Of a stretch of 64,000 bases of DNA, positions 1-64,000 are shown piece after piece. Source of the stretch: Dokdonella sp. (GTDB taxonomy: Bacteria; Pseudomonadota; Gammaproteobacteria; Xanthomonadales; Rhodanobacteraceae); NCBI GenBank assembly GCA_024707225.1, contig JANQAE010000003.1, forward strand, positions 434,001-498,000. The letters run 5' to 3'. How positions within the stretch are numbered: position 1 is the first letter of the stretch; each line of letters begins with the position of its first letter. The notes under the pieces are model-generated. The model saw only the letters and a list, made by a program, of their open reading frames with translations. It was not told the origin of the DNA and searched no databases. The position numbers were made by a program, and so were the translations under genes.

Positions 1-1173
1 CGCCAGCTGGAGGGCGGCAGCCTGGTCGGGCTCACCGCGAATCTGGTCGCCTACTACGACGCCGACGGCGACGGCGACCCGCGCAATGCGAGCCGGCTCG
101 GCGGCGACCGTCTGGTCACGATCGACGCGCTCGACGTATTCGAGACCTATGCGACCGCCTTCGCCGTGCCGGGTCCCGGCGACGTCTATCTCGGCATCGT
201 CGAGCACTGGGCGATGAACGGCTATCCGGGCTCGCTGTACGCCACGGCCGTCGACGGCTCGATCCACCGGGCGCGCTCCTACCTGTCGCTCAATCTGCCG
301 GGGGACAGCGCGCCGGCGCCGCCGGATCTGGACAACCTGGCCGCCAACGACGTGACCGGCCTGGCCAGCACGATCGGCGTCCTCGGCAACTTCATGATCC
401 GCGCGACCGCCGCCGGCACGTCGTGCACCGGCCCGGCGCTGCCGTGGCTGAGCGCGACCGTGCCGGGCGACATGGTGGCCGGCGGCGCCCTGGCGCGCAT
501 CCGTGTCACGGTCGATCCAGCGGCGGGAGACCTCGAACCCGGCCATCACGAAGCGCAGCTGTGCATCGCGACCAACGATCCGGCGCATCCGGTGCTGGCG
601 ATACCGGTTCACGTGGACGTGACCGCGCCGTTGGCAGCGCACGCCTGCAGCACGCACGGCGACGGCCTGTTCTGCGCGGGCTTCGAAGCGCCGCCGGAGG
701 ACGACCTGATCGTCAGCGGCCTGTTGAACCTCGAACTGCCGGCCACCGAGCGCGGCCTGTCGTTCAACTTCGGACGCCAGGACTGGGATGCGCTGCCGCT
801 TTACGGCGACGACTTCCAGCCCTACTGGTCGTCGATGCGGCCGCACCTGATGTTCTACTGGTTCGGCGACGTCCACCCGGGCCGCAACGGCGGCGTCGCC
901 GATACCGTGTTCGGCCCCTACAGCGTGCTGCAACCGGGCGACACGATCGGCCCCGGCTCGATCTTCAGCGAAGTGGCCAACGGCGACTACGGCGAGACCC
1001 GGCACTTCCTGGCCGGCGTCGACGGCTATCTCGGCTTCAAGTTCTACAACGAGGAAACCGGCCTGATCACCTACGGCTACCTGCACCTGACAACGACCTG
1101 GCCCACCGGCTACCCGGCACGCCTGCTCCACTACGCCTACAACCGCTCCGGCGGGCCGATCACGATTCCGTAA
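1..1173 (+). CDS. Secreted/cell-surface protein, 3' part only
   Basis: The reading frame is open from base 1 to the TAA at 1171-1173, so the N-terminus lies outside the window and about 390 residues remain. No enzyme family is recognised. The early part has an Asp/Gly-rich stretch (YYDADGDGDP) like calcium-binding loops. The middle resembles an Ig-like or beta-sandwich repeat (LEPGHHEAQLCIATNDPAHP, then a V-x-V strand), as in bacterial cell-surface proteins. A short motif, ACSTHGDGLFCAGFE, follows, and then a C-terminal domain of about 160 residues rich in Trp, Tyr and Gly. The Cys...LFxxGFE motif resembles the C-terminal end of the P-domain protein at 13893-15602. A terminator follows immediately. 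Function is unknown; export is inferred from composition. Confidence 0.75.
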   Translation, partial: RQLEGGSLVGLTANLVAYYDADGDGDPRNASRLGGDRLVTIDALDVFETYATAFAVPGPGDVYLGIVEHWAMNGYPGSLYATAVDGSIHRARSYLSLNLPGDSAPAPPDLDNLAANDVTGLASTIGVLGNFMIRATAAGTSCTGPALPWLSATVPGDMVAGGALARIRVTVDPAAGDLEPGHHEAQLCIATNDPAHPVLAIPVHVDVTAPLAAHACSTHGDGLFCAGFEAPPEDDLIVSGLLNLELPATERGLSFNFGRQDWDALPLYGDDFQPYWSSMRPHLMFYWFGDVHPGRNGGVADTVFGPYSVLQPGDTIGPGSIFSEVANGDYGETRHFLAGVDGYLGFKFYNEETGLITYGYLHLTTTWPTGYPARLLHYAYNRSGGPITIP

Positions 1174-1194
1174 AGCCGCGCTGCACCGGGAACG

Positions 1195-1222
1195 GAGGCT
1201 TCGCTTGTGAAGCCTCTGTTTT
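1195..1222 (+). terminator. Rho-independent terminator after the first CDS
   Basis: A perfect 8-bp inverted repeat, GAGGCTTC / GAAGCCTC, with a 6-nt loop is followed by TGTTTT. It starts 21 bases after the stop codon of the upstream gene and so ends its transcript. Confidence 0.75.
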
Positions 1223-1391
1223 CGGCGGTGTCGTGTGGCAGTTCCAGGCCATGGGTTCGACGCCCAACCGGCCCCACACAGACGCTGAGATTCAGCGTGC
1301 TCTGGCCGAATGCTCGGGAGCGGCCAATCAAGCCGAGGCGATCGTTCGGTCGCTCACTGATCGAGGCAGATGGCGGCTATCGGCCTTGGAT

Positions 1392-1660
1392 TCAACCGAT
1401 CGACGCAACAGTTTGTCGATATCGCTCTGCCGGTGTTTCGAAACGTAGCGTCTTACGTGGCCGTTCGTTGATCTGGCGCGCAACGGCATCCAGCTTTGCC
1501 TATGAGACGTCCGCCAGGTTGATGCCCTTTGGGAAGTACTGACGTAGTAAGCCGTTGGTGTTCTCGTTGGAGCCGCGTTGCCAGGGATGATGCGGATCGC
1601 AGAAGGGGACCGGGATGTCGGTGGCCAAGGTGAAGCGGCGATGCGCGGCCATTTCTCTCA
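1392..1660 (-). pseudogene. IS30-family transposase, decayed C-terminal fragment
   Basis: Read on the minus strand, this gives the C-terminal part of an IS30-type DDE transposase: REMAAHRRFTLATDI, then FCDPHHPWQRGSNENTNG (the conserved HxPWQRGxNEN block, whose Glu is the last acid of the DDE triad), LLRQYFPKG, and after an in-frame TAG at 1500-1502 the tail KLDAVARQINERPRKTLRFE ending at a TGA at 1392-1394. The amber codon sits where the family usually has Gln before AKLDAVA, which suggests a CAG-to-TAG change. The N-terminal half with the HTH and first catalytic Asp is missing, and the frame is blocked by a stop just upstream. No terminal inverted repeats are visible. This is a dead insertion-sequence relic, clear by motif but not full length. 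Confidence 0.85.
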
Positions 1661-2049
1661 CACCTCACGCCTGGCTTGAGAGCGGTCGCTGGGAAAGCCC
1701 CGCGCCGTTCCCGATCAGATTGATCGGACCAAGGGCAAAGCCCCTTGATGTTGCTGGGCTGCTGCGTTCCCGGCAGCGTCCAGGCGAGACGTTGCAGGCC
1801 TTGATCTCAACCAGACTTCAGGTCGCATGCTGCGATCCGACGGTTGGTGACTCCGGCCTGATCATCGCCGCGCCGTGGCGGCGTTGAGCTGCGCCTGGAA
1901 GCTGCTGGCCGAGCGAACTGGAGTTGCTCGCGCGCGGACTGCCGAGTGGGAAGCCCATCCTGCGCGGGACTGTCACCGGACGGACATGGTCTTGAGCTGT
2001 TCGAACTCGTCGGTGATCGTGCTCCGATGTCGCACGCACCCGACGCGGT
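1661..2049. other. Gene-less stretch between the IS30 relic and glmS
   Basis: No convincing coding sequence on either strand. The short open frames have no recognisable motif, good start or ribosome-binding site. It may hold further worn-down insertion sequence or flanking debris, since it abuts the truncated transposase. The last part is simply downstream of glmS. I see no clear hairpin terminator for glmS here. Confidence 0.5.
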
Positions 2050-3882
<1,833 letters not shown>

Positions 3883-4039
3883 GTCAGGACACTCCGAATG
3901 GATGCGCGTCCGCCCCGGTCCGCGCGATGCGCGCCATCATAGTCGCTCCGGCGCGATCGGCGCACACCCCCGAGACAGAAGCCGCCGCTTCCGGCGACAA
4001 TGCCCGCTTCCGGCCCTCTCCGAGCCTCCGATCCGCCTC

Positions 4040-5245
4040 ATGCCGGCTTTCGCCTACCAGGCCCTCGACGCCGACGGACGCACCTGCCGCGGCGTGCTGC
4101 AGGGCGACACCGCCCGCGCGGTGCGCGGCAGTCTGCGTGAGCGCGGTCTGAGTCCGCTGGAAGTCCAGGAAGTCGCCGGCGACGCGCGACGCGGACCGTT
4201 CGCCGCGCGCGGCCTGAGCGGACACCAGGTCGCCCTGCTGACGCGGCAGCTGGCGACCCTGATCGGCGCCGGCCTGCCGATCGACGAGGCGCTGGCCGCG
4301 CTGTCCGAGCAGAGCGAGAACGAGCGCCAGCGCGCATTGACGGTCGCGTTGCGCTCGCGCGTGATGGAAGGCGCCAGCCTGGCACAGGCGATGGCCCAGT
4401 TTCCGGAGACGTTTCCGGATGTATTCCGTGCCTCGGTCGGCGCCGGCGAGCAGTCCGGCCAGCTCGACGAGGTACTCGAGAAGCTGGCCGACCACGCCGA
4501 GGCGCGTGATGCGCTCGCGCAGAAGCTGCTCGGTGCGCTGGCCTACCCGCTGCTGCTGACCCTGGTCGCGGTGGCCGTCGTGACCGGCCTGCTGACCTTC
4601 GTCGTGCCGCAGATCGTCGGCGTGTTCCAGGGCACCGGTCAGACCTTGCCGATGGCGACGCGCACGTTGCTGGCGATCTCCGATTTCCTGCGCGCCTGGG
4701 GCTGGCTGCTGGCCGCGGTGCTCGCCCTGGCCGGCGTCGCCGCGGCACTCGCGCTGCGGCGCGAGCCGCTGCGCCGGCGCTGGCATGCGCTGCTGTTGCG
4801 CCTGCCGCTGCTCGGCAGGCTGATCCGCGCCGCCAATACCGCACGCGCCGCGCGCACGCTGGCCCTGCTCTCGGCCAGCGCGGTGCCGCTGCTCGAGGCC
4901 TTGTCGATCACGGCCCAGGTGGTGCCGAATCTGCCGATGCGCGAGGCGCTGCGGCGCGCCGCGCTGCGCGTGCGCGAGGGCGTGCCGTTCGCACGCGCGC
5001 TCGGCGATACCGGACACTTTCCGCCGGTCGCGCTGCGCCTGATCGCCAGCGGCGAGCGCTCCGGCCAGCTGCCGCGCATGCTCGATCAGGCCGCGCGCCA
5101 GCAGCAGCGCGATCTGGATCGCTGGTTGACCGCGCTGGCGTCGATCCTCGGTCCGCTGGTGATCCTGATCGTCGGCACGCTGGTGCTGTTCATCGTGCTG
5201 GCGATCCTGCTGCCGATCTTCGAGATGAACAGGATGGTCAAATGA
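4040..5245 (+). CDS. gspF: Type II secretion system inner-membrane protein F
   Basis: GspF/PilC family, 401 residues, the expected length. The N-terminus MPAFAYQALDADGRTCRGVL is typical. It contains the two repeated T2SSF domains (LTRQLATLIGAGLPIDEALAAL, and the second copy ARTLALLSASAVPLLEALSI), each with a GE(Q/R)SGQL motif, and three hydrophobic segments, the last (GPLVILIVGTLVLFIVLAIL) near the C-terminus. The protein is an inner-membrane platform that works with the ATPase GspE to assemble the pseudopilus. The start at 4040 gives the family's N-terminus. No other gsp or pil gene lies beside it: glmS is divergent upstream and ftsE follows after 88 bases. It could serve T2SS or a type IV pilus-like machine; the sequence fits GspF better. 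Confidence 0.93.
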   Translation: MPAFAYQALDADGRTCRGVLQGDTARAVRGSLRERGLSPLEVQEVAGDARRGPFAARGLSGHQVALLTRQLATLIGAGLPIDEALAALSEQSENERQRALTVALRSRVMEGASLAQAMAQFPETFPDVFRASVGAGEQSGQLDEVLEKLADHAEARDALAQKLLGALAYPLLLTLVAVAVVTGLLTFVVPQIVGVFQGTGQTLPMATRTLLAISDFLRAWGWLLAAVLALAGVAAALALRREPLRRRWHALLLRLPLLGRLIRAANTARAARTLALLSASAVPLLEALSITAQVVPNLPMREALRRAALRVREGVPFARALGDTGHFPPVALRLIASGERSGQLPRMLDQAARQQQRDLDRWLTALASILGPLVILIVGTLVLFIVLAILLPIFEMNRMVK

Positions 5246-5333
5246 GCGGTCCGCTCCGACTCGGCGCCTGCGCGCGAGATCCCGCCCCGACGAGCCGCGT
5301 GCTCGCTGCGCGCATGACCTGCGGGGCCGGTCG

Positions 5334-6010
5334 ATGATCCGCTTCGAGCAGGTCGCCAAGCGCTATCCGGGCGGACACGATGCGCTGATCGATCTCAGCT
5401 TCACCGTGGCCGCCGGCGAGATGGTGTTCGTAACCGGCCACTCGGGCGCCGGCAAGAGCACCTTGCTGAAGCTGCTGAGTCTGGTCGAGCGTCCGACGCG
5501 CGGCTCGGTGCACGTCGACGACGTCGACCTCGCGCGCGTGCGGCGGCGCCGCGTGCCGCAGGTGCGTCGCGGCATCGGCATGGTGTTCCAGGACCATCGC
5601 CTGCTGATGGATCGCAGCGTGTTCGACAATGTCGCGCTGCCGCTGGTGATCGCCGGCGCGCCGCGCGCCGAAGCCGCCAAGCGCGTGCGCGCGGCACTCG
5701 ACAAGGTCGGACTGCTCGCGCGCGAGAAGGCGGCGCCGACGCTGCTGTCGGCCGGCGAACAGCAGCGCGTCGGCATCGCCCGCGCGATCGTCGGCAAGCC
5801 GCCGCTGATCATCGCCGACGAGCCGACCGGCAATCTCGATCCGCAGCTGTCGGTCGGCATCATGCAGCTGTTCGCGGAGTTCGCGCAGGTCGGCACCGCG
5901 TGCTGGTCGCCAGCCACGACCTGCACCTGATCAAGCGCATGAATCAGCGCGTGCTGGTGCTCGATCACGGGCGGCTGATCGACGACTTCCGCCCGCAGGC
6001 GGCCGCATGA
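5334..6010 (+). CDS. ftsE: Cell-division ABC transporter ATP-binding protein FtsE (one-base frameshift)
   Basis: ATPase of the FtsEX complex, which couples division to periplasmic cell-wall hydrolases. Walker A is VTGHSGAGKST, the signature is LSAGEQQR (Ala where most have Gly), and Walker B is LIIADEPTGNLD. As sequenced, the frame goes wrong after FAEFAQVGTA near 5898-5902 and stops at 5930. The normal ending, VLVASHDLHLIKRMNQRVLV, with the H-loop His, continues in the next frame to the TGA at 6008-6010. Restoring one G (GCG-GTG) rejoins the gene to about 225 residues, the family's length. The stop overlaps the ftsX start (ATGA), so translation is coupled. I treat the shift as a sequencing error, because ftsX downstream is intact. 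Confidence 0.93.
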
Positions 6011-7005
6011 ACGTCCGCCGCCGACCGCCACGCCGCAGCGCCCCCGAAGCGACACCGCCCAAGCGCCCGCGCGCGCCGCGGCCGAGTGCCGGCGCGCGCC
6101 TGGGCCGCTGGCGCGACCACCACCTCTACGGGCTGCTGTCGAGCCTGGGCCGGCTCGCGGTACGGCCGCTGGCGACCGTGCTGACGGTCACCGTGCTCGG
6201 CGTCGCGCTTGCGCTGCCGCTGCTGCTGCAGGCAGCGCTCGACAATCTGCGCGCGTTCTCCGGCGGCCTGCGCGAGGCGCGCGAGATCACCGTGTTCCTC
6301 GATCCGGACGTCGGCGCTGCGGCGGCGGCCGAGATCGCCGCCGGCTGGCGCGGGCGGCCCGACGTCGCCGAGGTCATCGTCCGCACGCCCGAGCAGGGGC
6401 TGGCCGAGTTCCGCCAGCTGTCGGGCTTCTCGGAGGCGATCGGGGTGCTCGACTCCAATCCGCTGCCGAGCGTACTCGTCGTCGCGCCGGCCGGCGCCGC
6501 GGCCGACGGCAGCGACGGCGCACTGATCGCCGCGATCGAAGCGGACCGTCGCGTCGACCTCGTGCAGCATGATGCGGCCTGGCGCCGCCGCCTGACGGCG
6601 ATCATGACGCTCGGCGAACGCGCCGCGATCGCGCTGGCCGCGCTGTTCGGGCTGGCAACCCTGCTGGTCGTCGGCAATACCGTGCGGCTGGACGTGCAGA
6701 GCCGCGCCGAGGAGATCGCGATCATGCAGTTGATGGGCGCCAGCGACGGTTTCGTCCGGCGTCCGTTCCTGTATGCCGGGCTCTGGTACGGCCTGCTCGG
6801 CGCGGTCGTCGCGATTCTGATCGCGCTGGCGATGCATCTGGCGCTGCGCGACCCGCTCGCGCAGCTGATCGCCAGCTACGGCGGCCAGCTGACGGTGCGC
6901 GGCGTCGCGCCGACGGCCTTGCTGGCGACGCTGGCAGGCGGCGCGGCGCTGGGCTGGCTCGGCGCCTGGATCGCCAGCACGCGACAGTTGAGGAGAACGG
7001 CATGA
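6007..7005 (+). CDS. ftsX: Cell-division ABC transporter permease FtsX
   Basis: Membrane partner of FtsE, 332 residues. A basic, Arg/Pro-rich cytoplasmic N-terminus of about 40 residues precedes the first membrane segment ([20 protein letters not shown]). A periplasmic domain follows ([20 protein letters not shown] onward), with the conserved NPLPS, and then three C-terminal membrane segments around [38 protein letters not shown] and [15 protein letters not shown]. The pre-helix motif [22 protein letters not shown] is diagnostic of FtsX. It overlaps ftsE by four bases upstream and the receiver gene by four bases downstream, so these genes form one translationally coupled unit. Confidence 0.96.
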
Positions 7006-7844
7006 CCGCGCTCGGGGAAATCGGCCAGCAGCCGCGCGTGCTGATCGTCGACGGCTCGCGCGTCGTGCGCCGGCTGATCGAGCAGGTGCTGCAGGCCGAG
7101 CTGCCGGGCGTGACGGTCGTCGCCTGCGCAAGCGGCGAGGAAGCACTGGCGCGGCTCGACGAAGGCAGCTTCGATTTCGTCACGACCGCGCTGCGCCTGC
7201 CGGACATGGACGGCGCCGATCTGGCGCGGCGGATCCGTGCGCATGCGCCGCAGGCCTACGTGCCGATCGTGGTCGTGTCCGGCTCGGCCCAGGAGCGGCT
7301 GATGGCGCGCACGCTCGGCGACGACGTGACCGACTACTTCGACAAGTCGCTCGGGTTCCAGGCGCTGGCCGCGTTCATCGGCGGCTACGTGCACCCGGTC
7401 GAGCGCATCACCGGCCAGGTGCTCTACGTCGAGGACAGCCGCGTGGTCGCATTGGCGACCTCGCGCATCCTCGAGCGGCACGGCCTGTCGGTGCGCCACG
7501 TGGTCAGCGCCGAGGAGGCGATCCGGATCGTCGAGGACGAGCGCGGCGCCGACGGCCTGCCGACGGTCGACCTCGTGCTGACCGACGTCAGCCTCAAGGG
7601 CGCGCTGACCGGTGGCGACCTGCTCGACCGCATCCGCAACCACTGCGGCCTCGGCAAGGGTCTGCTGCCGGTGCTGGTGATGACCGGCGACGACAATCCG
7701 CGCAGCCAGGCCGTGCTGCTGCGTGCCGGAGCCAACGACCTGGTCAGCAAGCCGATCGACGAACGGCTGCTGGTCACCAAGCTGCAGTTCCAGCTGCGCG
7801 TGAGCCAGCATCTGCGCCGCCAGCAGACCGAGCCGGCACGATGA
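7002..7844 (+). CDS. Double receiver-domain response regulator, first receiver degenerate
   Basis: 280 residues made only of two CheY-like receiver domains with no output domain. Receiver 1 (about 10-128) has VLIVDGS, so the acidic pair is reduced to Asp17, and the phospho-acceptor position before LRLPDMDG is Ala63 ([11 protein letters not shown]); Lys115 is kept. Receiver 2 (about 138-270) is complete: YVEDS pocket, Asp195 in LVLTDVSL, and the SKP lysine near the end. Only receiver 2 should take phosphate, so receiver 1 is probably a dimerisation or docking pseudo-receiver. The start overlaps the ftsX stop (ATGA) and its stop overlaps ung, so it is made together with FtsEX. No histidine kinase is nearby and its target is unknown. 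Confidence 0.88.
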
Positions 7845-8563
7845 GCACGTCCGAGCAGACCGCAGCCGATCGTCTCAAGCTCGAGCCGAGCTGGAAGCAG
7901 CGCGTCGGCCATTGGTTCGATCGGCCCGAGATGATCGCGCTCGGCCATTTCCTGCGCGAGGAGAAGCTGGCCGGCAAGGTGATCTATCCGCCCGGCTCGC
8001 GGATCTTCGCGGCGCTCGACACGACGCCGTTCGAGTCGGTCAAGGTCGTCGTCCTCGGCCAGGACCCGTATCACGGTCCGAACCAGGCGCACGGCCTGTG
8101 CTTTTCGGTGCTGCCCGGCGTGGCCGTGCCGCCTTCGCTCGAGAACATCTTCAAGGAGATCGAACGCGATCTGCGCATCGAACGACCCGATCACGGCTGC
8201 CTGATTCCGTGGGCGCGCCAGGGCGTGCTGCTGCTCAATGCGGTGCTGACGGTCGAGCGCGCCCACGCCGGATCACACCAGGGCAAGGGCTGGGAGGGCT
8301 TCACCGACGCGTGTGTCGACGCGCTCAATCGCGAACGCGAGAACCTCGTGTTCCTGCTCTGGGGCAGCTATGCCCAGGCCAAAGGCAAGCTGATCGACGG
8401 CCGCCGCCACCGCGTGCTCAAGGCACCGCATCCTTCACCGCTGTCGGCCCATCGCGGCTTCATCGGCTGCGGACATTTTTCTCGTACCAACGAGTACTTG
8501 CAGCAGAACGGCGTGACGCCGATCGACTGGCGGCTGCCACAGGCAGCCGAGCTGGCCCTGTGA
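7841..8563 (+). CDS. ung: Uracil-DNA glycosylase (family 1)
   Basis: Removes uracil from DNA to begin base-excision repair. The 240-residue product shows the water-activating motif [18 protein letters not shown] with its catalytic Asp, the uracil-binding [10 protein letters not shown] with Asn, [11 protein letters not shown], and the minor-groove loop [18 protein letters not shown] with its His. Length and motifs match family 1 UDG along the whole protein. The ATG at 7841 overlaps the stop of the receiver gene by four bases and gives the correct start, making ung the last gene of the ftsEX chain. A 189-base leader then separates it from rpoH. Confidence 0.97.
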
Positions 8564-8699
8564 ACGGCGGCCGCCCGGCCGCGATTGTTCACACCACGTC
8601 AGCACAGAAATAACTGGCGATTCACCGAATCGGGTGTAGTATACCGGCCAGTTCAGAAAAGGCCGCCACAGGCGTTCCGCACAGGAACTTCCGGCGCGC

Positions 8700-8726
8700 T
8701 TAGCACTCTCTTAGCGGGAGTGCTAA
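8700..8726 (+). promoter_or_regulatory. CIRCE operator (HrcA-binding site) upstream of rpoH
   Basis: A perfect copy of the CIRCE element: TTAGCACTC at 8700-8708, nine spacer bases, then GAGTGCTAA at 8718-8726. This is the operator of the heat-inducible repressor HrcA, normally found before groESL and dnaK-type operons. Here it lies 26 bases before the rpoH start codon, with the ribosome-binding site GGAGGA at 8741-8746 in between. A possible -10 hexamer TAGTAT at 8637-8642 lies upstream, which would place CIRCE in the transcribed leader as is usual; the matching -35 is weak. It implies HrcA repression of the heat-shock sigma factor gene. Confidence 0.93.
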
Positions 8727-8752
8727 TTTGCCACTCGATAGGAGGACTCCAC

Positions 8753-9627
<875 letters not shown>

Positions 9628-9672
9628 TCGGCCCGACGACGTGATCGCGCCGGCGCGCCGCGCCGGCTACCG

Positions 9673-9701
9673 ACGGCCCCGGTGACGGGGCCGTTTTTTT
9701 T
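9673..9701 (+). terminator. Strong rho-independent terminator after rpoH
   Basis: Perfect 8-bp stem CGGCCCCG / CGGGGCCG with a GTGA loop, extended by an A-T pair, followed by eight T. It lies 46 bases after the rpoH stop and just before the 3' end of priA on the other strand, so it separates two converging genes. Confidence 0.93.
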
Positions 9702-9717
9702 GCAGGCCCGTCGACCG

Positions 9718-11975
<2,258 letters not shown>

Positions 11976-12030
11976 TCACCCTGGCTGCGCGGAACCGACG
12001 CCAAGTGGCCGTGGCGCCGGACATTTGTCG

Positions 12031-12055
12031 CTTATCCACAAGCGCTGTGGATAAG
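12031..12055. promoter_or_regulatory. Inverted pair of perfect DnaA boxes
   Basis: TTATCCACA at 12032-12040 and its reverse complement TGTGGATAA at 12046-12054, five bases apart, each with a matching outer C/G so the dyad has 10-bp arms. Both are exact consensus DnaA boxes. A third, partial copy (CTGTGGAC) begins about three bases further on. The site is about 110 bases upstream of the priA start codon and downstream of the DUF3667-like gene. It may regulate priA, titrate DnaA, or belong to an origin-like element together with the AT-rich patch at 12126-12160. No dnaA or dnaN gene is in the window. Confidence 0.8.
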
Positions 12056-12272
12056 TCTGTGGACGAGCCGCCGTGAGCTGCTTGCGGAGCGCGCAGCAGC
12101 GCGCTCCCGGTCGGGTTGGCGAAGGTTTAACCAATCTTAAATGATGCTATTGGATCAATGACTTACAAGGCACACGCCGGACATCGATGACAGCGCGATG
12201 ACGCTCGACGGCCGGACCGGCGCGCTCGTGCTGCCTGTGCACAAAATGCTTGACAAGGCGGCCGCAAGCCCC
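12056..12272. other. Gene-less spacer with a hairpin and an AT-rich patch
   Basis: Contains a perfect 8-bp hairpin (GAGCGCGC / GCGCGCTC, loop AGCA, 12087-12106). A stretch at 12126-12160 is unusually AT-rich for this genome and holds a CCAAT...ATTGG inverted repeat. No coding frame fits. The hairpin could end transcription of the DUF3667-like gene, but it has no T tract. Taken with the DnaA boxes alongside, the AT-rich patch could be a promoter for priA on the minus strand or an easily melted segment; no clean -35/-10 pair is seen. Confidence 0.5.
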
Positions 12273-13496
12273 TCAGGTCACCGCCAGGCCGATCACGATC
12301 GCGGCGACGAGACCGAGCGAGAGCAGGACCGAATAGCAGGTGCCGACGACACCGTAGGTGATCACGCCCATGATCCAGCCCTGGCGGTAGACGCGCTTCT
12401 GCATCAGCAGCAGATACAGCGGCAGCCAGACCCAGGCTGCGGTGATCAGCCAGGTGACCGACGCGGCCGCCGAGGGCACCGCGGCGAGCGCGCCGCGCAG
12501 CGCGTACAGCAGGATCAGGACCAGCATCGACAGGAAGATGAAGGCGTGACTGTGCAGCGCCACCATCAGATGCTCCATGTACAGCCGGCGCTTGAACACA
12601 TAGACGATCTTCAGCAGCACCGCGAAGATCGGCATCAGCACGAACAGCGTCTGCGGCGCCACCGAGAACATCGCCGTGCCGAACAGCGCCGGCTTCTTGG
12701 TCGCCAGGCTCGCGTTGGCACGCATATGCCCGAGCGAGGCGTTGATGCGCCGGTTGACCGCCTGCGGCAGCCAGGCGATCTCGACCGGATTGGTGGCCGC
12801 GTTCCATGGCCGGCCGTTGAACGTGAACAAGACGTCGAGCACGGATTCGGCGGTATCGGACTTCCTGTCGCCGGACCTGCCGGCCGAGGTCTCGCCGTCG
12901 GTGCCCGCAGCCGCCGGATCGCCGGCGCCGTCGGCCGGCGCTGCCTTGGCCGGTTCGGTGGCGGCCGGAGGCGCGTCGACGCTGCCCGGTGCCGGAGCCG
13001 GGGCCTGCGTCGGCCCGATCCCGGCATCGGCCTTCTCGGCATCGTCGGCATCCACAACGATGTCGAAGCCCTCGTTCTGGAACACCCCCTCCATCGACAG
13101 CTGCACCGCGAAGATCGACAGCACGCACAGCACGAAGAACAGGCGGAACGGCGTGACGTAGCGGACGCGGCGGCCGGCGCAGTATTCGGTGGTCAGATAG
13201 CCGGGTCGGAAATACAGGTCGAAGATCGAGCGGAAGATGCGCGAATCGACGTTGAAGATGATGTCGGCCAGGTCCGAGCCGACCTCGCGCAGGCTGCGGA
13301 TCATGCCCTTCTCGGGCTGGCCGCACCGGTAGCAGTAGCCGCCGTAGAGCGGGGAGGCGCAGTTGCCGCAGACCGCGAACCGCGGCGGCGGGGGCGCCGG
13401 CTCGGCGACCGGCGCAACCGTCACCGGCAGCGATTCGAGCGGCGCTCCGCCGGCCGCCGTCTCGCCGCCGATGGATGTCTTCGGATCGTTGTTCAT
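12273..13496 (-). CDS. DUF3667-like membrane protein with N-terminal zinc ribbon
   Basis: 407 residues. The N-terminal region carries CGNCASPLYGGYCYRCGQ, a Cys4 zinc-ribbon pattern, followed by the DUF3667-type stretch (FRSIFDLYFRPGYLTTEYCA, GRRVRYVTPFRLFFVLCVLS). A low-complexity Ala/Pro/Asp linker of about 80 residues comes next, and then several membrane segments toward the C-terminus (LFVLMPIFAVLLKIVYVF, AFIFLSMLVLILLYALRGAL, ITAAWVWLPLYLLLM, LLSLGLVAAIVIGLAVT). The ATG at 13494-13496 starts the protein shortly before the zinc ribbon; the open frame extends further upstream into Arg-rich, non-coding-like sequence. Function is unknown. It lies upstream of priA on the same strand but 349 bases away. 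Confidence 0.85.
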   Translation of the reverse strand: MNNDPKTSIGGETAAGGAPLESLPVTVAPVAEPAPPPPRFAVCGNCASPLYGGYCYRCGQPEKGMIRSLREVGSDLADIIFNVDSRIFRSIFDLYFRPGYLTTEYCAGRRVRYVTPFRLFFVLCVLSIFAVQLSMEGVFQNEGFDIVVDADDAEKADAGIGPTQAPAPAPGSVDAPPAATEPAKAAPADGAGDPAAAGTDGETSAGRSGDRKSDTAESVLDVLFTFNGRPWNAATNPVEIAWLPQAVNRRINASLGHMRANASLATKKPALFGTAMFSVAPQTLFVLMPIFAVLLKIVYVFKRRLYMEHLMVALHSHAFIFLSMLVLILLYALRGALAAVPSAAASVTWLITAAWVWLPLYLLLMQKRVYRQGWIMGVITYGVVGTCYSVLLSLGLVAAIVIGLAVT

Positions 13497-13889
13497 CGGT
13501 CCACCGCTGCCCCCGCGAGACCGCCACCGCGCTCGCCAAACGGCGGACGATAACCGTTTTCGACGGCCGCCGGTGCACGATCGCCGGCGGGCCCGCGCAC
13601 CGGCCCGCGGCGCACGCCGGTGCGGCACGCGGCAGCGATCCGATCGCATGCACGAAGGCGTCGACCAGCCCGCGTTCGATCGGCCAGGCCCATGCTATGG
13701 TTAGTACCGTCGGCACTTGACAAGACGCGATTTCATTCCGGCCGCTCGCACCTGCCGGAGCCGCGTCGACGTACAGCGCCGACGAATACCGTCAGGATCC
13801 CAAGGGGCGCTTCGTATACGAATCCATTTTTGACAGGGTCCTGCACCGGTCCCCGACCCGCCGATCATCCGTGAAAAAGGAGCGTTTCA
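13497..13889. other. Divergent intergenic region of about 390 bases
   Basis: No gene seen. It separates the DUF3667-like gene (-) from the P-domain protein (+). TTGACA occurs at 13717-13722 and again at 13830-13835, but neither has a convincing -10 at the right distance. The strong ribosome-binding site AGGAG at 13878-13882 belongs to the downstream gene. Confidence 0.5.
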
Positions 13890-13892
13890 GTG

Positions 13893-15602
13893 ATGTCCAA
13901 GCTATCGAGACTAGGCAACCCACCCGGCGCAGCGCTCGTTGTCGCCTGCGTGACCGCAGCGATCGCGAGCACGACGGCATACGCCCAGCGGCTCGACGAA
14001 GCCCCCTGGCGACCCGGCGCGAAGGCGCAGCTCTCGCCCGACACGGCGATGCCGCGCGCGGTCTGGCAGCCGCCCGCCAATGCGATCTACGACAACGGCC
14101 CGCGCACCAGCGGCACCGCACCCGGCTGTTCGGGCGACAGCGGCAATGCGAGCATCCTGCAGGATACGGCGCTGACGATGAGCACGTTCGGTGCCGGACA
14201 CGCGGTCAGCAGCGGATTCCGCGTCGCCGAGGACTTCGTCGTGCCGAGCGGCCAGACCTGGAACGTGACCGGCGCGAACTTCTTCGCGTACCAGACCAAC
14301 TCGGGCGCGACCTCGACGATCAACGCCGTCAACGTGCGCATCTGGAACGGCGTGCCAGGCACCGGCAGCGTGGTCTGCGGCGACCCGACGACCAACCGCA
14401 TGGACGCCACCGCCGCGTCCGGCATCTTCCGCACGCTCGAGAGCGCACCGGACTGCACGCGCCCGATCATGGTGCAGCACGTCGATCTGTCGAGCTGTCC
14501 GCCGCTCGCTGCCGGCACCTACTGGATCGACTGGCAGACCGGCGGCTCGCTGGCCAGCGGACCGTGGGCGCCGCCGATCGTGATCGCCGGACAGTCGACG
14601 ACCGGCAACGCGATGCAGTTCGACCCGACCGCCGGTACCTGGGCGGCACTGCTCGACGGCGGCAGCGGCACCGCGCAGGGCCTGCCGTTCGTGCTCGAGG
14701 GGCCGGCCGGGCCGGCATTGGCGATCGACGCCGCGGCGGCGGTGCTGACCGATTCGTGCGCGGCCAATCCGGCGCAGGACAACGGCGTGGTCGAGCCGGG
14801 CGAGACCGTCGACATCGCGGTCCCGGTCAGCGCGAGCGGCGGCAACTTCACGAACGTCGTCGCCAGCCTCGCGCTGCCGGCGCCGGGCTCGGTGGTCTAC
14901 GTCGTCTCCAGCGCCAATCTCGGCACCTTGAACGCCGGACAGAGCGCGACCGCCAACTTCCGGATCCGCGTCGAGAAGAGCTTCACCTGTCTCAGCGACT
15001 TCACGCTGCCGCTGGCGGTTACCAGCAACGAAGGCAATGCGACCGGCTCGATCGACGTGACCGTCGGCGCATCGGCCTCGCCGGTGCCCGCTGACGTGCC
15101 GGTCGCGATTCCGGACAATTCGCCGACCGGCATCAGCTCGACGATCGCGGTCAGCCAGAACCTGACGCTGACCGACCTGAAGGTACGAGTGCGCGCCACG
15201 CATACCTGGGTCGGCGATCTGATCGTCCGGCTGACCAGTCCGGCCGGCACGACGGTCACGCTGCTGGATCGCCCCGGCGTCCCGGTCAGCACCAACGGCT
15301 GCAACAACAACGATCTGGACGTCACGTTCGCCGACGGCCAGCCCGATCCGGAAGCCGTCTGCAACGCGGCCGGCACCAACGTGCCGTGGCCGGTCACCGA
15401 CGCGGGCCCGACCCAGCCGCTGTCGGCGTTCGACGGCCAGAACGCGCTCGGCAACTGGGTGCTGACGATATCGGACAATGCCACCATCGACACCGGCACG
15501 CTGGTCGACTGGGAGCTGATCCCGACGCCGGGGTTCGAGGGGGGTTGCGAGGTCTGCGGCGGTCTCGGCGATCTGATCTTCGAGGACGGCTTCGATCCGT
15601 AG
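13893..15602 (+). CDS. Secreted protein with C-terminal proprotein-convertase P domain
   Basis: About 569 residues with a clear Sec signal peptide (ALVVACVTAAIASTTAYA, cut before QRLDEAP). Residues to about 390 form one or two beta-rich domains of unknown type with CARDB/DUF11-like features (NNGVVEPGETVDIAVPVSAS-type wording in the second). The region from VAIPDNSPTGISSTIAV to NATIDTGTLVDWELI is a P/Homo B domain, as found after subtilisin-like and metallo-proteases, yet no protease domain is present. The extreme C-terminus CEVCGGLGDLIFEDGFDP is the Cys...LxFxDGF[E/D] motif. Starts at ATG 13893 or GTG 13890 are both possible; AGGAG is 7 bases before the GTG and 10 before the ATG. Probably exported; role unknown. 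Confidence 0.85.
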   Translation: MSKLSRLGNPPGAALVVACVTAAIASTTAYAQRLDEAPWRPGAKAQLSPDTAMPRAVWQPPANAIYDNGPRTSGTAPGCSGDSGNASILQDTALTMSTFGAGHAVSSGFRVAEDFVVPSGQTWNVTGANFFAYQTNSGATSTINAVNVRIWNGVPGTGSVVCGDPTTNRMDATAASGIFRTLESAPDCTRPIMVQHVDLSSCPPLAAGTYWIDWQTGGSLASGPWAPPIVIAGQSTTGNAMQFDPTAGTWAALLDGGSGTAQGLPFVLEGPAGPALAIDAAAAVLTDSCAANPAQDNGVVEPGETVDIAVPVSASGGNFTNVVASLALPAPGSVVYVVSSANLGTLNAGQSATANFRIRVEKSFTCLSDFTLPLAVTSNEGNATGSIDVTVGASASPVPADVPVAIPDNSPTGISSTIAVSQNLTLTDLKVRVRATHTWVGDLIVRLTSPAGTTVTLLDRPGVPVSTNGCNNNDLDVTFADGQPDPEAVCNAAGTNVPWPVTDAGPTQPLSAFDGQNALGNWVLTISDNATIDTGTLVDWELIPTPGFEGGCEVCGGLGDLIFEDGFDP

Positions 15603-15611
15603 CGCGAGGCA

Positions 15612-15662
15612 GCGGCGGATCGCATCCGCCGCCATGCAGGGCCCGGCCGATGCCGGGCCCTG
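15612..15662 (+). terminator. Two tandem hairpins after the P-domain gene
   Basis: First hairpin GCGGCGGAT / ATCCGCCGC with a 3-nt loop (15612-15632). Second hairpin AGGGCCCGGC / GCCGGGCCCT with loop CGAT (15638-15661), extended by one C-G pair. No T tract follows. They lie directly behind the stop codon and are likely terminator or mRNA-stabilising structures. Confidence 0.65.
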
Positions 15663-16066
15663 TTCACGACCGCGGCGCCTTCCGCGGTGGCCGCTGCGCC
15701 GCCTGCCCGATGACGTCGGGCATCGGCGTTCGAATGTGCGGGCTGACGCGAGTCAGTGCTCACGACATTGAGCACGCAGAGGCGACGGTGCACACCCCGG
15801 CAGGCGATCGAACGTGTTGCCGCATCCCGTAAGCGGTGACACCGCCGCAGGCGCGCGCGCCGCAACGCGGCCTGCACGGTGCATCGACACGGACCGCGAA
15901 AGAACACGATGCAGGCTCCCACCCGGACGCCGCGCATGCGATGCGACCCGCACGCGCGCAGTCCGCGCTGCCGCATCGGACAGCCGATCCGGCCGGCCCG
16001 CTCACGCGCCGGCCGGCGCACGCTCTACACTGGCGGCCGAATCGAATCGTCGCCCGTGCTCCTGCA
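15663..16066. other. Gene-less stretch before the MATE gene
   Basis: About 400 bases without a credible gene. The open frames here lack motifs and read as Arg/Ala-rich shadow translation. TACACT at about 16026 could be a -10 hexamer for the MATE gene, but no matching -35 is seen. Confidence 0.4.
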
Positions 16067-17458
16067 ATGACCTGGCTCTCCCTCGACCGGCAGCGCTTCG
16101 CGCGCGAGCTGACCGATACCGCGCGTCTGGCCGGCCCCCTCGTGCTCGGCCAGTTGTCGGCGGTCGGCATGAACGTCATCGACACGCTGCTGGCCGGTCA
16201 CCTCGATGCGCATACGCTGGCCGCGGTCGCGGTCGGCACCAGCATCTGGTCGCTGGCGCTGGTGGCCTCGCTCGGCGTCATGATGGCGGTGCCGCCATCG
16301 GTCGCGCAGCTGCACGGCGCCAACCGCCACGAGGCGATCGGCGCGCTGCTGCGCCAGGCGCTCTGGCTGGCCGGCGGCCTCGGGGTCGCGCTCGGCCTGG
16401 CGACCGCCTTCGGCGGACCGCTGCTGTTCGAGCTGATCGGCGTCGACCCGGCGCTGGCCGCGGACGTGCGCCGCTTCCTGCACGCGATCGCGTTCGGCGC
16501 GCCGGCGATGGCGCTCTACTTCGCGCTGCGCGGCCTCAGCGAGGGCATCGGCCTGACCCGGCCGACGATGATCTTCGGCCTGCTCGGACCGGCGCTGCTG
16601 GCGCCGATCGGCTACGTGCTGATGTACGGCCGATTCGGCCTGCCGCGACTCGGCGCGGCCGGCGCCGGCATCGCGACCGCGCTGGTGCTGTGGATTCAGC
16701 TGGCGAGCCTGCTGACCTACGTGGCACGGCACCCGGCGTACCGGCACGTGCAGCCGTTCGGCCGGCGCGACCGGCCCGATCGGCGCGCGATCGGCGAGCT
16801 GCTGCGCATCGGCGCGCCGATGGGGGTGACGGTCTTCATGGAGGCGAGCCTGTTCGTCGCGGTCGCGCTGATCATCGGCCGCCTCGGCGCGGACGTCGTG
16901 GCGAGCCACCAGGTCGCGATCAACGTGGCCTCGTTCGCGTTCATGGTGCCGCTCGGCATCGCGATGGCGACGACGGTCCGCGTCGGTCATGCGGTCGGGC
17001 GCAACGACGGCGTCGGCGTGCGCCTGGCCGGCGGCGCCGGATTCGCGCTGACGCTGGCGATCCAGTGTCTGTCGGCGAGCGTGCTGTTCGCGCTGCCGCA
17101 CGCGATCGCCTCGCTCTACACGCGAGACACCGTCGTCGTCGCGCTGGCCGCGCAGCTGCTGGTGCTGGCCGGCATGTTCCAGCTCTCCGACGGCATCCAG
17201 GTCGCCGCCAACGGCGCGCTGCGCGGCCTCAAGGACACGCGCACGCCGATGGTCATCACCTTGCTAGCCTATTGGGGCGTCGGCATGCCGGTCGGCGGGT
17301 GGCTGACCTTTCACGCCGGATACGGGGCTCGCGGCATGTGGATCGGCCTGATCGCCGGACTCACGATGGCCGCGCTGCTGCTGACGCTGCGCTTCCGCCG
17401 TCAAGCGGCGGGCTTCCAGGCTGCGGTCGACTTCGCCCGTCGCCTCGATCGTCACTGA
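16067..17458 (+). CDS. MATE-family multidrug/sodium antiporter
   Basis: 463 residues, the usual MATE/NorM length, with about twelve hydrophobic segments in two halves. The N-terminal motif LAGPLVLGQLSAVGMNVIDTLLAG and the second-half repeat IGAPMGVTVFMEASLFVAVALIIGRLG are characteristic, as are VASHQVAINVASFAFMVPLG and GALRGLKDTRTP near the C-terminus. Family members export cationic drugs or metabolites in exchange for Na+ or H+. ATG 16067 gives the correct N-terminus; the open frame extends upstream without similarity. It overlaps the 3' end of the convergent DUF3301-like frame as sequenced. Confidence 0.94.
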   Translation: MTWLSLDRQRFARELTDTARLAGPLVLGQLSAVGMNVIDTLLAGHLDAHTLAAVAVGTSIWSLALVASLGVMMAVPPSVAQLHGANRHEAIGALLRQALWLAGGLGVALGLATAFGGPLLFELIGVDPALAADVRRFLHAIAFGAPAMALYFALRGLSEGIGLTRPTMIFGLLGPALLAPIGYVLMYGRFGLPRLGAAGAGIATALVLWIQLASLLTYVARHPAYRHVQPFGRRDRPDRRAIGELLRIGAPMGVTVFMEASLFVAVALIIGRLGADVVASHQVAINVASFAFMVPLGIAMATTVRVGHAVGRNDGVGVRLAGGAGFALTLAIQCLSASVLFALPHAIASLYTRDTVVVALAAQLLVLAGMFQLSDGIQVAANGALRGLKDTRTPMVITLLAYWGVGMPVGGWLTFHAGYGARGMWIGLIAGLTMAALLLTLRFRRQAAGFQAAVDFARRLDRH

Positions 17459-17800
17459 CGGACGCTGCGCCGGCAGCGGCGCCTGCAGCACCGGCGAGGT
17501 CTGCGCGACCGGGATGCTCCAGGTCCGCAAGGCGTCGCCGAGCAGGTCCAGATGCCCCGGATGGCGATCGTGTCCATGGGTGCTGACCTCGAAGCCGTAG
17601 CGGCGCTTGAGCCGCAGCCGGCCGTCGACGCGCGCCAGGCCGACGCGGCGCAGCGACACGGTCTGGTCGAGCAGCTGCACGCCGGCGCGATGGCACAGCT
17701 CGCGCGCGAGGCGCCCGGCCTGCTCCCGCGCACGCAGCGCACGCAACCACAGCGCAATCGCAGCGCCGATGAGCAGCAGGGGAATCCATTGACTGAGCAT
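17264..17800 (-). CDS. DUF3301-like membrane protein, 3' end uncertain
   Basis: The first 100 or so residues look like the DUF3301 family: one N-terminal membrane segment (WIPLLLIGAAIALWLRALRA), then AREQAGRLARELCHRAGVQLLDQTVSLRRV and LRLKRRYGFEVS. Function is unknown. In the open frame the protein runs 195 bases into the 3' end of the MATE gene, with no family similarity in that tail. A one-base error near 17460-17500 would instead place its stop at 17452, just touching the MATE stop. I keep the open coordinates but consider the shorter end more likely. Confidence 0.65.
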   Translation of the reverse strand: MLSQWIPLLLIGAAIALWLRALRAREQAGRLARELCHRAGVQLLDQTVSLRRVGLARVDGRLRLKRRYGFEVSTHGHDRHPGHLDLLGDALRTWSIPVAQTSPVLQAPLPAQRPSVTIEATGEVDRSLEARRLTAEAQRQQQRGHRESGDQADPHAASPVSGVKGQPPADRHADAPIG

Positions 17801-17976
17801 CGCCCGAGTGTGGAGACGGCCGGGCAGCCTTGCAAGGGCGACCGGCCCGACCGGCGCAGGCGCGCGGCCGGCGGCCGGTCACGGCGTCCGGCACCGTTTT
17901 CGCTAGAATCCCCGCCATAACCAGAACATCAAGGGGGGACGCTGCGACCTCGAGGCTCGAGTGCGCTGATCCGGAC

Positions 17977-20369
17977 ATGGCGACGATCGACATCCCCGAC
18001 TATCGGCCGGTCGACAAGCTCGGCTCGAGCCGGCTGGCCAGCGTCAGGCTCGCGACGCAGACCTCGCTGGAGCGCGACGTCGCGCTGAAGATCCTGTCGC
18101 CCGGCCCGGCGGCCGATCCGGTCATCAGCGAGCAGTTCCTGCAGTCGGCGCGGACACTGGCCTCGTTTGCGCACCCGAACGTCGTGCAGGTCTACGACAT
18201 CGGGCTCGAACCGGCGCCGTACTACGCGATGCAATACCTGTCCGGCGGCAATTTCGCGAGCCGGGTCAGGCGCGGCCTCGACGAGCGCGAGCTGCGCCGC
18301 ATCCTCGAGGGCGTCGCGCGTGCACTGGGCTACATCCACCGCCGCCGGCACGTGCACGGCAGCATCAGTCCCAACAACATCCTGTTCGACGCCAACGATA
18401 CGGCGATCCTCAGCGACTTCGGCCTGCTCGCGGCGCGCCGCAAGCTGGCCGCCGACGGCGAGGCCGCACCGCCCGGCGCGGACGGCTACGTCAGCCCGGA
18501 GGTCGCGCGCGGCGACACGCCGGACGCGCGCTCGGACATCTACAGCCTCGGCGCGGTGGCGCTCTTCGGCCTGAGCGGACGTTCGCCGGCGGAGGCCGGC
18601 GACCCTCCCTCGCCGGTTCCGCGGCTGCCGCCCGAACGCGCGCACTGGCAGCCGCTGCTCGACAAGGCGATGGCGAGCGATCCGAACAAGCGCTTCCAGA
18701 GCGCCGAGGCACTGCTGGCCGCGCTGGCCTCGATCGACGTGGCAGCCGCCGAAGTCGCCGTGGCGACGCCGCCGCCGAGAGGCGCCGCTGCTCCGACGCA
18801 GAACGCGGCTGCAGCAGCGGTGACCGCGACCGCCGTGCATACGGCGCCGGCCGGTGGCCGCCGCGACGGCGTCGCGCCGCCGGCGAGCCACGGCGAGGCG
18901 TCGCCGCCGGCCTCCGTACCGCCGCCGGACGGCGGTACCTGGCTGCCGATCGCGATCGCCGTGCTCGGCGTGCTGCTGATCGGCGGCGTCGGCTACGGAC
19001 TGTGGGCCTCGCGCGCTCCGTCGAGCGAGCCCGCGCCGATCGCCGCGCTCGCCGATCCGGACGAGACGCCGGAGCCGACGCCGGCCGATCCGGCCGCGCC
19101 GCAGGCCGACGCGCCGTCCGAGCCGGATTTCCTGTCCGATCCGCGCCTCGATGCCGACGGCCGTCCGATCGCGCCGATCGATCTGCGCCTGGTGCCGACC
19201 GTCGTCGATCCGGTCGCCGAACTGGTCCGCCTCGGCCGCGCCGACCTCGCGGCGCAGCGCCTGACGCTGCCGCCGGAACGCAATGCGCTGGAACGGTTCC
19301 AGCTGGCGCTCAAGATCAATCCGCGGACGCGCGCGGCGCGCGAGGGCATCGTCCAAGTCGCGCGCGCGGCTACCTCGATCTGGCCGAGAACGCCCATCAG
19401 GCCGGTCAGACCGACGCCTTCCTCGAACAGCTCGACAAGGCCGCTACGGTCGCCGCCCTGGCCGGCGAGGAAGGCCAGGCGGTACTCGCCGAAATCCGCG
19501 CGCGGCGCGGCCGCGAAGCCGGCCGCCTGGTCGAGCAGGCCCGCCCGCTGGTCGATGCCTGGGACAAGGCCGGCGCGGGTGCGCTGTACGAGCGCGCACT
19601 CGCGATCGACCCCGGCAATGCCGCCGTGCTCGAGGCGCAGCGCCGCCTGCAGCGCGTCGGTGCGCCGGGCTACGTGTTCCGCGACGCGGTCGACGGCGGC
19701 AGCGGTCCGTCGCTGGTCGTGCTCGACGCGACGCTGGCGGTCGGACAGTTTCCGGTGACGCGCGGCGAGTTCGCGCGCTGGGCGCAGGCCGCCGGCGACG
19801 CGGCGCAAGGCGCGCAGGCCTGCCGCGATCGCGAGTCGTTCTTCCGCTCCTCACGCAATCGCAACTGGCTCAAGCCCGACGTCGAGCAGGGTGACGACCA
19901 TCCGGTCGTCTGCGTCGGTTTCGCCCAGGCGCAGCGCTACGCCGCCTGGCTCAGCGAACGCACCGGCCAGCGCTACCGGCTGCTGACGCCGGCCGAATGG
20001 GACCGCATCGCACGTTCGGCGACGACGGCCGACTGCCGCTCCGCGAATCTGGCCGACCAGGCCTATCGGCGCCGCTACGAGACCCAGCAGGGCCAGGACT
20101 GCGACGACGGCGCCGCCGGCACCTCGCCGGTCGGCCGCTATCCGGCGATCTCGGTCGGCGTGTTCGACATGGACGGCAACGTGCGCGAGTGGGTGGCCGG
20201 CTGCGGCAAGGGGGCGCCGCTGACGCCGGGCTGCCGCGAGCACACGGTCAAGGGCCGCGGCTGGCTGTCGGTGCCGGGCAAGGAGGCCGTCGGCAACGTC
20301 GAGAGCTACGGCGAGGACGTGGCGCTCAACAGCGTGGGATTCCGCATCGCGCGCGAGATCGCGCCGTGA
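17977..20369 (+). CDS. Membrane kinase-like protein with C-terminal FGE/sulfatase-modifying-like domain; predicted pseudokinase (one-base frameshift)
   Basis: Residues 1-250 form a Ser/Thr kinase fold: the beta3 lysine is VALK38, DFG is Asp147 (LSDFGLL), and the activation segment ends YVSPEVARGDTPDARSDIYS. The catalytic loop, normally HRDxKPxN, reads HGSISPNN at 127-134, so both the catalytic Asp (Ser129) and the following Lys (Ser131) are lost, and the glycine loop (LGSSRLASV) is weak. A Pro/Ala linker, one membrane segment (WLPIAIAVLGVLLIGGVGYG, about 322-342), a periplasmic region with TPR-like helices, and a formylglycine-generating-enzyme-like domain (VTRGEFARWAQAAG, LLTPAEWDRIAR, GNVREWVAG) follow. 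The frame shifts near 19360-19370 in GCGCGCGGC. Restored length is 797 residues. The FHA gene follows by 22 bases. Confidence 0.88.
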
Positions 20370-20391
20370 CACTGAAGGGGAACGCAAGCAG

Positions 20392-21189
20392 ATGAAGCTG
20401 ATCTTTCCGAACGGGGAGCATGCGTCGGTCGACCTGTCCGACGGCCGCTGGATCGTCGGCTCCGCCGCCGACGCGCAGATCGTGATCGCGCTGCCGGGGG
20501 TGGCACCGCGCCATGCCCAGCTGCAGGTCGCCGGCGGCACCGTCAGCGTACACGGCCCGGCGGCCGGCGCGGCACTGGCCGTCAACGGCCGTCCGGTCAC
20601 GGCCGAGACCGTGCTCAAGCCCGGCGATCTGATCACGATCGGTCCGGTCGGCTGCCGGCTCGCCGCGGTCGAACGCGCCGCCGCCGCGGTGGCGCCGGCC
20701 AAGGCCAGCGTCGACGAGACCGGCAGCACCCGCCTGCGCATCGCGCTGCCGCGCTTCGTGCTGCGCGGCGTGTCGGGCCCGACGTTCGGCAAGGCGTTTG
20801 CGATCCACGGCACGATGACGATCGGCCGCCAGGCCGATTGCGACATCACGGTCGCCACCGAGGAAATCTCGCGCCACCACGCGCGCGTGCAGGCGACCGC
20901 CGACGGCCTGCTGGTCGAGGATCTCGGCTCGGCCAACGGCACCTACATCAACGGCAAGCGCGTGCAGGGCGGCCTGCTGCGGACCGGCGAGGAGCTGCGT
21001 CTGGACACGGTACGCTTCCTGCTGCTGACGCCCGGCGCGGAACTCAATCCAGGCGCCGCAGCCACCGCTACCGGCGCAGCAGCACAGGACAAGGCCGCCT
21101 CGCGGACCGGCCTGATCGTCGCGATCGTGGTCGTGGTGCTGGCGGCGCTCGCCGCGGCCGCCTGGTTCACCGGCCTGATCCCGCACTGA
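20392..21189 (+). CDS. Double-FHA membrane protein
   Basis: 265 residues with two forkhead-associated domains, which bind phosphothreonine. The first (about 1-90) is degenerate (WIVGSAADAQIVIALPGVAP, RHAQL). The second (about 118-210) is canonical: IGRQADCDITV, EISRHHARV, and LGSANGTYINGKRV, which contain the phosphopeptide-binding Arg, Ser, His and Asn. A single C-terminal membrane segment (GLIVAIVVVVLAALAAAAWF) leaves both domains in the cytoplasm. It follows the kinase-like gene by 22 bases, so the two very likely work together. With the neighbour's catalytic Asp missing, either another kinase supplies the phosphate or binding is phosphate-independent. Start ATG 20392. Confidence 0.92.
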   Translation: MKLIFPNGEHASVDLSDGRWIVGSAADAQIVIALPGVAPRHAQLQVAGGTVSVHGPAAGAALAVNGRPVTAETVLKPGDLITIGPVGCRLAAVERAAAAVAPAKASVDETGSTRLRIALPRFVLRGVSGPTFGKAFAIHGTMTIGRQADCDITVATEEISRHHARVQATADGLLVEDLGSANGTYINGKRVQGGLLRTGEELRLDTVRFLLLTPGAELNPGAAATATGAAAQDKAASRTGLIVAIVVVVLAALAAAAWFTGLIPH

Positions 21190-21214
21190 GGCGGGCCGCG
21201 CAGGTCGGGCGGCT

Positions 21215-22068
<854 letters not shown>

Positions 22069-22087
22069 CGCGGCCGCTCTCGCCCCG

Positions 22088-24141
22088 TCACTGCGCGCCG
22101 GTCCAGCGCTTGAGCCAGGCGTTGACGGTGTCGTGCCACTTCACGCTGTTCTGCGGCTTGAGCACCCAGTGGTTCTCGTCCGGGAAGTACAGCAGCTGGC
22201 TCGGGATGCCGCGCCGCTGCAGCGCCGTGAACGTCGAGATGCCCTGGTCGACCGGCACGCGATAGTCCTTCTCGCCCTGCACGACCAGCATCGGCACGCG
22301 CCACTTGGCGACGTGGTTGACCGGATTGAAGCGCTCGTAGTGATCGGGCTTGGCGAACGCGCTGCCGCCGTTCTCCCACTCGGTGAACCACAGCTCTTCG
22401 GTCACGTAGCCCATCGAACGCGTGTCGAAGACGCCGTCGTGGTTGACCAGGCATTTCCACGGCGCGTTCCAGTTGCCGGCGATCCAGTTGATCATGTAGC
22501 CGCCGTAGGATGCGCCGAGCGCGCAGGCGCGATCGCCGTCGAGGAACGCGTAGCGGTCGAGTGCGGCCTGCCAGCCGAGCTTGAGGTCCTCCAGCGGCTT
22601 GCCGCCCCAGTCTCCCGAGATCGAATCGGTGAACGCCTGGCCGTAGCCGGTCGAGCCGTGGAAGTTGATCGTGACGACCGCAAACCCCTGACCGGCGTAG
22701 GTCTGCGGATTCCAGCGGTAGCTCCAGCCGTCGTTCATCGCGCCCTGCGGACCGCCGTGGATGATGAAGGCGACCGGATACTTGCGGGCCGGATCGAAGT
22801 CCACCGGCTTGACGACGTAGCCCTGGACCTCCTCGTCGCCCCAGCCCTTGAACGTGAAGAACTCGCTCCGGCCGACCGCCAGGCCGGCCAGGCGATCGGC
22901 GTTGAAGCGCGCGACCGGACGCAGCGCACCGCCCTTGAGCGGCGCGACGAACAGATCGCTCGGCCGCTGCAGCGTCTGATGCGCGATCAGCAGCTGCCGC
23001 GCGCCGACGTCGAAACCGGCGACGGTGCCGTCCTCGACCAGCTTGCGGACCTTGCCGCTGGCGACGTCGACCGCGAACAGCGGATGGCGGCCCCGATCGT
23101 CCGCCGCGGTGTACAGCGTGCGGCCGTCGAACGATTCCTTCAGCGCCGACGCGGAGCGGTCCCAGTCGGCCGCGATCTCGCGCAGCGCACCGGTCTCGAG
23201 ATCGAGCGCGCGGATGCCGAAGCGGTCGGCCTCGAAACCGGGCCGCTTCATCGCGAGGTAGTACAGCGTCTTGCCGTCGCGCGAGGGCAGCGGATAGGCG
23301 TCCCAGGCCGGGTTCGCGGCGGTGAGATTGCGCGGCGCGGCACTGCCGTCGACGCTGGCCGCATACAGATCGAAATTGGTCGACCAGGCCTCGCTGCTGC
23401 CTTCGGCATTGCGCGCGCCGAAGTATACCGTGGCCCCGTCGGGCGAGAACGCGTACTCGCTGTCGTCGCCGAACGGCTTGGACGGCACGTCGTTGTCGAT
23501 GCCGCGCGAGAGCCGGCGCGGTTCGCCGGCGAGCTTGCCGTCCGCGCCGAACTCACCGACGAACAGCTGCGAGCGGCGGCCGTCGGACCAGGTATCCCAG
23601 TGGCGGATGAACAGCTGCTCGTAGACGCGCCCGCTGCCCTTGCTCTTCTCGACCTGATCGAGGCGCTCGCGCGTGCAGGCCAGCGTCGCGCAGTCGACGA
23701 ACACCTCCAGCGACAGCGCGACACGGCGGCCGTCCGGCGAGAGCTTGTAGCCGCCGACATCGAGCGGCAGCGCGCTGAGCTGCGTGGCCTCGCCGCCGTC
23801 GGCCGACATCCGCCACAGCTGATTGACGCCGTCCTTCGCGGCCAGGAAGTACAGCCAGCGTCCGTCCGGCGACCAGCGCGGCGTGTTCGCGCCGAGCGCC
23901 TGGTCGGTCAGCCGGCGCGGCGTGCGCGGCCGTCGGTCGTCACGCTCCAGATCGCGTTGACGCCGCGGTTGGCGTCGAAATCGGTCTCGCGGATCTGGAT
24001 CGCCGCGTGGCGGCCGTCCGGAGAGAGCACCTGGTCGCTGAGCCGGTCGAGCGTCGCCAGATCGCGAATCTCGAACGGCCGCGGCGCGGCCGACGCCGAA
24101 GCGGCGGCCAACAGGATCAGGATCGCGCAGCAAGACTTCAT
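22088..24141 (-). CDS. Secreted S9-family prolyl oligopeptidase/acylaminoacyl peptidase (one-base frameshift)
   Basis: About 684 residues. The N-terminus at 24141 is a Sec signal peptide (CCAILILLAAASASAAP), so the enzyme is periplasmic. A beta-propeller of WD40-like repeats (VLSPDGRHAAIQI, PRWSPDGRWLYFL, AFSPDGATVYFGA) precedes the alpha/beta-hydrolase domain: HGGPQGA oxyanion region, nucleophile GASYGGY, Asp in GEKDYRVP and His in DENHWVL. The frame shifts near 23921-23935, between VTTDGR and TPRRLTDQ; one base restores it. It cleaves short peptides in the periplasm by family. It lies between an OPT-type peptide transporter upstream and nadC downstream on the same strand. Confidence 0.93.
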
Positions 24142-24220
24142 CGGACAGCCCCGGAAAACGAAGGGAGGCGCATGGTACGGATTCGGATCAGGCCGGGCCA
24201 ACCGCCACAGGTCATCACGC

Positions 24221-26155
24221 TCAGGCCGGGTCGCGGCGCACCGCGTAGCGATACAGCAGCCAGGCGATGAACGCGAGCAGCGCCAGGCCGAGCCAGCCGC
24301 CGAAATGCAGCGAGTCGGGCAGCGCCAACACGTCCTTGTTCTCGGTGACCACGATCGGGATCGCGATGATGATGCCCATCAGCGCCTCGCCGGTGATCAG
24401 GCCGGCCGAGAACAGCATGCCCTTGCGATGGATGCGGCCGTGCTCCTCCTCGTTGCGGGCGCCGCCGAGCGCACGCTCGACGAAGTGCGAGAGCAGGCCG
24501 CCGAGGAAGATCGGCACCATCAGCTCGATCGGCAGGTAGATGCCGATCGCGCAGGCCAGCACCGGGATGCGGAATTTCTTGCCGGTGGCCTTCAGCCACG
24601 AGTCGACCGCGATGATGACCGCGCCGATCAGCGCGCCGATGCCGATCGTCGTCCACGGCAGCTGGCCGCCGAAGATGCCCTTGGCGACCGAGGCCATCAG
24701 ATTGGCCTGCGGCGCCGGCAGCGGACGCGGAAACGCCTCGGATCCGGGCGCGCCGGCGATGCCGTAGGCGGTCATCAGCAGCTGCAGGATCGGCGCCATG
24801 ATCAACGCCGAGGACACCGCGCCGATCGCCAGCATGACCTGCTGCTTCCACGGCGTCGCGCCGACGATGTGACCGGCCTTGAGATCCTGCAGGTTGTCGC
24901 CGCCGATGCAGGCCGCGCAGCAGACCACCGCGCCGATCATGATCGCGGCGACCGCACCGATCTGCGAATCGCGCCCGAGCAGCAGCACCAGCACGAAGGC
25001 GGCGAACAGGATCGTGCAGATCGTGATGCCCGACACCGGATTGTTCGACGAACCGACCAGGCCGGCCATGTAGGCCGACACCGACACGAACAGGAAGCCG
25101 GCCACGATCATGATGATCGTCATCGGCACGCTGGCGCTCCACTGGCCGACGATGTTCTGGTACAGCGCGAGCAGCGGCAGCGTGAAGACGACCAGGCCGA
25201 TCGCGATCAGCTTCATCGGGATGTCGCGCTCGGTCTCGGCGATGGCCGTGCCGGCGCCGGCACGCGTCGCCGCGAAGCCGCTGCGCATGCCCGAGAACAG
25301 CGAGTTGCGCAGCGAGATCAGCGTCCAGATGCCGCCGATCAGCATCGCGCCGACGCCGAGATAGCGGATCTGCGCCGACCAGATCATGCCGGCCGCATCG
25401 GCGGCGCTGGCGCCGGCCACGCGCGCGGCGAGCGCCGGATCGCTGTCGAGGAAGAACGTGCTGTAGATCGGGATCGCGACGTTCCAGCCGATGATGCCGC
25501 CGAGCAGCACGACGATGCCGATGTTGAGGCCGACGATGTAGCCGACGCCGAGCAGGGCCGGCGACAGGTTGGTGCCGACGTAGGCGATGCCCTTGCCGAC
25601 CCAGGCGGCCGAGGCCGCCGCGTCCGGGAACAGGCGCAGGCCGCTCTCGGCACCGAGCTTGGCCAGGCCGCCCAGCGTCGCGGCGACGCCGAGCGTGCGG
25701 ATGCCCTGCCCCGGGTTCTCGCCGGTCTTGAGCACTTCGGCCGCGGCCTTGCCTTCGGGGAACGCCAGACCCTGATCGACGATCAGCGAGCGCCGCAGCG
25801 GCACCGAGAAGATCACGCCGAGCAGACCGCCGAGTCCGGCGATCGCGAGCACCCAGGAATACTTGAACTCGGTCCAGTAGCCGAGGATCACCAGTGCCGG
25901 GATCGTGAAGATCACGCCGGAGGCGATCGAGGAACCGGCCGATGCGCCGGTCTGCACGATGTTGTTCTCGAGGATGCCGCCGCCGCCGAGCAGGCGCAGC
26001 ACGCCCATCGAGACCACCGCGGCCGGAATCGCCGAGGCGATCGTCATGCCGGCGAACAGGCCGAGATAGGTATTGGCGGCCGCGAGGATGACGGCGAGGA
26101 CGATCGAGAGGACGACCGCGCGAACGGTCAACTGCGGTGCTGCGGTGGTGCTCAT
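24221..26155 (-). CDS. OPT-family oligopeptide transporter
   Basis: 644 residues, almost entirely membrane-spanning. The start MSTTAAPQLTVRAVVLSI is preceded by GGGGAG with good spacing. Family blocks include NTYLGLFAGMTIASAIPAAV, GGGILENNIVQTGASAGSS, DQGLAFPEGKAAAEVL and GDNLQDLKAGHIVGATPWKQ, all typical of the bacterial OPT branch. Members take up oligopeptides or metal chelates; the substrate here cannot be read from sequence. The downstream neighbour on the same strand is a periplasmic S9 peptidase, which suggests use of peptides. Confidence 0.93.
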   Translation of the reverse strand: MSTTAAPQLTVRAVVLSIVLAVILAAANTYLGLFAGMTIASAIPAAVVSMGVLRLLGGGGILENNIVQTGASAGSSIASGVIFTIPALVILGYWTEFKYSWVLAIAGLGGLLGVIFSVPLRRSLIVDQGLAFPEGKAAAEVLKTGENPGQGIRTLGVAATLGGLAKLGAESGLRLFPDAAASAAWVGKGIAYVGTNLSPALLGVGYIVGLNIGIVVLLGGIIGWNVAIPIYSTFFLDSDPALAARVAGASAADAAGMIWSAQIRYLGVGAMLIGGIWTLISLRNSLFSGMRSGFAATRAGAGTAIAETERDIPMKLIAIGLVVFTLPLLALYQNIVGQWSASVPMTIIMIVAGFLFVSVSAYMAGLVGSSNNPVSGITICTILFAAFVLVLLLGRDSQIGAVAAIMIGAVVCCAACIGGDNLQDLKAGHIVGATPWKQQVMLAIGAVSSALIMAPILQLLMTAYGIAGAPGSEAFPRPLPAPQANLMASVAKGIFGGQLPWTTIGIGALIGAVIIAVDSWLKATGKKFRIPVLACAIGIYLPIELMVPIFLGGLLSHFVERALGGARNEEEHGRIHRKGMLFSAGLITGEALMGIIIAIPIVVTENKDVLALPDSLHFGGWLGLALLAFIAWLLYRYAVRRDPA

Positions 26156-26187
26156 CGAGGCTCCCCTGCTGATGCGAAGCGCGAACA

Positions 26188-26994
26188 CTACCGCAGATGT
26201 CCGCCGCTGCGTAGGGCGCCGGCCGGCGCGTTCGCCCGGGCGGCCGGACGCAATGCAGCAATCTCGGCCGGATCCAGATGGCGCCAGGCGCCCTTGGCCA
26301 GCGTGCCGAGCACGACCGGGCCGATCGCGACACGGACCAGGCGCAGCACCGCCACGTCGTGCGCGGCCAGCAGGCGGCGGATGTGGCGGTTGCGGCCCTC
26401 GTCGAGCACGACGTCGAGCCAGGCGTTGCGCTCGCCGCTGCGCAGCACCTCGACCGACTTCAGCGCCAGCCGCTCGCCGTCGACGTCGCTGCCGGAGCGC
26501 AGCGCATCGAGCAGCGCGGCGTCGGCCAGCCGGTCGATCCGCACGTGGTAGCGCTTGTCCAGATGCGTGCGCGGATCGGTGATCGCGGCCGCCCAGGCGG
26601 TGTCGTTGGTGAACAGCAGCAGGCCCTCGCTGGCACGGTCGAGCCGTCCGACCGGCGCGACCCACGGCAGTGCGGCCGCCTCGAACGGCGCGTAGACGGT
26701 CGACCGGCCGCGCTCGTCGGCTGCGCTGGTGACCAGTCCGCGCGGCTTGTTGAGCGCCAGATAGACCCGATCGACGGCCGCCTGCAGCGCATGGCCGTCG
26801 ATCGCCAGACGGTCGGCCCGCGCATCGGTCGGCCACTCCGGATCGCGCACGATGCGGCCGTCGACGCTGACGCGGCCTTCGGCGATCAGGCGCGTCGCCT
26901 GGCTGCGCGAGCACACGCCGTGCTTGGACAGCACGCGCGCCAGGCCGTGACGCACGGGCCGGTTGCCGCCGCGTTCCGGGACCGGGCGTCTCAT
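26188..26994 (-). CDS. RsuA/RluB-family rRNA pseudouridine synthase
   Basis: 268 residues. An S4 RNA-binding domain (GLARVLSKHGVCSRSQATRL, IAEGRVSVDGRIV) is followed by the synthase domain with the catalytic Asp in GRLDRASEGLLLFTND, the LNKPRGLVTS strand, KRYHVRIDR and EGRNRHIRRLLA. The family modifies uridines in 16S or 23S rRNA; the exact target (RsuA, RluB, RluE or RluF type) cannot be decided. The ATG overlaps the lpxK stop by four bases, so it is translationally coupled to lpxK. Confidence 0.92.
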   Translation of the reverse strand: MRRPVPERGGNRPVRHGLARVLSKHGVCSRSQATRLIAEGRVSVDGRIVRDPEWPTDARADRLAIDGHALQAAVDRVYLALNKPRGLVTSAADERGRSTVYAPFEAAALPWVAPVGRLDRASEGLLLFTNDTAWAAAITDPRTHLDKRYHVRIDRLADAALLDALRSGSDVDGERLALKSVEVLRSGERNAWLDVVLDEGRNRHIRRLLAAHDVAVLRLVRVAIGPVVLGTLAKGAWRHLDPAEIAALRPAARANAPAGALRSGGHLR

Positions 26995-27974
26995 CGCGCG
27001 CGCAGCACCGCCAGCGCCGCCACCAGCGCATCGACGAAGCCGGCCGGCAGCTCGGCGTCGACCGGCACGCTCCATTGCGTCTCGTCGGCGAACGCGGCGC
27101 ACTTGACCGCGTCCTTCTCGGTCATCAGCAGCGGCAAACCGTCGCCGAATGCCAGATCGGCCGGCACGTAGGCGTGGTGGTCCGGGAACGGATGCGCAAG
27201 CACCTCGATGCCGCGCGCGCGCAGTGCCGCGAAATAGCGCTCGGGATGACCGATGCCGGCCACCGCGTGCACGGTGCGCCCGGCGAAATCGGCGAGCGGC
27301 CGGACCTGCCCGGTCGCGAGGTTGACCGCACGATCGCCGTGCAGGCGCATCGGCGTCTCGCCGGTCCGCGCGGTGCCGCCGTTGCAGACGCGCCACGGCA
27401 GCGTCGCCAGCCGCGTCAGCGGCTCACGCAACGGCCCGGCCGGCAGCAGGCGGCCGTTGCCGAAACGGCGCTCGCCGTCGATCACGCAGATCTCGACGTC
27501 GCGCGCCAGCGCCGGATTCTGCAGACCGTCGTCGGCGATCACGACGTCGACGCCCTCGGCCAGCAGCAACCGCGCGGCGTCCGCGCGGTCGCGACCGACC
27601 GCGACCGGCACCGCGGTCCTGCGCCGGATCAGTGCCGGCTCGTCGCCGACCTCGGCCGGGTCCGGATGCGCGTCGAGCAGCGTCGGTACGCGCGTGCGCC
27701 CGCCATAGCCGCGGCTGACGACGCCGGGCCGCCAGTCGCGCGCGCGCAGGGCCTCGACCAGCGCGATCACCAGCGGCGTCTTGCCGCTGCCGCCGGCGGT
27801 CAGATTGCCGACGACGACGACCGGCACCGCTAGCCGCGTCGCGCGCCGCCAGCCGAGGCGATACGGCGTCCGGTGCAGCCAGCGCAGCAGGCGGTAGACC
27901 GGCACCAGCGCGGACAGCCACCCCGGCACCGCGGCGCCGTGGTACCAGATCCGCTGCAGACCGGCCGCGTCCAT
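26991..27974 (-). CDS. lpxK: Tetraacyldisaccharide 4'-kinase
   Basis: Phosphorylates the 4' position of the lipid A disaccharide at the inner membrane. 327 residues, normal length. N-terminal hydrophobic WLSALVPVYRLLRWL, P-loop VGNLTAGGSGKTPLVIAL, SRGYGG, DEPALIRRRTAVPVAVGRDR, the conserved DDGLQN and EKDAVK all match LpxK. It starts seven bases after the rfbB stop and overlaps the pseudouridine-synthase gene. The usual partner msbA is not here; instead lpxK sits with a nucleotide-sugar dehydratase, so both gene products serve LPS. Confidence 0.96.
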   Translation of the reverse strand: MDAAGLQRIWYHGAAVPGWLSALVPVYRLLRWLHRTPYRLGWRRATRLAVPVVVVGNLTAGGSGKTPLVIALVEALRARDWRPGVVSRGYGGRTRVPTLLDAHPDPAEVGDEPALIRRRTAVPVAVGRDRADAARLLLAEGVDVVIADDGLQNPALARDVEICVIDGERRFGNGRLLPAGPLREPLTRLATLPWRVCNGGTARTGETPMRLHGDRAVNLATGQVRPLADFAGRTVHAVAGIGHPERYFAALRARGIEVLAHPFPDHHAYVPADLAFGDGLPLLMTEKDAVKCAAFADETQWSVPVDAELPAGFVDALVAALAVLRAR

Positions 27975-27981
27975 CGGCTGC

Positions 27982-29040
27982 TCAGGCGGCGCCGCCGAGG
28001 CGCTCCATGCGGTAGCTGCCGTCGAGCACGCGTCCGACCCAGTCCTGATGCGTCAGATACCAGTCGACCGTGCGCTCGATGCCGCTCTCGAAGCTCTCGA
28101 GCGGCCGCCAGTCCAGATCGCGGCGGATCTTCGACGCGTCGATCGCGTAGCGGCGGTCGTGGCCCGGCCGGTCGGCGACGTAACGGATCAGCGACTCGCG
28201 CGGACGGCCGTCGGGCAGCGGGCGGCGCGCGTCGAGCAGCGCGCAGACCGTGCGCACGACGTGCAGGTTCTCGCGCTCGGCATCGCCGCCGACGTTGTAG
28301 ACCTCGCCGGTGCGTCCGATCTCGAGCACGCGGCGGATCGCGCGGCAGTGGTCGAGCACGTAGAGCCAGTCGCGCACGTTGCGCCCGTCGCCGTAGACCG
28401 GCAGCGCTTCGCCGGCCAGCGCCTTCTGGATCATCAGCGGAATGAGTTTTTCGGGAAACTGGAACGGCCCGTAGTTGTTCGAGCAGTTCGTCGTCAGCGT
28501 CGGCAGGCCGTAGGTGTGGTGGAACGCGCGGACCAGATGGTCCGAGGCGGCTTTCGACGCCGAGTACGGCGAATTGGGCTGGTACGGCGAGGTCTCGCTG
28601 AAGCGTCCGACCGGACCGAGCGAGCCGTAGACCTCGTCGGTCGACACCTGCAGGAACCGGAACGCGTCCTGGCGGTCGATCGGCAGCTCGCGCCAGTACG
28701 CCAGCGCGCACTCGAGCAGCGCGAGCGTGCCGACGACGTTGGTCTGCACGAACGCGGCCGGACCGTCGATCGAGCGGTCCACGTGCGACTCGGCCGCGAA
28801 GTTGACGATCGCGGTGGGCCGATGCTCGGCCAGCAGCGCGGATACGCAGGCGCGATCGCCGATGTCGCCGTGCACGAAGTGGTGACCGGGATGCCCCGCC
28901 AGTGCGGCCAGCGTGTCCGGATTGCCGGCGTAGGTCAGCGCGTCGAGATTGACGATGCGGTAGCCGCCCGCGGCCAGCACGTCGTGGACGAAATTGCCGC
29001 CGATGAAACCGGCGCCGCCGGTGACCAGCAGGGTCTTCAT
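27982..29040 (-). CDS. rfbB: dTDP-glucose 4,6-dehydratase
   Basis: 352 residues of the short-chain dehydrogenase/epimerase fold. The NAD-binding motif is TGGAGFIGGNFVHDVL, followed by NFAAESHVDRSI, the STDEVYG active-site segment with the catalytic Thr, Asp and Glu, the YSASKA tyrosine/lysine pair, and NCSNNYGPFQFPEKLIPL, all RfbB/RmlB features. It makes dTDP-4-keto-6-deoxyglucose, the precursor of dTDP-rhamnose for O-antigen. The rmlA, rmlC and rmlD genes are not adjacent. It is the first gene of the coupled rfbB-lpxK-pseudouridine synthase set. Confidence 0.95.
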   Translation of the reverse strand: MKTLLVTGGAGFIGGNFVHDVLAAGGYRIVNLDALTYAGNPDTLAALAGHPGHHFVHGDIGDRACVSALLAEHRPTAIVNFAAESHVDRSIDGPAAFVQTNVVGTLALLECALAYWRELPIDRQDAFRFLQVSTDEVYGSLGPVGRFSETSPYQPNSPYSASKAASDHLVRAFHHTYGLPTLTTNCSNNYGPFQFPEKLIPLMIQKALAGEALPVYGDGRNVRDWLYVLDHCRAIRRVLEIGRTGEVYNVGGDAERENLHVVRTVCALLDARRPLPDGRPRESLIRYVADRPGHDRRYAIDASKIRRDLDWRPLESFESGIERTVDWYLTHQDWVGRVLDGSYRMERLGGAA

Positions 29041-29141
29041 GGGATCGATCGCATCCGCAGCCGGGAAAGCGGCGATGTTAGCCCGGATGCGCGCGCGGTG
29101 CGGCTCCGGATCGCCCGTCGCGGACGATCCGGAGGCGGCGC

Positions 29142-31319
29142 TCAGTTGACGCGGAACGCGGCGCTGTAGGGCAGCACGCGCGAGGCGAGCTTGGTGTCGG
29201 CGCGGACCAGCGTGATCTCGTCGGCGAGGATGTGCGCGGCCTCGATCAGGATGAAGTCGGGCTTGTCCTTGCGTGCCTGCTCGCGCTTGACGTCGTCGCG
29301 GATGCTGCGCTCGTCGGCCTGCAGTCCGTCGTCCTGCAGCGCGACCGGGACCGGCTCGCCGTCCGCATCGGTCGCGGCCGCAGCGTCGGCGACCTGATCG
29401 GATTCGGCCTGGCGCGCCTTGCGCTTGGCCTCCTGCTCGTCGCGCTCCTTGCGGCGCACGGCCTCATTGAGCGAGACGGTCTTCTCCTCGCGCAGCTTGC
29501 GCGCATCGGCCAGATCGTCGCGGAAGTTCTTCCAGTCGCGGCTCTGCGCGGTGCGTGCCTCGTGGCGCGCGACCAGTTGCGGCACGATCGGCGACAGATC
29601 GGCCAGCGGCTGGTAGCGCGCGGCCGGGATCGACGTCCACGGCAGCGCGTTGTCGTAGCTGGACTCGCCGAAGTCCTCGGCGCCGACGGTCATCGGGAAG
29701 CTGATGTCCGGCGAGACGCCGCGCAGCTGGGTCGAGCCGCCGTTGATGCGGAAGAACTGCGCGATCGTCATCTTGAGCTCGCCGAGCGAGGCCGATTCGC
29801 TCTGCGCGACGTCGTCGAGGTCGACCAGGTTCTGCACGGTGCCTTTGCCGAACGTCGGCTCGCCGATGATGACGCCGCGCCCGTAATCCTGGATCGCCGC
29901 CGCGAAGATCTCCGAGGCCGACGCCGACACCCGGTTGACGACGACCGCGAGCGGACCGTCCCAGGCCATCGTGCGCGAGGTGGAGTTCTCCACGTCGACG
30001 CGACCGGCCGCGTTGCGGACCTGCACCACCGGGCCGCGCTCGATGAACAGGCCGGTCAGATCGGTCGCCTCGGACAGCGAACCGCCGCCGTTGTTGCGCA
30101 GATCGACGACGACGCCGTCGACGCGCTCCTGCTTGAGCTCGCCGAGCAGGCGCTCGACGTCGCGCGTGGCGCTCTTGTAGTCGCGGTCGCCGCGGCGACG
30201 CGCCTCGAAGTCCTGATAGAACGTCGGCAGCGAGATCACGCCGATGCGGCGCGTCGCCTCGCCGTCCTTGACCTCGATGATCGACTTCTTGGCGGCCTGC
30301 GCCTCGGTCGTGACCTTCTTGCGGACCAGTTCGATCATGTAGGACTTGCCGTCCGGACCGGCGTCGGCCGGCAGCACTTCGAGCCGGACCACGGTGTCGC
30401 GCGGGCCGCGGATCTTGTCGACGACGTCGTCCAGGCGCCAGCCGATCACGTCCTGCAGTGCCGAATTGGCGCCCTGGCCGACGCCGAGGATGCGGTCGCC
30501 GACCTGGATCTTGCCCGACAGCGAAGCCGGTCCGCCCGGCACGATCTCGCGGATCGCCGTGTACTCGTTGTCGCGCTGAAGCACCGCGCCGATGCCCTCG
30601 ACCGAGAGCTTCATCGCGATGTCGAAGTTCTCGCTCGCGCGCGGGCCGAGGTAGTTGGTATGCGGCTCGATCGCGGTCGCATAGGCGTTCATGAACGTCT
30701 GGAAGACGTCCTCGCTGTTGATCTGGTGGACGCGGTCGAGATAGTTGGCGTAGCGCTTGTCGAGCGTCTCGCGGATGTCCTTGTCGGACTTGCCGGTCAG
30801 CTTGAGGCGCAGCCAGTCGTTCTTGATGCGCTGGCGCCACTGGTCCTCGATCTCGGCATCGTCCTTGGGCCACGGCGCCTTGGCGCGGTCGTAGCGATAG
30901 CTTTCGTCGCTCGAGAATTCGAAGCCCTTGGCGAGCAGCGAGCGCGCATAGGCGACGCGCTGGCCGACGCGCTGCAGGTAGATGTTGTAGATCGCGAACG
31001 GCGCGCTCAGGTCCTTGTTGTAGATCGCCTCGTCGAGCTTGTCGCGCGAGGCGCCGAAGGTGTTGATGTCGGCCTGCGTGAAGAACAGCTTCTCGCCGTC
31101 GAGCGACTCGAGATAGTTCTCGAAGATCTTCTCCGACATCGCCTTGTCGAGCGGCAGCGGCTTGTAGTGGAACCGCGTCAGGAACCGCGCCGACCAGACC
31201 GCGGCTTCGCCCTGGGTCGGCGTCGGCTTGAGGACCGGCGCGCCGGAATCGGCGATCGGCTTGGCCTGTGCCAGTCCGACCAGCGAAACCAGAGCCAGGG
31301 CGATGAGAAGACGACGCAT
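29142..31319 (-). CDS. prc: Tail-specific (C-terminal processing) periplasmic protease
   Basis: 725 residues with a signal peptide (RRLLIALALVSLVGLAQA). N-terminal helical domain, a PDZ domain (GIGAVLQRDNEYTAIREIVP, GGPASLSGKIQVGDRIL) and an S41 protease domain: Ser in NRVSASASEIFAAAIQDYGR and Lys in GEPTFGKGTVQ form the Ser-Lys dyad, with DLRNNGGGSLSEA before them. The C-terminal helical DUF3340-type part, rich in Glu/Lys/Arg, completes the E. coli Prc pattern. It degrades or trims periplasmic proteins, including cell-wall enzymes. ATG 31319 begins directly at the signal peptide. It follows lipA by 49 bases on the same strand. Confidence 0.96.
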   Translation of the reverse strand: MRRLLIALALVSLVGLAQAKPIADSGAPVLKPTPTQGEAAVWSARFLTRFHYKPLPLDKAMSEKIFENYLESLDGEKLFFTQADINTFGASRDKLDEAIYNKDLSAPFAIYNIYLQRVGQRVAYARSLLAKGFEFSSDESYRYDRAKAPWPKDDAEIEDQWRQRIKNDWLRLKLTGKSDKDIRETLDKRYANYLDRVHQINSEDVFQTFMNAYATAIEPHTNYLGPRASENFDIAMKLSVEGIGAVLQRDNEYTAIREIVPGGPASLSGKIQVGDRILGVGQGANSALQDVIGWRLDDVVDKIRGPRDTVVRLEVLPADAGPDGKSYMIELVRKKVTTEAQAAKKSIIEVKDGEATRRIGVISLPTFYQDFEARRRGDRDYKSATRDVERLLGELKQERVDGVVVDLRNNGGGSLSEATDLTGLFIERGPVVQVRNAAGRVDVENSTSRTMAWDGPLAVVVNRVSASASEIFAAAIQDYGRGVIIGEPTFGKGTVQNLVDLDDVAQSESASLGELKMTIAQFFRINGGSTQLRGVSPDISFPMTVGAEDFGESSYDNALPWTSIPAARYQPLADLSPIVPQLVARHEARTAQSRDWKNFRDDLADARKLREEKTVSLNEAVRRKERDEQEAKRKARQAESDQVADAAAATDADGEPVPVALQDDGLQADERSIRDDVKREQARKDKPDFILIEAAHILADEITLVRADTKLASRVLPYSAAFRVN

Positions 31320-31368
31320 GAGACTCTCCGGAAGTGGGCGGCTGCGCGAACGGCCGGTGATTGTTCGA

Positions 31369-32349
31369 TCAGGCCACCTGAACATAACCTGCCGCGTGCG
31401 CCATCTGGTCCGCGTGATAGGAGGATCTGACCAGCGGGCCGGACGCCACGTGCTGGAAGCCGAGCCGGTACCCGACCGTCTCGATTTCCTTGAACTCCTC
31501 CGGTGTCCAGTAGCGGAGCACCGGATGATGATGCGCGGTCGGCTGCAGGTACTGGCCGACCGTCACCATGTCGACATCGTGAGCACGCAGATCGTTCAAT
31601 GCGCGCTCGACCTGCTCCATCGTCTCGCCGAGGCCGAGCATGATGCCGGACTTGGTCGGGACGTCCGGGTGCTGCGCCTTGAAGCGCCGCAGCAGGTCGA
31701 GCGACCAGTCGTAGTCGGCACCGGGACGCACCTCGCGGTAGAGCTCGCGGACGGTCTCGATGTTGTGGTTGAACACGTCCGGCGGGTCGGTCGCGAGCAG
31801 CTCCAGCGCGCGCTCGACGCGGCGCGCGGCGCGGAAGTCCGGCGTCAGGATCTCGATGCGGATATCCGGACTCTCGAAGCGGACCGCGCGGATGCAGGCG
31901 GCGAAATGGCCGGCACCGCCGTCGCGCAGGTCGTCGCGGTCGACCGAGGTGATGACCACGTAACGCAGGCGCATGTCGCGGATCGTCTCGGCCAGATGGA
32001 TCGGCTCCATCGGATCGGGCGGCTTGGGCCGGCCGTGCGCGACGTCGCAGAACGAGCAGCGCCGCGTGCAGACCTCGCCGAGGATCATGAACGTCGCGGT
32101 GCCCTTGCCGAAGCATTCGTGGATGTTCGGGCAGGACGCCTCCTCGCAGACCGTGACCAGACGGTTCGCGCGCAGCTGCGACTTGAGCTTGGCGACCGCG
32201 TTGCCGGGCGGAATCCGCACGCGGATCCACGCCGGTTTGCGCAGCACCGGTGCCTCGGCGAAGCCGGCGCGGTTGCGCGCGATCTTGTCCTCGCCGAGCT
32301 GCTTCTCGCCGACGACGGTCAGGGGAATGGTCTTGTCTGTCGCGCTCAT
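31369..32349 (-). CDS. lipA: Lipoyl synthase
   Basis: Radical-SAM enzyme that inserts two sulfurs into octanoyl groups to make lipoate. 326 residues. It has both iron-sulfur sites: the auxiliary cluster ligands [12 protein letters not shown] and the radical-SAM [10 protein letters not shown]. The C-terminal RSSYHAD carries the conserved serine ligand of the auxiliary cluster. Further blocks [14 protein letters not shown] and [11 protein letters not shown] agree. The ATG overlaps the lipB stop (ATGA), so LipB, which provides the octanoyl substrate, and LipA are co-translated. Confidence 0.98.
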
Positions 32350-33032
32350 GCCGATGCGGCGACCGATGCGCCGTTGTCCACGGGTGGGAAGAGTTCCGCG
32401 GCGGCCTCGACCGGCGCGAATCCGAACTGCCCGGCGAGCTCGGCGACGAGGACGTCCTCCACGGCGGCCAGCGATCCGGGGCCGCCCAAGTCTAGCATCT
32501 GGGTCACCGCCAGCCCCTGGTAGCCGCAGGGATTGATCCGCCGGAACGGCTCCAGGTCCATGTCGACGTTGAACGCGAGCCCGTGGAACGTGCAGCCGCG
32601 GCGCACGCGCAGCCCGAGCGCGGCGACCTTGGCGCCGGCGACGTAGACGCCGGGGGCGCCGGGCCGCCGGGCCGCCTCGATGTTCCAGTGGCCGAGCGTG
32701 TCGATCAGCGCCTGCTCGAGGCGGCAGACCAGATCGCGCACGCCGATGCCGAGCCGGCGCAGGTCGATCAGCGGATAGCCGACGATCTGGCCCGGGCCGT
32801 GATAGGTGACCTGGCCGCCGCGTTCGACGCGCACGACCGGAATGTCGCCCGGCGCGAGCACGTGCTCGTCCCTGCCCGCCTGGCCGAGCGTGAAGACCGG
32901 ATCGTGCTCGAGCAGCCAGAGCTCGTCGGGCGTGTCCTCGCCGCGGGCGTCGGTGAAACGCCGCATCGCCTCGAGCACCGGCAGATACGGCATCCGGCCG
33001 AAGCGCCGGACCTTGAGCGGGCGCGCCGTCAC
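32346..33032 (-). CDS. lipB: Octanoyl-[acyl-carrier protein]:protein octanoyltransferase
   Basis: Transfers octanoyl groups from ACP to lipoyl domains. 228 residues. [18 protein letters not shown] is the family signature, [20 protein letters not shown] contains the catalytic Lys, and [13 protein letters not shown] contains the catalytic Cys. I chose the GTG at 33030-33032, which overlaps the ybeD stop as GTGA; no in-frame ATG gives a sensible N-terminus. The stop overlaps the lipA start. It is part of the dacA-ybeD-lipB-lipA order known from Gammaproteobacteria. Confidence 0.95.
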
Positions 33033-33319
33033 AGCGTCCAACGGATGTCCGGGTCGGCGCGCAGCGCCGCATGCACCTGCTCGTAGGCCTCGCGCGACGG
33101 GCACGTGAAGCTGACCGAGATCGAGACGTAATGACCCTCGCGCGAAGGCCGCAGGCGGCGGCTGCCGTCGAGGACCGACAGACCCAGCCCGGCGATGATG
33201 TCCGCCACGCGGTCTTCCATGCCGCCGCCGGCGGCACCGATCGCATTGACCTCGAAGACGCCCGGGAACTGGAATCCCTGGTCGGGTCGCGTGGGCTGGA
33301 TATCGTCGAGATTCTTCAT
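33029..33319 (-). CDS. ybeD: DUF493 (YbeD-family) protein
   Basis: 96 residues of the small alpha/beta YbeD family, recognised by [15 protein letters not shown], the [20 protein letters not shown] core, and the ending [11 protein letters not shown]. It has an ACT-like fold by family and an unsettled role; its conserved position between dacA and lipB suggests a regulatory role in lipoate or envelope metabolism. It starts 11 bases after dacA and overlaps lipB by four bases. Confidence 0.94.
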
Positions 33320-33330
33320 CGGCTGGACCG

Positions 33331-34632
33331 TCAGGTGTTGGGGGCGGAGGAGACCTTGCCGCCGTCGTCACCCTTGAACCAGAGCCAGACCCCGTCGTAC
33401 AGGCGCTTGAAGAAGCCGCCTTCGGGGACGTCCTCGAGGGTGACCAGCGGGCGCTCGAGCAAGGTCTTGCCGTCCAGCTCGATTTTCAAGGTGCCCACCG
33501 CCTGCCCCTTCGGCAGCGGCGCGACCACGCGCGAGGGCAGCTCCAGGCTGGCCTTGAGCTGGTCGTAGCGTCCGCGCGGCATCGTCACGACGGCGTCCTC
33601 GACAATGCCGAGCGGCACCGTGGCGGTCGTGCCCTTCCACAGTTCCGGCTGCGCGAGCGGCTTACCTGCCTCGTAGAGCTTGTGCGCCTCGAAGAACCGG
33701 AAGCCATAGTTCAGCAGCGCCTGATTGTCGTCGGCACGCCGCTTCTCGCCGGAGGACCCCATGACCACGGCGATCAGGCGCTGGTCGCCGCGCTTGGCCG
33801 AGGTCACCAGGCAGAAACCGGCCGAGCTGGTGTGGCCGGTCTTGATGCCGTCCACGGTCGGATCGCGCCACAGCAGCGTATTGCGGTTGTGCTGCTTGAT
33901 GCCGTTCCACTCGTAGTCCTTGATCGCGTAGATCGCATAGTCCTCGGGGAAGTCCCGGATCAGCGCGCGCGACAGGATCGCGATGTCGCGCGCGGTCGTG
34001 TAGTGATCCGGATGCGGCAGGCCGCTGGCGTCGACGTAATGCGTGCCGGTCATGCCGATCTGGGCGGCGTAGCGGTTCATCAGGTCGGCGAAGACCGGCT
34101 CGGAGCCGGCCGTGTGCTCGGCCAGCGCGATCGCCGCGTCGTTGCCCGACTGGATGATCATGCCGTGCAGCAGCGCATCGAGCGGGACCTCGCTGCCGAG
34201 CGCGAGGAAGCTGGTCGAGCCGTCGGTGCCGGCGCCGCCGGAACGCCATGCGTTCTCGGAGATCCGCACCGGATCCTCGCGCTTGATCTTGCCGAGCGCG
34301 AGCTCGGAGGACACCACGTAGGACGTCATGACCTTGGTGATCGAGGCCGGCTCCACGCGCAGGTCCGCATTGGATTCGGCCAGGATCTGGCCGGTCGCGT
34401 AGTCCATCAGCACCCAGCTGGTGCCTTCGATGGCCGGCGGCGGCGGCGTCGGCATCGCGGCCGCCGACGGCGCGGCCGGACGGGCCACCGGCTGCGGGGC
34501 GGGTTGAGGCGTCGGCTGGGGCGCGGGCGTCTGTGTCTGGGCGGTGACGGCGGCGGCGCACAGCGCGGCGGACATCCACACGGACCAGCGGCTGGCGCGC
34601 GCGGCGGCGGAGAGAAGCGGAGTCGGTTTCAT
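33331..34632 (-). CDS. dacA: D-alanyl-D-alanine carboxypeptidase (PBP5/6 family)
   Basis: 433 residues. A signal peptide ([17 protein letters not shown]) and a Pro/Gln/Ala-rich linker precede the penicillin-binding domain. The SxxK motif is SITK, the SxN motif is SGN in [11 protein letters not shown], and KTG is in [12 protein letters not shown]. The C-terminal beta domain ends in an amphipathic stretch ([17 protein letters not shown]), the expected membrane anchor. It trims pentapeptide side chains in the periplasm. The linker is longer than in E. coli PBP5. It lies between rlpA and ybeD. Confidence 0.97.
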
Positions 34633-34682
34633 CTGCGGCGGAAATCTCTGGGTGAGTCCAAGGGATGATGGGGCGGAGCGGC

Positions 34683-35596
34683 TCAGCGGTCGTCGATCGC
34701 GACACGCGGCGATCCCAGACCGAGCGAACGGATGCGCGGCGTCAGCGCGTCGGCCTCGCCGACGTCGGCGACCGGACCGATCCGGACCCGGTGCACCGGG
34801 CGTCCGTCGGCGGCGACGATCCGCTCGATCCGCACCGGTCCGATGCCGGCCTGTTCGATCTGGCGCAGCACGCGCTCGGCATTGGCGCGCTCGGCGTAGG
34901 CGCCGACCTGCAGGAACATGCGCCCGGCGACGTCCGGCTGCGCGCGGCTCGGCGCCGGCAGATCCTTCGGATGGTCCGGGTCGATCGCCTGCACCTCGAC
35001 CAGCCCGGTGCCCTTGGGCCAGATGCCGATTCGCACGGCCGCGGCGTAGGACAGGTCGATCACGCGATTCTCGTGGAACGGGCCGCGGTCGTTGACACGG
35101 ACGATCACGCTCCTGCCGTTCTCGAGGTTGGTCACGCGCGCATAGCTCGGCAGCGGCAGCGACTTGTGCGCGGCGGTGAACTGGTACATGTCGTACGGCT
35201 CGAAGCTCGATGTCATGTAGCCGTGGAATTTCTGGCCGTACCACGAGGAGACGCCGCGTTCCTTGTAGCCCTTGGCCGACGGCAGCACCGTGTAGGTGCG
35301 GCCAAGCACGGTATACGGCGACTTGTTGCCATAGCGTGAACGCGGCTCGGCGCGCGGGACCGGCTCGGGCAGCGCGGCGATGTCGGGGACCGGCAGCGTC
35401 GGCTCGCCGTCGCGATCGTGACGATAACGCGAGGACTGGGGGCGGCTCGTTTCGGGCGTCTGACCGCGGCTGTCGTTTTTCTGTCCGGCCGCGGGCGGCT
35501 CAGCGACCGGCCGGTCCGGCCGCTTCCTGCCGCCGGCGCAACCGGTCACGGTCGCGATCAGCACTGCCGCGCCAGCGTCGCCGCCGGCCAGCGCAT
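34683..35596 (-). CDS. rlpA: Septal ring lytic transglycosylase RlpA (probable frameshift in the signal peptide)
   Basis: An outer-membrane lipoprotein that cleaves peptidoglycan lacking stem peptides. The double-psi beta-barrel is present (GVSSWYGQKFHGYMTSSFE, ARVTNLENGRSVIVRVNDRG), and a C-terminal SPOR domain begins FLQVGAYAERANAERV. The open frame reaches back only to a GTG at 35622-35624 with a poor signal sequence. An ATG at 35594-35596, five bases after the mltB stop, starts MRWPAATLAR; restoring one G near 35566-35573 joins it to AVLIATVTGC, a proper lipoprotein signal with Cys at the lipobox. I prefer that reading. It lies between mltB and dacA, the conserved order. Confidence 0.88.
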
Positions 35597-35601
35597 TCCG
35601 G

Positions 35602-36597
35602 TCACGAGCCCTCGCCCGACGCACCCCGCGCGATCGCCTCGGACAACTGCCAGACGGCCATCGAGTAGAGCGGGCTGCGGTTGTAGCGCGAGATCACGTA
35701 GAAGTTCCGGAAGATCATCCAGTCTTCCTGCTCGGCGCCGTCCAGCGTCAGTAATGTCGCCGCACGCTCGGCCTCGACCGGTGCGGTCGGCGCGTAGCCC
35801 CATGCTTCGAGCTGCTGGACCGTCAGCAGCGGTTCGAGGCTGGTGCGCTCGATCGTCCGTGCGCCGGCGTCGCGGACCGCGCGCACGGTCACCGGCGCGT
35901 CGCGTTCCCAGCCGTGCTCGACGAAATAGTTGGCGATGCTGGCGATGATGTCCGGATACGAATTCCACAGGTCGATGCGGCCGTCGCCGTCGTAGTCGCG
36001 CGCCCAGTTGGCGATGCTGGTCGGCATGAACTGGCCCAGTCCCATCGCGCCGGCGTACGAGCCCTTGAGCTGGTCGACCGGAAACGCGAGCCGGTCGTCG
36101 CCGAGCAGCATCAGCTGGCGCAGCTCGCCGCGGAAATAGGCCGAGCGCGGCGGATAGTGGAACGCCAGCGTGTACAGCGCGTCGAGCACGCGGTAGCGGC
36201 CGGTGTTGCGCCCGTAATTGGTCTCCACGCCGATGATCGCGACGATGATCGCGGCCGGCACGCCGAACTCGCCGGAGATCCGGTCGATCAGCTCGCGGTG
36301 CGTCCGGTAGAAGATGACGCCGTCGTCGATGCGCCGGTCACTGATGAAGATCGGCCGGTAGTCCTTCCACGGCTTGGCCTCGGCGGGCCGCGCGATCGCG
36401 TCGAGGATCGACTGCTGGACCTTGGCCTCTTCCAGCGTCGCCAGTACGTGCTGCTCGGACAGGCCGTCGTTGCGTGCCAGCTCGGCGGCGAAGCTCAGCA
36501 CCTGCGGATCGGTGATCTCCGGCAACGCCGTGGCCGGCATCAGGGCGACGATCCATGCACAGGAGGCGCGAACGGCGAAGCGGCGGATTCGATTCAA
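35602..36597 (-). CDS. mltB: Membrane-bound lytic murein transglycosylase B
   Basis: 331 residues. A signal sequence (SCAWIVALMPATALP) is followed by a SLT2-type transglycosylase domain: catalytic Glu in IIGVETNYGRNTG, then FRGELRQLMLL, SYAGAMGLGQFMPTS and the DYDGDGRIDLWNSYPD segment with a calcium-like loop. No lipobox Cys is seen, unlike E. coli MltB, so it may be soluble or anchored by an uncleaved signal. It cuts glycan strands in the periplasm. First gene of the mltB-rlpA-dacA-ybeD-lipB-lipA run. Confidence 0.95.
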   Translation of the reverse strand: MNRIRRFAVRASCAWIVALMPATALPEITDPQVLSFAAELARNDGLSEQHVLATLEEAKVQQSILDAIARPAEAKPWKDYRPIFISDRRIDDGVIFYRTHRELIDRISGEFGVPAAIIVAIIGVETNYGRNTGRYRVLDALYTLAFHYPPRSAYFRGELRQLMLLGDDRLAFPVDQLKGSYAGAMGLGQFMPTSIANWARDYDGDGRIDLWNSYPDIIASIANYFVEHGWERDAPVTVRAVRDAGARTIERTSLEPLLTVQQLEAWGYAPTAPVEAERAATLLTLDGAEQEDWMIFRNFYVISRYNRSPLYSMAVWQLSEAIARGASGEGS

Positions 36598-36603
36598 GAC
36601 GAG

Positions 36604-36625
36604 GGCACCTGCGCGAGCAGGTGCC
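36604..36625. terminator. Hairpin between the TonB-domain gene and mltB
   Basis: Perfect 9-bp stem GGCACCTGC / GCAGGTGCC with a GCGA loop. It lies about 80 bases after the stop of the TonB-domain gene and just ahead of mltB, both on the minus strand. There is no T tract, so it is either a weak terminator or a leader structure of mltB. Confidence 0.5.
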
Positions 36626-36701
36626 TACTCTAGGCAAGCGGCCGGTAACTCTCAACCGTCGCGGCCGCGCGGCGCTTGCGCCGCGGGCGCCGCCTCGCCG
36701 C

Positions 36702-37733
36702 TCAGTTGCCCATCGTGAACTCGATCCGCCGCCGCAGCGTCGCGCTGACCGCGACGCCGTTCTCCAGGCGCGGACGGAACGTCGAGCGCTCGATCGCCTG
36801 GATCGCCTCGCGGTCGAACACGCGTGGCGGGTTCGAACGGACCACGCGGATACCGCTGGGGCTGCCGTCCGGGCTGACCGTGAATTCGACCTCGACCCAG
36901 CCTTCCTGGCGGTCGCGATAGGCCCGGGCCGGATAATCCGGACTGGCACTGCTGACGATGCCCGCATCGCGCGTCTCGCCGGCCGGCGCCGGTGCCGACG
37001 GCGGCGGTTGAGGCGGCGTGGCCGCGGCGGGCTGCGGCTGGGACGGCGCCGGCGCCGGTGTGGCGGCCGGCGGCGGCGTGGCCGGCCGCGTGTCGGCGGC
37101 CGGCGGCGTGGGCTCGGTACGCTGCGGCGCGGCCGGCGTGGAGCCGGGCCGCCCGGCCTGCGCCGCGGCCGCCGCCTGCGCGGCCTGCGCGGCTGCCTCG
37201 CGCTCGACCTGGCGCCGTCGCGCCTCGAGCTTGCTGCGCAGGATCGTCAGGCTGTAATTGTTCGAATCGGCACGCGCGAGCAGATCGATGAGGCGGTCGG
37301 CCTCGTCGACGTCGCCGCGAACGATCGCCTGCTCGACGACACCGGTCACGAACGGAAACAGCTCGCGCAGGCCGTCGCGCGCGCCGTCGCGATCGGGCTC
37401 GCGGGCAAGGATTGCCAGGTAGTACTCGACCGCGTTGTCGCCGACCGGCGCTGCAATCCGGTTCTCCGAGACTGCCTTGTTCGCGCGCTGGAACAGCTCG
37501 TCGACGCTCAAGGTGTCCAGCGTGGAAGCCGCGGCGGCCGGCGCAGCCGGGGTGTCGGGCGTCGCCGTCGCTGCGGCGGGCGCAGCCGGCTGGGTCGCCG
37601 GCGCGGGCGGCGTCGGTGCCGGCGATTCGCCGCAGGCGGCGAGCATCAGCGCCGCGACGACGAGCGCACCCAGGACGAACGGCCGCTGCAGCGCGCTGCG
37701 CGGAAAACCAAACCGGTGGCATTGAATGGTCAT
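36702..37733 (-). CDS. Lipoprotein with C-terminal TonB domain
   Basis: 343 residues. The N-terminus is a lipoprotein signal (RPFVLGALVVAALMLAAC, Cys followed by Gly-Glu-Ser), so lipidation is predicted, not the single uncleaved membrane helix of normal TonB. A Pro/Ala stretch, a helical middle part with TPR-like spacing (DELFQRANKAVSENRIAAPV, VEYYLAILAREPDRDGARDG), a long charged helix and a Pro-rich linker lead to a TonB C-terminal domain (DYPARAYRDRQEGWVEVEFT, SPDGSPSGIRVVRSNPPRVF, EAIQAIERSTFRPR). No exbB/exbD is nearby. I chose ATG 37731-37733 because it begins the signal; the open frame runs further upstream. Role unknown, possibly envelope structure rather than energy transduction. Confidence 0.82.
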   Translation of the reverse strand: MTIQCHRFGFPRSALQRPFVLGALVVAALMLAACGESPAPTPPAPATQPAAPAAATATPDTPAAPAAAASTLDTLSVDELFQRANKAVSENRIAAPVGDNAVEYYLAILAREPDRDGARDGLRELFPFVTGVVEQAIVRGDVDEADRLIDLLARADSNNYSLTILRSKLEARRRQVEREAAAQAAQAAAAAQAGRPGSTPAAPQRTEPTPPAADTRPATPPPAATPAPAPSQPQPAAATPPQPPPSAPAPAGETRDAGIVSSASPDYPARAYRDRQEGWVEVEFTVSPDGSPSGIRVVRSNPPRVFDREAIQAIERSTFRPRLENGVAVSATLRRRIEFTMGN

Positions 37734-38040
37734 GCCGAAAAGCCCCCCAAAGGCTGGACACTGACACTGACGCCCGCTGAAAACGGGCGGGCCTCCGATG
37801 CCCGCGCGCTGCTGCCCGACCGTCCGACCTTGGCTGTTCGACTGGCCCCCTGGCCCGGGTAACCATATCGCAGTCTTTGCAAATACGGCAATTCGCATAA
37901 GCGGACGCGTTTGGCAGTTACTGCCGCCCATCCGCTGCGGGGCACTTGACCCCGGTCATGTTTCCCTCAGCCGGCGCGGCCTAGAGTCCCATGTCCCGGC
38001 CCGACCGGGATCCCCCCGAACGCACTGCCTGGAGACCAGC
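37734..38040. other. Divergent promoter region with two small dyads
   Basis: No gene. It separates the TonB-domain lipoprotein (-) from the DUF883 gene (+). An AT-richer patch at about 37861-37920 is a likely promoter area. Two short perfect dyads are visible: GGCAGT-T-ACTGCC at 37913-37925 and TGACC-CC-GGTCA at 37947-37958. Either could bind a regulator; neither matches a site I know. Confidence 0.45.
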
Positions 38041-38355
38041 ATGGTCAGCATTCGCGACATGAAACAGGGCGCCTCGAAGACAGCCGACGACCTCGCCGAC
38101 GCGGCGGACGGCGCTGGCGAGACGATCAAGGACGGACTGAAGGACACCGCGGAGGAACTGCACACGCTCGGCGAGCGCCTGCGCGCGAACGGGTCACAGC
38201 TCGAAGACGAGTTGCGCGATGCGAGCCAGCGATTCACCGACGGCGCGCGCAAGTTCGGCGACGCGGCCGCCGAGCAGATCCGCGAACATCCGCTGGCCGC
38301 GTTCGGCATCGCGTTCGCCGCAGGCATGATCGTCACGCGCTGGCTGCGCCGCTAG
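38041..38355 (+). CDS. DUF883 (YqjD/ElaB-family) membrane-anchored protein
   Basis: 104 residues. A long amphipathic helix (SKTADDLADAADGAGETIKD, LGERLRANGSQLEDELRDAS) leads to one C-terminal membrane segment (HPLAAFGIAFAAGMIVTRWL) ending in RR, the YqjD/ElaB pattern. In E. coli such proteins anchor ribosomes at the inner membrane in stationary phase. ATG 38041 has GGAG upstream; the longer open frame lacks similarity. First of three coupled small membrane-protein genes. Confidence 0.88.
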   Translation: MVSIRDMKQGASKTADDLADAADGAGETIKDGLKDTAEELHTLGERLRANGSQLEDELRDASQRFTDGARKFGDAAAEQIREHPLAAFGIAFAAGMIVTRWLRR

Positions 38356-38363
38356 GCACCCCG

Positions 38364-38777
38364 ATGGAACCGCAAGGGGAGCGTCCGCACGAGCAGCCGG
38401 CGCCGCAGGGCCAGGCGACGCCGTCGCTGACCGACCTGCGCTACACGTTCGATGCGGCGATCGGCGCCGCCGAAGCCGGGCTGGCGCTGGTGCGGGCGGA
38501 GCTGCGCCTGGCGCGCAGTTCCGCGTTGAACCTGGTGTGGCTGGGATTTGGCCTGGTGTTTCTCGGCGTCGGCGCCTGGCTGGCGACCAGCGCCGCGATC
38601 GCAGCCGGCATCTATCAATTGACCGGCAACGTCTTCATCGGCATCGCCGCGGTGGCGCTGGCCAATCTCGGTGGCATCGCCTGGGTGCTGTTCGCAATGC
38701 GCCATTGCTGGCGCGACCTGACCCTGCCGCGGACGCGCCGCATGCTCGACGAGGCACGACGGGAGGTACAGGCATGA
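38364..38777 (+). CDS. YqjE-like phage-holin-family membrane protein
   Basis: 137 residues. A short polar N-terminus is followed by a helix (TDLRYTFDAAIGAAEAGLAL) and two membrane segments (ALNLVWLGFGLVFLGVGAWL and GNVFIGIAAVALANLGGIAW), matching the YqjE/actinobacterial-holin-like family. Function unknown. It starts eight bases after the DUF883 gene and its stop overlaps the next start (ATGA). Confidence 0.82.
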   Translation: MEPQGERPHEQPAPQGQATPSLTDLRYTFDAAIGAAEAGLALVRAELRLARSSALNLVWLGFGLVFLGVGAWLATSAAIAAGIYQLTGNVFIGIAAVALANLGGIAWVLFAMRHCWRDLTLPRTRRMLDEARREVQA

Positions 38778-39112
38778 GTCTCAGACAGGACCGGCGCGCC
38801 GCCCAGGCGGCGGAGATCCGCGCGATCGTCATGAAGCGCGAACTGCAGCGCGCCGGCAGTCCGCTGGCGCGGCTGTGGCGGCGGCATCGCACGGCGCTGG
38901 TCATCGGCGGCGGTGTAGCGGCCGGCGTGATCGTGAGCCTGCTGCCGGTTCGCGCGTTCGCGCGAGCCGGCTCGACGGTGGGCGCCCTGGCCGGCATGGC
39001 GTTGCGCTCGCCGTTCGCGCCGATCGTGGTCGGCTGGATCGCAAAGGCCCAGGAGCAGACCGCCTCGGCCGAGGCCGCGGACGATCCGGCCGGGCCGCCG
39101 GTCGACCGCTGA
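38774..39112 (+). CDS. YqjK-like small membrane protein
   Basis: 112 residues, basic N-terminal half (KRELQRAGSPLARLWRRHRT) and one membrane segment (ALVIGGGVAAGVIVSLLPVR), then a hydrophobic stretch LAGMALRSPFAPIVVGW and an acidic tail. Position after the DUF883 and YqjE-like genes, overlapping by four bases, suggests the YqjK place in the E. coli yqjD-yqjE-yqjK operon; sequence similarity itself is weak. Confidence 0.7.
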   Translation: MSLRQDRRAAQAAEIRAIVMKRELQRAGSPLARLWRRHRTALVIGGGVAAGVIVSLLPVRAFARAGSTVGALAGMALRSPFAPIVVGWIAKAQEQTASAEAADDPAGPPVDR

Positions 39113-39235
39113 CGCTCGCTCGCCGCACGTCCTGATCCGGCCTGCGGGATACCCGCGTCCGGCGCCGCCGGACGATCGCACGGACGGAGCCGCAGAGCGG
39201 CGCCCGGATCCTGGATCCGAACCGCCCGGCCCGCT

Positions 39236-39263
39236 GTCGCCACCCGGCGCGCCGGGTGGCGAC
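39236..39263. terminator. Hairpin between converging YqjK-like and mdh genes
   Basis: Perfect 12-bp stem GTCGCCACCCGG / CCGGGTGGCGAC with a CGCG loop, ten bases past the end of mdh. It has no T tract but lies between two convergent genes and probably ends both transcripts. Confidence 0.65.
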
Positions 39264-39272
39264 CAGGTGCGA

Positions 39273-40259
39273 TCAGCGCCCGGCGAACAGGTGCTCGACC
39301 GCCGCACGCTCCTCGCGCAGCTCCTTGTCGGTCGCCTCGATGCGACCGCGCGAGAACGCATTGACGTCCAGGCCCTGGACGATCCGGTACGCGCCGTCCT
39401 TCACGGTGACCGGGTAGCCGAAGATCACGCCCGGCTCGATGCCGTAGGAGCCGTCGGACGGAATCGCCATCGAGACCCAGTCGCCTTCGGCCGTGCCGAG
39501 CGTCCAGTCGCGCATGTGATCGATCGCCGCCGAGGCCGCCGAGGCCGCCGACGAGGCGCCGCGCGCCTTGATGATCGCCGCGCCGCGCTGCTGCACGACC
39601 GGGATGAAGTCGTTCTCGTACCAGGCCTGGTCGACCAGCGACAGCGCCGGCTTGCCGCCGACCGTCGCTTCGTGGATGTCCGGATACTGGGTGGAGCTGT
39701 GGTTGCCCCAGATCGTGACCTTGGCGATGTCGGTGTTCAGTGCGCCGGTCTTCTCGGCGAGCTGGCTGATCGCGCGGTTGTGGTCGAGGCGGACCATCGC
39801 GGTGAACCGGCCCGGATCGAGGTCCGGTGCGTTCTGCTGGGCGATCAGCGCATTGGTATTGGCCGGATTGCCGACCACGAGCACGCGCACGTCGCGCTTG
39901 GCGTGGTCGTTCAGCGCCTTGCCCTGCGGCGCGAAGATCGCACCGTTGGCCTCGAGCAGATCCTTGCGCTCCATGCCCGGTCCGCGCGGACGGGCGCCGA
40001 CGAGCAGCGCATAGTCCACGTCCTTGAACGCGACGTTGACGTCGTCGGTCGCGACCACGCCGTGCAGGGTCGAGAACGCGCAGTCGTTGAGTTCCATCAC
40101 CACGCCGTTGAGGGCCGGCAGCGCGGGAGTGATTTCGAGCAGGTGCAGGATCACCGGCTGGTCGGGGCCGAGCATGTCGCCGGCGGCGATCCGGAACAGC
40201 AGGGCATAGCCGATCTGGCCGGCAGCGCCGGTGACGGCAACGCGGACGGGAGCTTTCAT
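39273..40259 (-). CDS. mdh: Malate dehydrogenase
   Basis: 328 residues of the cytosolic-type MDH found in many proteobacteria. NAD-binding motif [28 protein letters not shown], the catalytic region [16 protein letters not shown], the conserved [12 protein letters not shown] with the active-site His, and SDGSYGI. It interconverts malate and oxaloacetate in the TCA cycle. It lies 35 bases after the glutaredoxin-like gene and in line with the aminotransferase, so the three may be one transcript joining oxaloacetate to amino-acid metabolism. Confidence 0.97.
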
Positions 40260-40294
40260 CGCAACAACCTCATCGAGGGACGGGAGAGAGGATT

Positions 40295-40672
40295 TCAGGA
40301 AGATGGGGACGCCGCGCCGGCCGGCAGCAGATCGGCACCAGCGAGCAGACGACGGATGCGGCGCGGCGCGTAGCCGTGGACCACGGTGTCGTCGATCAGC
40401 ACGATCGGCACGCCCGAGGCACGCAGCAGCGCGAACGCGCGCCGGCCTTCCTCGGAGCGCTCGACATCGACTTCGCGGTAGCGCACGCCCCAGGCGCCGA
40501 GGTCGTTGCGCAGCTTCATGCAGTAGCCGCACTGTCGGGTCGACAGCAGCACGACCGGCTCGGAACCGACCAGCTCGCGCAGCGCGGCGGCATCGGCGCC
40601 CGCGCGCGGCTGCCGTTCGCAGCCGGCCAGGGCGGCGGCGAACGTCAGGCCGAACAGCAGGCGCGCGATCAT
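40295..40672 (-). CDS. Glutaredoxin-like lipoprotein
   Basis: 125 residues. The start [18 protein letters not shown] is a lipoprotein signal with the lipobox Cys followed by Glu-Arg-Gln. The mature part is a glutaredoxin fold: [15 protein letters not shown] with a CGYC redox pair, then the [10 protein letters not shown] cis-Pro region and [11 protein letters not shown]. It should act outside the cytoplasm, unlike usual glutaredoxins. Its start overlaps the aminotransferase stop by one base (TGATG), so it is translated with it. Partner unknown. Confidence 0.86.
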
Positions 40673-41868
40673 CAGCGCAGCTCGGCGAAGAATTCCTGGA
40701 TGCGCTGCATGCCCGGCGCCAGCTGCGGCGTCGGACAGGTGTAGGAAATGCGCAGCGCGCGCGGCTCGCCGAATGCACTGCCGGGCACGCAGGCCACACC
40801 CTTGGTCTCGAGCAGGACGTTGCAGAAGTCCACGTCGTTGGCGATCAGCCGCCCCTGGTAGGACTTGCCGAACGCGCAGGAGATGTCCGGAAACACGTAG
40901 AACGCGCCCTGCGGGCGTGGGCAGATCACGCCGGGTATCGCCTCCAGCGCGGCCATGACGGTATCGCGCTTGGCCGAGAACTCGGCGTTCTTGGCGGTCG
41001 GCACGTCCTGCGGACCGCTCAGCGCGGCGATCGCGGCCGCGTTGACGATCTCCGGCACGTTGGTGATGTGGTTGGAATTGAGCGTCACCACGGCCTGGGC
41101 CACGGTCTCCGGACCGGCGACGAAGCCGACGCGCCAGCCCGGCATGCCGTAGGTCTTGGAGAGCGAGTCGACATGGATCGTGCGGTCGCGCAGCTCGGGC
41201 CGCGCATTGACGAAATTGTGATAGCCGATGCCGTCGAAGACCATGCGGTTGTAGATGTCGTCGCAGACGATCCAGACGTCCGGATGGCGGACCAGCACGT
41301 CGGCCAGCGCGGCGATCTCGTCCTTCGAGTACACCATGCCGGTGGGGTTGGACGGATTGTTGAACAGGAACAGCTTGGCGCCCGGCAGCGCCGCGTCCAG
41401 CTGCGCCGGCGTGAGCTTGTAGCTCTGCGCCGCCGGGCACGGCAGCAGGCGGATCTGCGCGCCGACGATGTCGGCGATGTCGACGTAGGTGGTCCAGTAA
41501 GGCGTCGGGAAGACGATCACGTCACCCGGATCGAGCAGCGCCTCGGCCAGGTTGTACAGCACGTGCTTGGCGCCGATGCCGGTCGCGATGTTCTTGCGGC
41601 CGTAGCCGGTCAGCCCGCTGCCTTCCAGGTGCGCGATGAACGCGTCGAGCAGGGCGTCCGGCCCGCGGTTGGAGCCGTACTGGCCCGAGTCCTTCGCCAG
41701 CGCATCGCGCACCGCCTGGTAGACGTGATCGCCCGGCAGGAAATTCGGAACGCCGATCGAGAAGCTGATGATGTCGCGCCCCTCGGCCTTGAGACGCTTG
41801 GCTTTCTCGGCGACGGCCATGATGGCGCTGGGCTTGGCGCGGCTCATGCGCGCGGCAAGTGAAGGCAT
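40672..41868 (-). CDS. Class I PLP-dependent aminotransferase (aspartate aminotransferase-like)
   Basis: 398 residues. The PLP lysine is in [16 protein letters not shown]. Other fold-type I markers are [60 protein letters not shown] with the PLP-ring Asn, and [15 protein letters not shown] near the end holds the carboxylate-binding Arg. It fits the subgroup Ib aspartate/alanine-type enzymes; exact substrate is not certain. I chose ATG 41866-41868, preceded by GAGG. It heads the set with the glutaredoxin-like gene and mdh. A 292-base spacer without a gene separates it from the divergent YeaQ-like gene. Confidence 0.92.
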
Positions 41869-42160
41869 GGGGAAACCTCGTGGGAAAAGCGGGCGGAAGG
41901 ACACGCGGGACAACAGCTGATTTTAGCACGCCCGTCCGAGGCACCGCAGCCGCCGCCGGATGCGAGCCGATGCGCGCGCAGCCCCGGGCGTCCACGACGC
42001 ATTGCGCCGCGACGAGCGCTACAAACAATCGTTACGCGACCGAAAAAAACAGCCGCCGCGGCGCGCTGGCCGACACGGCGGCGGAGTATGCTGGCCGCCG
42101 TCCGGGCGGACCCGAATGGCCGCGCGGCACACCCCTACAACATCGTTGCGGAGAGACTCA

Positions 42161-42430
42161 ATGGAAGTATTCGGCGGCACCTACGGGATCATCATGACGA
42201 TCCTGATCGGCCTGGTGGTCGGCATCGTCGCGAAGTTCCTCAAGCCCGGCAAGGATCCGGGCGGCTTCATCGTGACCACGCTGATCGGTATCGCCGGCTC
42301 GTTCGTCGCGACCTTCATCGGCAAGAGCATGGGCTGGTACCAGCCGGGGCAGACCGCCGGCTTCATCGGCTCGGTGGTCGGCGCGATCGTGCTGCTGCTG
42401 CTCTGGGGCCTGCTGACGCGCAAGCGCTGA
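42161..42430 (+). CDS. GlsB/YeaQ/YmgE-family small membrane protein
   Basis: 89 residues with three membrane segments (GIIMTILIGLVVGIVAKFL, FIVTTLIGIAGSFVATFIG, TAGFIGSVVGAIVLLLLWGL) and the family turn KPGKDPGG. These are the so-called transglycosylase-associated proteins, often stress-induced, with no proven enzyme activity. ATG 42161 follows GGAGAGAC. A terminator stands directly after the stop codon. Confidence 0.92.
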   Translation: MEVFGGTYGIIMTILIGLVVGIVAKFLKPGKDPGGFIVTTLIGIAGSFVATFIGKSMGWYQPGQTAGFIGSVVGAIVLLLLWGLLTRKR

Positions 42431-42438
42431 GCCCCTCG

Positions 42439-42475
42439 CCGCGGCAGGCGCCGGCGACCGGGCCTGCCGCGGTTT
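42439..42475. terminator. Terminator between the YeaQ-like gene and ppiB
   Basis: Perfect 11-bp stem CCGCGGCAGGC / GCCTGCCGCGG with a 12-nt loop followed by TTT, nine bases after the stop of the YeaQ-like gene and 19 bases past the end of convergent ppiB. Confidence 0.75.
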
Positions 42476-42493
42476 CCTGCGTGAACGCGCGTC

Positions 42494-43015
42494 TCAGCGC
42501 GCGTCGAGCACCGTGTTCCACGCGTCGAGCTGTGCGCGGGTCTTCTCGAACAGCGCGGCGGTGTCGCCCTCGATCGTGACCGACTCGATCGCGTCGCCCT
42601 GGCGGATCGCGTCGACGACCTTCTGGTCATCGGCGTCGACGACCTTGCCGAACACGGTGTGCTTGCCGTCGAGCCACGGCGTCGGGCCGTGCGTGATGAA
42701 GAACTGGCTGCCGTTGGTGCCCTTGCCGCCCTGGATGCCGGCATTGGCCATCGACAGCACGCCCGGCGCGTCGTGCCTGAGCGACGGGACGATCTCGTCG
42801 TCGAAGCGATAGCCCGGGCCGCCGGTGCCGGTGCCGTTCGGGCAGCCGCCCTGGATCATGAAGTCGCTGATGACTCGGTGGAAGCTCAGTCCGTTGTAGA
42901 AACCGCGGCGCGCCAGATTGACGAAGCTGGCCGTGGTGACCGGAACCTGGTCGGCGAACAGCTTCACGCGGATCGGACCGCGCGCGGTCGCGAATACGGC
43001 GGTGAGGTCGGACAT
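42494..43015 (-). CDS. ppiB: Peptidyl-prolyl cis-trans isomerase, cyclophilin type
   Basis: 173 residues, no signal peptide, so cytoplasmic (PpiB type). The cyclophilin core is complete: [20 protein letters not shown] with the catalytic Arg and Phe, [39 protein letters not shown] and [19 protein letters not shown]. It speeds prolyl isomerisation in protein folding. The start MSDLTAVF is preceded by GGAG. Single gene, convergent with the YeaQ-like gene. Confidence 0.95.
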
Positions 43016-43140
43016 GGGAGTCTCCGCAAAAAGGGCGCGCAGACTAACCGATTTCCGACCGGCCCGAGCGGACGCCGCCGGTCGCCGATGCCAGATCCGG
43101 GCGGTGTCGGCGCTGCCGCCGACCACCGCGGAACGATCGA

Positions 43141-43560
43141 TCAGGGCATCAGCCAGACCCACAGATCCTGACGAGAATCAGTTGCTTGCGGCAGCGACTC
43201 GTACGGGATCGCGGACTCGACCGGCTGCGTCGAGGCCACGCTGGCCTGCACCGGCGGCACGCGGTCGGCGACGACCGTGACCGTCGGCAGCACCGGCAGG
43301 GACGCCGGTTCGGCGTGCGCGGTCACGTGCACCGTCGGCATCAGGGTGACCGGCAGCGGCGCGGCGGCGTCGACATGCCAGCGAACCGGGCCGTCCGGAT
43401 CGGCCGGGTCGGCCACGACGGTGACGGTCGGCAACAGGGTGGCCTGCAAGGGTTCGCGAGCCTCGATCACGGCCGATTCGCCGGCGACGGCGGCGGCAAA
43501 CGTGCCGCCGAGGCCCGCGAGCAGACATGCGAGGGGGACCAAGGACGTGCGGATGCTCAT
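43141..43560 (-). CDS. Small secreted protein with LPTVxVxA repeats
   Basis: 139 residues, family not recognised. The start at 43560 follows CAGGAG and begins a signal peptide ([20 protein letters not shown]). The mature part holds three similar blocks: [29 protein letters not shown] and [14 protein letters not shown], about 30-35 residues apart, each a short beta-like strand followed by an acidic or Pro-rich turn. It ends QDLWVWLMP. Ribosome-binding site, signal and in-frame repeats support a real gene. Probably exported; function unknown. Confidence 0.72.
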
Positions 43561-44080
43561 GGCGAAAACTCCTGGGGTGGGTTGCAGGCCGGATATCGCA
43601 AGCACCATGCCAAACGCGCGATTCTCACCACCTGCAGCGAATCAGATGCGCGAACAAGGACTTGGGTTGCTAGTCCGAAAGTCATGTCTTTGCGATCGGA
43701 CACGCGAAGGTCCGATCGCGGACGCTCGCACTCGTCCGCGCGCGGACGCCGGAGCTGCCCGCGAGGCCGCCCGACGCGCCGATACCTGGCGCGCCGCCCG
43801 TTCGCGTCACGGCTGGACCGGCCGGCGAACTCGCGCCGGGATTCGAACCGCACCCTCCCCTGCCTCCGGCTCGCCTGCACGGCCTGGCCCCGGCGATCAC
43901 GGCCGATCGGTACGCGAGGCCTGCCGGACAGGACCTCGCCGCGGTCGCGCCTCGCGAAGAACGACGAGCCGCGCGTCTCGCCCGCCGCGTCGCCGCTCGA
44001 GCGTCGTGGACCGCCCTGCCCGACGACTCTTCCCCTGGCCCCCCGGAACCGGGCAAGCTGCAGGTCGGACCAAAGGACCC
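43561..44080. other. Divergent intergenic region with inverted repeats
   Basis: About 520 bases between the LPTV-repeat gene (-) and ygiB (+), without a convincing gene. It contains a perfect 10-bp inverted repeat GCGATCGGAC / GTCCGATCGC with an 8-nt loop (43692-43719) and a 16-base palindrome CGTCCGCG / CGCGGACG (43733-43748). Either could be an operator or an RNA hairpin. Confidence 0.5.
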
Positions 44081-44617
44081 ATGCTGATGAAACGATCGCG
44101 AACGGCTGCCCTGCTGATCATGGGCGTCACCCCGCTGGCGCTGACCTCATGCAGCCGCGAAACCCAGACCGAAGGCCTCTACACCTCGGTCGAGTCCTGC
44201 ATCGCGCAGACCAACGACAGCTACAACTGTCAGCAGGCCTTCGACCAGGCTCGCCAGCAGGCCGAGACCGATGCGCCGCGCTACGCCTCGCGCGAGGCCT
44301 GCGTGGCCGCGCACGGCGCCGACGCCTGTCAGCCGCGCAGCGACGCCGGCGGCCAGTCCTACTTCATGCCGCTGATGACCGGCTTCCTGATCGGCCAGCT
44401 GATGCGCGGCGGCCAGACGGTCGGCCTCAACGGTGCGCCGGCCTTCCAGGATCGCGCCGGCAACTGGCAGCGCCCGGCGACGCCGTCGTCCGGCGGCGTC
44501 TACCGGCCCGGCAGTCTCGGCACGACCGCGATGGCGCCGATCGCGGCGCAGCCCGATCGCGCGCCGACGGTCACGCGCGGCGGCTTCGGATCGCGCAGCG
44601 CCGGCAGCGGCGGCTGA
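44081..44617 (+). CDS. ygiB: DUF1190 (YgiB-family) lipoprotein
   Basis: 178 residues. The start gives a lipoprotein signal (AALLIMGVTPLALTSC), then YTSVESCIAQTNDSYNCQQA, ACVAAHGADAC and a Gly/Ser/Arg-rich tail with SYFMPLMTGFLIGQLMRGG, typical of YgiB/DUF1190. ATG 44081 and ATG 44087 are both possible. The next gene starts on the last base of its stop codon (TGATG). The ygiB-ygiC pairing is conserved in Gammaproteobacteria, but the role of YgiB is unknown. Confidence 0.9.
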   Translation: MLMKRSRTAALLIMGVTPLALTSCSRETQTEGLYTSVESCIAQTNDSYNCQQAFDQARQQAETDAPRYASREACVAAHGADACQPRSDAGGQSYFMPLMTGFLIGQLMRGGQTVGLNGAPAFQDRAGNWQRPATPSSGGVYRPGSLGTTAMAPIAAQPDRAPTVTRGGFGSRSAGSGG

Positions 44618-45798
44618 TGCGGCGGGTCGCGATTCCGCCACGCGCGAACTGGCGCGAGAGGACCGAGCAGAGCGGATTCCGCTTCCATACGATCGACGGC
44701 GAGCCGTACTGGGACGAGTCGGCCTACTACGCGTTCACGCTGCGCCAGATCGAGCAGGACATCGAAGCGCCGACCGAGGAGCTCCACGCGATGGCGCTGG
44801 ATCTGGTCGGCGGCATCGTCGCCAGCGAGGAACGGCTGCGCCGTCTCGACATTCCCGAGCCGTTCTGGGACTGGATCGCGCGCAGCTGGCAGGCGCGTGA
44901 CGCGCACGTGGTCGGCCGCATGGATCTGGCCTACGACGGCAGCGGCCCGGCCAAACTGTACGAGTTCAACTACGACACGCCGACGTCGCTGTTCGAGGCC
45001 GCGTTCTTCCAGTGGCAGTGGCTCGACGACCAGCAGCGCGACGGCCGCCTGCCGGTCGCGGCCGACCAGTTCAACTCGATCTACGAATCGCTGGTCGAGG
45101 CGCTGGCGACGGTCGCGCCGCAGCTGCCGCGCCCGATCCGCTTCGCCGCGCTGCGTGACGCCGTCGAGGATCAGGGCACCAGCGACTACCTGCGCGACTG
45201 CGCATTGCAGGCCGGCATCGAATGCGCCGCACTGGCGATCGAGGACATCGGGCTCAGCGCCGATGGCCGCTACACCGATCTGGACGACGCCGTGATCGGC
45301 ACGCTGTTCAAGCTGTATCCGCTCGAGGACCTGTTCCGCGAGCCGTTCGGACGCCACCTGCCCGGCTCGGGCCTGCGCCTGGTCGAGCCGCCGTGGAAGG
45401 CCGTGCTCAGCAACAAGGGCATCCTGCCGCTGCTGTGGGAGGCGCACGAAGGCCATCCGAACCTGCTGCCGGCGTACTTCGACGACGGCGCCGATCCGCT
45501 GCCGGCCGGCTGGGTGCGCAAGCCGCTGCATTCGCGCGAAGGCGCCAACGTGCGCATCGCCCTGCCCGACGGGCGAAGGCTCGAGACCGCCGGCCCATAC
45601 ACCGGCCCGGCGATCCGCCAGGCGTTCCACCCGCTGCCGCAATTCGACGGCCGCCATGCGCTGGTCGGCAGCTGGGTCGTCGGCGACCGCGCCTGCGGCA
45701 TCGGCATCCGCGAGGACGCCTCACCGATCACGCGCGACAGTGCGCGCTTCCTGCCGCATGCGATCGTCGAGGCCGCCACCGCCACGCTGCTGGCCTGA
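44617..45798 (+). CDS. ygiC: Glutathionylspermidine synthase-family ATP-grasp enzyme (YgiC-like)
   Basis: 393 residues of the C-terminal (synthetase) half of the glutathionylspermidine family, without the amidase domain. Markers are PYWDESAYYAFT, RMDLAYDGSGPAKLYEFNYD with the metal-binding Asp/Glu, VEPPWKAVLSNKGILPLLWE, KPLHSREGANV and the end GSWVVGDRACGIGIRED. The family joins a carboxylate to an amine using ATP; YgiC itself has no proven glutathionylspermidine activity. It overlaps ygiB by one base and ends at a hairpin facing putA. Confidence 0.92.
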   Translation: MRRVAIPPRANWRERTEQSGFRFHTIDGEPYWDESAYYAFTLRQIEQDIEAPTEELHAMALDLVGGIVASEERLRRLDIPEPFWDWIARSWQARDAHVVGRMDLAYDGSGPAKLYEFNYDTPTSLFEAAFFQWQWLDDQQRDGRLPVAADQFNSIYESLVEALATVAPQLPRPIRFAALRDAVEDQGTSDYLRDCALQAGIECAALAIEDIGLSADGRYTDLDDAVIGTLFKLYPLEDLFREPFGRHLPGSGLRLVEPPWKAVLSNKGILPLLWEAHEGHPNLLPAYFDDGADPLPAGWVRKPLHSREGANVRIALPDGRRLETAGPYTGPAIRQAFHPLPQFDGRHALVGSWVVGDRACGIGIREDASPITRDSARFLPHAIVEAATATLLA

Positions 45799-45820
45799 GG
45801 CGTCCGGCAGGCCGGACGCC
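45799..45820. terminator. Hairpin between ygiC-like gene and putA
   Basis: Perfect stem GGCGTCCGG / CCGGACGCC with a CAGG loop, starting directly after the stop codon of the ygiC-like gene and ending eight bases before the convergent putA stop. No T tract; probable bidirectional terminator. Confidence 0.65.
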
Positions 45821-45828
45821 CGGCCGCG

Positions 45829-48800
45829 TCACGCGTCGAGCGTCAGCAGCGAGGCGTTGCCGCCGGCCGCGGTCGTGTTGACGGTCAGCGTGCGCTCGGT
45901 CGCGAAGCGCAGCAGGTAGTGCGGTCCGCCGGCCTTCGGGCCGGTGCCCGAGAGCTGCTCGCCGCCGAACGGCTGCACGCCGACGACCGCGCCGATCTGG
46001 TTGCGGTTGACGTAGCAGTTGCCGACCTTGGCGCGGCGCACGATGTGGTCGATCGTGTCGTCGATGCGGCTGTGGATGCCGAGCGTCAGGCCGTAGCCGG
46101 TCGCATTGATCGCGTCGATCACCTGGTCGAGCTCGTCGGCCTTCCAGCGCACGACGTGCAGGATCGGACCGAACACCTCGCGCTGCAGCAGGTCCAGCGA
46201 CGGCAGCTCGTAGGCGCGCGGCGCGAAGAACGTGCCGTGCGCGGTGCTGGCGCCGAGCCTGACCTCGGCGATCTTCTTCGCCTCACGATCCATGCGCTCG
46301 GCGTGCGCGGCCAGCGTCTCGCGCGAGGCATCGTCGATGACCGGACCGACGTCGGTCGACAGCAGGCCGGGATCGCCGACGCTGAGCTCCTGCATCGCGC
46401 CGGCCAGCATCGTCTCGACCTTGTCGGCGATGTCGTCCTGCACGAACAGGATGCGCGCGGCCGAGCAGCGCTGGCCGGCCGAATCGAAGGCCGAGGCGAC
46501 GACGTCCTTGACCAGCTGCTCGGGCAGCGCCGAGGAGTCGGCGATCAGCGCGTTCTGGCCGCCGGTCTCGGCGATCAGCGCGGCGATCGAGGCGTCGCGT
46601 GCGGCCAGCGTGCGGTTGATCGTCCAGGCCGTCTCGGTCGACCCGGTGAAGCATACGCCGGCCACTTCCGGCCGCGTCAGCAGCAGCTTGCCGATCGCCG
46701 AACCCTTGCCCGGCACGAACTGCAGCACGTCCTCGGGCACGCCGGCCTCGTGCAGCAGGCGCGTGGCCGCGTAGCCGATCAGCGTGGTCTGCTCGGCCGG
46801 CTTGGCCAGCACGGCGTTGCCGGCGGCCAGCGCGGCGACGACCTGGCCCATGAAGATCGCCAGCGGGAAGTTCCAGGGACTGATGCAGACGAACACGCCG
46901 CGGCCGTGCAGGAACAGCTGGTTCGACTCGCCGGTCGGGCCCGGCAGCAGCTCGGGCTGGCCGAACAGCTTGCGCGCCATCGCCGCGTAGTAGCGCAGGA
47001 AGTCGGCCGCCTCGCGCACCTCGGAGACGGCGGCCGGCAGCGTCTTGCCGGCCTCGCGCACCGCCATCGCGATGAACTCGGCGCGGCGCGACTCGAGCAG
47101 GTCGGCGGCATGCTCGAGGATCTTGGCGCGGCTGGCGGCCGGCAGCGCATCCCAGGCCGGCTGCGCGGCGACGGCGTTGGTCAGCGCCTTCTCGATCGTC
47201 GCGGCGTCGGCCGGGCGGTACTCGCCGATCGCGCGACGGCGGTCGGACGGATCGGTGACTGGCTTGGCCGGCTCGGCGGTCGCGGCGCCCGGCACCAGCG
47301 GGCCGGCGGTCCAGGGGCGGCGCGCGGCGTTGACGCTGTCGGCCAGCGCACGCAGTTCGAGATCGTTGGCGAAATTGACGCCCATGGAATTCTTCCGTTG
47401 TTCGCCGAACAGAGCGATCGGCTGGGGGATGCGCGGGTGGGGCTTGCTGTCGAGATGGCGTACCAGCTCGCAGGGATCGGCGACCAGGTCGCGGATCGAG
47501 ACGTCCTCGTCGACGACGCGGTTGACGAAGCTGGTATTGGCGCCGTTCTCGAGCAGGCGCCGGACCAGATACGGCAGCAGGTCCTCGTGGCTGCCGACCG
47601 GCGCGTAGACGCGGCACGGCACACCGAGGTTGCCCGGTCCGATGACCTCGGCGTAGAGATCGGCACCCATGCCGTGCAGACGCTGGTGCTCGTACGGACG
47701 GCCGCGCGCGACGTGATGGATCGCGGCGATCGTGTGCGCGTTGTGCGTCGCGAACTGCGGATAGATCAGGTCGGCGCCCGCCTCGAACATCTGGCGCGCA
47801 CAGGCCAGATACGACACGTCGGTGTTCGGCTTGCGCGTGTAGACCGGATAGCCGGCCAGGCCCTGCTCCTGCGCGCGCTTGACCTCCGAGTCCCAGTACG
47901 CGCCCTTGACCAGGCGCACGCACCAGCGCCGTCCGGCCTTGCGCGCGGTCTCGGCCAGCCAGTCGATGACCAGCGGTGCGCGCTTCTGATAGGCCTGCAC
48001 CGCCAGTCCGAATCCGCTCCAGCCGGCCAGCGAAGGATCGGCGAACACCGCGCCGATCACGTCCAGCGACAGCTCGAGCCGGTCGGCCTCCTCGGCGTCG
48101 ACGGTCATGCCGATCGCCTGCGACCTGGCCAGCTGCGCCAGTTCCAGCACGCGCGGCGTCAGCTCGGCGTGCACGCGGGCGCGGTTGGCGACGTCGTAGC
48201 GCGGGTGGATCGCCGACAGCTTGACCGAGATCGACGGCGCGTCGAGCACGTCGGGCCACGGTCCGCGCCGGCCGAGCGCAGCGATCGCGTCGCGATAGGC
48301 CTGCAGGTAGCGGTCCGCGTCGGCCTGGGTCAGCGCCGCCTCGCCGAGCATGTCGTATGAATAACGATAGGCCCGGTTGTCCTTGTGCTCGGCGCGGTCC
48401 TGCGCCTCCTCGATGGTCCGGCCCATCACGAACTGATGACCCATGATGCGCATCGCCTGGCGCACCGCCAGGCGCACGACCGGCTCGCCGGCGCGGCCGA
48501 TCAGGCGCTTGAGCGCGCCGGTGAAGTTGCTGCGCGTCTCCTCGGCCAGGCCGACCAGGCGGCCGGTCAGCATCAGGCCCCAGGTCGAGGCGTTGACGAA
48601 CAGCGATTCGCTGGCGCCGACATGCTTCTTCCAGTCGGCCTCGCCGAGCTTGTCGCGGATCAGCTTGTCGGCCGTCTCGGCGTCGGGAATGCGCAGCAGC
48701 GCCTCGGCCACGCACATCAGCAGCACGCCCTCTTCGCTGGAGAGGTCGTACTCGCGCATGAACGACTCGACCGCACTCTGGTTCGAGGCCTTGGCGCGCA

Positions 48801-49047
48801 CGCGCGCGACCAGTTCGAAGCCTTCGCGAGCACCAGCTCGCGCTCGGCCGGCGGCAGGCTGGCCTGGGCCAGCAGCTCGTTGACGGCATCGGTCTCGTCG
48901 CGGGTCCAGGCGGCGGTGATGGCGCGCGCGGGCCGGATCGGCCGCGCCGGGCGGTTCGGGAGTCAGGATTTCGCTCAAGGCGGCGCTCTCGGACAGGATG
49001 GCGGGTGGGATCGCCGGCAGCGGCCGGCATGCGTGCGGCAGCCGCAT
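45829..49047 (-). CDS. putA: Bifunctional proline dehydrogenase / glutamate-semialdehyde dehydrogenase PutA (two frameshifts near the N-terminus)
   Basis: About 1070 residues that oxidise proline to glutamate. The PRODH barrel (about 120-500) has SVKLSAIHPRYD, RLVKGAYWDSEVKRAQ, FATHNAHTIAAI and QRLHGMG. The P5C dehydrogenase part has ISPWNFPLAIFMGQVVAALA, FTGSTETAW, AETGGQNALI and the catalytic Cys in SAGQRCSAARI. It lacks the N-terminal ribbon-helix-helix DNA-binding domain of E. coli PutA, so it is not a repressor. As sequenced, the residues AITAAWTRDETDAVNELLAQ to SLPPAERELVL lie in a different frame, so one base is missing near 48940 and another near 48838. The start is ATG 49047 or a TTG at 48978. 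Confidence 0.94.
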   Translation of the reverse strand: MRLPHACRPLPAIPPAILSESAALSEILTPEPPGAADPARARHHRRLDPRRDRCRQRAAGPGQPAAGRARAGAREGFELVARVRAKASNQSAVESFMREYDLSSEEGVLLMCVAEALLRIPDAETADKLIRDKLGEADWKKHVGASESLFVNASTWGLMLTGRLVGLAEETRSNFTGALKRLIGRAGEPVVRLAVRQAMRIMGHQFVMGRTIEEAQDRAEHKDNRAYRYSYDMLGEAALTQADADRYLQAYRDAIAALGRRGPWPDVLDAPSISVKLSAIHPRYDVANRARVHAELTPRVLELAQLARSQAIGMTVDAEEADRLELSLDVIGAVFADPSLAGWSGFGLAVQAYQKRAPLVIDWLAETARKAGRRWCVRLVKGAYWDSEVKRAQEQGLAGYPVYTRKPNTDVSYLACARQMFEAGADLIYPQFATHNAHTIAAIHHVARGRPYEHQRLHGMGADLYAEVIGPGNLGVPCRVYAPVGSHEDLLPYLVRRLLENGANTSFVNRVVDEDVSIRDLVADPCELVRHLDSKPHPRIPQPIALFGEQRKNSMGVNFANDLELRALADSVNAARRPWTAGPLVPGAATAEPAKPVTDPSDRRRAIGEYRPADAATIEKALTNAVAAQPAWDALPAASRAKILEHAADLLESRRAEFIAMAVREAGKTLPAAVSEVREAADFLRYYAAMARKLFGQPELLPGPTGESNQLFLHGRGVFVCISPWNFPLAIFMGQVVAALAAGNAVLAKPAEQTTLIGYAATRLLHEAGVPEDVLQFVPGKGSAIGKLLLTRPEVAGVCFTGSTETAWTINRTLAARDASIAALIAETGGQNALIADSSALPEQLVKDVVASAFDSAGQRCSAARILFVQDDIADKVETMLAGAMQELSVGDPGLLSTDVGPVIDDASRETLAAHAERMDREAKKIAEVRLGASTAHGTFFAPRAYELPSLDLLQREVFGPILHVVRWKADELDQVIDAINATGYGLTLGIHSRIDDTIDHIVRRAKVGNCYVNRNQIGAVVGVQPFGGEQLSGTGPKAGGPHYLLRFATERTLTVNTTAAGGNASLLTLDA

Positions 49048-49482
49048 AGTCTAAGACGTGTCCGCCCGCCGGGACACCACGGACCGCGCCGGCCGGCGGC
49101 GTCGCGGTGCGACGGATCGGCGGCCGCCACGGAGCGCCGTTGCGACGCGAAGTGGACCGGATCGGCCGGCCCCGGCGATTCCGCGTCGCCGCGGCTGTAT
49201 GCGCGGCCGCCGGCGCCTGCGGCCGATTGACGCAGACACCGCACCTGTGCGCGATCTGCGTCCTTGCCGCGCTCGCAAGGGGTCCACTATCATGCATGGG
49301 TTTCGCGGGCCGTGCATCGGGGACGTGGGGCGGTTGCGCGGACAGGGCTCACAGGGCCTTGTCGCGGCGGCGCCGGCCGCGCCAGTTGCGCAACCGATCC
49401 GGTCGGCCACGACCCGCGAATACGGTTGGCGACCCGCCGGCGGCCGATCATCCGCCGCGGCGATCACTAGTTCTCGATCGGG
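49048..49482. other. Divergent region before the cytochrome oxidase cluster
   Basis: About 435 bases between putA (-) and coxB (+) with no credible gene. It should hold the promoter of the oxidase cluster, but I cannot identify a clean hexamer pair. An imperfect CAACCG...CGGTTG dyad occurs at about 49390-49434. Confidence 0.45.
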
Positions 49483-50400
49483 ATGGTGGCGATGATTTCA
49501 GTCTGGATTGCGCGCCTGCGGCGCGCTTACGTGACGACAAGCCTGGCGGCTCTGAGCCTGGCACCGATGACGGCGCTCGCGAACCCCGAGCCCTGGCAGC
49601 TCAATCTGACCAAGGGCGTCACGCCGACTTCCGAGCGCGTGCACACGATGCACATGATCAGCCTCTGGGTCTGCGTCGCCATCGGCGTCGTCGTGTTCGG
49701 CGCGATGATCTACGCGATGCTGCGCTTCCGCAAATCCAAGGGCGCGGTGCCGGCCACCTGGAACCACAGCACCAAGCTCGAGGTGATCTGGACCGTCACG
49801 CCGATCATCATCCTGATCGTGATGGCCTGGCCGGCGACGCGGCTGCTGGTCGACATGGCGCACACCGACGGCTCGGACATGACGGTGAAGATCACCGGCT
49901 ACCAGTGGAAGTGGCGCTACGAATACGTCGACTACTACGAGCAGAACCCGGGCATCGGCTTCATGTCGACCCTGCACGTCGATTCCAACCGCGTGCGCCA
50001 GGTCGGCTCGGGCCTCGATCCCAAGAGCGTCAAGGTCGGCGACGAGTCGACCTACCTGCTCGACGTCGACAATCCGCTGGTGCTGCCGGTCGGCGTCAAG
50101 GTGCGCTTCGTGATCACCGCCGACGACGTCATCCACTCCTGGTGGGTCCCGGTGCTCGGCTGGAAGCAGGATGCGATCCCCGGCATGGTCACCAGCGCCT
50201 GGGCCAGCATCACCCGGCCCGGCACCTACCGCGGCCAGTGCGCGGAGCTGTGCGGCAAGGATCACGGCTTCATGCCGATCGTCGTCAAGGCCCTGCCCAA
50301 GGACGAGTTCGAACGCTGGCTCGCCGAGCAGCAGGCGGCCAAGGCCGCCGCGGCCGGCACCGCCCAGACCGCAGCCCCCGCGTCGCAGACGCAGGGCTGA
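49483..50400 (+). CDS. coxB: Cytochrome c oxidase subunit II
   Basis: 305 residues. Signal sequence (TTSLAALSLAPMTALA), two membrane helices (MISLWVCVAIGVVVFGAMIY and LEVIWTVTPIIILIVMAWPA), then the periplasmic CuA domain with YQWKWRYEY, DVIHSWWVPVLGWKQDAIPG and the ligand set CAELCGKDHGFM. There is no C-terminal cytochrome c domain, so this is the aa3 rather than caa3 type; the tail is a short Ala/Gln stretch. ATG 49483 is used; ATG 49492 is also possible. First gene of the oxidase cluster. Confidence 0.96.
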   Translation: MVAMISVWIARLRRAYVTTSLAALSLAPMTALANPEPWQLNLTKGVTPTSERVHTMHMISLWVCVAIGVVVFGAMIYAMLRFRKSKGAVPATWNHSTKLEVIWTVTPIIILIVMAWPATRLLVDMAHTDGSDMTVKITGYQWKWRYEYVDYYEQNPGIGFMSTLHVDSNRVRQVGSGLDPKSVKVGDESTYLLDVDNPLVLPVGVKVRFVITADDVIHSWWVPVLGWKQDAIPGMVTSAWASITRPGTYRGQCAELCGKDHGFMPIVVKALPKDEFERWLAEQQAAKAAAAGTAQTAAPASQTQG

Positions 50401-50439
50401 TGCGCACCAACCGGATTTAGAGTCGAGAGGTTTCAGGCC

Positions 50440-52068
50440 ATGGCGCACGCAGCCACCCACGATCACGTCGCCCACGACGACCATCACGATCACAAGCCGC
50501 AGGGCTTCATCGCCCGTTGGTGCTTCTCGACCAACCACAAGGACATCGGCACGCTGTATCTGATCTTCTCGCTGCTGATGTTCTTCATCGGCGGCGCGAT
50601 GGCGATGATCATCCGCGCCGAGCTGTTCCAGCCCGGCATGCAGCTGGTCGAGCCGGACTTCTTCAACGAGATGACCTCGGTGCACGCCCTGGTCATGATC
50701 TTCGGCGCGGTCATGCCGGCCTTCGTCGGCCTCGGCAACTGGATGATCCCGCTGATGGTCGGCGCGCCCGACATGGCGCTGCCGCGCATGAACAACTGGT
50801 CGTTCTGGCTGCTGCCGGTCGCGTTCGGCCTGCTGCTCTCGACGCTGTTCATGCCGGGCGGCGGTCCGCAGGGCGGCTGGACGCTCTACCCGCCGCTGTC
50901 GCTGCAGGGCGGCAACGGCATCGCGTTCTCGATCCTGGCGATCCACGTCGCCGGCATCAGCTCGATCATGGGCGCGATCAACATCATCGCGACGATCCTC
51001 AACATGCGCGCGCCGGGCATGGACCTGCTGAAGATGCCGGTCTTCGTCTGGACCTGGCTGATCACCGCGTTCCTGCTGATCGCCGTGATGCCGGTGCTGG
51101 CCGGTGCGGTCACGATGCTGCTGACCGACAAGTACTTCGGCACCAGCTTCTTCAACGCCGCCGGCGGCGGCGACCCGGTGATGTTCCAGCACATCTTCTG
51201 GTTCTTCGGACACCCGGAGGTCTACATCATGATCCTCCCGGCGTTCGGCATCGTCAGCGAGATCATCCCGACCTTCGCGCGCAAGCCGCTGTTCGGCTAT
51301 CAGGCGATGGTCTACGCGACCGCCTCGATCGCGTTCCTGTCGTTCATCGTGTGGGCCCACCACATGTTCACGGTGGGCATGCCGCTCGGCGGCGAATTGT
51401 TCTTCATGTACGCCACGATGCTGATCGCGATTCCGACCGGCGTGAAGGTGTTCAACTGGGTCAGCACGATGTGGGAAGGCTCGATGACGTTCGAGACGCC
51501 GATGCTGTTCGCGATCGGCTTCGTCATCCTGTTCACGATCGGCGGCTTCTCGGGCGTCATGCTGGCGATCGTGCCGGCCGACTTCCAGTACCACGACACC
51601 TACTTCGTCGTCGCCCACTTCCACTACGTGCTGGTGACCGGCGCGGTGTTCTCGATCATGGCCGCCACCTACTACTGGCTGCCGAAGTGGACCGGCCACA
51701 TGTACAGCGAGCGCTGGGGCAAGATCCACTTCTGGTCGAGCGTGATCTCGGTCAACGTGCTGTTCTTCCCGCAGCACTTCCTCGGCCTGGCCGGCATGCC
51801 GCGCCGCATTCCGGACTACAACGTCGCGTTCGCGGACTTCAACATGATCTCCTCGATCGGCGGCTTCTGGTTCGGCCTGTCGCAGCTGATCTTCCTCGGT
51901 GTGGTCGTGCACTGCGCGTTCTTCTCGAAGGTCAAGGCCCCGGCCCGCGTCTGGGAAGGTGCCAAGGGCTTGGAATGGGAAGTGCCCTCGCCGGCGCCGC
52001 ACCACACCTTCTCGGTGCCGCCGGTGCTCAAGCCGGGCATGCTGGCGCACGACGACGTTTCGCATTGA
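50440..52068 (+). CDS. ctaD: Cytochrome c oxidase subunit I
   Basis: 542 residues, twelve membrane helices, the heme-copper catalytic subunit. FSTNKDIGTLY-type N-terminus ([20 protein letters not shown]), the CuB/cross-linked His-Tyr segment [28 protein letters not shown] with the CuB His pair, and [14 protein letters not shown] with heme a3/a ligands. It pumps protons while reducing O2 to water. It starts 39 bases after coxB and has a His-rich N-terminal extension ([16 protein letters not shown]). Confidence 0.98.
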
Positions 52069-52123
52069 CGTCGGTGCGCGGCCGGCATACGCCGGTCGCG
52101 CAACCGAACCGCCGAGGTAGCCC

Positions 52124-52258
52124 ATGACCCCGATCCGACAGCCGCACGACGCCAGCCAGGACGCCCGCCGCAAGGCGCGACGTACGGCATGGCTGGTCGG
52201 CGGCGCGGCGGCACTGGTCTACGTCGGGATACTGCTCAAGGCTTTGCTCGCGCCATGA
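52124..52258 (+). CDS. 44-residue single-helix protein in the oxidase cluster
   Basis: A short gene of 44 residues: a basic N-terminus ([17 protein letters not shown]) followed by one membrane segment ([19 protein letters not shown]). Its TGA at 52256-52258 overlaps the ctaG start ATG (ATGA), which argues strongly that it is translated. Similar small one-helix proteins between ctaD and ctaG are known from other proteobacterial oxidase clusters as small assembly proteins. The function is inferred from position only. Confidence 0.72.
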
Positions 52259-52845
52259 ACACCGTCGCCGCTCCGACGCGGAACGCCCGCGGCGTGGTCC
52301 GCATCACGCTGATCGTGAGCGCGTGCGCGTTCCTGTTCGGCTTCGCGATGATTCCGCTGTACCGCATCGCCTGCGAGCAGGTGCTCGGCATCAAGCTCGA
52401 GGACGGACCGGTCACCGGACGCGCGGTCGCGGCGGCCAGCGTCGACACCAGCCGCAGCGTGCGCATCCAGTTCCTCGCCAGCGTCAACAGCAAGCTGCCC
52501 TGGACGTTCGCGCCTGAAGTGACGCGGATCGACGTGCATCCGGGCGAACTGACCGAGGTCTGGTTCGACGCGGCCAATACCTCCGATGCGGCGATCGTCG
52601 GCAACGCCGTACCGAGCGTCGCGCCGAACACCGCCTCGGCGTTCTTCAACAAGACCGAATGCTTCTGCTTCACCGAGCAGCTGCTCGCCGCCGGCGAGGC
52701 GCGCCGGATGCCGGTACGGTTCATCGTCGACCCGGCGCTGCCGCGCGACGTCACCGAGCTGACCCTGTCCTATACGTTCTACGAAAACACCGACGCGACC
52801 CGCCGGGTCGCGGAAACCGTCGGCGCGCCGCCCCACGCGGGTTGA
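52255..52845 (+). CDS. ctaG: Cytochrome c oxidase assembly protein CtaG (Cox11)
   Basis: 196 residues that deliver copper to CuB of subunit I. One N-terminal membrane helix ([20 protein letters not shown]), then a periplasmic Ig-like domain with [16 protein letters not shown], the [11 protein letters not shown] strand and the copper-binding motif [11 protein letters not shown], followed by [11 protein letters not shown] and [12 protein letters not shown] 52255 overlaps the preceding small gene by four bases. Confidence 0.96.
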
Positions 52846-52871
52846 CGAGCGGATCCTCGAGAGGCCTCACC

Positions 52872-53753
52872 ATGTCCGAAGCAGCTACCAGCCAAGAGCA
52901 GTACTACGTCCCGCATCACAGCATCTGGCCGGTGGTCGGATCGGTCGCGATGCTGATGACCGCGGTCGGCGCCGCCAACTGGATCAACGACTCGACCGGC
53001 CTGATGGCGCGCCCGCTGATGTTCGCGGGCATCGCGGTCTTCGTCGTGCTGTTCTTCGGCTGGTTCGGCGCGGTCATCCGCGAATCGCTGTCGGGCTTCT
53101 ACAACAAGCAGGTCGACATCTCGTTCCGCATGGGGATGATGTGGTTCATCTTCTCGGAGATCATGTTCTTCGCGGCGTTCTTCGGCGCGCTGTTCTATGC
53201 GCGCATGCTGTCGGTGCCGTGGATCGGCGGCGAGGGCCACGGCGCGCTGACCAACCAGTTCGTCTGGGAAGGCTATACGGCGGCCTGGCCGACCAACGGC
53301 CCCGGCAACATCGGCGGCACGTTCGAAACGATCCCGGCCTGGGGTCTGCCGCTGCTGAACACGATGCTGCTGCTGGCCTCGGGCGTGACGATCACGCTGG
53401 CCCATCACGCGCTGCGCGCCGGCCACCGCACCGCACTGCTGGTCTGGCTGGGCGCGACGATCGTGCTCGGCGGCGTGTTCCTGTACTACCAGGCCCATGA
53501 GTACATCGAGGCCTATCAGCACCTCAACCTCACGCTCGGCAGCGGTGTCTACGGCTCGACGTTCTTCATGCTGACCGGCTTCCACGGCATGCACGTGACG
53601 CTCGGCGCGATCATGCTGACGGTGATGTGGTTCCGCTGCGCCAAGGGCCACTTCACACGCGACAACCATTTCGCGTTCGAGGCAGTGGCCTGGTACTGGC
53701 ACTTCGTCGACGTGGTCTGGCTGGGCCTGTTCCTGTTCGTCTACGTGCTGTAA
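52872..53753 (+). CDS. ctaE: Cytochrome c oxidase subunit III
   Basis: 293 residues with seven membrane helices: YYVPHHSIWPVVGSVAMLMT, MGMMWFIFSEIMFFAAFFGA, LPLLNTMLLLASGVTITLAH, LTGFHGMHVTLGAIML and AVAWYWHFVDVVWLGLFLFV, all family signatures. It stabilises subunit I and proton uptake. ATG 52872 lies 26 bases after ctaG. A hairpin follows. Confidence 0.97.
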   Translation: MSEAATSQEQYYVPHHSIWPVVGSVAMLMTAVGAANWINDSTGLMARPLMFAGIAVFVVLFFGWFGAVIRESLSGFYNKQVDISFRMGMMWFIFSEIMFFAAFFGALFYARMLSVPWIGGEGHGALTNQFVWEGYTAAWPTNGPGNIGGTFETIPAWGLPLLNTMLLLASGVTITLAHHALRAGHRTALLVWLGATIVLGGVFLYYQAHEYIEAYQHLNLTLGSGVYGSTFFMLTGFHGMHVTLGAIMLTVMWFRCAKGHFTRDNHFAFEAVAWYWHFVDVVWLGLFLFVYVL

Positions 53754-53766
53754 GAAGCGCGAACGG

Positions 53767-53792
53767 CCGGCCGCGTCGATCGATGCGGCCGG
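53767..53792. terminator. Hairpin between ctaE and the DUF2909-like gene
   Basis: 8-bp stem CCGGCCGC / GCGGCCGG with a 10-nt loop, 13 bases after the ctaE stop and 9 bases before the convergent stop on the other strand. No T tract. Confidence 0.5.
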
Positions 53793-53801
53793 TCGCGATC
53801 G

Positions 53802-54008
53802 TCAGATGCCGTGAGGCTGGATGACGCCGGTCAGGATCAGGATCGCCACGACGACGATCAGGCCGACCGAGAGGGCGATGCGCCGCGTCAGCGCCTTGAC
53901 GACCCGGTCGCTGCCGCTGCGGTCGGTCATCATGTAGTACAGGCCGGCGCCGAGGTTCCACAGGATCGCCGCCAGGGCGACCACGATCAAGATCTTGGCA
54001 AAAAGCAT
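53802..54008 (-). CDS. DUF2909-like twin-helix membrane protein
   Basis: 68 residues, two membrane helices (AKILIVVALAAILWNLGAGL, IALSVGLIVVVAILILTGVI) joined by YYMMTDRSGSDRVVKALTRR, the DUF2909 pattern. Family members lie in oxidase clusters of many Gammaproteobacteria, usually beside the SURF1 gene as here. Function unknown. It is the only minus-strand gene inside the cluster; its start is 57 bases from the divergent SURF1 start, so the two may share a promoter area. Confidence 0.85.
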   Translation of the reverse strand: MLFAKILIVVALAAILWNLGAGLYYMMTDRSGSDRVVKALTRRIALSVGLIVVVAILILTGVIQPHGI

Positions 54009-54065
54009 GTCTAGGGTTTCCACGGGGCAGCCGCTGCCCCCCATCGCCGCCAGTATAGTCCTGCC

Positions 54066-54785
54066 GTGAAACGGCGCTGGCACCGTCCCGGCGCCTTCGC
54101 CGTGGTCCTCACGGCGCTCGGCACGGCCGCTTTCGTGTCGCTGGGACTGTGGCAGCTGCGCGGCGGCGCGGAAAAGGAACAGCTGCTCGCCGCGTTCGCG
54201 CGAACGGCGCAGATCGCGCCGGTCGATCTGACCCAAGCACGCCGGCAGGCCGATGCGCGGCATTTTCCGCACGTGCGCGTCGAAGGCCGCTTCGATACGG
54301 AGCACGCCTATCTGCTCGACGATCAGATCCGCGATCAGCGGACCGGCGTGGTCGTCTACGGCGTGTTCGAGCCGCTCGAAGGCGGCCCGGCCCTGCTGGT
54401 CAACCGCGGCTTTCTGCCGCGCCATAACAGCCGTCTGATCGAGGTTCCGCCGCTCGCCGACGGCCCGATCGAGCTGTCGGGCCTGTACGCTCGGCCTCCC
54501 GGCAGCGGCCTGCGGCTCGGCGGCAACGCGCTGCCGAAGCAGCCGGCGTGGCCGAAGACGACGATCTATCTCGACACCGGCGAGATATCGGCCGACATCG
54601 GCAAGCGCGTCGACGATCGCGTGCTGCTGCTCGATCCCGATCCGGCCAGCGGGTTCGAGCGGGTCTGGACGCCGGAGCTGATGCCGCCCGAGCGCCATCG
54701 CGGCTACGCGTTCCAGTGGTTCTCGTTCGCGGCCGCGGCGATCGTGATCTTCCTCGTCCTGCATTGGCGCAAGAGTCCCCCATGA
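54066..54785 (+). CDS. SURF1-family cytochrome oxidase assembly protein
   Basis: 239 residues with one helix at each end (AFAVVLTALGTAAFVSLGLW with the GLWQL motif; FAAAAIVIFLVLHW) and a periplasmic domain carrying VRVEGRFD, LVNRGFLPR and ELMPPERHRGYAFQWFSFA. It assists heme a insertion or subunit I maturation. Start is GTG 54066. The stop overlaps the next ATG (ATGA). Confidence 0.95.
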   Translation: MKRRWHRPGAFAVVLTALGTAAFVSLGLWQLRGGAEKEQLLAAFARTAQIAPVDLTQARRQADARHFPHVRVEGRFDTEHAYLLDDQIRDQRTGVVVYGVFEPLEGGPALLVNRGFLPRHNSRLIEVPPLADGPIELSGLYARPPGSGLRLGGNALPKQPAWPKTTIYLDTGEISADIGKRVDDRVLLLDPDPASGFERVWTPELMPPERHRGYAFQWFSFAAAAIVIFLVLHWRKSPP

Positions 54786-55353
54786 ACCTGTCCGTCCAAA
54801 CGGCCAAACGCCGCAAACGCTTCGCGCTGACGCTGATCGCCGCGCTGTTCGTGATTCCGGTGGTCGGCTCCTATGCGCTGTTCCTGTCCGGCTGGAAACC
54901 CGCCACACGCGCAACCACGGTGAGCTGCTGACGCCGGCGCGCGACATCAGCGCACACCCGGTCGTGCTCGCGGACGGCAGCACGCTGACCTGGAAGGATC
55001 CGGAGCTCGAGCACTGGACGCTGCTGGCGGTACCGGGCCCCGGCTGCGCGCAGCACTGCCTGCAGCGCCTGGACGAACTGCGCCGCGCGCGCCTGACGCT
55101 GAACCAGAACGCCCAGCGCCTGCGCCTGGTCGTGCTCGACGCGTCGCTGTCGCCCGAGCAGCTCGCCGCGCTCGCGCCGATGAGCGCCGGCCACGACGCC
55201 GATGCGCTGTTCGCCGAGATCAGACCCGGCACCGACGATCTGGCGGCCGCCCTGGTCGATCCGTCGGGCTTCTACGCGCTGCGCTATCGCGCCGGCTACG
55301 ACGGCACCGGCCTGCGCAAGGACCTCTCCCGCCTGATCCGCTCCCAGCACTGA
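54782..55353 (+). CDS. Membrane-anchored CxxxC protein between SURF1 and ctaA (one-base frameshift)
   Basis: An N-terminal membrane segment (FALTLIAALFVIPVVGSYAL, followed by GWKPATR) and a thioredoxin-like periplasmic part (LTWKDPELEHWTLLAVPGPG, then CAQHC, LRLVVLDASLSPEQ, DLAAALVDPSGFYALRYRAG) lie in two frames. The first stops at 54931; one base restored near 54905-54915 gives NHGELLTPARDISAHP and joins them to about 190 residues. The CAQHC pair recalls the copper-binding CxxxC of SCO proteins, and position in the cluster suggests a copper or redox role in oxidase assembly; that is inference. It overlaps SURF1 and ends two bases before ctaA. Confidence 0.85.
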
Positions 55354-55354
55354 C

Positions 55355-56503
55355 ATGCCCGCCACGACCCTGCTCCGCCGCCTCGCCTGGATCGCCACCG
55401 TCTTCGCGCTCGGCGTGATCGTGTTCGGCGCGTTCGTGCGCCTGTCCAATGCCGGCCTGTCCTGCCCGGACTGGCCGACCTGCTACGGCAAGGCGACCTG
55501 GCCCGGCCACGAGCACGAGATCGCGCACGCCAATGCGAACTTCGACCGGCCGGTCGAAACCCATCGCGCCTGGCGCGAGCAGGTGCACCGCATGATCGCC
55601 GGCACGCTCGGCCTGCTCGTGCTCGGCATCGCGACCGCCGCGGCATGGCGGCGCTGGACCTGGGTCGGCGCGCTCGGCGTCGCCGCGCTCGCGGCCGCCT
55701 GCGCGGTGCGCGCGTACATGCTCGGCCATGCCGAGCTGTCCGGATGGCTCGCGACGATCGCGATGGCCCTGCCGCTGCTGGCCGCCTGGCGGATCGGGCG
55801 GCCCGCACCGTGGCGCATCGCGATCGTCGCGTTCTCGGTCATCATCTTCCAGGCGATGCTCGGCATGTGGACGGTCACCTGGCTGCTCAAGCCGGTCATC
55901 GTGATGGCGCACCTGCTCGGCGGTCTGCTGACCCTGGTCCTGATCGCCTACGTCGCGCTGCGTCTGTCGTACGCGGCCGCGCCGACGGCCGCGCTGCGGC
56001 GGCTGCAGCCGATGGTCGTGGTCGGCCTGGTGCTGCTCGCCGCGCAGATCGCGCTCGGCGGCTGGGTCAGCGCGAACTACGCGGCGCTCTCGTGCGGGCT
56101 GGACTTCCCGACCTGCCAGGGACGCTGGTGGCCGCCGATGGACTTCGGCGAGGGCTTCGTGCTGTGGCGCGGCATCGGCGTCAACTACGAGGGCGGGGTC
56201 CTCGACGGCCCGGCGCGCACGGCGATCCAGATGACGCATCGCATCGGCGCGCTGATCGTGTTCGGCCACGTCGGTGCGCTGGCCTGGCTGGCGGTCCGGC
56301 GCGGCCAGCGCGGGCTCGGCCTGCTGATCGGCGCGCTGCTGTGCCTGCAGGTCAGCCTCGGTATCGGCAATGTGCTGCTCGACCTGCCGCTGGCGGTCGC
56401 GACCGCGCACAATGGCGTGGCCGCGCTGCTGCTGCTGGCGCTGCTGGCGCTGCTGGTACGCACGCAACTGCCGCTGCCGGCGGCGCCGGTTCGCCCCCTC
56501 TGA
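55355..56503 (+). CDS. ctaA: Heme A synthase (Cox15 type)
   Basis: 382 residues with eight membrane helices. It oxidises heme O to heme [41 protein letters not shown] with heme-ligand His residues, [20 protein letters not shown] and the second-half [13 protein letters not shown] are the family blocks. It starts one base after the upstream CxxxC gene, then ctaB follows after 14 bases. Confidence 0.96.
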
Positions 56504-56517
56504 CCGCTCCGGATCGC

Positions 56518-57426
56518 ATGTCCAGTCTCGCCCGCCAGTACCTGGAACTGACCAAGCCGCGCGTCGTCGCGCTGATCGTGTTCACTGCGATCATCGGCAT
56601 GTTCCTGGCCGTGCCCGGCCTGCCGCCGCTGCGCCAGTCGGTCGCCGGTTTCCTCGGCATCTGGCTCGCGGCCGCATCGGCCGCGGCGATCAACCACCTG
56701 ATCGACCAGCGCATCGACCGGCTGATGGCGCGCACCGCACACCGCCCGCTCGCGACCGGCGCACTGTCGCCCCTGCAGGTGCTGGCATTCGCGATCGCGC
56801 TCGGCACCGCGTCGATGGCGATCCTGATCATCCTGGTCAATCCGCTGACCGCGGCGCTGACGTTCGCCTCGCTGATCGGCTACGCGATCGTCTACACGGC
56901 CTATCTGAAGCGCGCGACGCCGCAGAACATCGTGATCGGCGGCGCCGCAGGCGCGGCACCGCCGGTGCTCGGCTGGGCCGCGGTCACCGGCGAGGTGCAT
57001 CCGTACGCGCTGCTGCTGTTCCTGATCATCTTCATCTGGACGCCGCCGCACTTCTGGGCGCTGGCGATCTTCCGGCGCGAGGACTACTCGCGCGCGCAGG
57101 TGCCGATGCTGCCGGTGACGCATGGCGTCACCTACACGCGCTGGCACGTGCTGGCCTACACGATCCTGCTGATCCTGGTGACGGTGCTGCCGTATCTGAC
57201 CGGCATGAGCGGCGTGTTCTATCTCGGCGGCGCGCTGGTGCTCGGCGCGGGCTTCCTGTGGCACGCGATCGTCCTGCTCGATCCGCCGGACGAGTTCTTC
57301 GCGATGAAGGTCTTCAACTACTCGATCGTCTACCTGATGGTGCTGTTCGCGTTCCTGCTGGCCGATCACTACATCGACGCACCGGTCGCGATGACCGGCG
57401 GCCTGCGCTTCGAGCCGGCCGGCTGA
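56518..57426 (+). CDS. ctaB: Protoheme IX farnesyltransferase (heme O synthase)
   Basis: 302 residues of the UbiA prenyltransferase type, with about eight or nine helices. It makes heme O for Cta[21 protein letters not shown], the Asp-rich [40 protein letters not shown] and [20 protein letters not shown] match CyoE/CtaB. ATG 56518 gives the right N-terminus; the longer frame runs back into ctaA. Last gene of the oxidase cluster. Confidence 0.97.
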
Positions 57427-57473
57427 GCGGCCGCCGCAACGGCGCGATCGACACGTCGCGCCGGGATGCAACA

Positions 57474-57504
57474 GCCGCCGCCGGACGTCGCGTCCGGCGG
57501 CGGC
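57474..57504. terminator. Long hairpin between ctaB and dps
   Basis: Perfect 13-bp stem GCCGCCGCCGGAC / GTCCGGCGGCGGC with a 5-nt loop (57487-57491), 47 bases after ctaB and 7 bases past the convergent dps stop. Likely bidirectional terminator, although it lacks a T tract. Confidence 0.7.
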
Positions 57505-57511
57505 CGCGCGC

Positions 57512-57979
57512 TCACTTCAGCAGCGAGCGCAGCATCCAGGCGGTCTTCTCGTGTGCCTCGAGCCGCTGCGTGACCAGGTCCGCGGTCGGCTGGTCGTCGG
57601 CCTTGTCGGCCAGCTTGAAGGCCGCGCGACCGGTGCGCGCCGCGGTCTCGTGACCGTCGACGAGCTGCTCGACCATGCCGCGCCAGTCCGGCACGCCCGG
57701 CTCCTCCTTGATCGCCGAGAGCTTGACGAACTGCGAGTACGAGCCCGGCGCCGGGAAGTCCAGCGAGCGGATGCGCTCGGCGATCACGTCGGCCGCGCTC
57801 CACAGCTCGTTGTACTGGGTCTCGAACATCGTGTGCAGGCTGTTGAACATCGAGCCGGTGATGTTCCAGTGGAAGCTGTGCGTCTTGAGATACAGCGTAT
57901 AGGTGTCCGCCAGCAGCTTGGACAAGCCGTCGGCGATCTTCTTGCGATCTTTCTGGTCGATACCGATATCGATGGCCAT
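57512..57979 (-). CDS. dps: Dps-family DNA-binding/ferritin-like stress protein
   Basis: 155 residues, a single four-helix ferritin-like domain. Ferroxidase residues are visible in [20 protein letters not shown] and [18 protein letters not shown]; the end has [13 protein letters not shown]. Dps dodecamers oxidise and store iron and protect DNA. The N-terminal tail is short and has only a few Lys ([11 protein letters not shown]), so DNA binding may be weak. Single gene, convergent with ctaB and divergent from hrpA. Confidence 0.93.
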
Positions 57980-58140
57980 CACCGTCTCCGTGTCGGGGGA
58001 AGAAGCCGGCGCATTGTGAACCGGTCTCCCGGGCAAGGGAAATCGATGCGTTGGATGAGGCTCATCGAGCGCCGCTATCATTGCCGGTTCGCCGCGCCGC
58101 CCGTCGCAGGCCGGCGTGCGGAAAGGCCCCAAGAGAACCC

Positions 58141-61100
58141 ATGAACGACCTGCCCTCTCCCGAGCTGCTGCTGGACGGCGTGCGAACGCGCGACCGCGGC
58201 CGCCTGATCGGCCGCTGGCGCAAGCTGGCCGCGCAGCGCGACCGCGCGCCGGACGCGGTCGTGGCGGCCCTGGTCGAGGCCGCGGCCGCGTCGCGCGCGC
58301 AGGTCGCCGAGCGTGCGGCACGGCTGCCGCCGATCCGCGTCGACGAGAGCCTGCCGATCGCGGCGCAGGCCGAGACGATCGTCGAGCTGATCCGCCGCCA
58401 TCAGGTCATCGTGCTCGCCGGCGAGACCGGCTCGGGCAAGACCACCCAGCTGCCGAAGCTGTGCCTGGCGGCCGGTCGCGGCAGCGCCGGCCTGATCGGC
58501 TGCACGCAGCCACGCCGGATCGCGGCGCGCACGGTCGCGCGCCGCGTCGCCGCCGAGCTCGGCAGCGAGATCGGCGGCCTGGTCGGATTCCAGGTCCGGT
58601 TCACCGACCAGACCTCCGACCAGGCCCTGGTCAAGTTCATGACCGACGGCATCCTGCTCGCCGAGACCCAGTCCGATCCCTGGCTCGGCGCGTACGACAC
58701 GCTGATCCTCGACGAGGCGCACGAGCGCAGCCTCAACATCGACTTCCTGCTCGGCTACCTCAAGCGCCTGCTGGCGCGGCGGCCCGACCTCAAGCTGATC
58801 GTCACCTCGGCGACGATCGACACGGCGCGTTTCGCCGAGCACTTCGGCGGCGCACCGGTCGTCGACGTCGAGGGCCGCGCGTATCCGGTCGAGGTGCGCT
58901 GGCGGCCGCCGCCCGAGCGCGGCGAGACGAGCACGGCCGAGCAGGTCGCGCTGGCGATCGACGAGATCACCGCCGAGGATCCGCGCGGCGACATCCTGGT
59001 GTTCCTGCCCGGCGAGCGCGAGATCCGCGACGCGCATCTGACGATCTCGCGCCGCAAGTATCGCGCGACCGAGGTCGCCGCGCTCTATGCGCGCCTGTCC
59101 GCGCAGGAGCAGGATCGCGTGTTCCGCCCCGGCGCGCAGCGCCGCATCGTGCTCGCGACCAACGTCGCCGAGACCTCGCTGACGGTCCCGCGCATCCGCT
59201 ACGTCGTCGACACCGGCACCGCACGCGTCAAGCGCTACGGCGCACGCACGCAGCTGGAACGGCTGCACATCGAACCGATCTCGCAGGCGGCGGCCGACCA
59301 GCGCAAGGGACGCTGCGGTCGCGTCGGTCCCGGCATCTGCTATCGCCTCTACGCCGAAGAGGATTACGCGGCGCGCCCGCGCTATACCGATCCGGAGATC
59401 CTGCGCTCCTCGCTGGCCGGCGTGATCCTGCGCATGCTCGATCTGGACCTGGGCGACGTCGCCGAGTTTCCGTTCGTCCAGCCGCCGGCCGACCGCGCGA
59501 TCGGCGACGGCTACCGCCACCTCGCCGAGCTCGGCGCGATCGACGAACAGCGCCGCCTGACCGGTATCGGCAAGGCGCTGGCGCGGATCCCGGTGGACGT
59601 CGCGCTCGGGCGCATGCTGCTCGAAGCGCGCAGCCAGGGCGTGCTGCGCGAACTGCTGATCCTGGTGTCGTTCCTGAGCATCCAGGACCCGCGCGAGCGT
59701 CCCGCCGACGCGCGTCAGCAGGCCGATGCCGCGCATGCGCGCTTCGTCGAGCCCAAGTCCGATTTCCTCGGCGTACTCAAGCTGTGGACCGCCTACAGCG
59801 CGGCCCACGAGGAACTGACCCAGTCGAGACTGCGCGACTGGTGCAGCGAGCATTTCGTGTCGTTCCTGCGCATGCGCGAGTGGCGCGAGCTGCACCGACA
59901 GCTGCTGGTGGTCGCCGGCGATCTGGACTGGGCGCGCGGCGGCCGACCGCCGCGCCGCGCCGTACCGGTGCGGGCGCGGCAGGCGATGCGGCGGATGCGA
60001 ACGTCCGCAGCGCCGACACCGCCGCCCCCGACGGCGCGAAGGCGACACCGGCGCCCGATGCCTACGAGGCGATCCATCGTTGTCTGCTGTCGGGCTGGCC
60101 GACCCAGGTCGGCGTCAAGGACGAGCGCGGTCTGTATCGCGGCACGCGCGAACGCAGGTTCTCGATCTTCCCCGGTTCCGCGCTCGCCAAGTCGCCGCCG
60201 CAGTGGCTGCTCGCCGGGCAGATCCTCGACATCGGCAAGATCTACGCGATGAGCTGCGCGCGGATCGAGCCGGCCTGGATCGAGCAGCAGGCGGCCCATC
60301 TGGTCCGGCGCAGCTGGCGCGACGCGCACTGGTCGCGCAAGCGCGGCGCCGTGCTCGCCTACGAGCAGGTCACGCTGTTCGGCCTGACTCTGGTCGAGAA
60401 GCGGCTCGTGCAATTCGGCGCGCGCGATCCGGACCTGGCCCATGCGGTCTTCGTGCGCGAGGCGCTGGTGCGCGGCGAGCTCGACGCGCGGGCGGACTTC
60501 GTCCGCGCGAACGCGCGCGTGCTGGCCGAGGCGCACGACATCGAAGCCAAGCAGCGGCGGTCCGGCCTGATCCGATCCGAGGACGAACTGGCTGCGTTCT
60601 TCGCCGGCAAGCTGCCGCGCGAAATCCACACCACGGCCGCGCTCGACGCCTGGTATCGCCGCGCCGCGCCGGCCGAGCAGGCGGCACTGCGCTGGTCGCT
60701 GGCGGACGTGCTGACCGGTGCCGGCGGATCGTCGGCGCGCGACTTCCCGGCCAGGATGGAGCTGGCCGGGCATACGCTGCGCTACGACTACCGGTTCGTC
60801 CCGGGCGATCCGGCCGACGGCATCACGCTGAACGTGCCGCTGGCCCTCGTCAACGCGCTGCCGGTCGCGCGCACCGAGTGGCTGGTGCCGGGCCTGCTCG
60901 TCGAGAAGGTCACCGAACTGATCCGCGGCCTGCCCAAGGCGCTGCGGCGCAACTTCGTGCCGGCGCCCGACTTCGCGCGGGCCTTCGCCGAGGCCGAGAG
61001 CGCGCGCGACGAACCGCTGCCGGTCGCACTGGCGGCGTATCTGCGCCGCGTCACCGGCGTCGAGATCGGGCCGGCTGCGTTCGCCGGGATCGAGCTGCCG

Positions 61101-62081
61101 GCGCATCTGACGATGCGGCTGCGCGTCTACGACGCCGACGGCCGCACGCTGGCCGAGGGACGCGATCTGGCGACGATCCGCGCGCAGTGGAGTCAGGCCG
61201 CGCGCAGCGCGTTCTCGCAGCAGGCCGATGCCGAGCTGACGCGCGAGGACGTGGCCGAATTCGACTTCGAGACGATCCCCGAGCAGGTCGCGTCGCCGTC
61301 CGGCCTCAGCGCGTTCCCGGCGCTGGTCGATCTCGGCGAGAGCGTCGCGCTGCGCGTCTTCGAACGCCGCGACGAGGCGCTGGCCGAGCACCGCCGCGGC
61401 GTCCAGCGCCTGCTGCGGCGCGGCCTGGCGAGCGAGATCAAGCAGGCACGGCGGCAGTTGCCGCTGAACGGCAAGACCGCGCTGAAGTGGGCGCCGCTCG
61501 GCAGTGCCGAAACGCTGCGCGGCGACATCGTCGAGGCCGCGCTGAACGGTCTGCTCGCCGACGGCGATCTGGACGTGCGCGACCGCGGCAGCTACGAACG
61601 GCTCAAGGCCGGCATCGCACAGGCGCTGTTCCGTGCGGCCGTGCAGGGCCTCGCGCGCGCCGAGGCGATCATCGAGGCGCACGCCGCGCTGGCGCCGTGG
61701 CTGGAGCCGCCGATCATCGGCTTCGCGCGCGCCAACTACGACGATCTGCGCGAGCAACTGGCCGAGCTGGTGTTTCCGGGCTTCCTGCGCGAGGTCGCGC
61801 CGGCCCGGCTGCAGCACTATCCGCGCTACCTGCAGGCGATGCGCCTGCGTGCCGAACGGCTGCGTCAGGACCCGGCACGCGACCAGGCCAAGATGCTTGG
61901 CGTCCAGCTGTACTGGCGCGAGTACCTCAAGCGGCGCGCCAGCGGCGTCGACGCGCACGTGCTCGAGGAGCTGCGCTGGCTGGTCGAGGAACTGCGCGTG
62001 TCGGTGTTCGCGCAGGAACTGAAGACGCCCGAGCCGGTGTCGCCGAAGCGGCTCGCCAAGGCCGTCGCGGCCCTGCCGTGA
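58141..62081 (+). CDS. hrpA: ATP-dependent RNA helicase HrpA (one-base frameshift)
   Basis: A DEAH-box helicase of about 1313 residues, the HrpA length. Motif I is [16 protein letters not shown] is [20 protein letters not shown] is TSATI, and VI is [18 protein letters not shown]. The OB-like and long C-terminal HrpA-specific regions follow ([31 protein letters not shown]). The first 610 or so residues and the rest are in different frames; the break lies between about 59935 and 59990, in a GC-rich linker after [11 protein letters not shown], before [19 protein letters not shown]. One base restores it. In E. coli HrpA takes part in rescuing stalled ribosomes and mRNA processing. Start ATG 58141. 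Confidence 0.95.
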
Positions 62082-62127
62082 CGCGGCGGCCGCTCACGGC
62101 GGCCGTCGCGGCGGCGCCGCCGGACCG

Positions 62128-62601
62128 TCAGCGGATGCGCCGCACGCGCAGGCGGCAGTCGCAGCCTTCGACTTCCATGAGCCAGCTGCCGAACATCATC
62201 GGCTGGATCTTCACGGACGGCGACGACAGCGAGATCTCGTTCAGACCGGTCTGGACCTGCTGCCATTCCTGGCCGTTCTCGAGCTTGAAGACGGTATTGC
62301 CGCGCCAGCCCGTGAACTCGCCGTCGATGCGGCTGCTGACGGTCTCGCGCTGGCCGCCCTCGGGATAGAAGTAGCGCGACGCGGACGGCTTGCCGACGAC
62401 GGTCTCGGGAATGCTGGTGCCCTGCCGGTTCAGCCAGTCATTGAGGAACTTCAGCTCCTGCGGCGACAGCTTGTCGAGACCGGCGGCGGTGAAGTCGCCT
62501 TGCGACATGCGCTCTTCCAATGAGGAAAATCCCGATTGGGCGGCGACGGAAGTGGCCAGGGAAGCAACGAACAGACACAGAGCTAGGCGAGATGAGCGCA
62601 T
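62128..62601 (-). CDS. Small secreted protein of unknown function
   Basis: 157 residues. Signal peptide (LALCLFVASLATSVAAQ), then an acidic helical part (LEERMSQGDFTAAGLDKLSP, QELKFLNDWLNRQ) and a beta-rich C-terminal part (IDGEFTGWRGNTVFKLENGQ, VKIQPMMFGSWLMEVEGC), ending CDCRLRVRRIR. I do not recognise a named family, but the spacing DKLSPQELKFLNDWL is of a kind I associate with conserved xanthomonad secreted proteins. It lies after hrpA on the opposite strand. Confidence 0.8.
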   Translation of the reverse strand: MRSSRLALCLFVASLATSVAAQSGFSSLEERMSQGDFTAAGLDKLSPQELKFLNDWLNRQGTSIPETVVGKPSASRYFYPEGGQRETVSSRIDGEFTGWRGNTVFKLENGQEWQQVQTGLNEISLSSPSVKIQPMMFGSWLMEVEGCDCRLRVRRIR

Positions 62602-62860
62602 GGTTTCGGTCGACGGACGAGGCCGGAATGATGAATAGCGGCAGGGGTCACGCTCTAATGCGAACTTAACAGATGCAGCAAGCAAAACAAGGCGTTATAC
62701 TGGGCTTCAGCGAGTGTAGCATGGCCCGTGTCGGGCTCGCTCGATTACATGCGCACGGCGCCGGGGGAAAGCCTCTTTTTTGCCGGACGATTGCAGCGCG
62801 ACGCGTACTGCCGCAGCCACTCGTGTTTTCCACTCACGCCCCACCAGAGATCCCGCTCTC

Positions 62861-63817
62861 ATGCGTTCACCGAAGTCAGCCGCACTCCTCGCCCTTCTGG
62901 CCGCAGGCCTTCTGTCCCAAAGCGCCGATGCGCAGACCTCGCTGATCGTCAACGATGCTTCGCCGCTCGCGATCGTCGCGCCCGGCATGAGCTATGCCGT
63001 GTCGGGCAGCTCGATCAATCTGCGCGTGCCGACCAACGGCTTCCTGTTCTGCGCGAACCCGCTCCCGCCGAGCCAGAGCCCGCAGTTTTCGGCGATCAGC
63101 CTGACGCCGACACACGGCAACTGGGCGATGCCGGTCGCCAACGACATCTACACGTTCACGTATGGCGCCGGCGGCAATCTGGTGCGCATCAACAACACCC
63201 CGTTCTCCGGCGTGTCGGCCTCGTCGCTGGTCTGCCATACCGCCAACGCACAGGGCTGGCCGATCTCCCCGTTCGAGAACGGCCTGTTCTTCGACACGTT
63301 CGAGCAGCTGCTGCCGGCCAATCCGTACGGCGCGAACGAGAACGTCGCCGCCGCGGTCACCGGCCTGCGCGACAACGGCAGCGACGGCGACCGCATGCTG
63401 ACGCAGATCGATCCGAACAACGGCGTGCCGGTCTACATGTACATGTTCCGTCTGCACGCCTCCACCAGCGTCAAGAGCAACGTGCACGTCATGGTCAAGG
63501 ATGCCTACGACGCGAGCCGGCTCAGCGCGACCGCCTGGCATTGCGCGCTCAACCAGCGCCCGACCGGCACGATCAACCTGCGTCAGCTGTGCAACGGCTC
63601 GGCGGCGACCCAGATCTCGGGCACGATCGAGCGCTCGTACTACATCAACAATTCGAGTGACGAGCGCTACGTCATCGTGCACCGCGTCCTGCAGGGCTCC
63701 GGCACGCTCGATCCGGCCAAGCCGCTGGCGGGTGCCGCCGTATTCGTCGATCCCAGCATTCCGAAGGCCGACCGCTACGTCGGCGACAACGTCGTCTTCA
63801 GCCTGCCGCCCCAGTAA
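62861..63817 (+). CDS. Secreted protein of unknown function
   Basis: 318 residues. Signal peptide (SAALLALLAAGLLSQSADA) followed by a beta-rich protein with few charged clusters; no enzyme motif recognised. Four mature Cys (FLFCANP, SSLVCHTA, WHCALN, QLCNGS) could form two disulfides. ENGLFFDTFE in the middle faintly recalls the LFxxGFE motif of other secreted proteins here but lacks the Gly. ATG 62861 starts the signal. In the 259-base spacer upstream, TATACT at 62696-62701 could be a -10, though no good -35 is seen. A terminator follows. Confidence 0.82.
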   Translation: MRSPKSAALLALLAAGLLSQSADAQTSLIVNDASPLAIVAPGMSYAVSGSSINLRVPTNGFLFCANPLPPSQSPQFSAISLTPTHGNWAMPVANDIYTFTYGAGGNLVRINNTPFSGVSASSLVCHTANAQGWPISPFENGLFFDTFEQLLPANPYGANENVAAAVTGLRDNGSDGDRMLTQIDPNNGVPVYMYMFRLHASTSVKSNVHVMVKDAYDASRLSATAWHCALNQRPTGTINLRQLCNGSAATQISGTIERSYYINNSSDERYVIVHRVLQGSGTLDPAKPLAGAAVFVDPSIPKADRYVGDNVVFSLPPQ

Positions 63818-63853
63818 GCGGCGCGCCACCCGCCTCCAGGTCTCGCTTCGAAG

Positions 63854-63879
63854 AAGAGCGCCCTCGAGGGCGCTCTTTT
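63854..63879 (+). terminator. Rho-independent terminator
   Basis: Perfect 10-bp stem AAGAGCGCCC / GGGCGCTCTT with a TCGA loop followed by further T (TTTTCGTTTC). It stands 36 bases after the stop of the secreted protein gene. Confidence 0.9.
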
Positions 63880-63899
63880 CGTTTCGACGTCATCGCACC

Positions 63900-64000
63900 G
63901 TGAAAACCGACTTCGATCCCGCGCTGCCGATGGCCGCTTCGCTGACCGGTGAGGCCGCGCGCGCGGCTCGGCTGCTCGACGCCGCGCTCGCAGCGGACCC
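63900..64000 (+). CDS. Start of an unidentified gene, truncated by the window end
   Basis: From a GTG at 63900 the frame stays open to the edge: MKTDFDPALPMAASLTGEAA, then an Ala/Arg/Leu-rich helix. Too short to assign. A later in-frame ATG at 63930 is also possible. The repeated helix-like AARAARLLDAALAAD could begin a TPR-type protein, but that is a guess. Confidence 0.45.
   Translation, partial: MKTDFDPALPMAASLTGEAARAARLLDAALAAD

Follow-up and report, generated by a model that had tools for sequence, protein, structure and literature searches.

HrcA and sigma-32 are commonly presented as two heat-shock systems with, at most, target genes in common, and the HrcA operator CIRCE is best known as a switch of chaperone operons. 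At the groESL and dnaK operons of Bacillus, Helicobacter and Chlamydia the operator is the one discussed here, GroE has been described to aid HrcA in Bacillus subtilis, Chlamydia trachomatis and Helicobacter pylori, and in Helicobacter HrcA sites lie at or over promoter elements and start sites (PMC6032397), as we predict for the locus below; the present locus differs from those systems in its target, the gene of a sigma factor, and in its promoter, which is of the sigma-E type. A CIRCE upstream of rpoH has already been predicted in Geobacter sulfurreducens (Rodionov et al. 2004, PMC545781, Table 8). That sigma-E controls rpoH is established for E. coli, where it transcribes the gene from P3 (PMC8103513), and for Vibrio, the factor binding the rpoH promoter in V. 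alginolyticus; RpoE promoters are described by GGAACTT at -35 and TCAAA at -10 (PMC4890791). The accessible text of PMC545781 yielded no mention of a sigma-E promoter under the Geobacter rpoH CIRCE, that of PMC11764788 yielded no CIRCE, and in the open literature, as far as its accessible text goes, G. sulfurreducens was the only CIRCE-rpoH link found. A fusion of CIRCE with a sigma-E promoter, or an account of its spread, was not found in searches of the open literature. Permina and Gelfand (2003) and Ueki and Lovley (2007) may report such cases, the former reportedly covering beta-, gamma- and epsilon-proteobacteria.

We then focused on the window, i.e., the whole 64-kb stretch of DNA that was analyzed. 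The earlier note had described a perfect CIRCE directly upstream of rpoH, and both elements of this description were borne out. Positions 8700-8726 read TTAGCACTC-TCTTAGCGG-GAGTGCTAA, two 9-bp arms around a 9-bp loop (no strand assigned), with 0 mismatches to the operator pattern TTAGCACTC-N9-GAGTGCTAA, and the element recurs in relatives. No other match with up to 3 mismatches occurs in the window, none was found in 100 dinucleotide shuffles of it, and the element is the sole inverted repeat of at least 8 nt detected in 8560-8760. The remainder of the interval up to 8752 is a leader in which a Shine-Dalgarno sequence, AGGAGG, can be read at 8740-8745 on the forward strand, followed by the start codon ATG at 8753-8755, so that 26 nt separate the 3' end of CIRCE from the start codon. 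The downstream gene was identified as rpoH by the TIGR02392 profile (rpoH_proteo; 330.3 bits, cut-off 323.1) from its 3' reading frame alone, and a sequence scan placed a terminator-like hairpin with a T run behind it, at 9672-9695 on the same strand.

To place this predicted operator in its genomic context, the whole genome of the host (G000, Lysobacterales; 4.37 Mb in 4 contigs, 99% complete) was inspected. It carries a single hrcA gene (PF01628 profile, 216.4 bits, cut-off 22.2, no internal stops), which is followed by grpE and dnaK as named by eye from their translations. With up to 3 mismatches allowed, the genome holds two CIRCE-like sites, one at rpoH (0 mismatches) and one at groES (2 mismatches), and hrcA has no CIRCE of its own by the same scan. 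The search for hrcA and for further CIRCE sites, proposed in the earlier note with the absence of hrcA as the refuting outcome, thus returned one hrcA and one other site. As it has 0 mismatches against 2, the rpoH site is the better of the two, and rpoH may be a tighter HrcA target than groES in this genome. The groES site, at L002:1501-1527, reads TTGGCACTC ... AAGTGCTAA, and its two mismatches are found identically in the near relative L008/G001. The arrangement is similar to that listed for G. sulfurreducens, where the arms are likewise perfect, some 50 nt lie between the site and the start of rpoH (-51 in G. sulfurreducens, -53 in the host) and groESL is also a target; however, that organism belongs to a different class, and its hrcA-grpE-dnaK-dnaJ operon has a CIRCE, whereas that of the host has none (PMC545781).

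Conservation of the element was evaluated in relatives retrieved with the RpoH 3' frame, a search that gave 80 named loci, the nearest of them from Lysobacterales MAGs at 86-87% identity. Two loci (L053 and L064) were left out, their upstream DNA being too short, and in the 78 readable rpoH loci CIRCE was called present when it had no more than 4 mismatches, L037 being accepted with 5. By this call, 62 of the 78 carry CIRCE before rpoH. Searches for hrcA found the gene in 37/40 and 23/40 genomes of two batches, and when the tables were joined by hand, the rpoH CIRCE was present in 57 of the 59 hrcA-bearing relatives vs 5 of the 19 without the gene (Fisher p ~1e-9, relatedness ignored). Seven relatives depart from this association and were counted against the preferred reading: L042 and L087 have hrcA and lack the rpoH CIRCE, and L019, L043, L054, L080 and L086, several of them MAGs, have the rpoH CIRCE and no detected hrcA. 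In L087, a Nitrococcus MAG, a sigma-E-like promoter, GGAACTT-16-TCAAA, precedes rpoH, and a recent loss of the operator is possible there. When the pattern was widened and at most 2 mismatches were allowed, exactly two CIRCE sites were present in 24 of 38 first-batch genomes, and groES was found in 38/40 genomes of a batch overlapping the first. None of the CIRCE sites listed for the first batch lies on the same contig as hrcA, and in the second batch a comparison of coordinates placed a CIRCE site close to hrcA in 12 of the 23 hrcA-bearing genomes.

When the leaders were set side by side, GGAACTT appeared a few bases before CIRCE, 16-17 nt ahead of CIRCE's own 'TC', and in most relatives this TC together with the loop forms a -10 box of the type TC(NNA), so that the operator overlaps a promoter of the sigma-E type. 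This promoter is absent from the earlier note. The layout was quantified in 63 leaders, those of 62 loci plus that of the window, by seeking the 7-mer closest to GGAACTT within 45 nt upstream, which had up to 2 mismatches in 59; relative to the terminal 'TC' of the left arm, 40 of these stand at 16 nt, 10 at 17 nt, 4 at 14-15 nt and 5 at 31-36 nt. With up to 1 mismatch and a spacing of 15-17 nt, 38/63 leaders qualify; 200 composition shuffles gave 0.21 on average and never more than 2. In four of the 63 leaders (L012, L013, L068 and L075) no -35 was found even with 2 mismatches allowed, and these count against the preferred reading. L039, L055, L073 and L074 have their CIRCE at an unusual spacing, and just upstream of it lies a GGAAC-type -35 that is followed after 16 nt by a TC box.

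The CIRCE sites of groES served as controls. Of 31 loci tried, 26 were kept; L147 and L150 were dropped for having no groES motif, and L146, L151 and L152 for having no site within 6 mismatches in the control scan, which wrongly missed L151, where the genome scan finds a site with 1 mismatch. A -35 at 15-17 nt was found in none of the 26; at the groES site of L161, a 7-mer one mismatch away from GGAACTT stands at a spacing of 18, just outside the range. Moreover, the third loop position is A in 52/63 rpoH sites vs 2/26 groES sites (p 3e-11), and the second in 38/63 vs 0/26 (p 1e-8). As groES sites largely lack it, this loop bias tracks rpoH and not HrcA binding as such. In addition, among the 16 rpoH loci without CIRCE a fixed rule found a sigma-E-like promoter in 8 and none in the other 8, the same rule being satisfied by 38/3200 shuffles and 3/487 other stretches of the same loci.

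A strict composite of -35 and CIRCE was then sought in 274 genomes of the class. It occurred in 67 of them, from 51 families, at one place each, while the reversed control gave 0/274, and in all 30 composite sites fetched out of the 67 a tblastn search with both RpoH pieces found an rpoH frame just downstream. hrcA was found in 199 of the 274 genomes, and the composite in 65/199 with hrcA vs 2/75 without it, the former figure being a lower bound because the pattern permits no mismatch beyond its degenerate letters. The two composite genomes without hrcA, G085 and G258, are 62% and 72% complete, respectively; the 134 of 199 hrcA-bearing genomes that lack the strict composite were counted against the preferred reading. 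This survey overlaps the 80-locus set (e.g., G346/G064, G347/G066, G236/G048 and G085/G079), and since some genomes share identical coordinates the two surveys are not independent. The rpoH CIRCE is therefore no peculiarity of the host: it is frequent in hrcA-bearing Gammaproteobacteria, besides its 2004 prediction in G. sulfurreducens.

In the window itself, the putative promoter is only in part as clear as in its relatives. The -35, GGAACTT at 8684-8690 on the forward strand, has 0 mismatches and is matched by the composite pattern. The candidate -10 inside CIRCE, TCTCT at 8707-8711 of the same strand, stands 16 nt after it and is weak, missing the final A that 61 of the 67 composites have, a point that counts against the preferred reading; an alternative, TCTTA at 8709-8713, can be read at a spacing of 18 nt. 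The host genome does encode an RpoE orthologue (TIGR02939, 327.9 bits, cut-off 236.15). Given the weak -10, the sigma-E reading for the host organism rests on the -35, on RpoE and on the relatives.

The weak -10 also speaks for a different arrangement, in which the HrcA operator would act as a roadblock in the leader for a housekeeping promoter further upstream and the sigma-E-like boxes would be unused. Several Rhodanobacteraceae-type leaders, some of them with a poor GGAACTT (L012 and L013), have TGGACA ... TACTAT upstream, and by eye against these a possible, weak sigma-70-like promoter, TGGCGA-16 nt-TAGTAT, can be pointed out in the window at 8615-8642 on the forward strand, a stretch that the alignment places slightly differently. 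Nevertheless, a consensus scan for sigma-70 promoters gave no match, at 8615-8642 either, the -35 of the window is perfect and at its usual spacing, and the sigma-E layout recurs in 51 families, so we regard the roadblock arrangement as unlikely. It is far less probable still that the inverted repeat acts mainly as an RNA hairpin on the stability or translation of rpoH mRNA. Regulation of E. coli rpoH does take place at translation, and the repeat does lie in the leader, before the Shine-Dalgarno sequence; but the site follows the presence of hrcA, its arms agree with the HrcA consensus base by base, a feature that an RNA stem would not require, and an mRNA begun at the sigma-E promoter would include no more than the right arm.

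A decaying rpoH with CIRCE as its leftover was also weighed, as the gene is not one unbroken frame in the window, a feature absent from the earlier note that also counts against the preferred reading. The 5' reading frame (P0002, region 1.2; 8753-8977) and the 3' frame (P0001, regions 2 and 4; 8974-9627), both on the forward strand and assigned by translation and domain search, with TIGR02392 for the latter, are in different frames, the change lying near 8970 (8960-8980), and the TIGR02392 profile found no second rpoH gene above the cut-off in the genome. However, the adjoining priA (9721-11951, reverse strand) has its Pfam domains in different overlapping frames as well, which points to single-base assembly indels as the likely cause. 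RpoH is unbroken at the same place in the three nearest relatives printed, and the residues past the break are 86-87% identical to those of L008 and L009. The break is thus probably an assembly error or indel, and a pseudogene is very unlikely.

We therefore consider it likely that CIRCE is an HrcA operator that gates rpoH transcription and that, in this lineage, is superimposed on a sigma-E (RpoE) promoter. The earlier proposal that HrcA represses rpoH agrees with the presence of hrcA, the conservation of the site and its co-occurrence with hrcA, albeit not as an oddity of one genome. The site lies not simply ahead of rpoH but, in most relatives, within a sigma-E type promoter, so that the transcriptional inputs stacked there would, in our interpretation, be sigma-E and HrcA. 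Envelope or heat stress would free sigma-E, which would read GGAACTT and TC(NNA). With free chaperonin at hand, HrcA would be active and, bound to its operator, would cover the -10 box and the start region, keeping rpoH low; HrcA at 8700-8726 would also block any distal promoter. Unfolded protein occupying GroE would leave HrcA inactive and the operator vacated, upon which sigma-E, and perhaps also a distal housekeeping promoter, would transcribe rpoH, with groESL released in parallel. The GroE link assumed here for the host follows the titration model of other bacteria (PMC6032397). The resulting logic would be 'sigma-E and not HrcA', and the chaperone synthesis added by sigma-32 would restore HrcA, presumably closing a loop. 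If HrcA does control rpoH through a sigma-E promoter in many Gammaproteobacteria, the HrcA and sigma-32 systems would be connected in series; envelope stress, chaperonin supply and the sigma-32 regulon would meet in one element of ~43 bp, and rpoH may respond to two kinds of damage simultaneously.

The same comparison bears on the E. coli gene. Ahead of rpoH in E. coli, a looser form of the sigma-E scan found TGAACTT-16-TCTGA; this element fits P3 and has the same boxes and spacing as the composite. Unlike the host, E. coli has no CIRCE there (the best match has 8 mismatches), and it is outside the 7 of 14 control genomes matched by the HrcA profile. A tentative proposal, to which we give somewhat less than even weight, is that Gammaproteobacteria inherited a composite rpoH promoter, a two-input gate in which the HrcA operator and the -10 share bases, that lineages losing hrcA kept the bare sigma-E promoter, and that P3 would be a remnant of it. 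The composite promoter would, in that case, offer a testable account of the origin of the E. coli rpoH sigma-E promoter.

Variation was also observed in the operator arms. In the leaders L018-L046 (Xanthomonas, Stenotrophomonas, Pseudoxanthomonas, Luteimonas and others), many CIRCEs have both arms changed alike, TTAGCAGTC-N9-GACTGCTAA, and some groES sites of the group are half changed. Most HrcA proteins of this group have Q instead of R at the position of residue 34 of the HrcA from the window's genome. Among 51 genomes in which both could be read, 11/11 Q proteins go with changed arms and 28/35 R proteins with canonical ones; in nine further hrcA regions the search pattern made the HrcA start readable in two, L204 and L211. 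A recognition code pairing Q or R with the arms was dropped, since R occurs together with a doubly changed operator in L096/G022 (Luteibacter) and in G261, from another family, and since the Q proteins are closely related to one another.

Two further observations concern the loci themselves. In L084, a MAG under the title Klebsiella pneumoniae, hrcA is present and the CIRCE at rpoH is perfect; the title is probably wrong. In the window, 5334-8563 holds an ABC ATPase (FtsE-like), FtsX, one further gene and uracil-DNA glycosylase, followed by rpoH; in E. coli K-12 ftsY, ftsE, ftsX and rpoH are consecutive, so that the window has two genes between ftsX and rpoH where K-12 has none.
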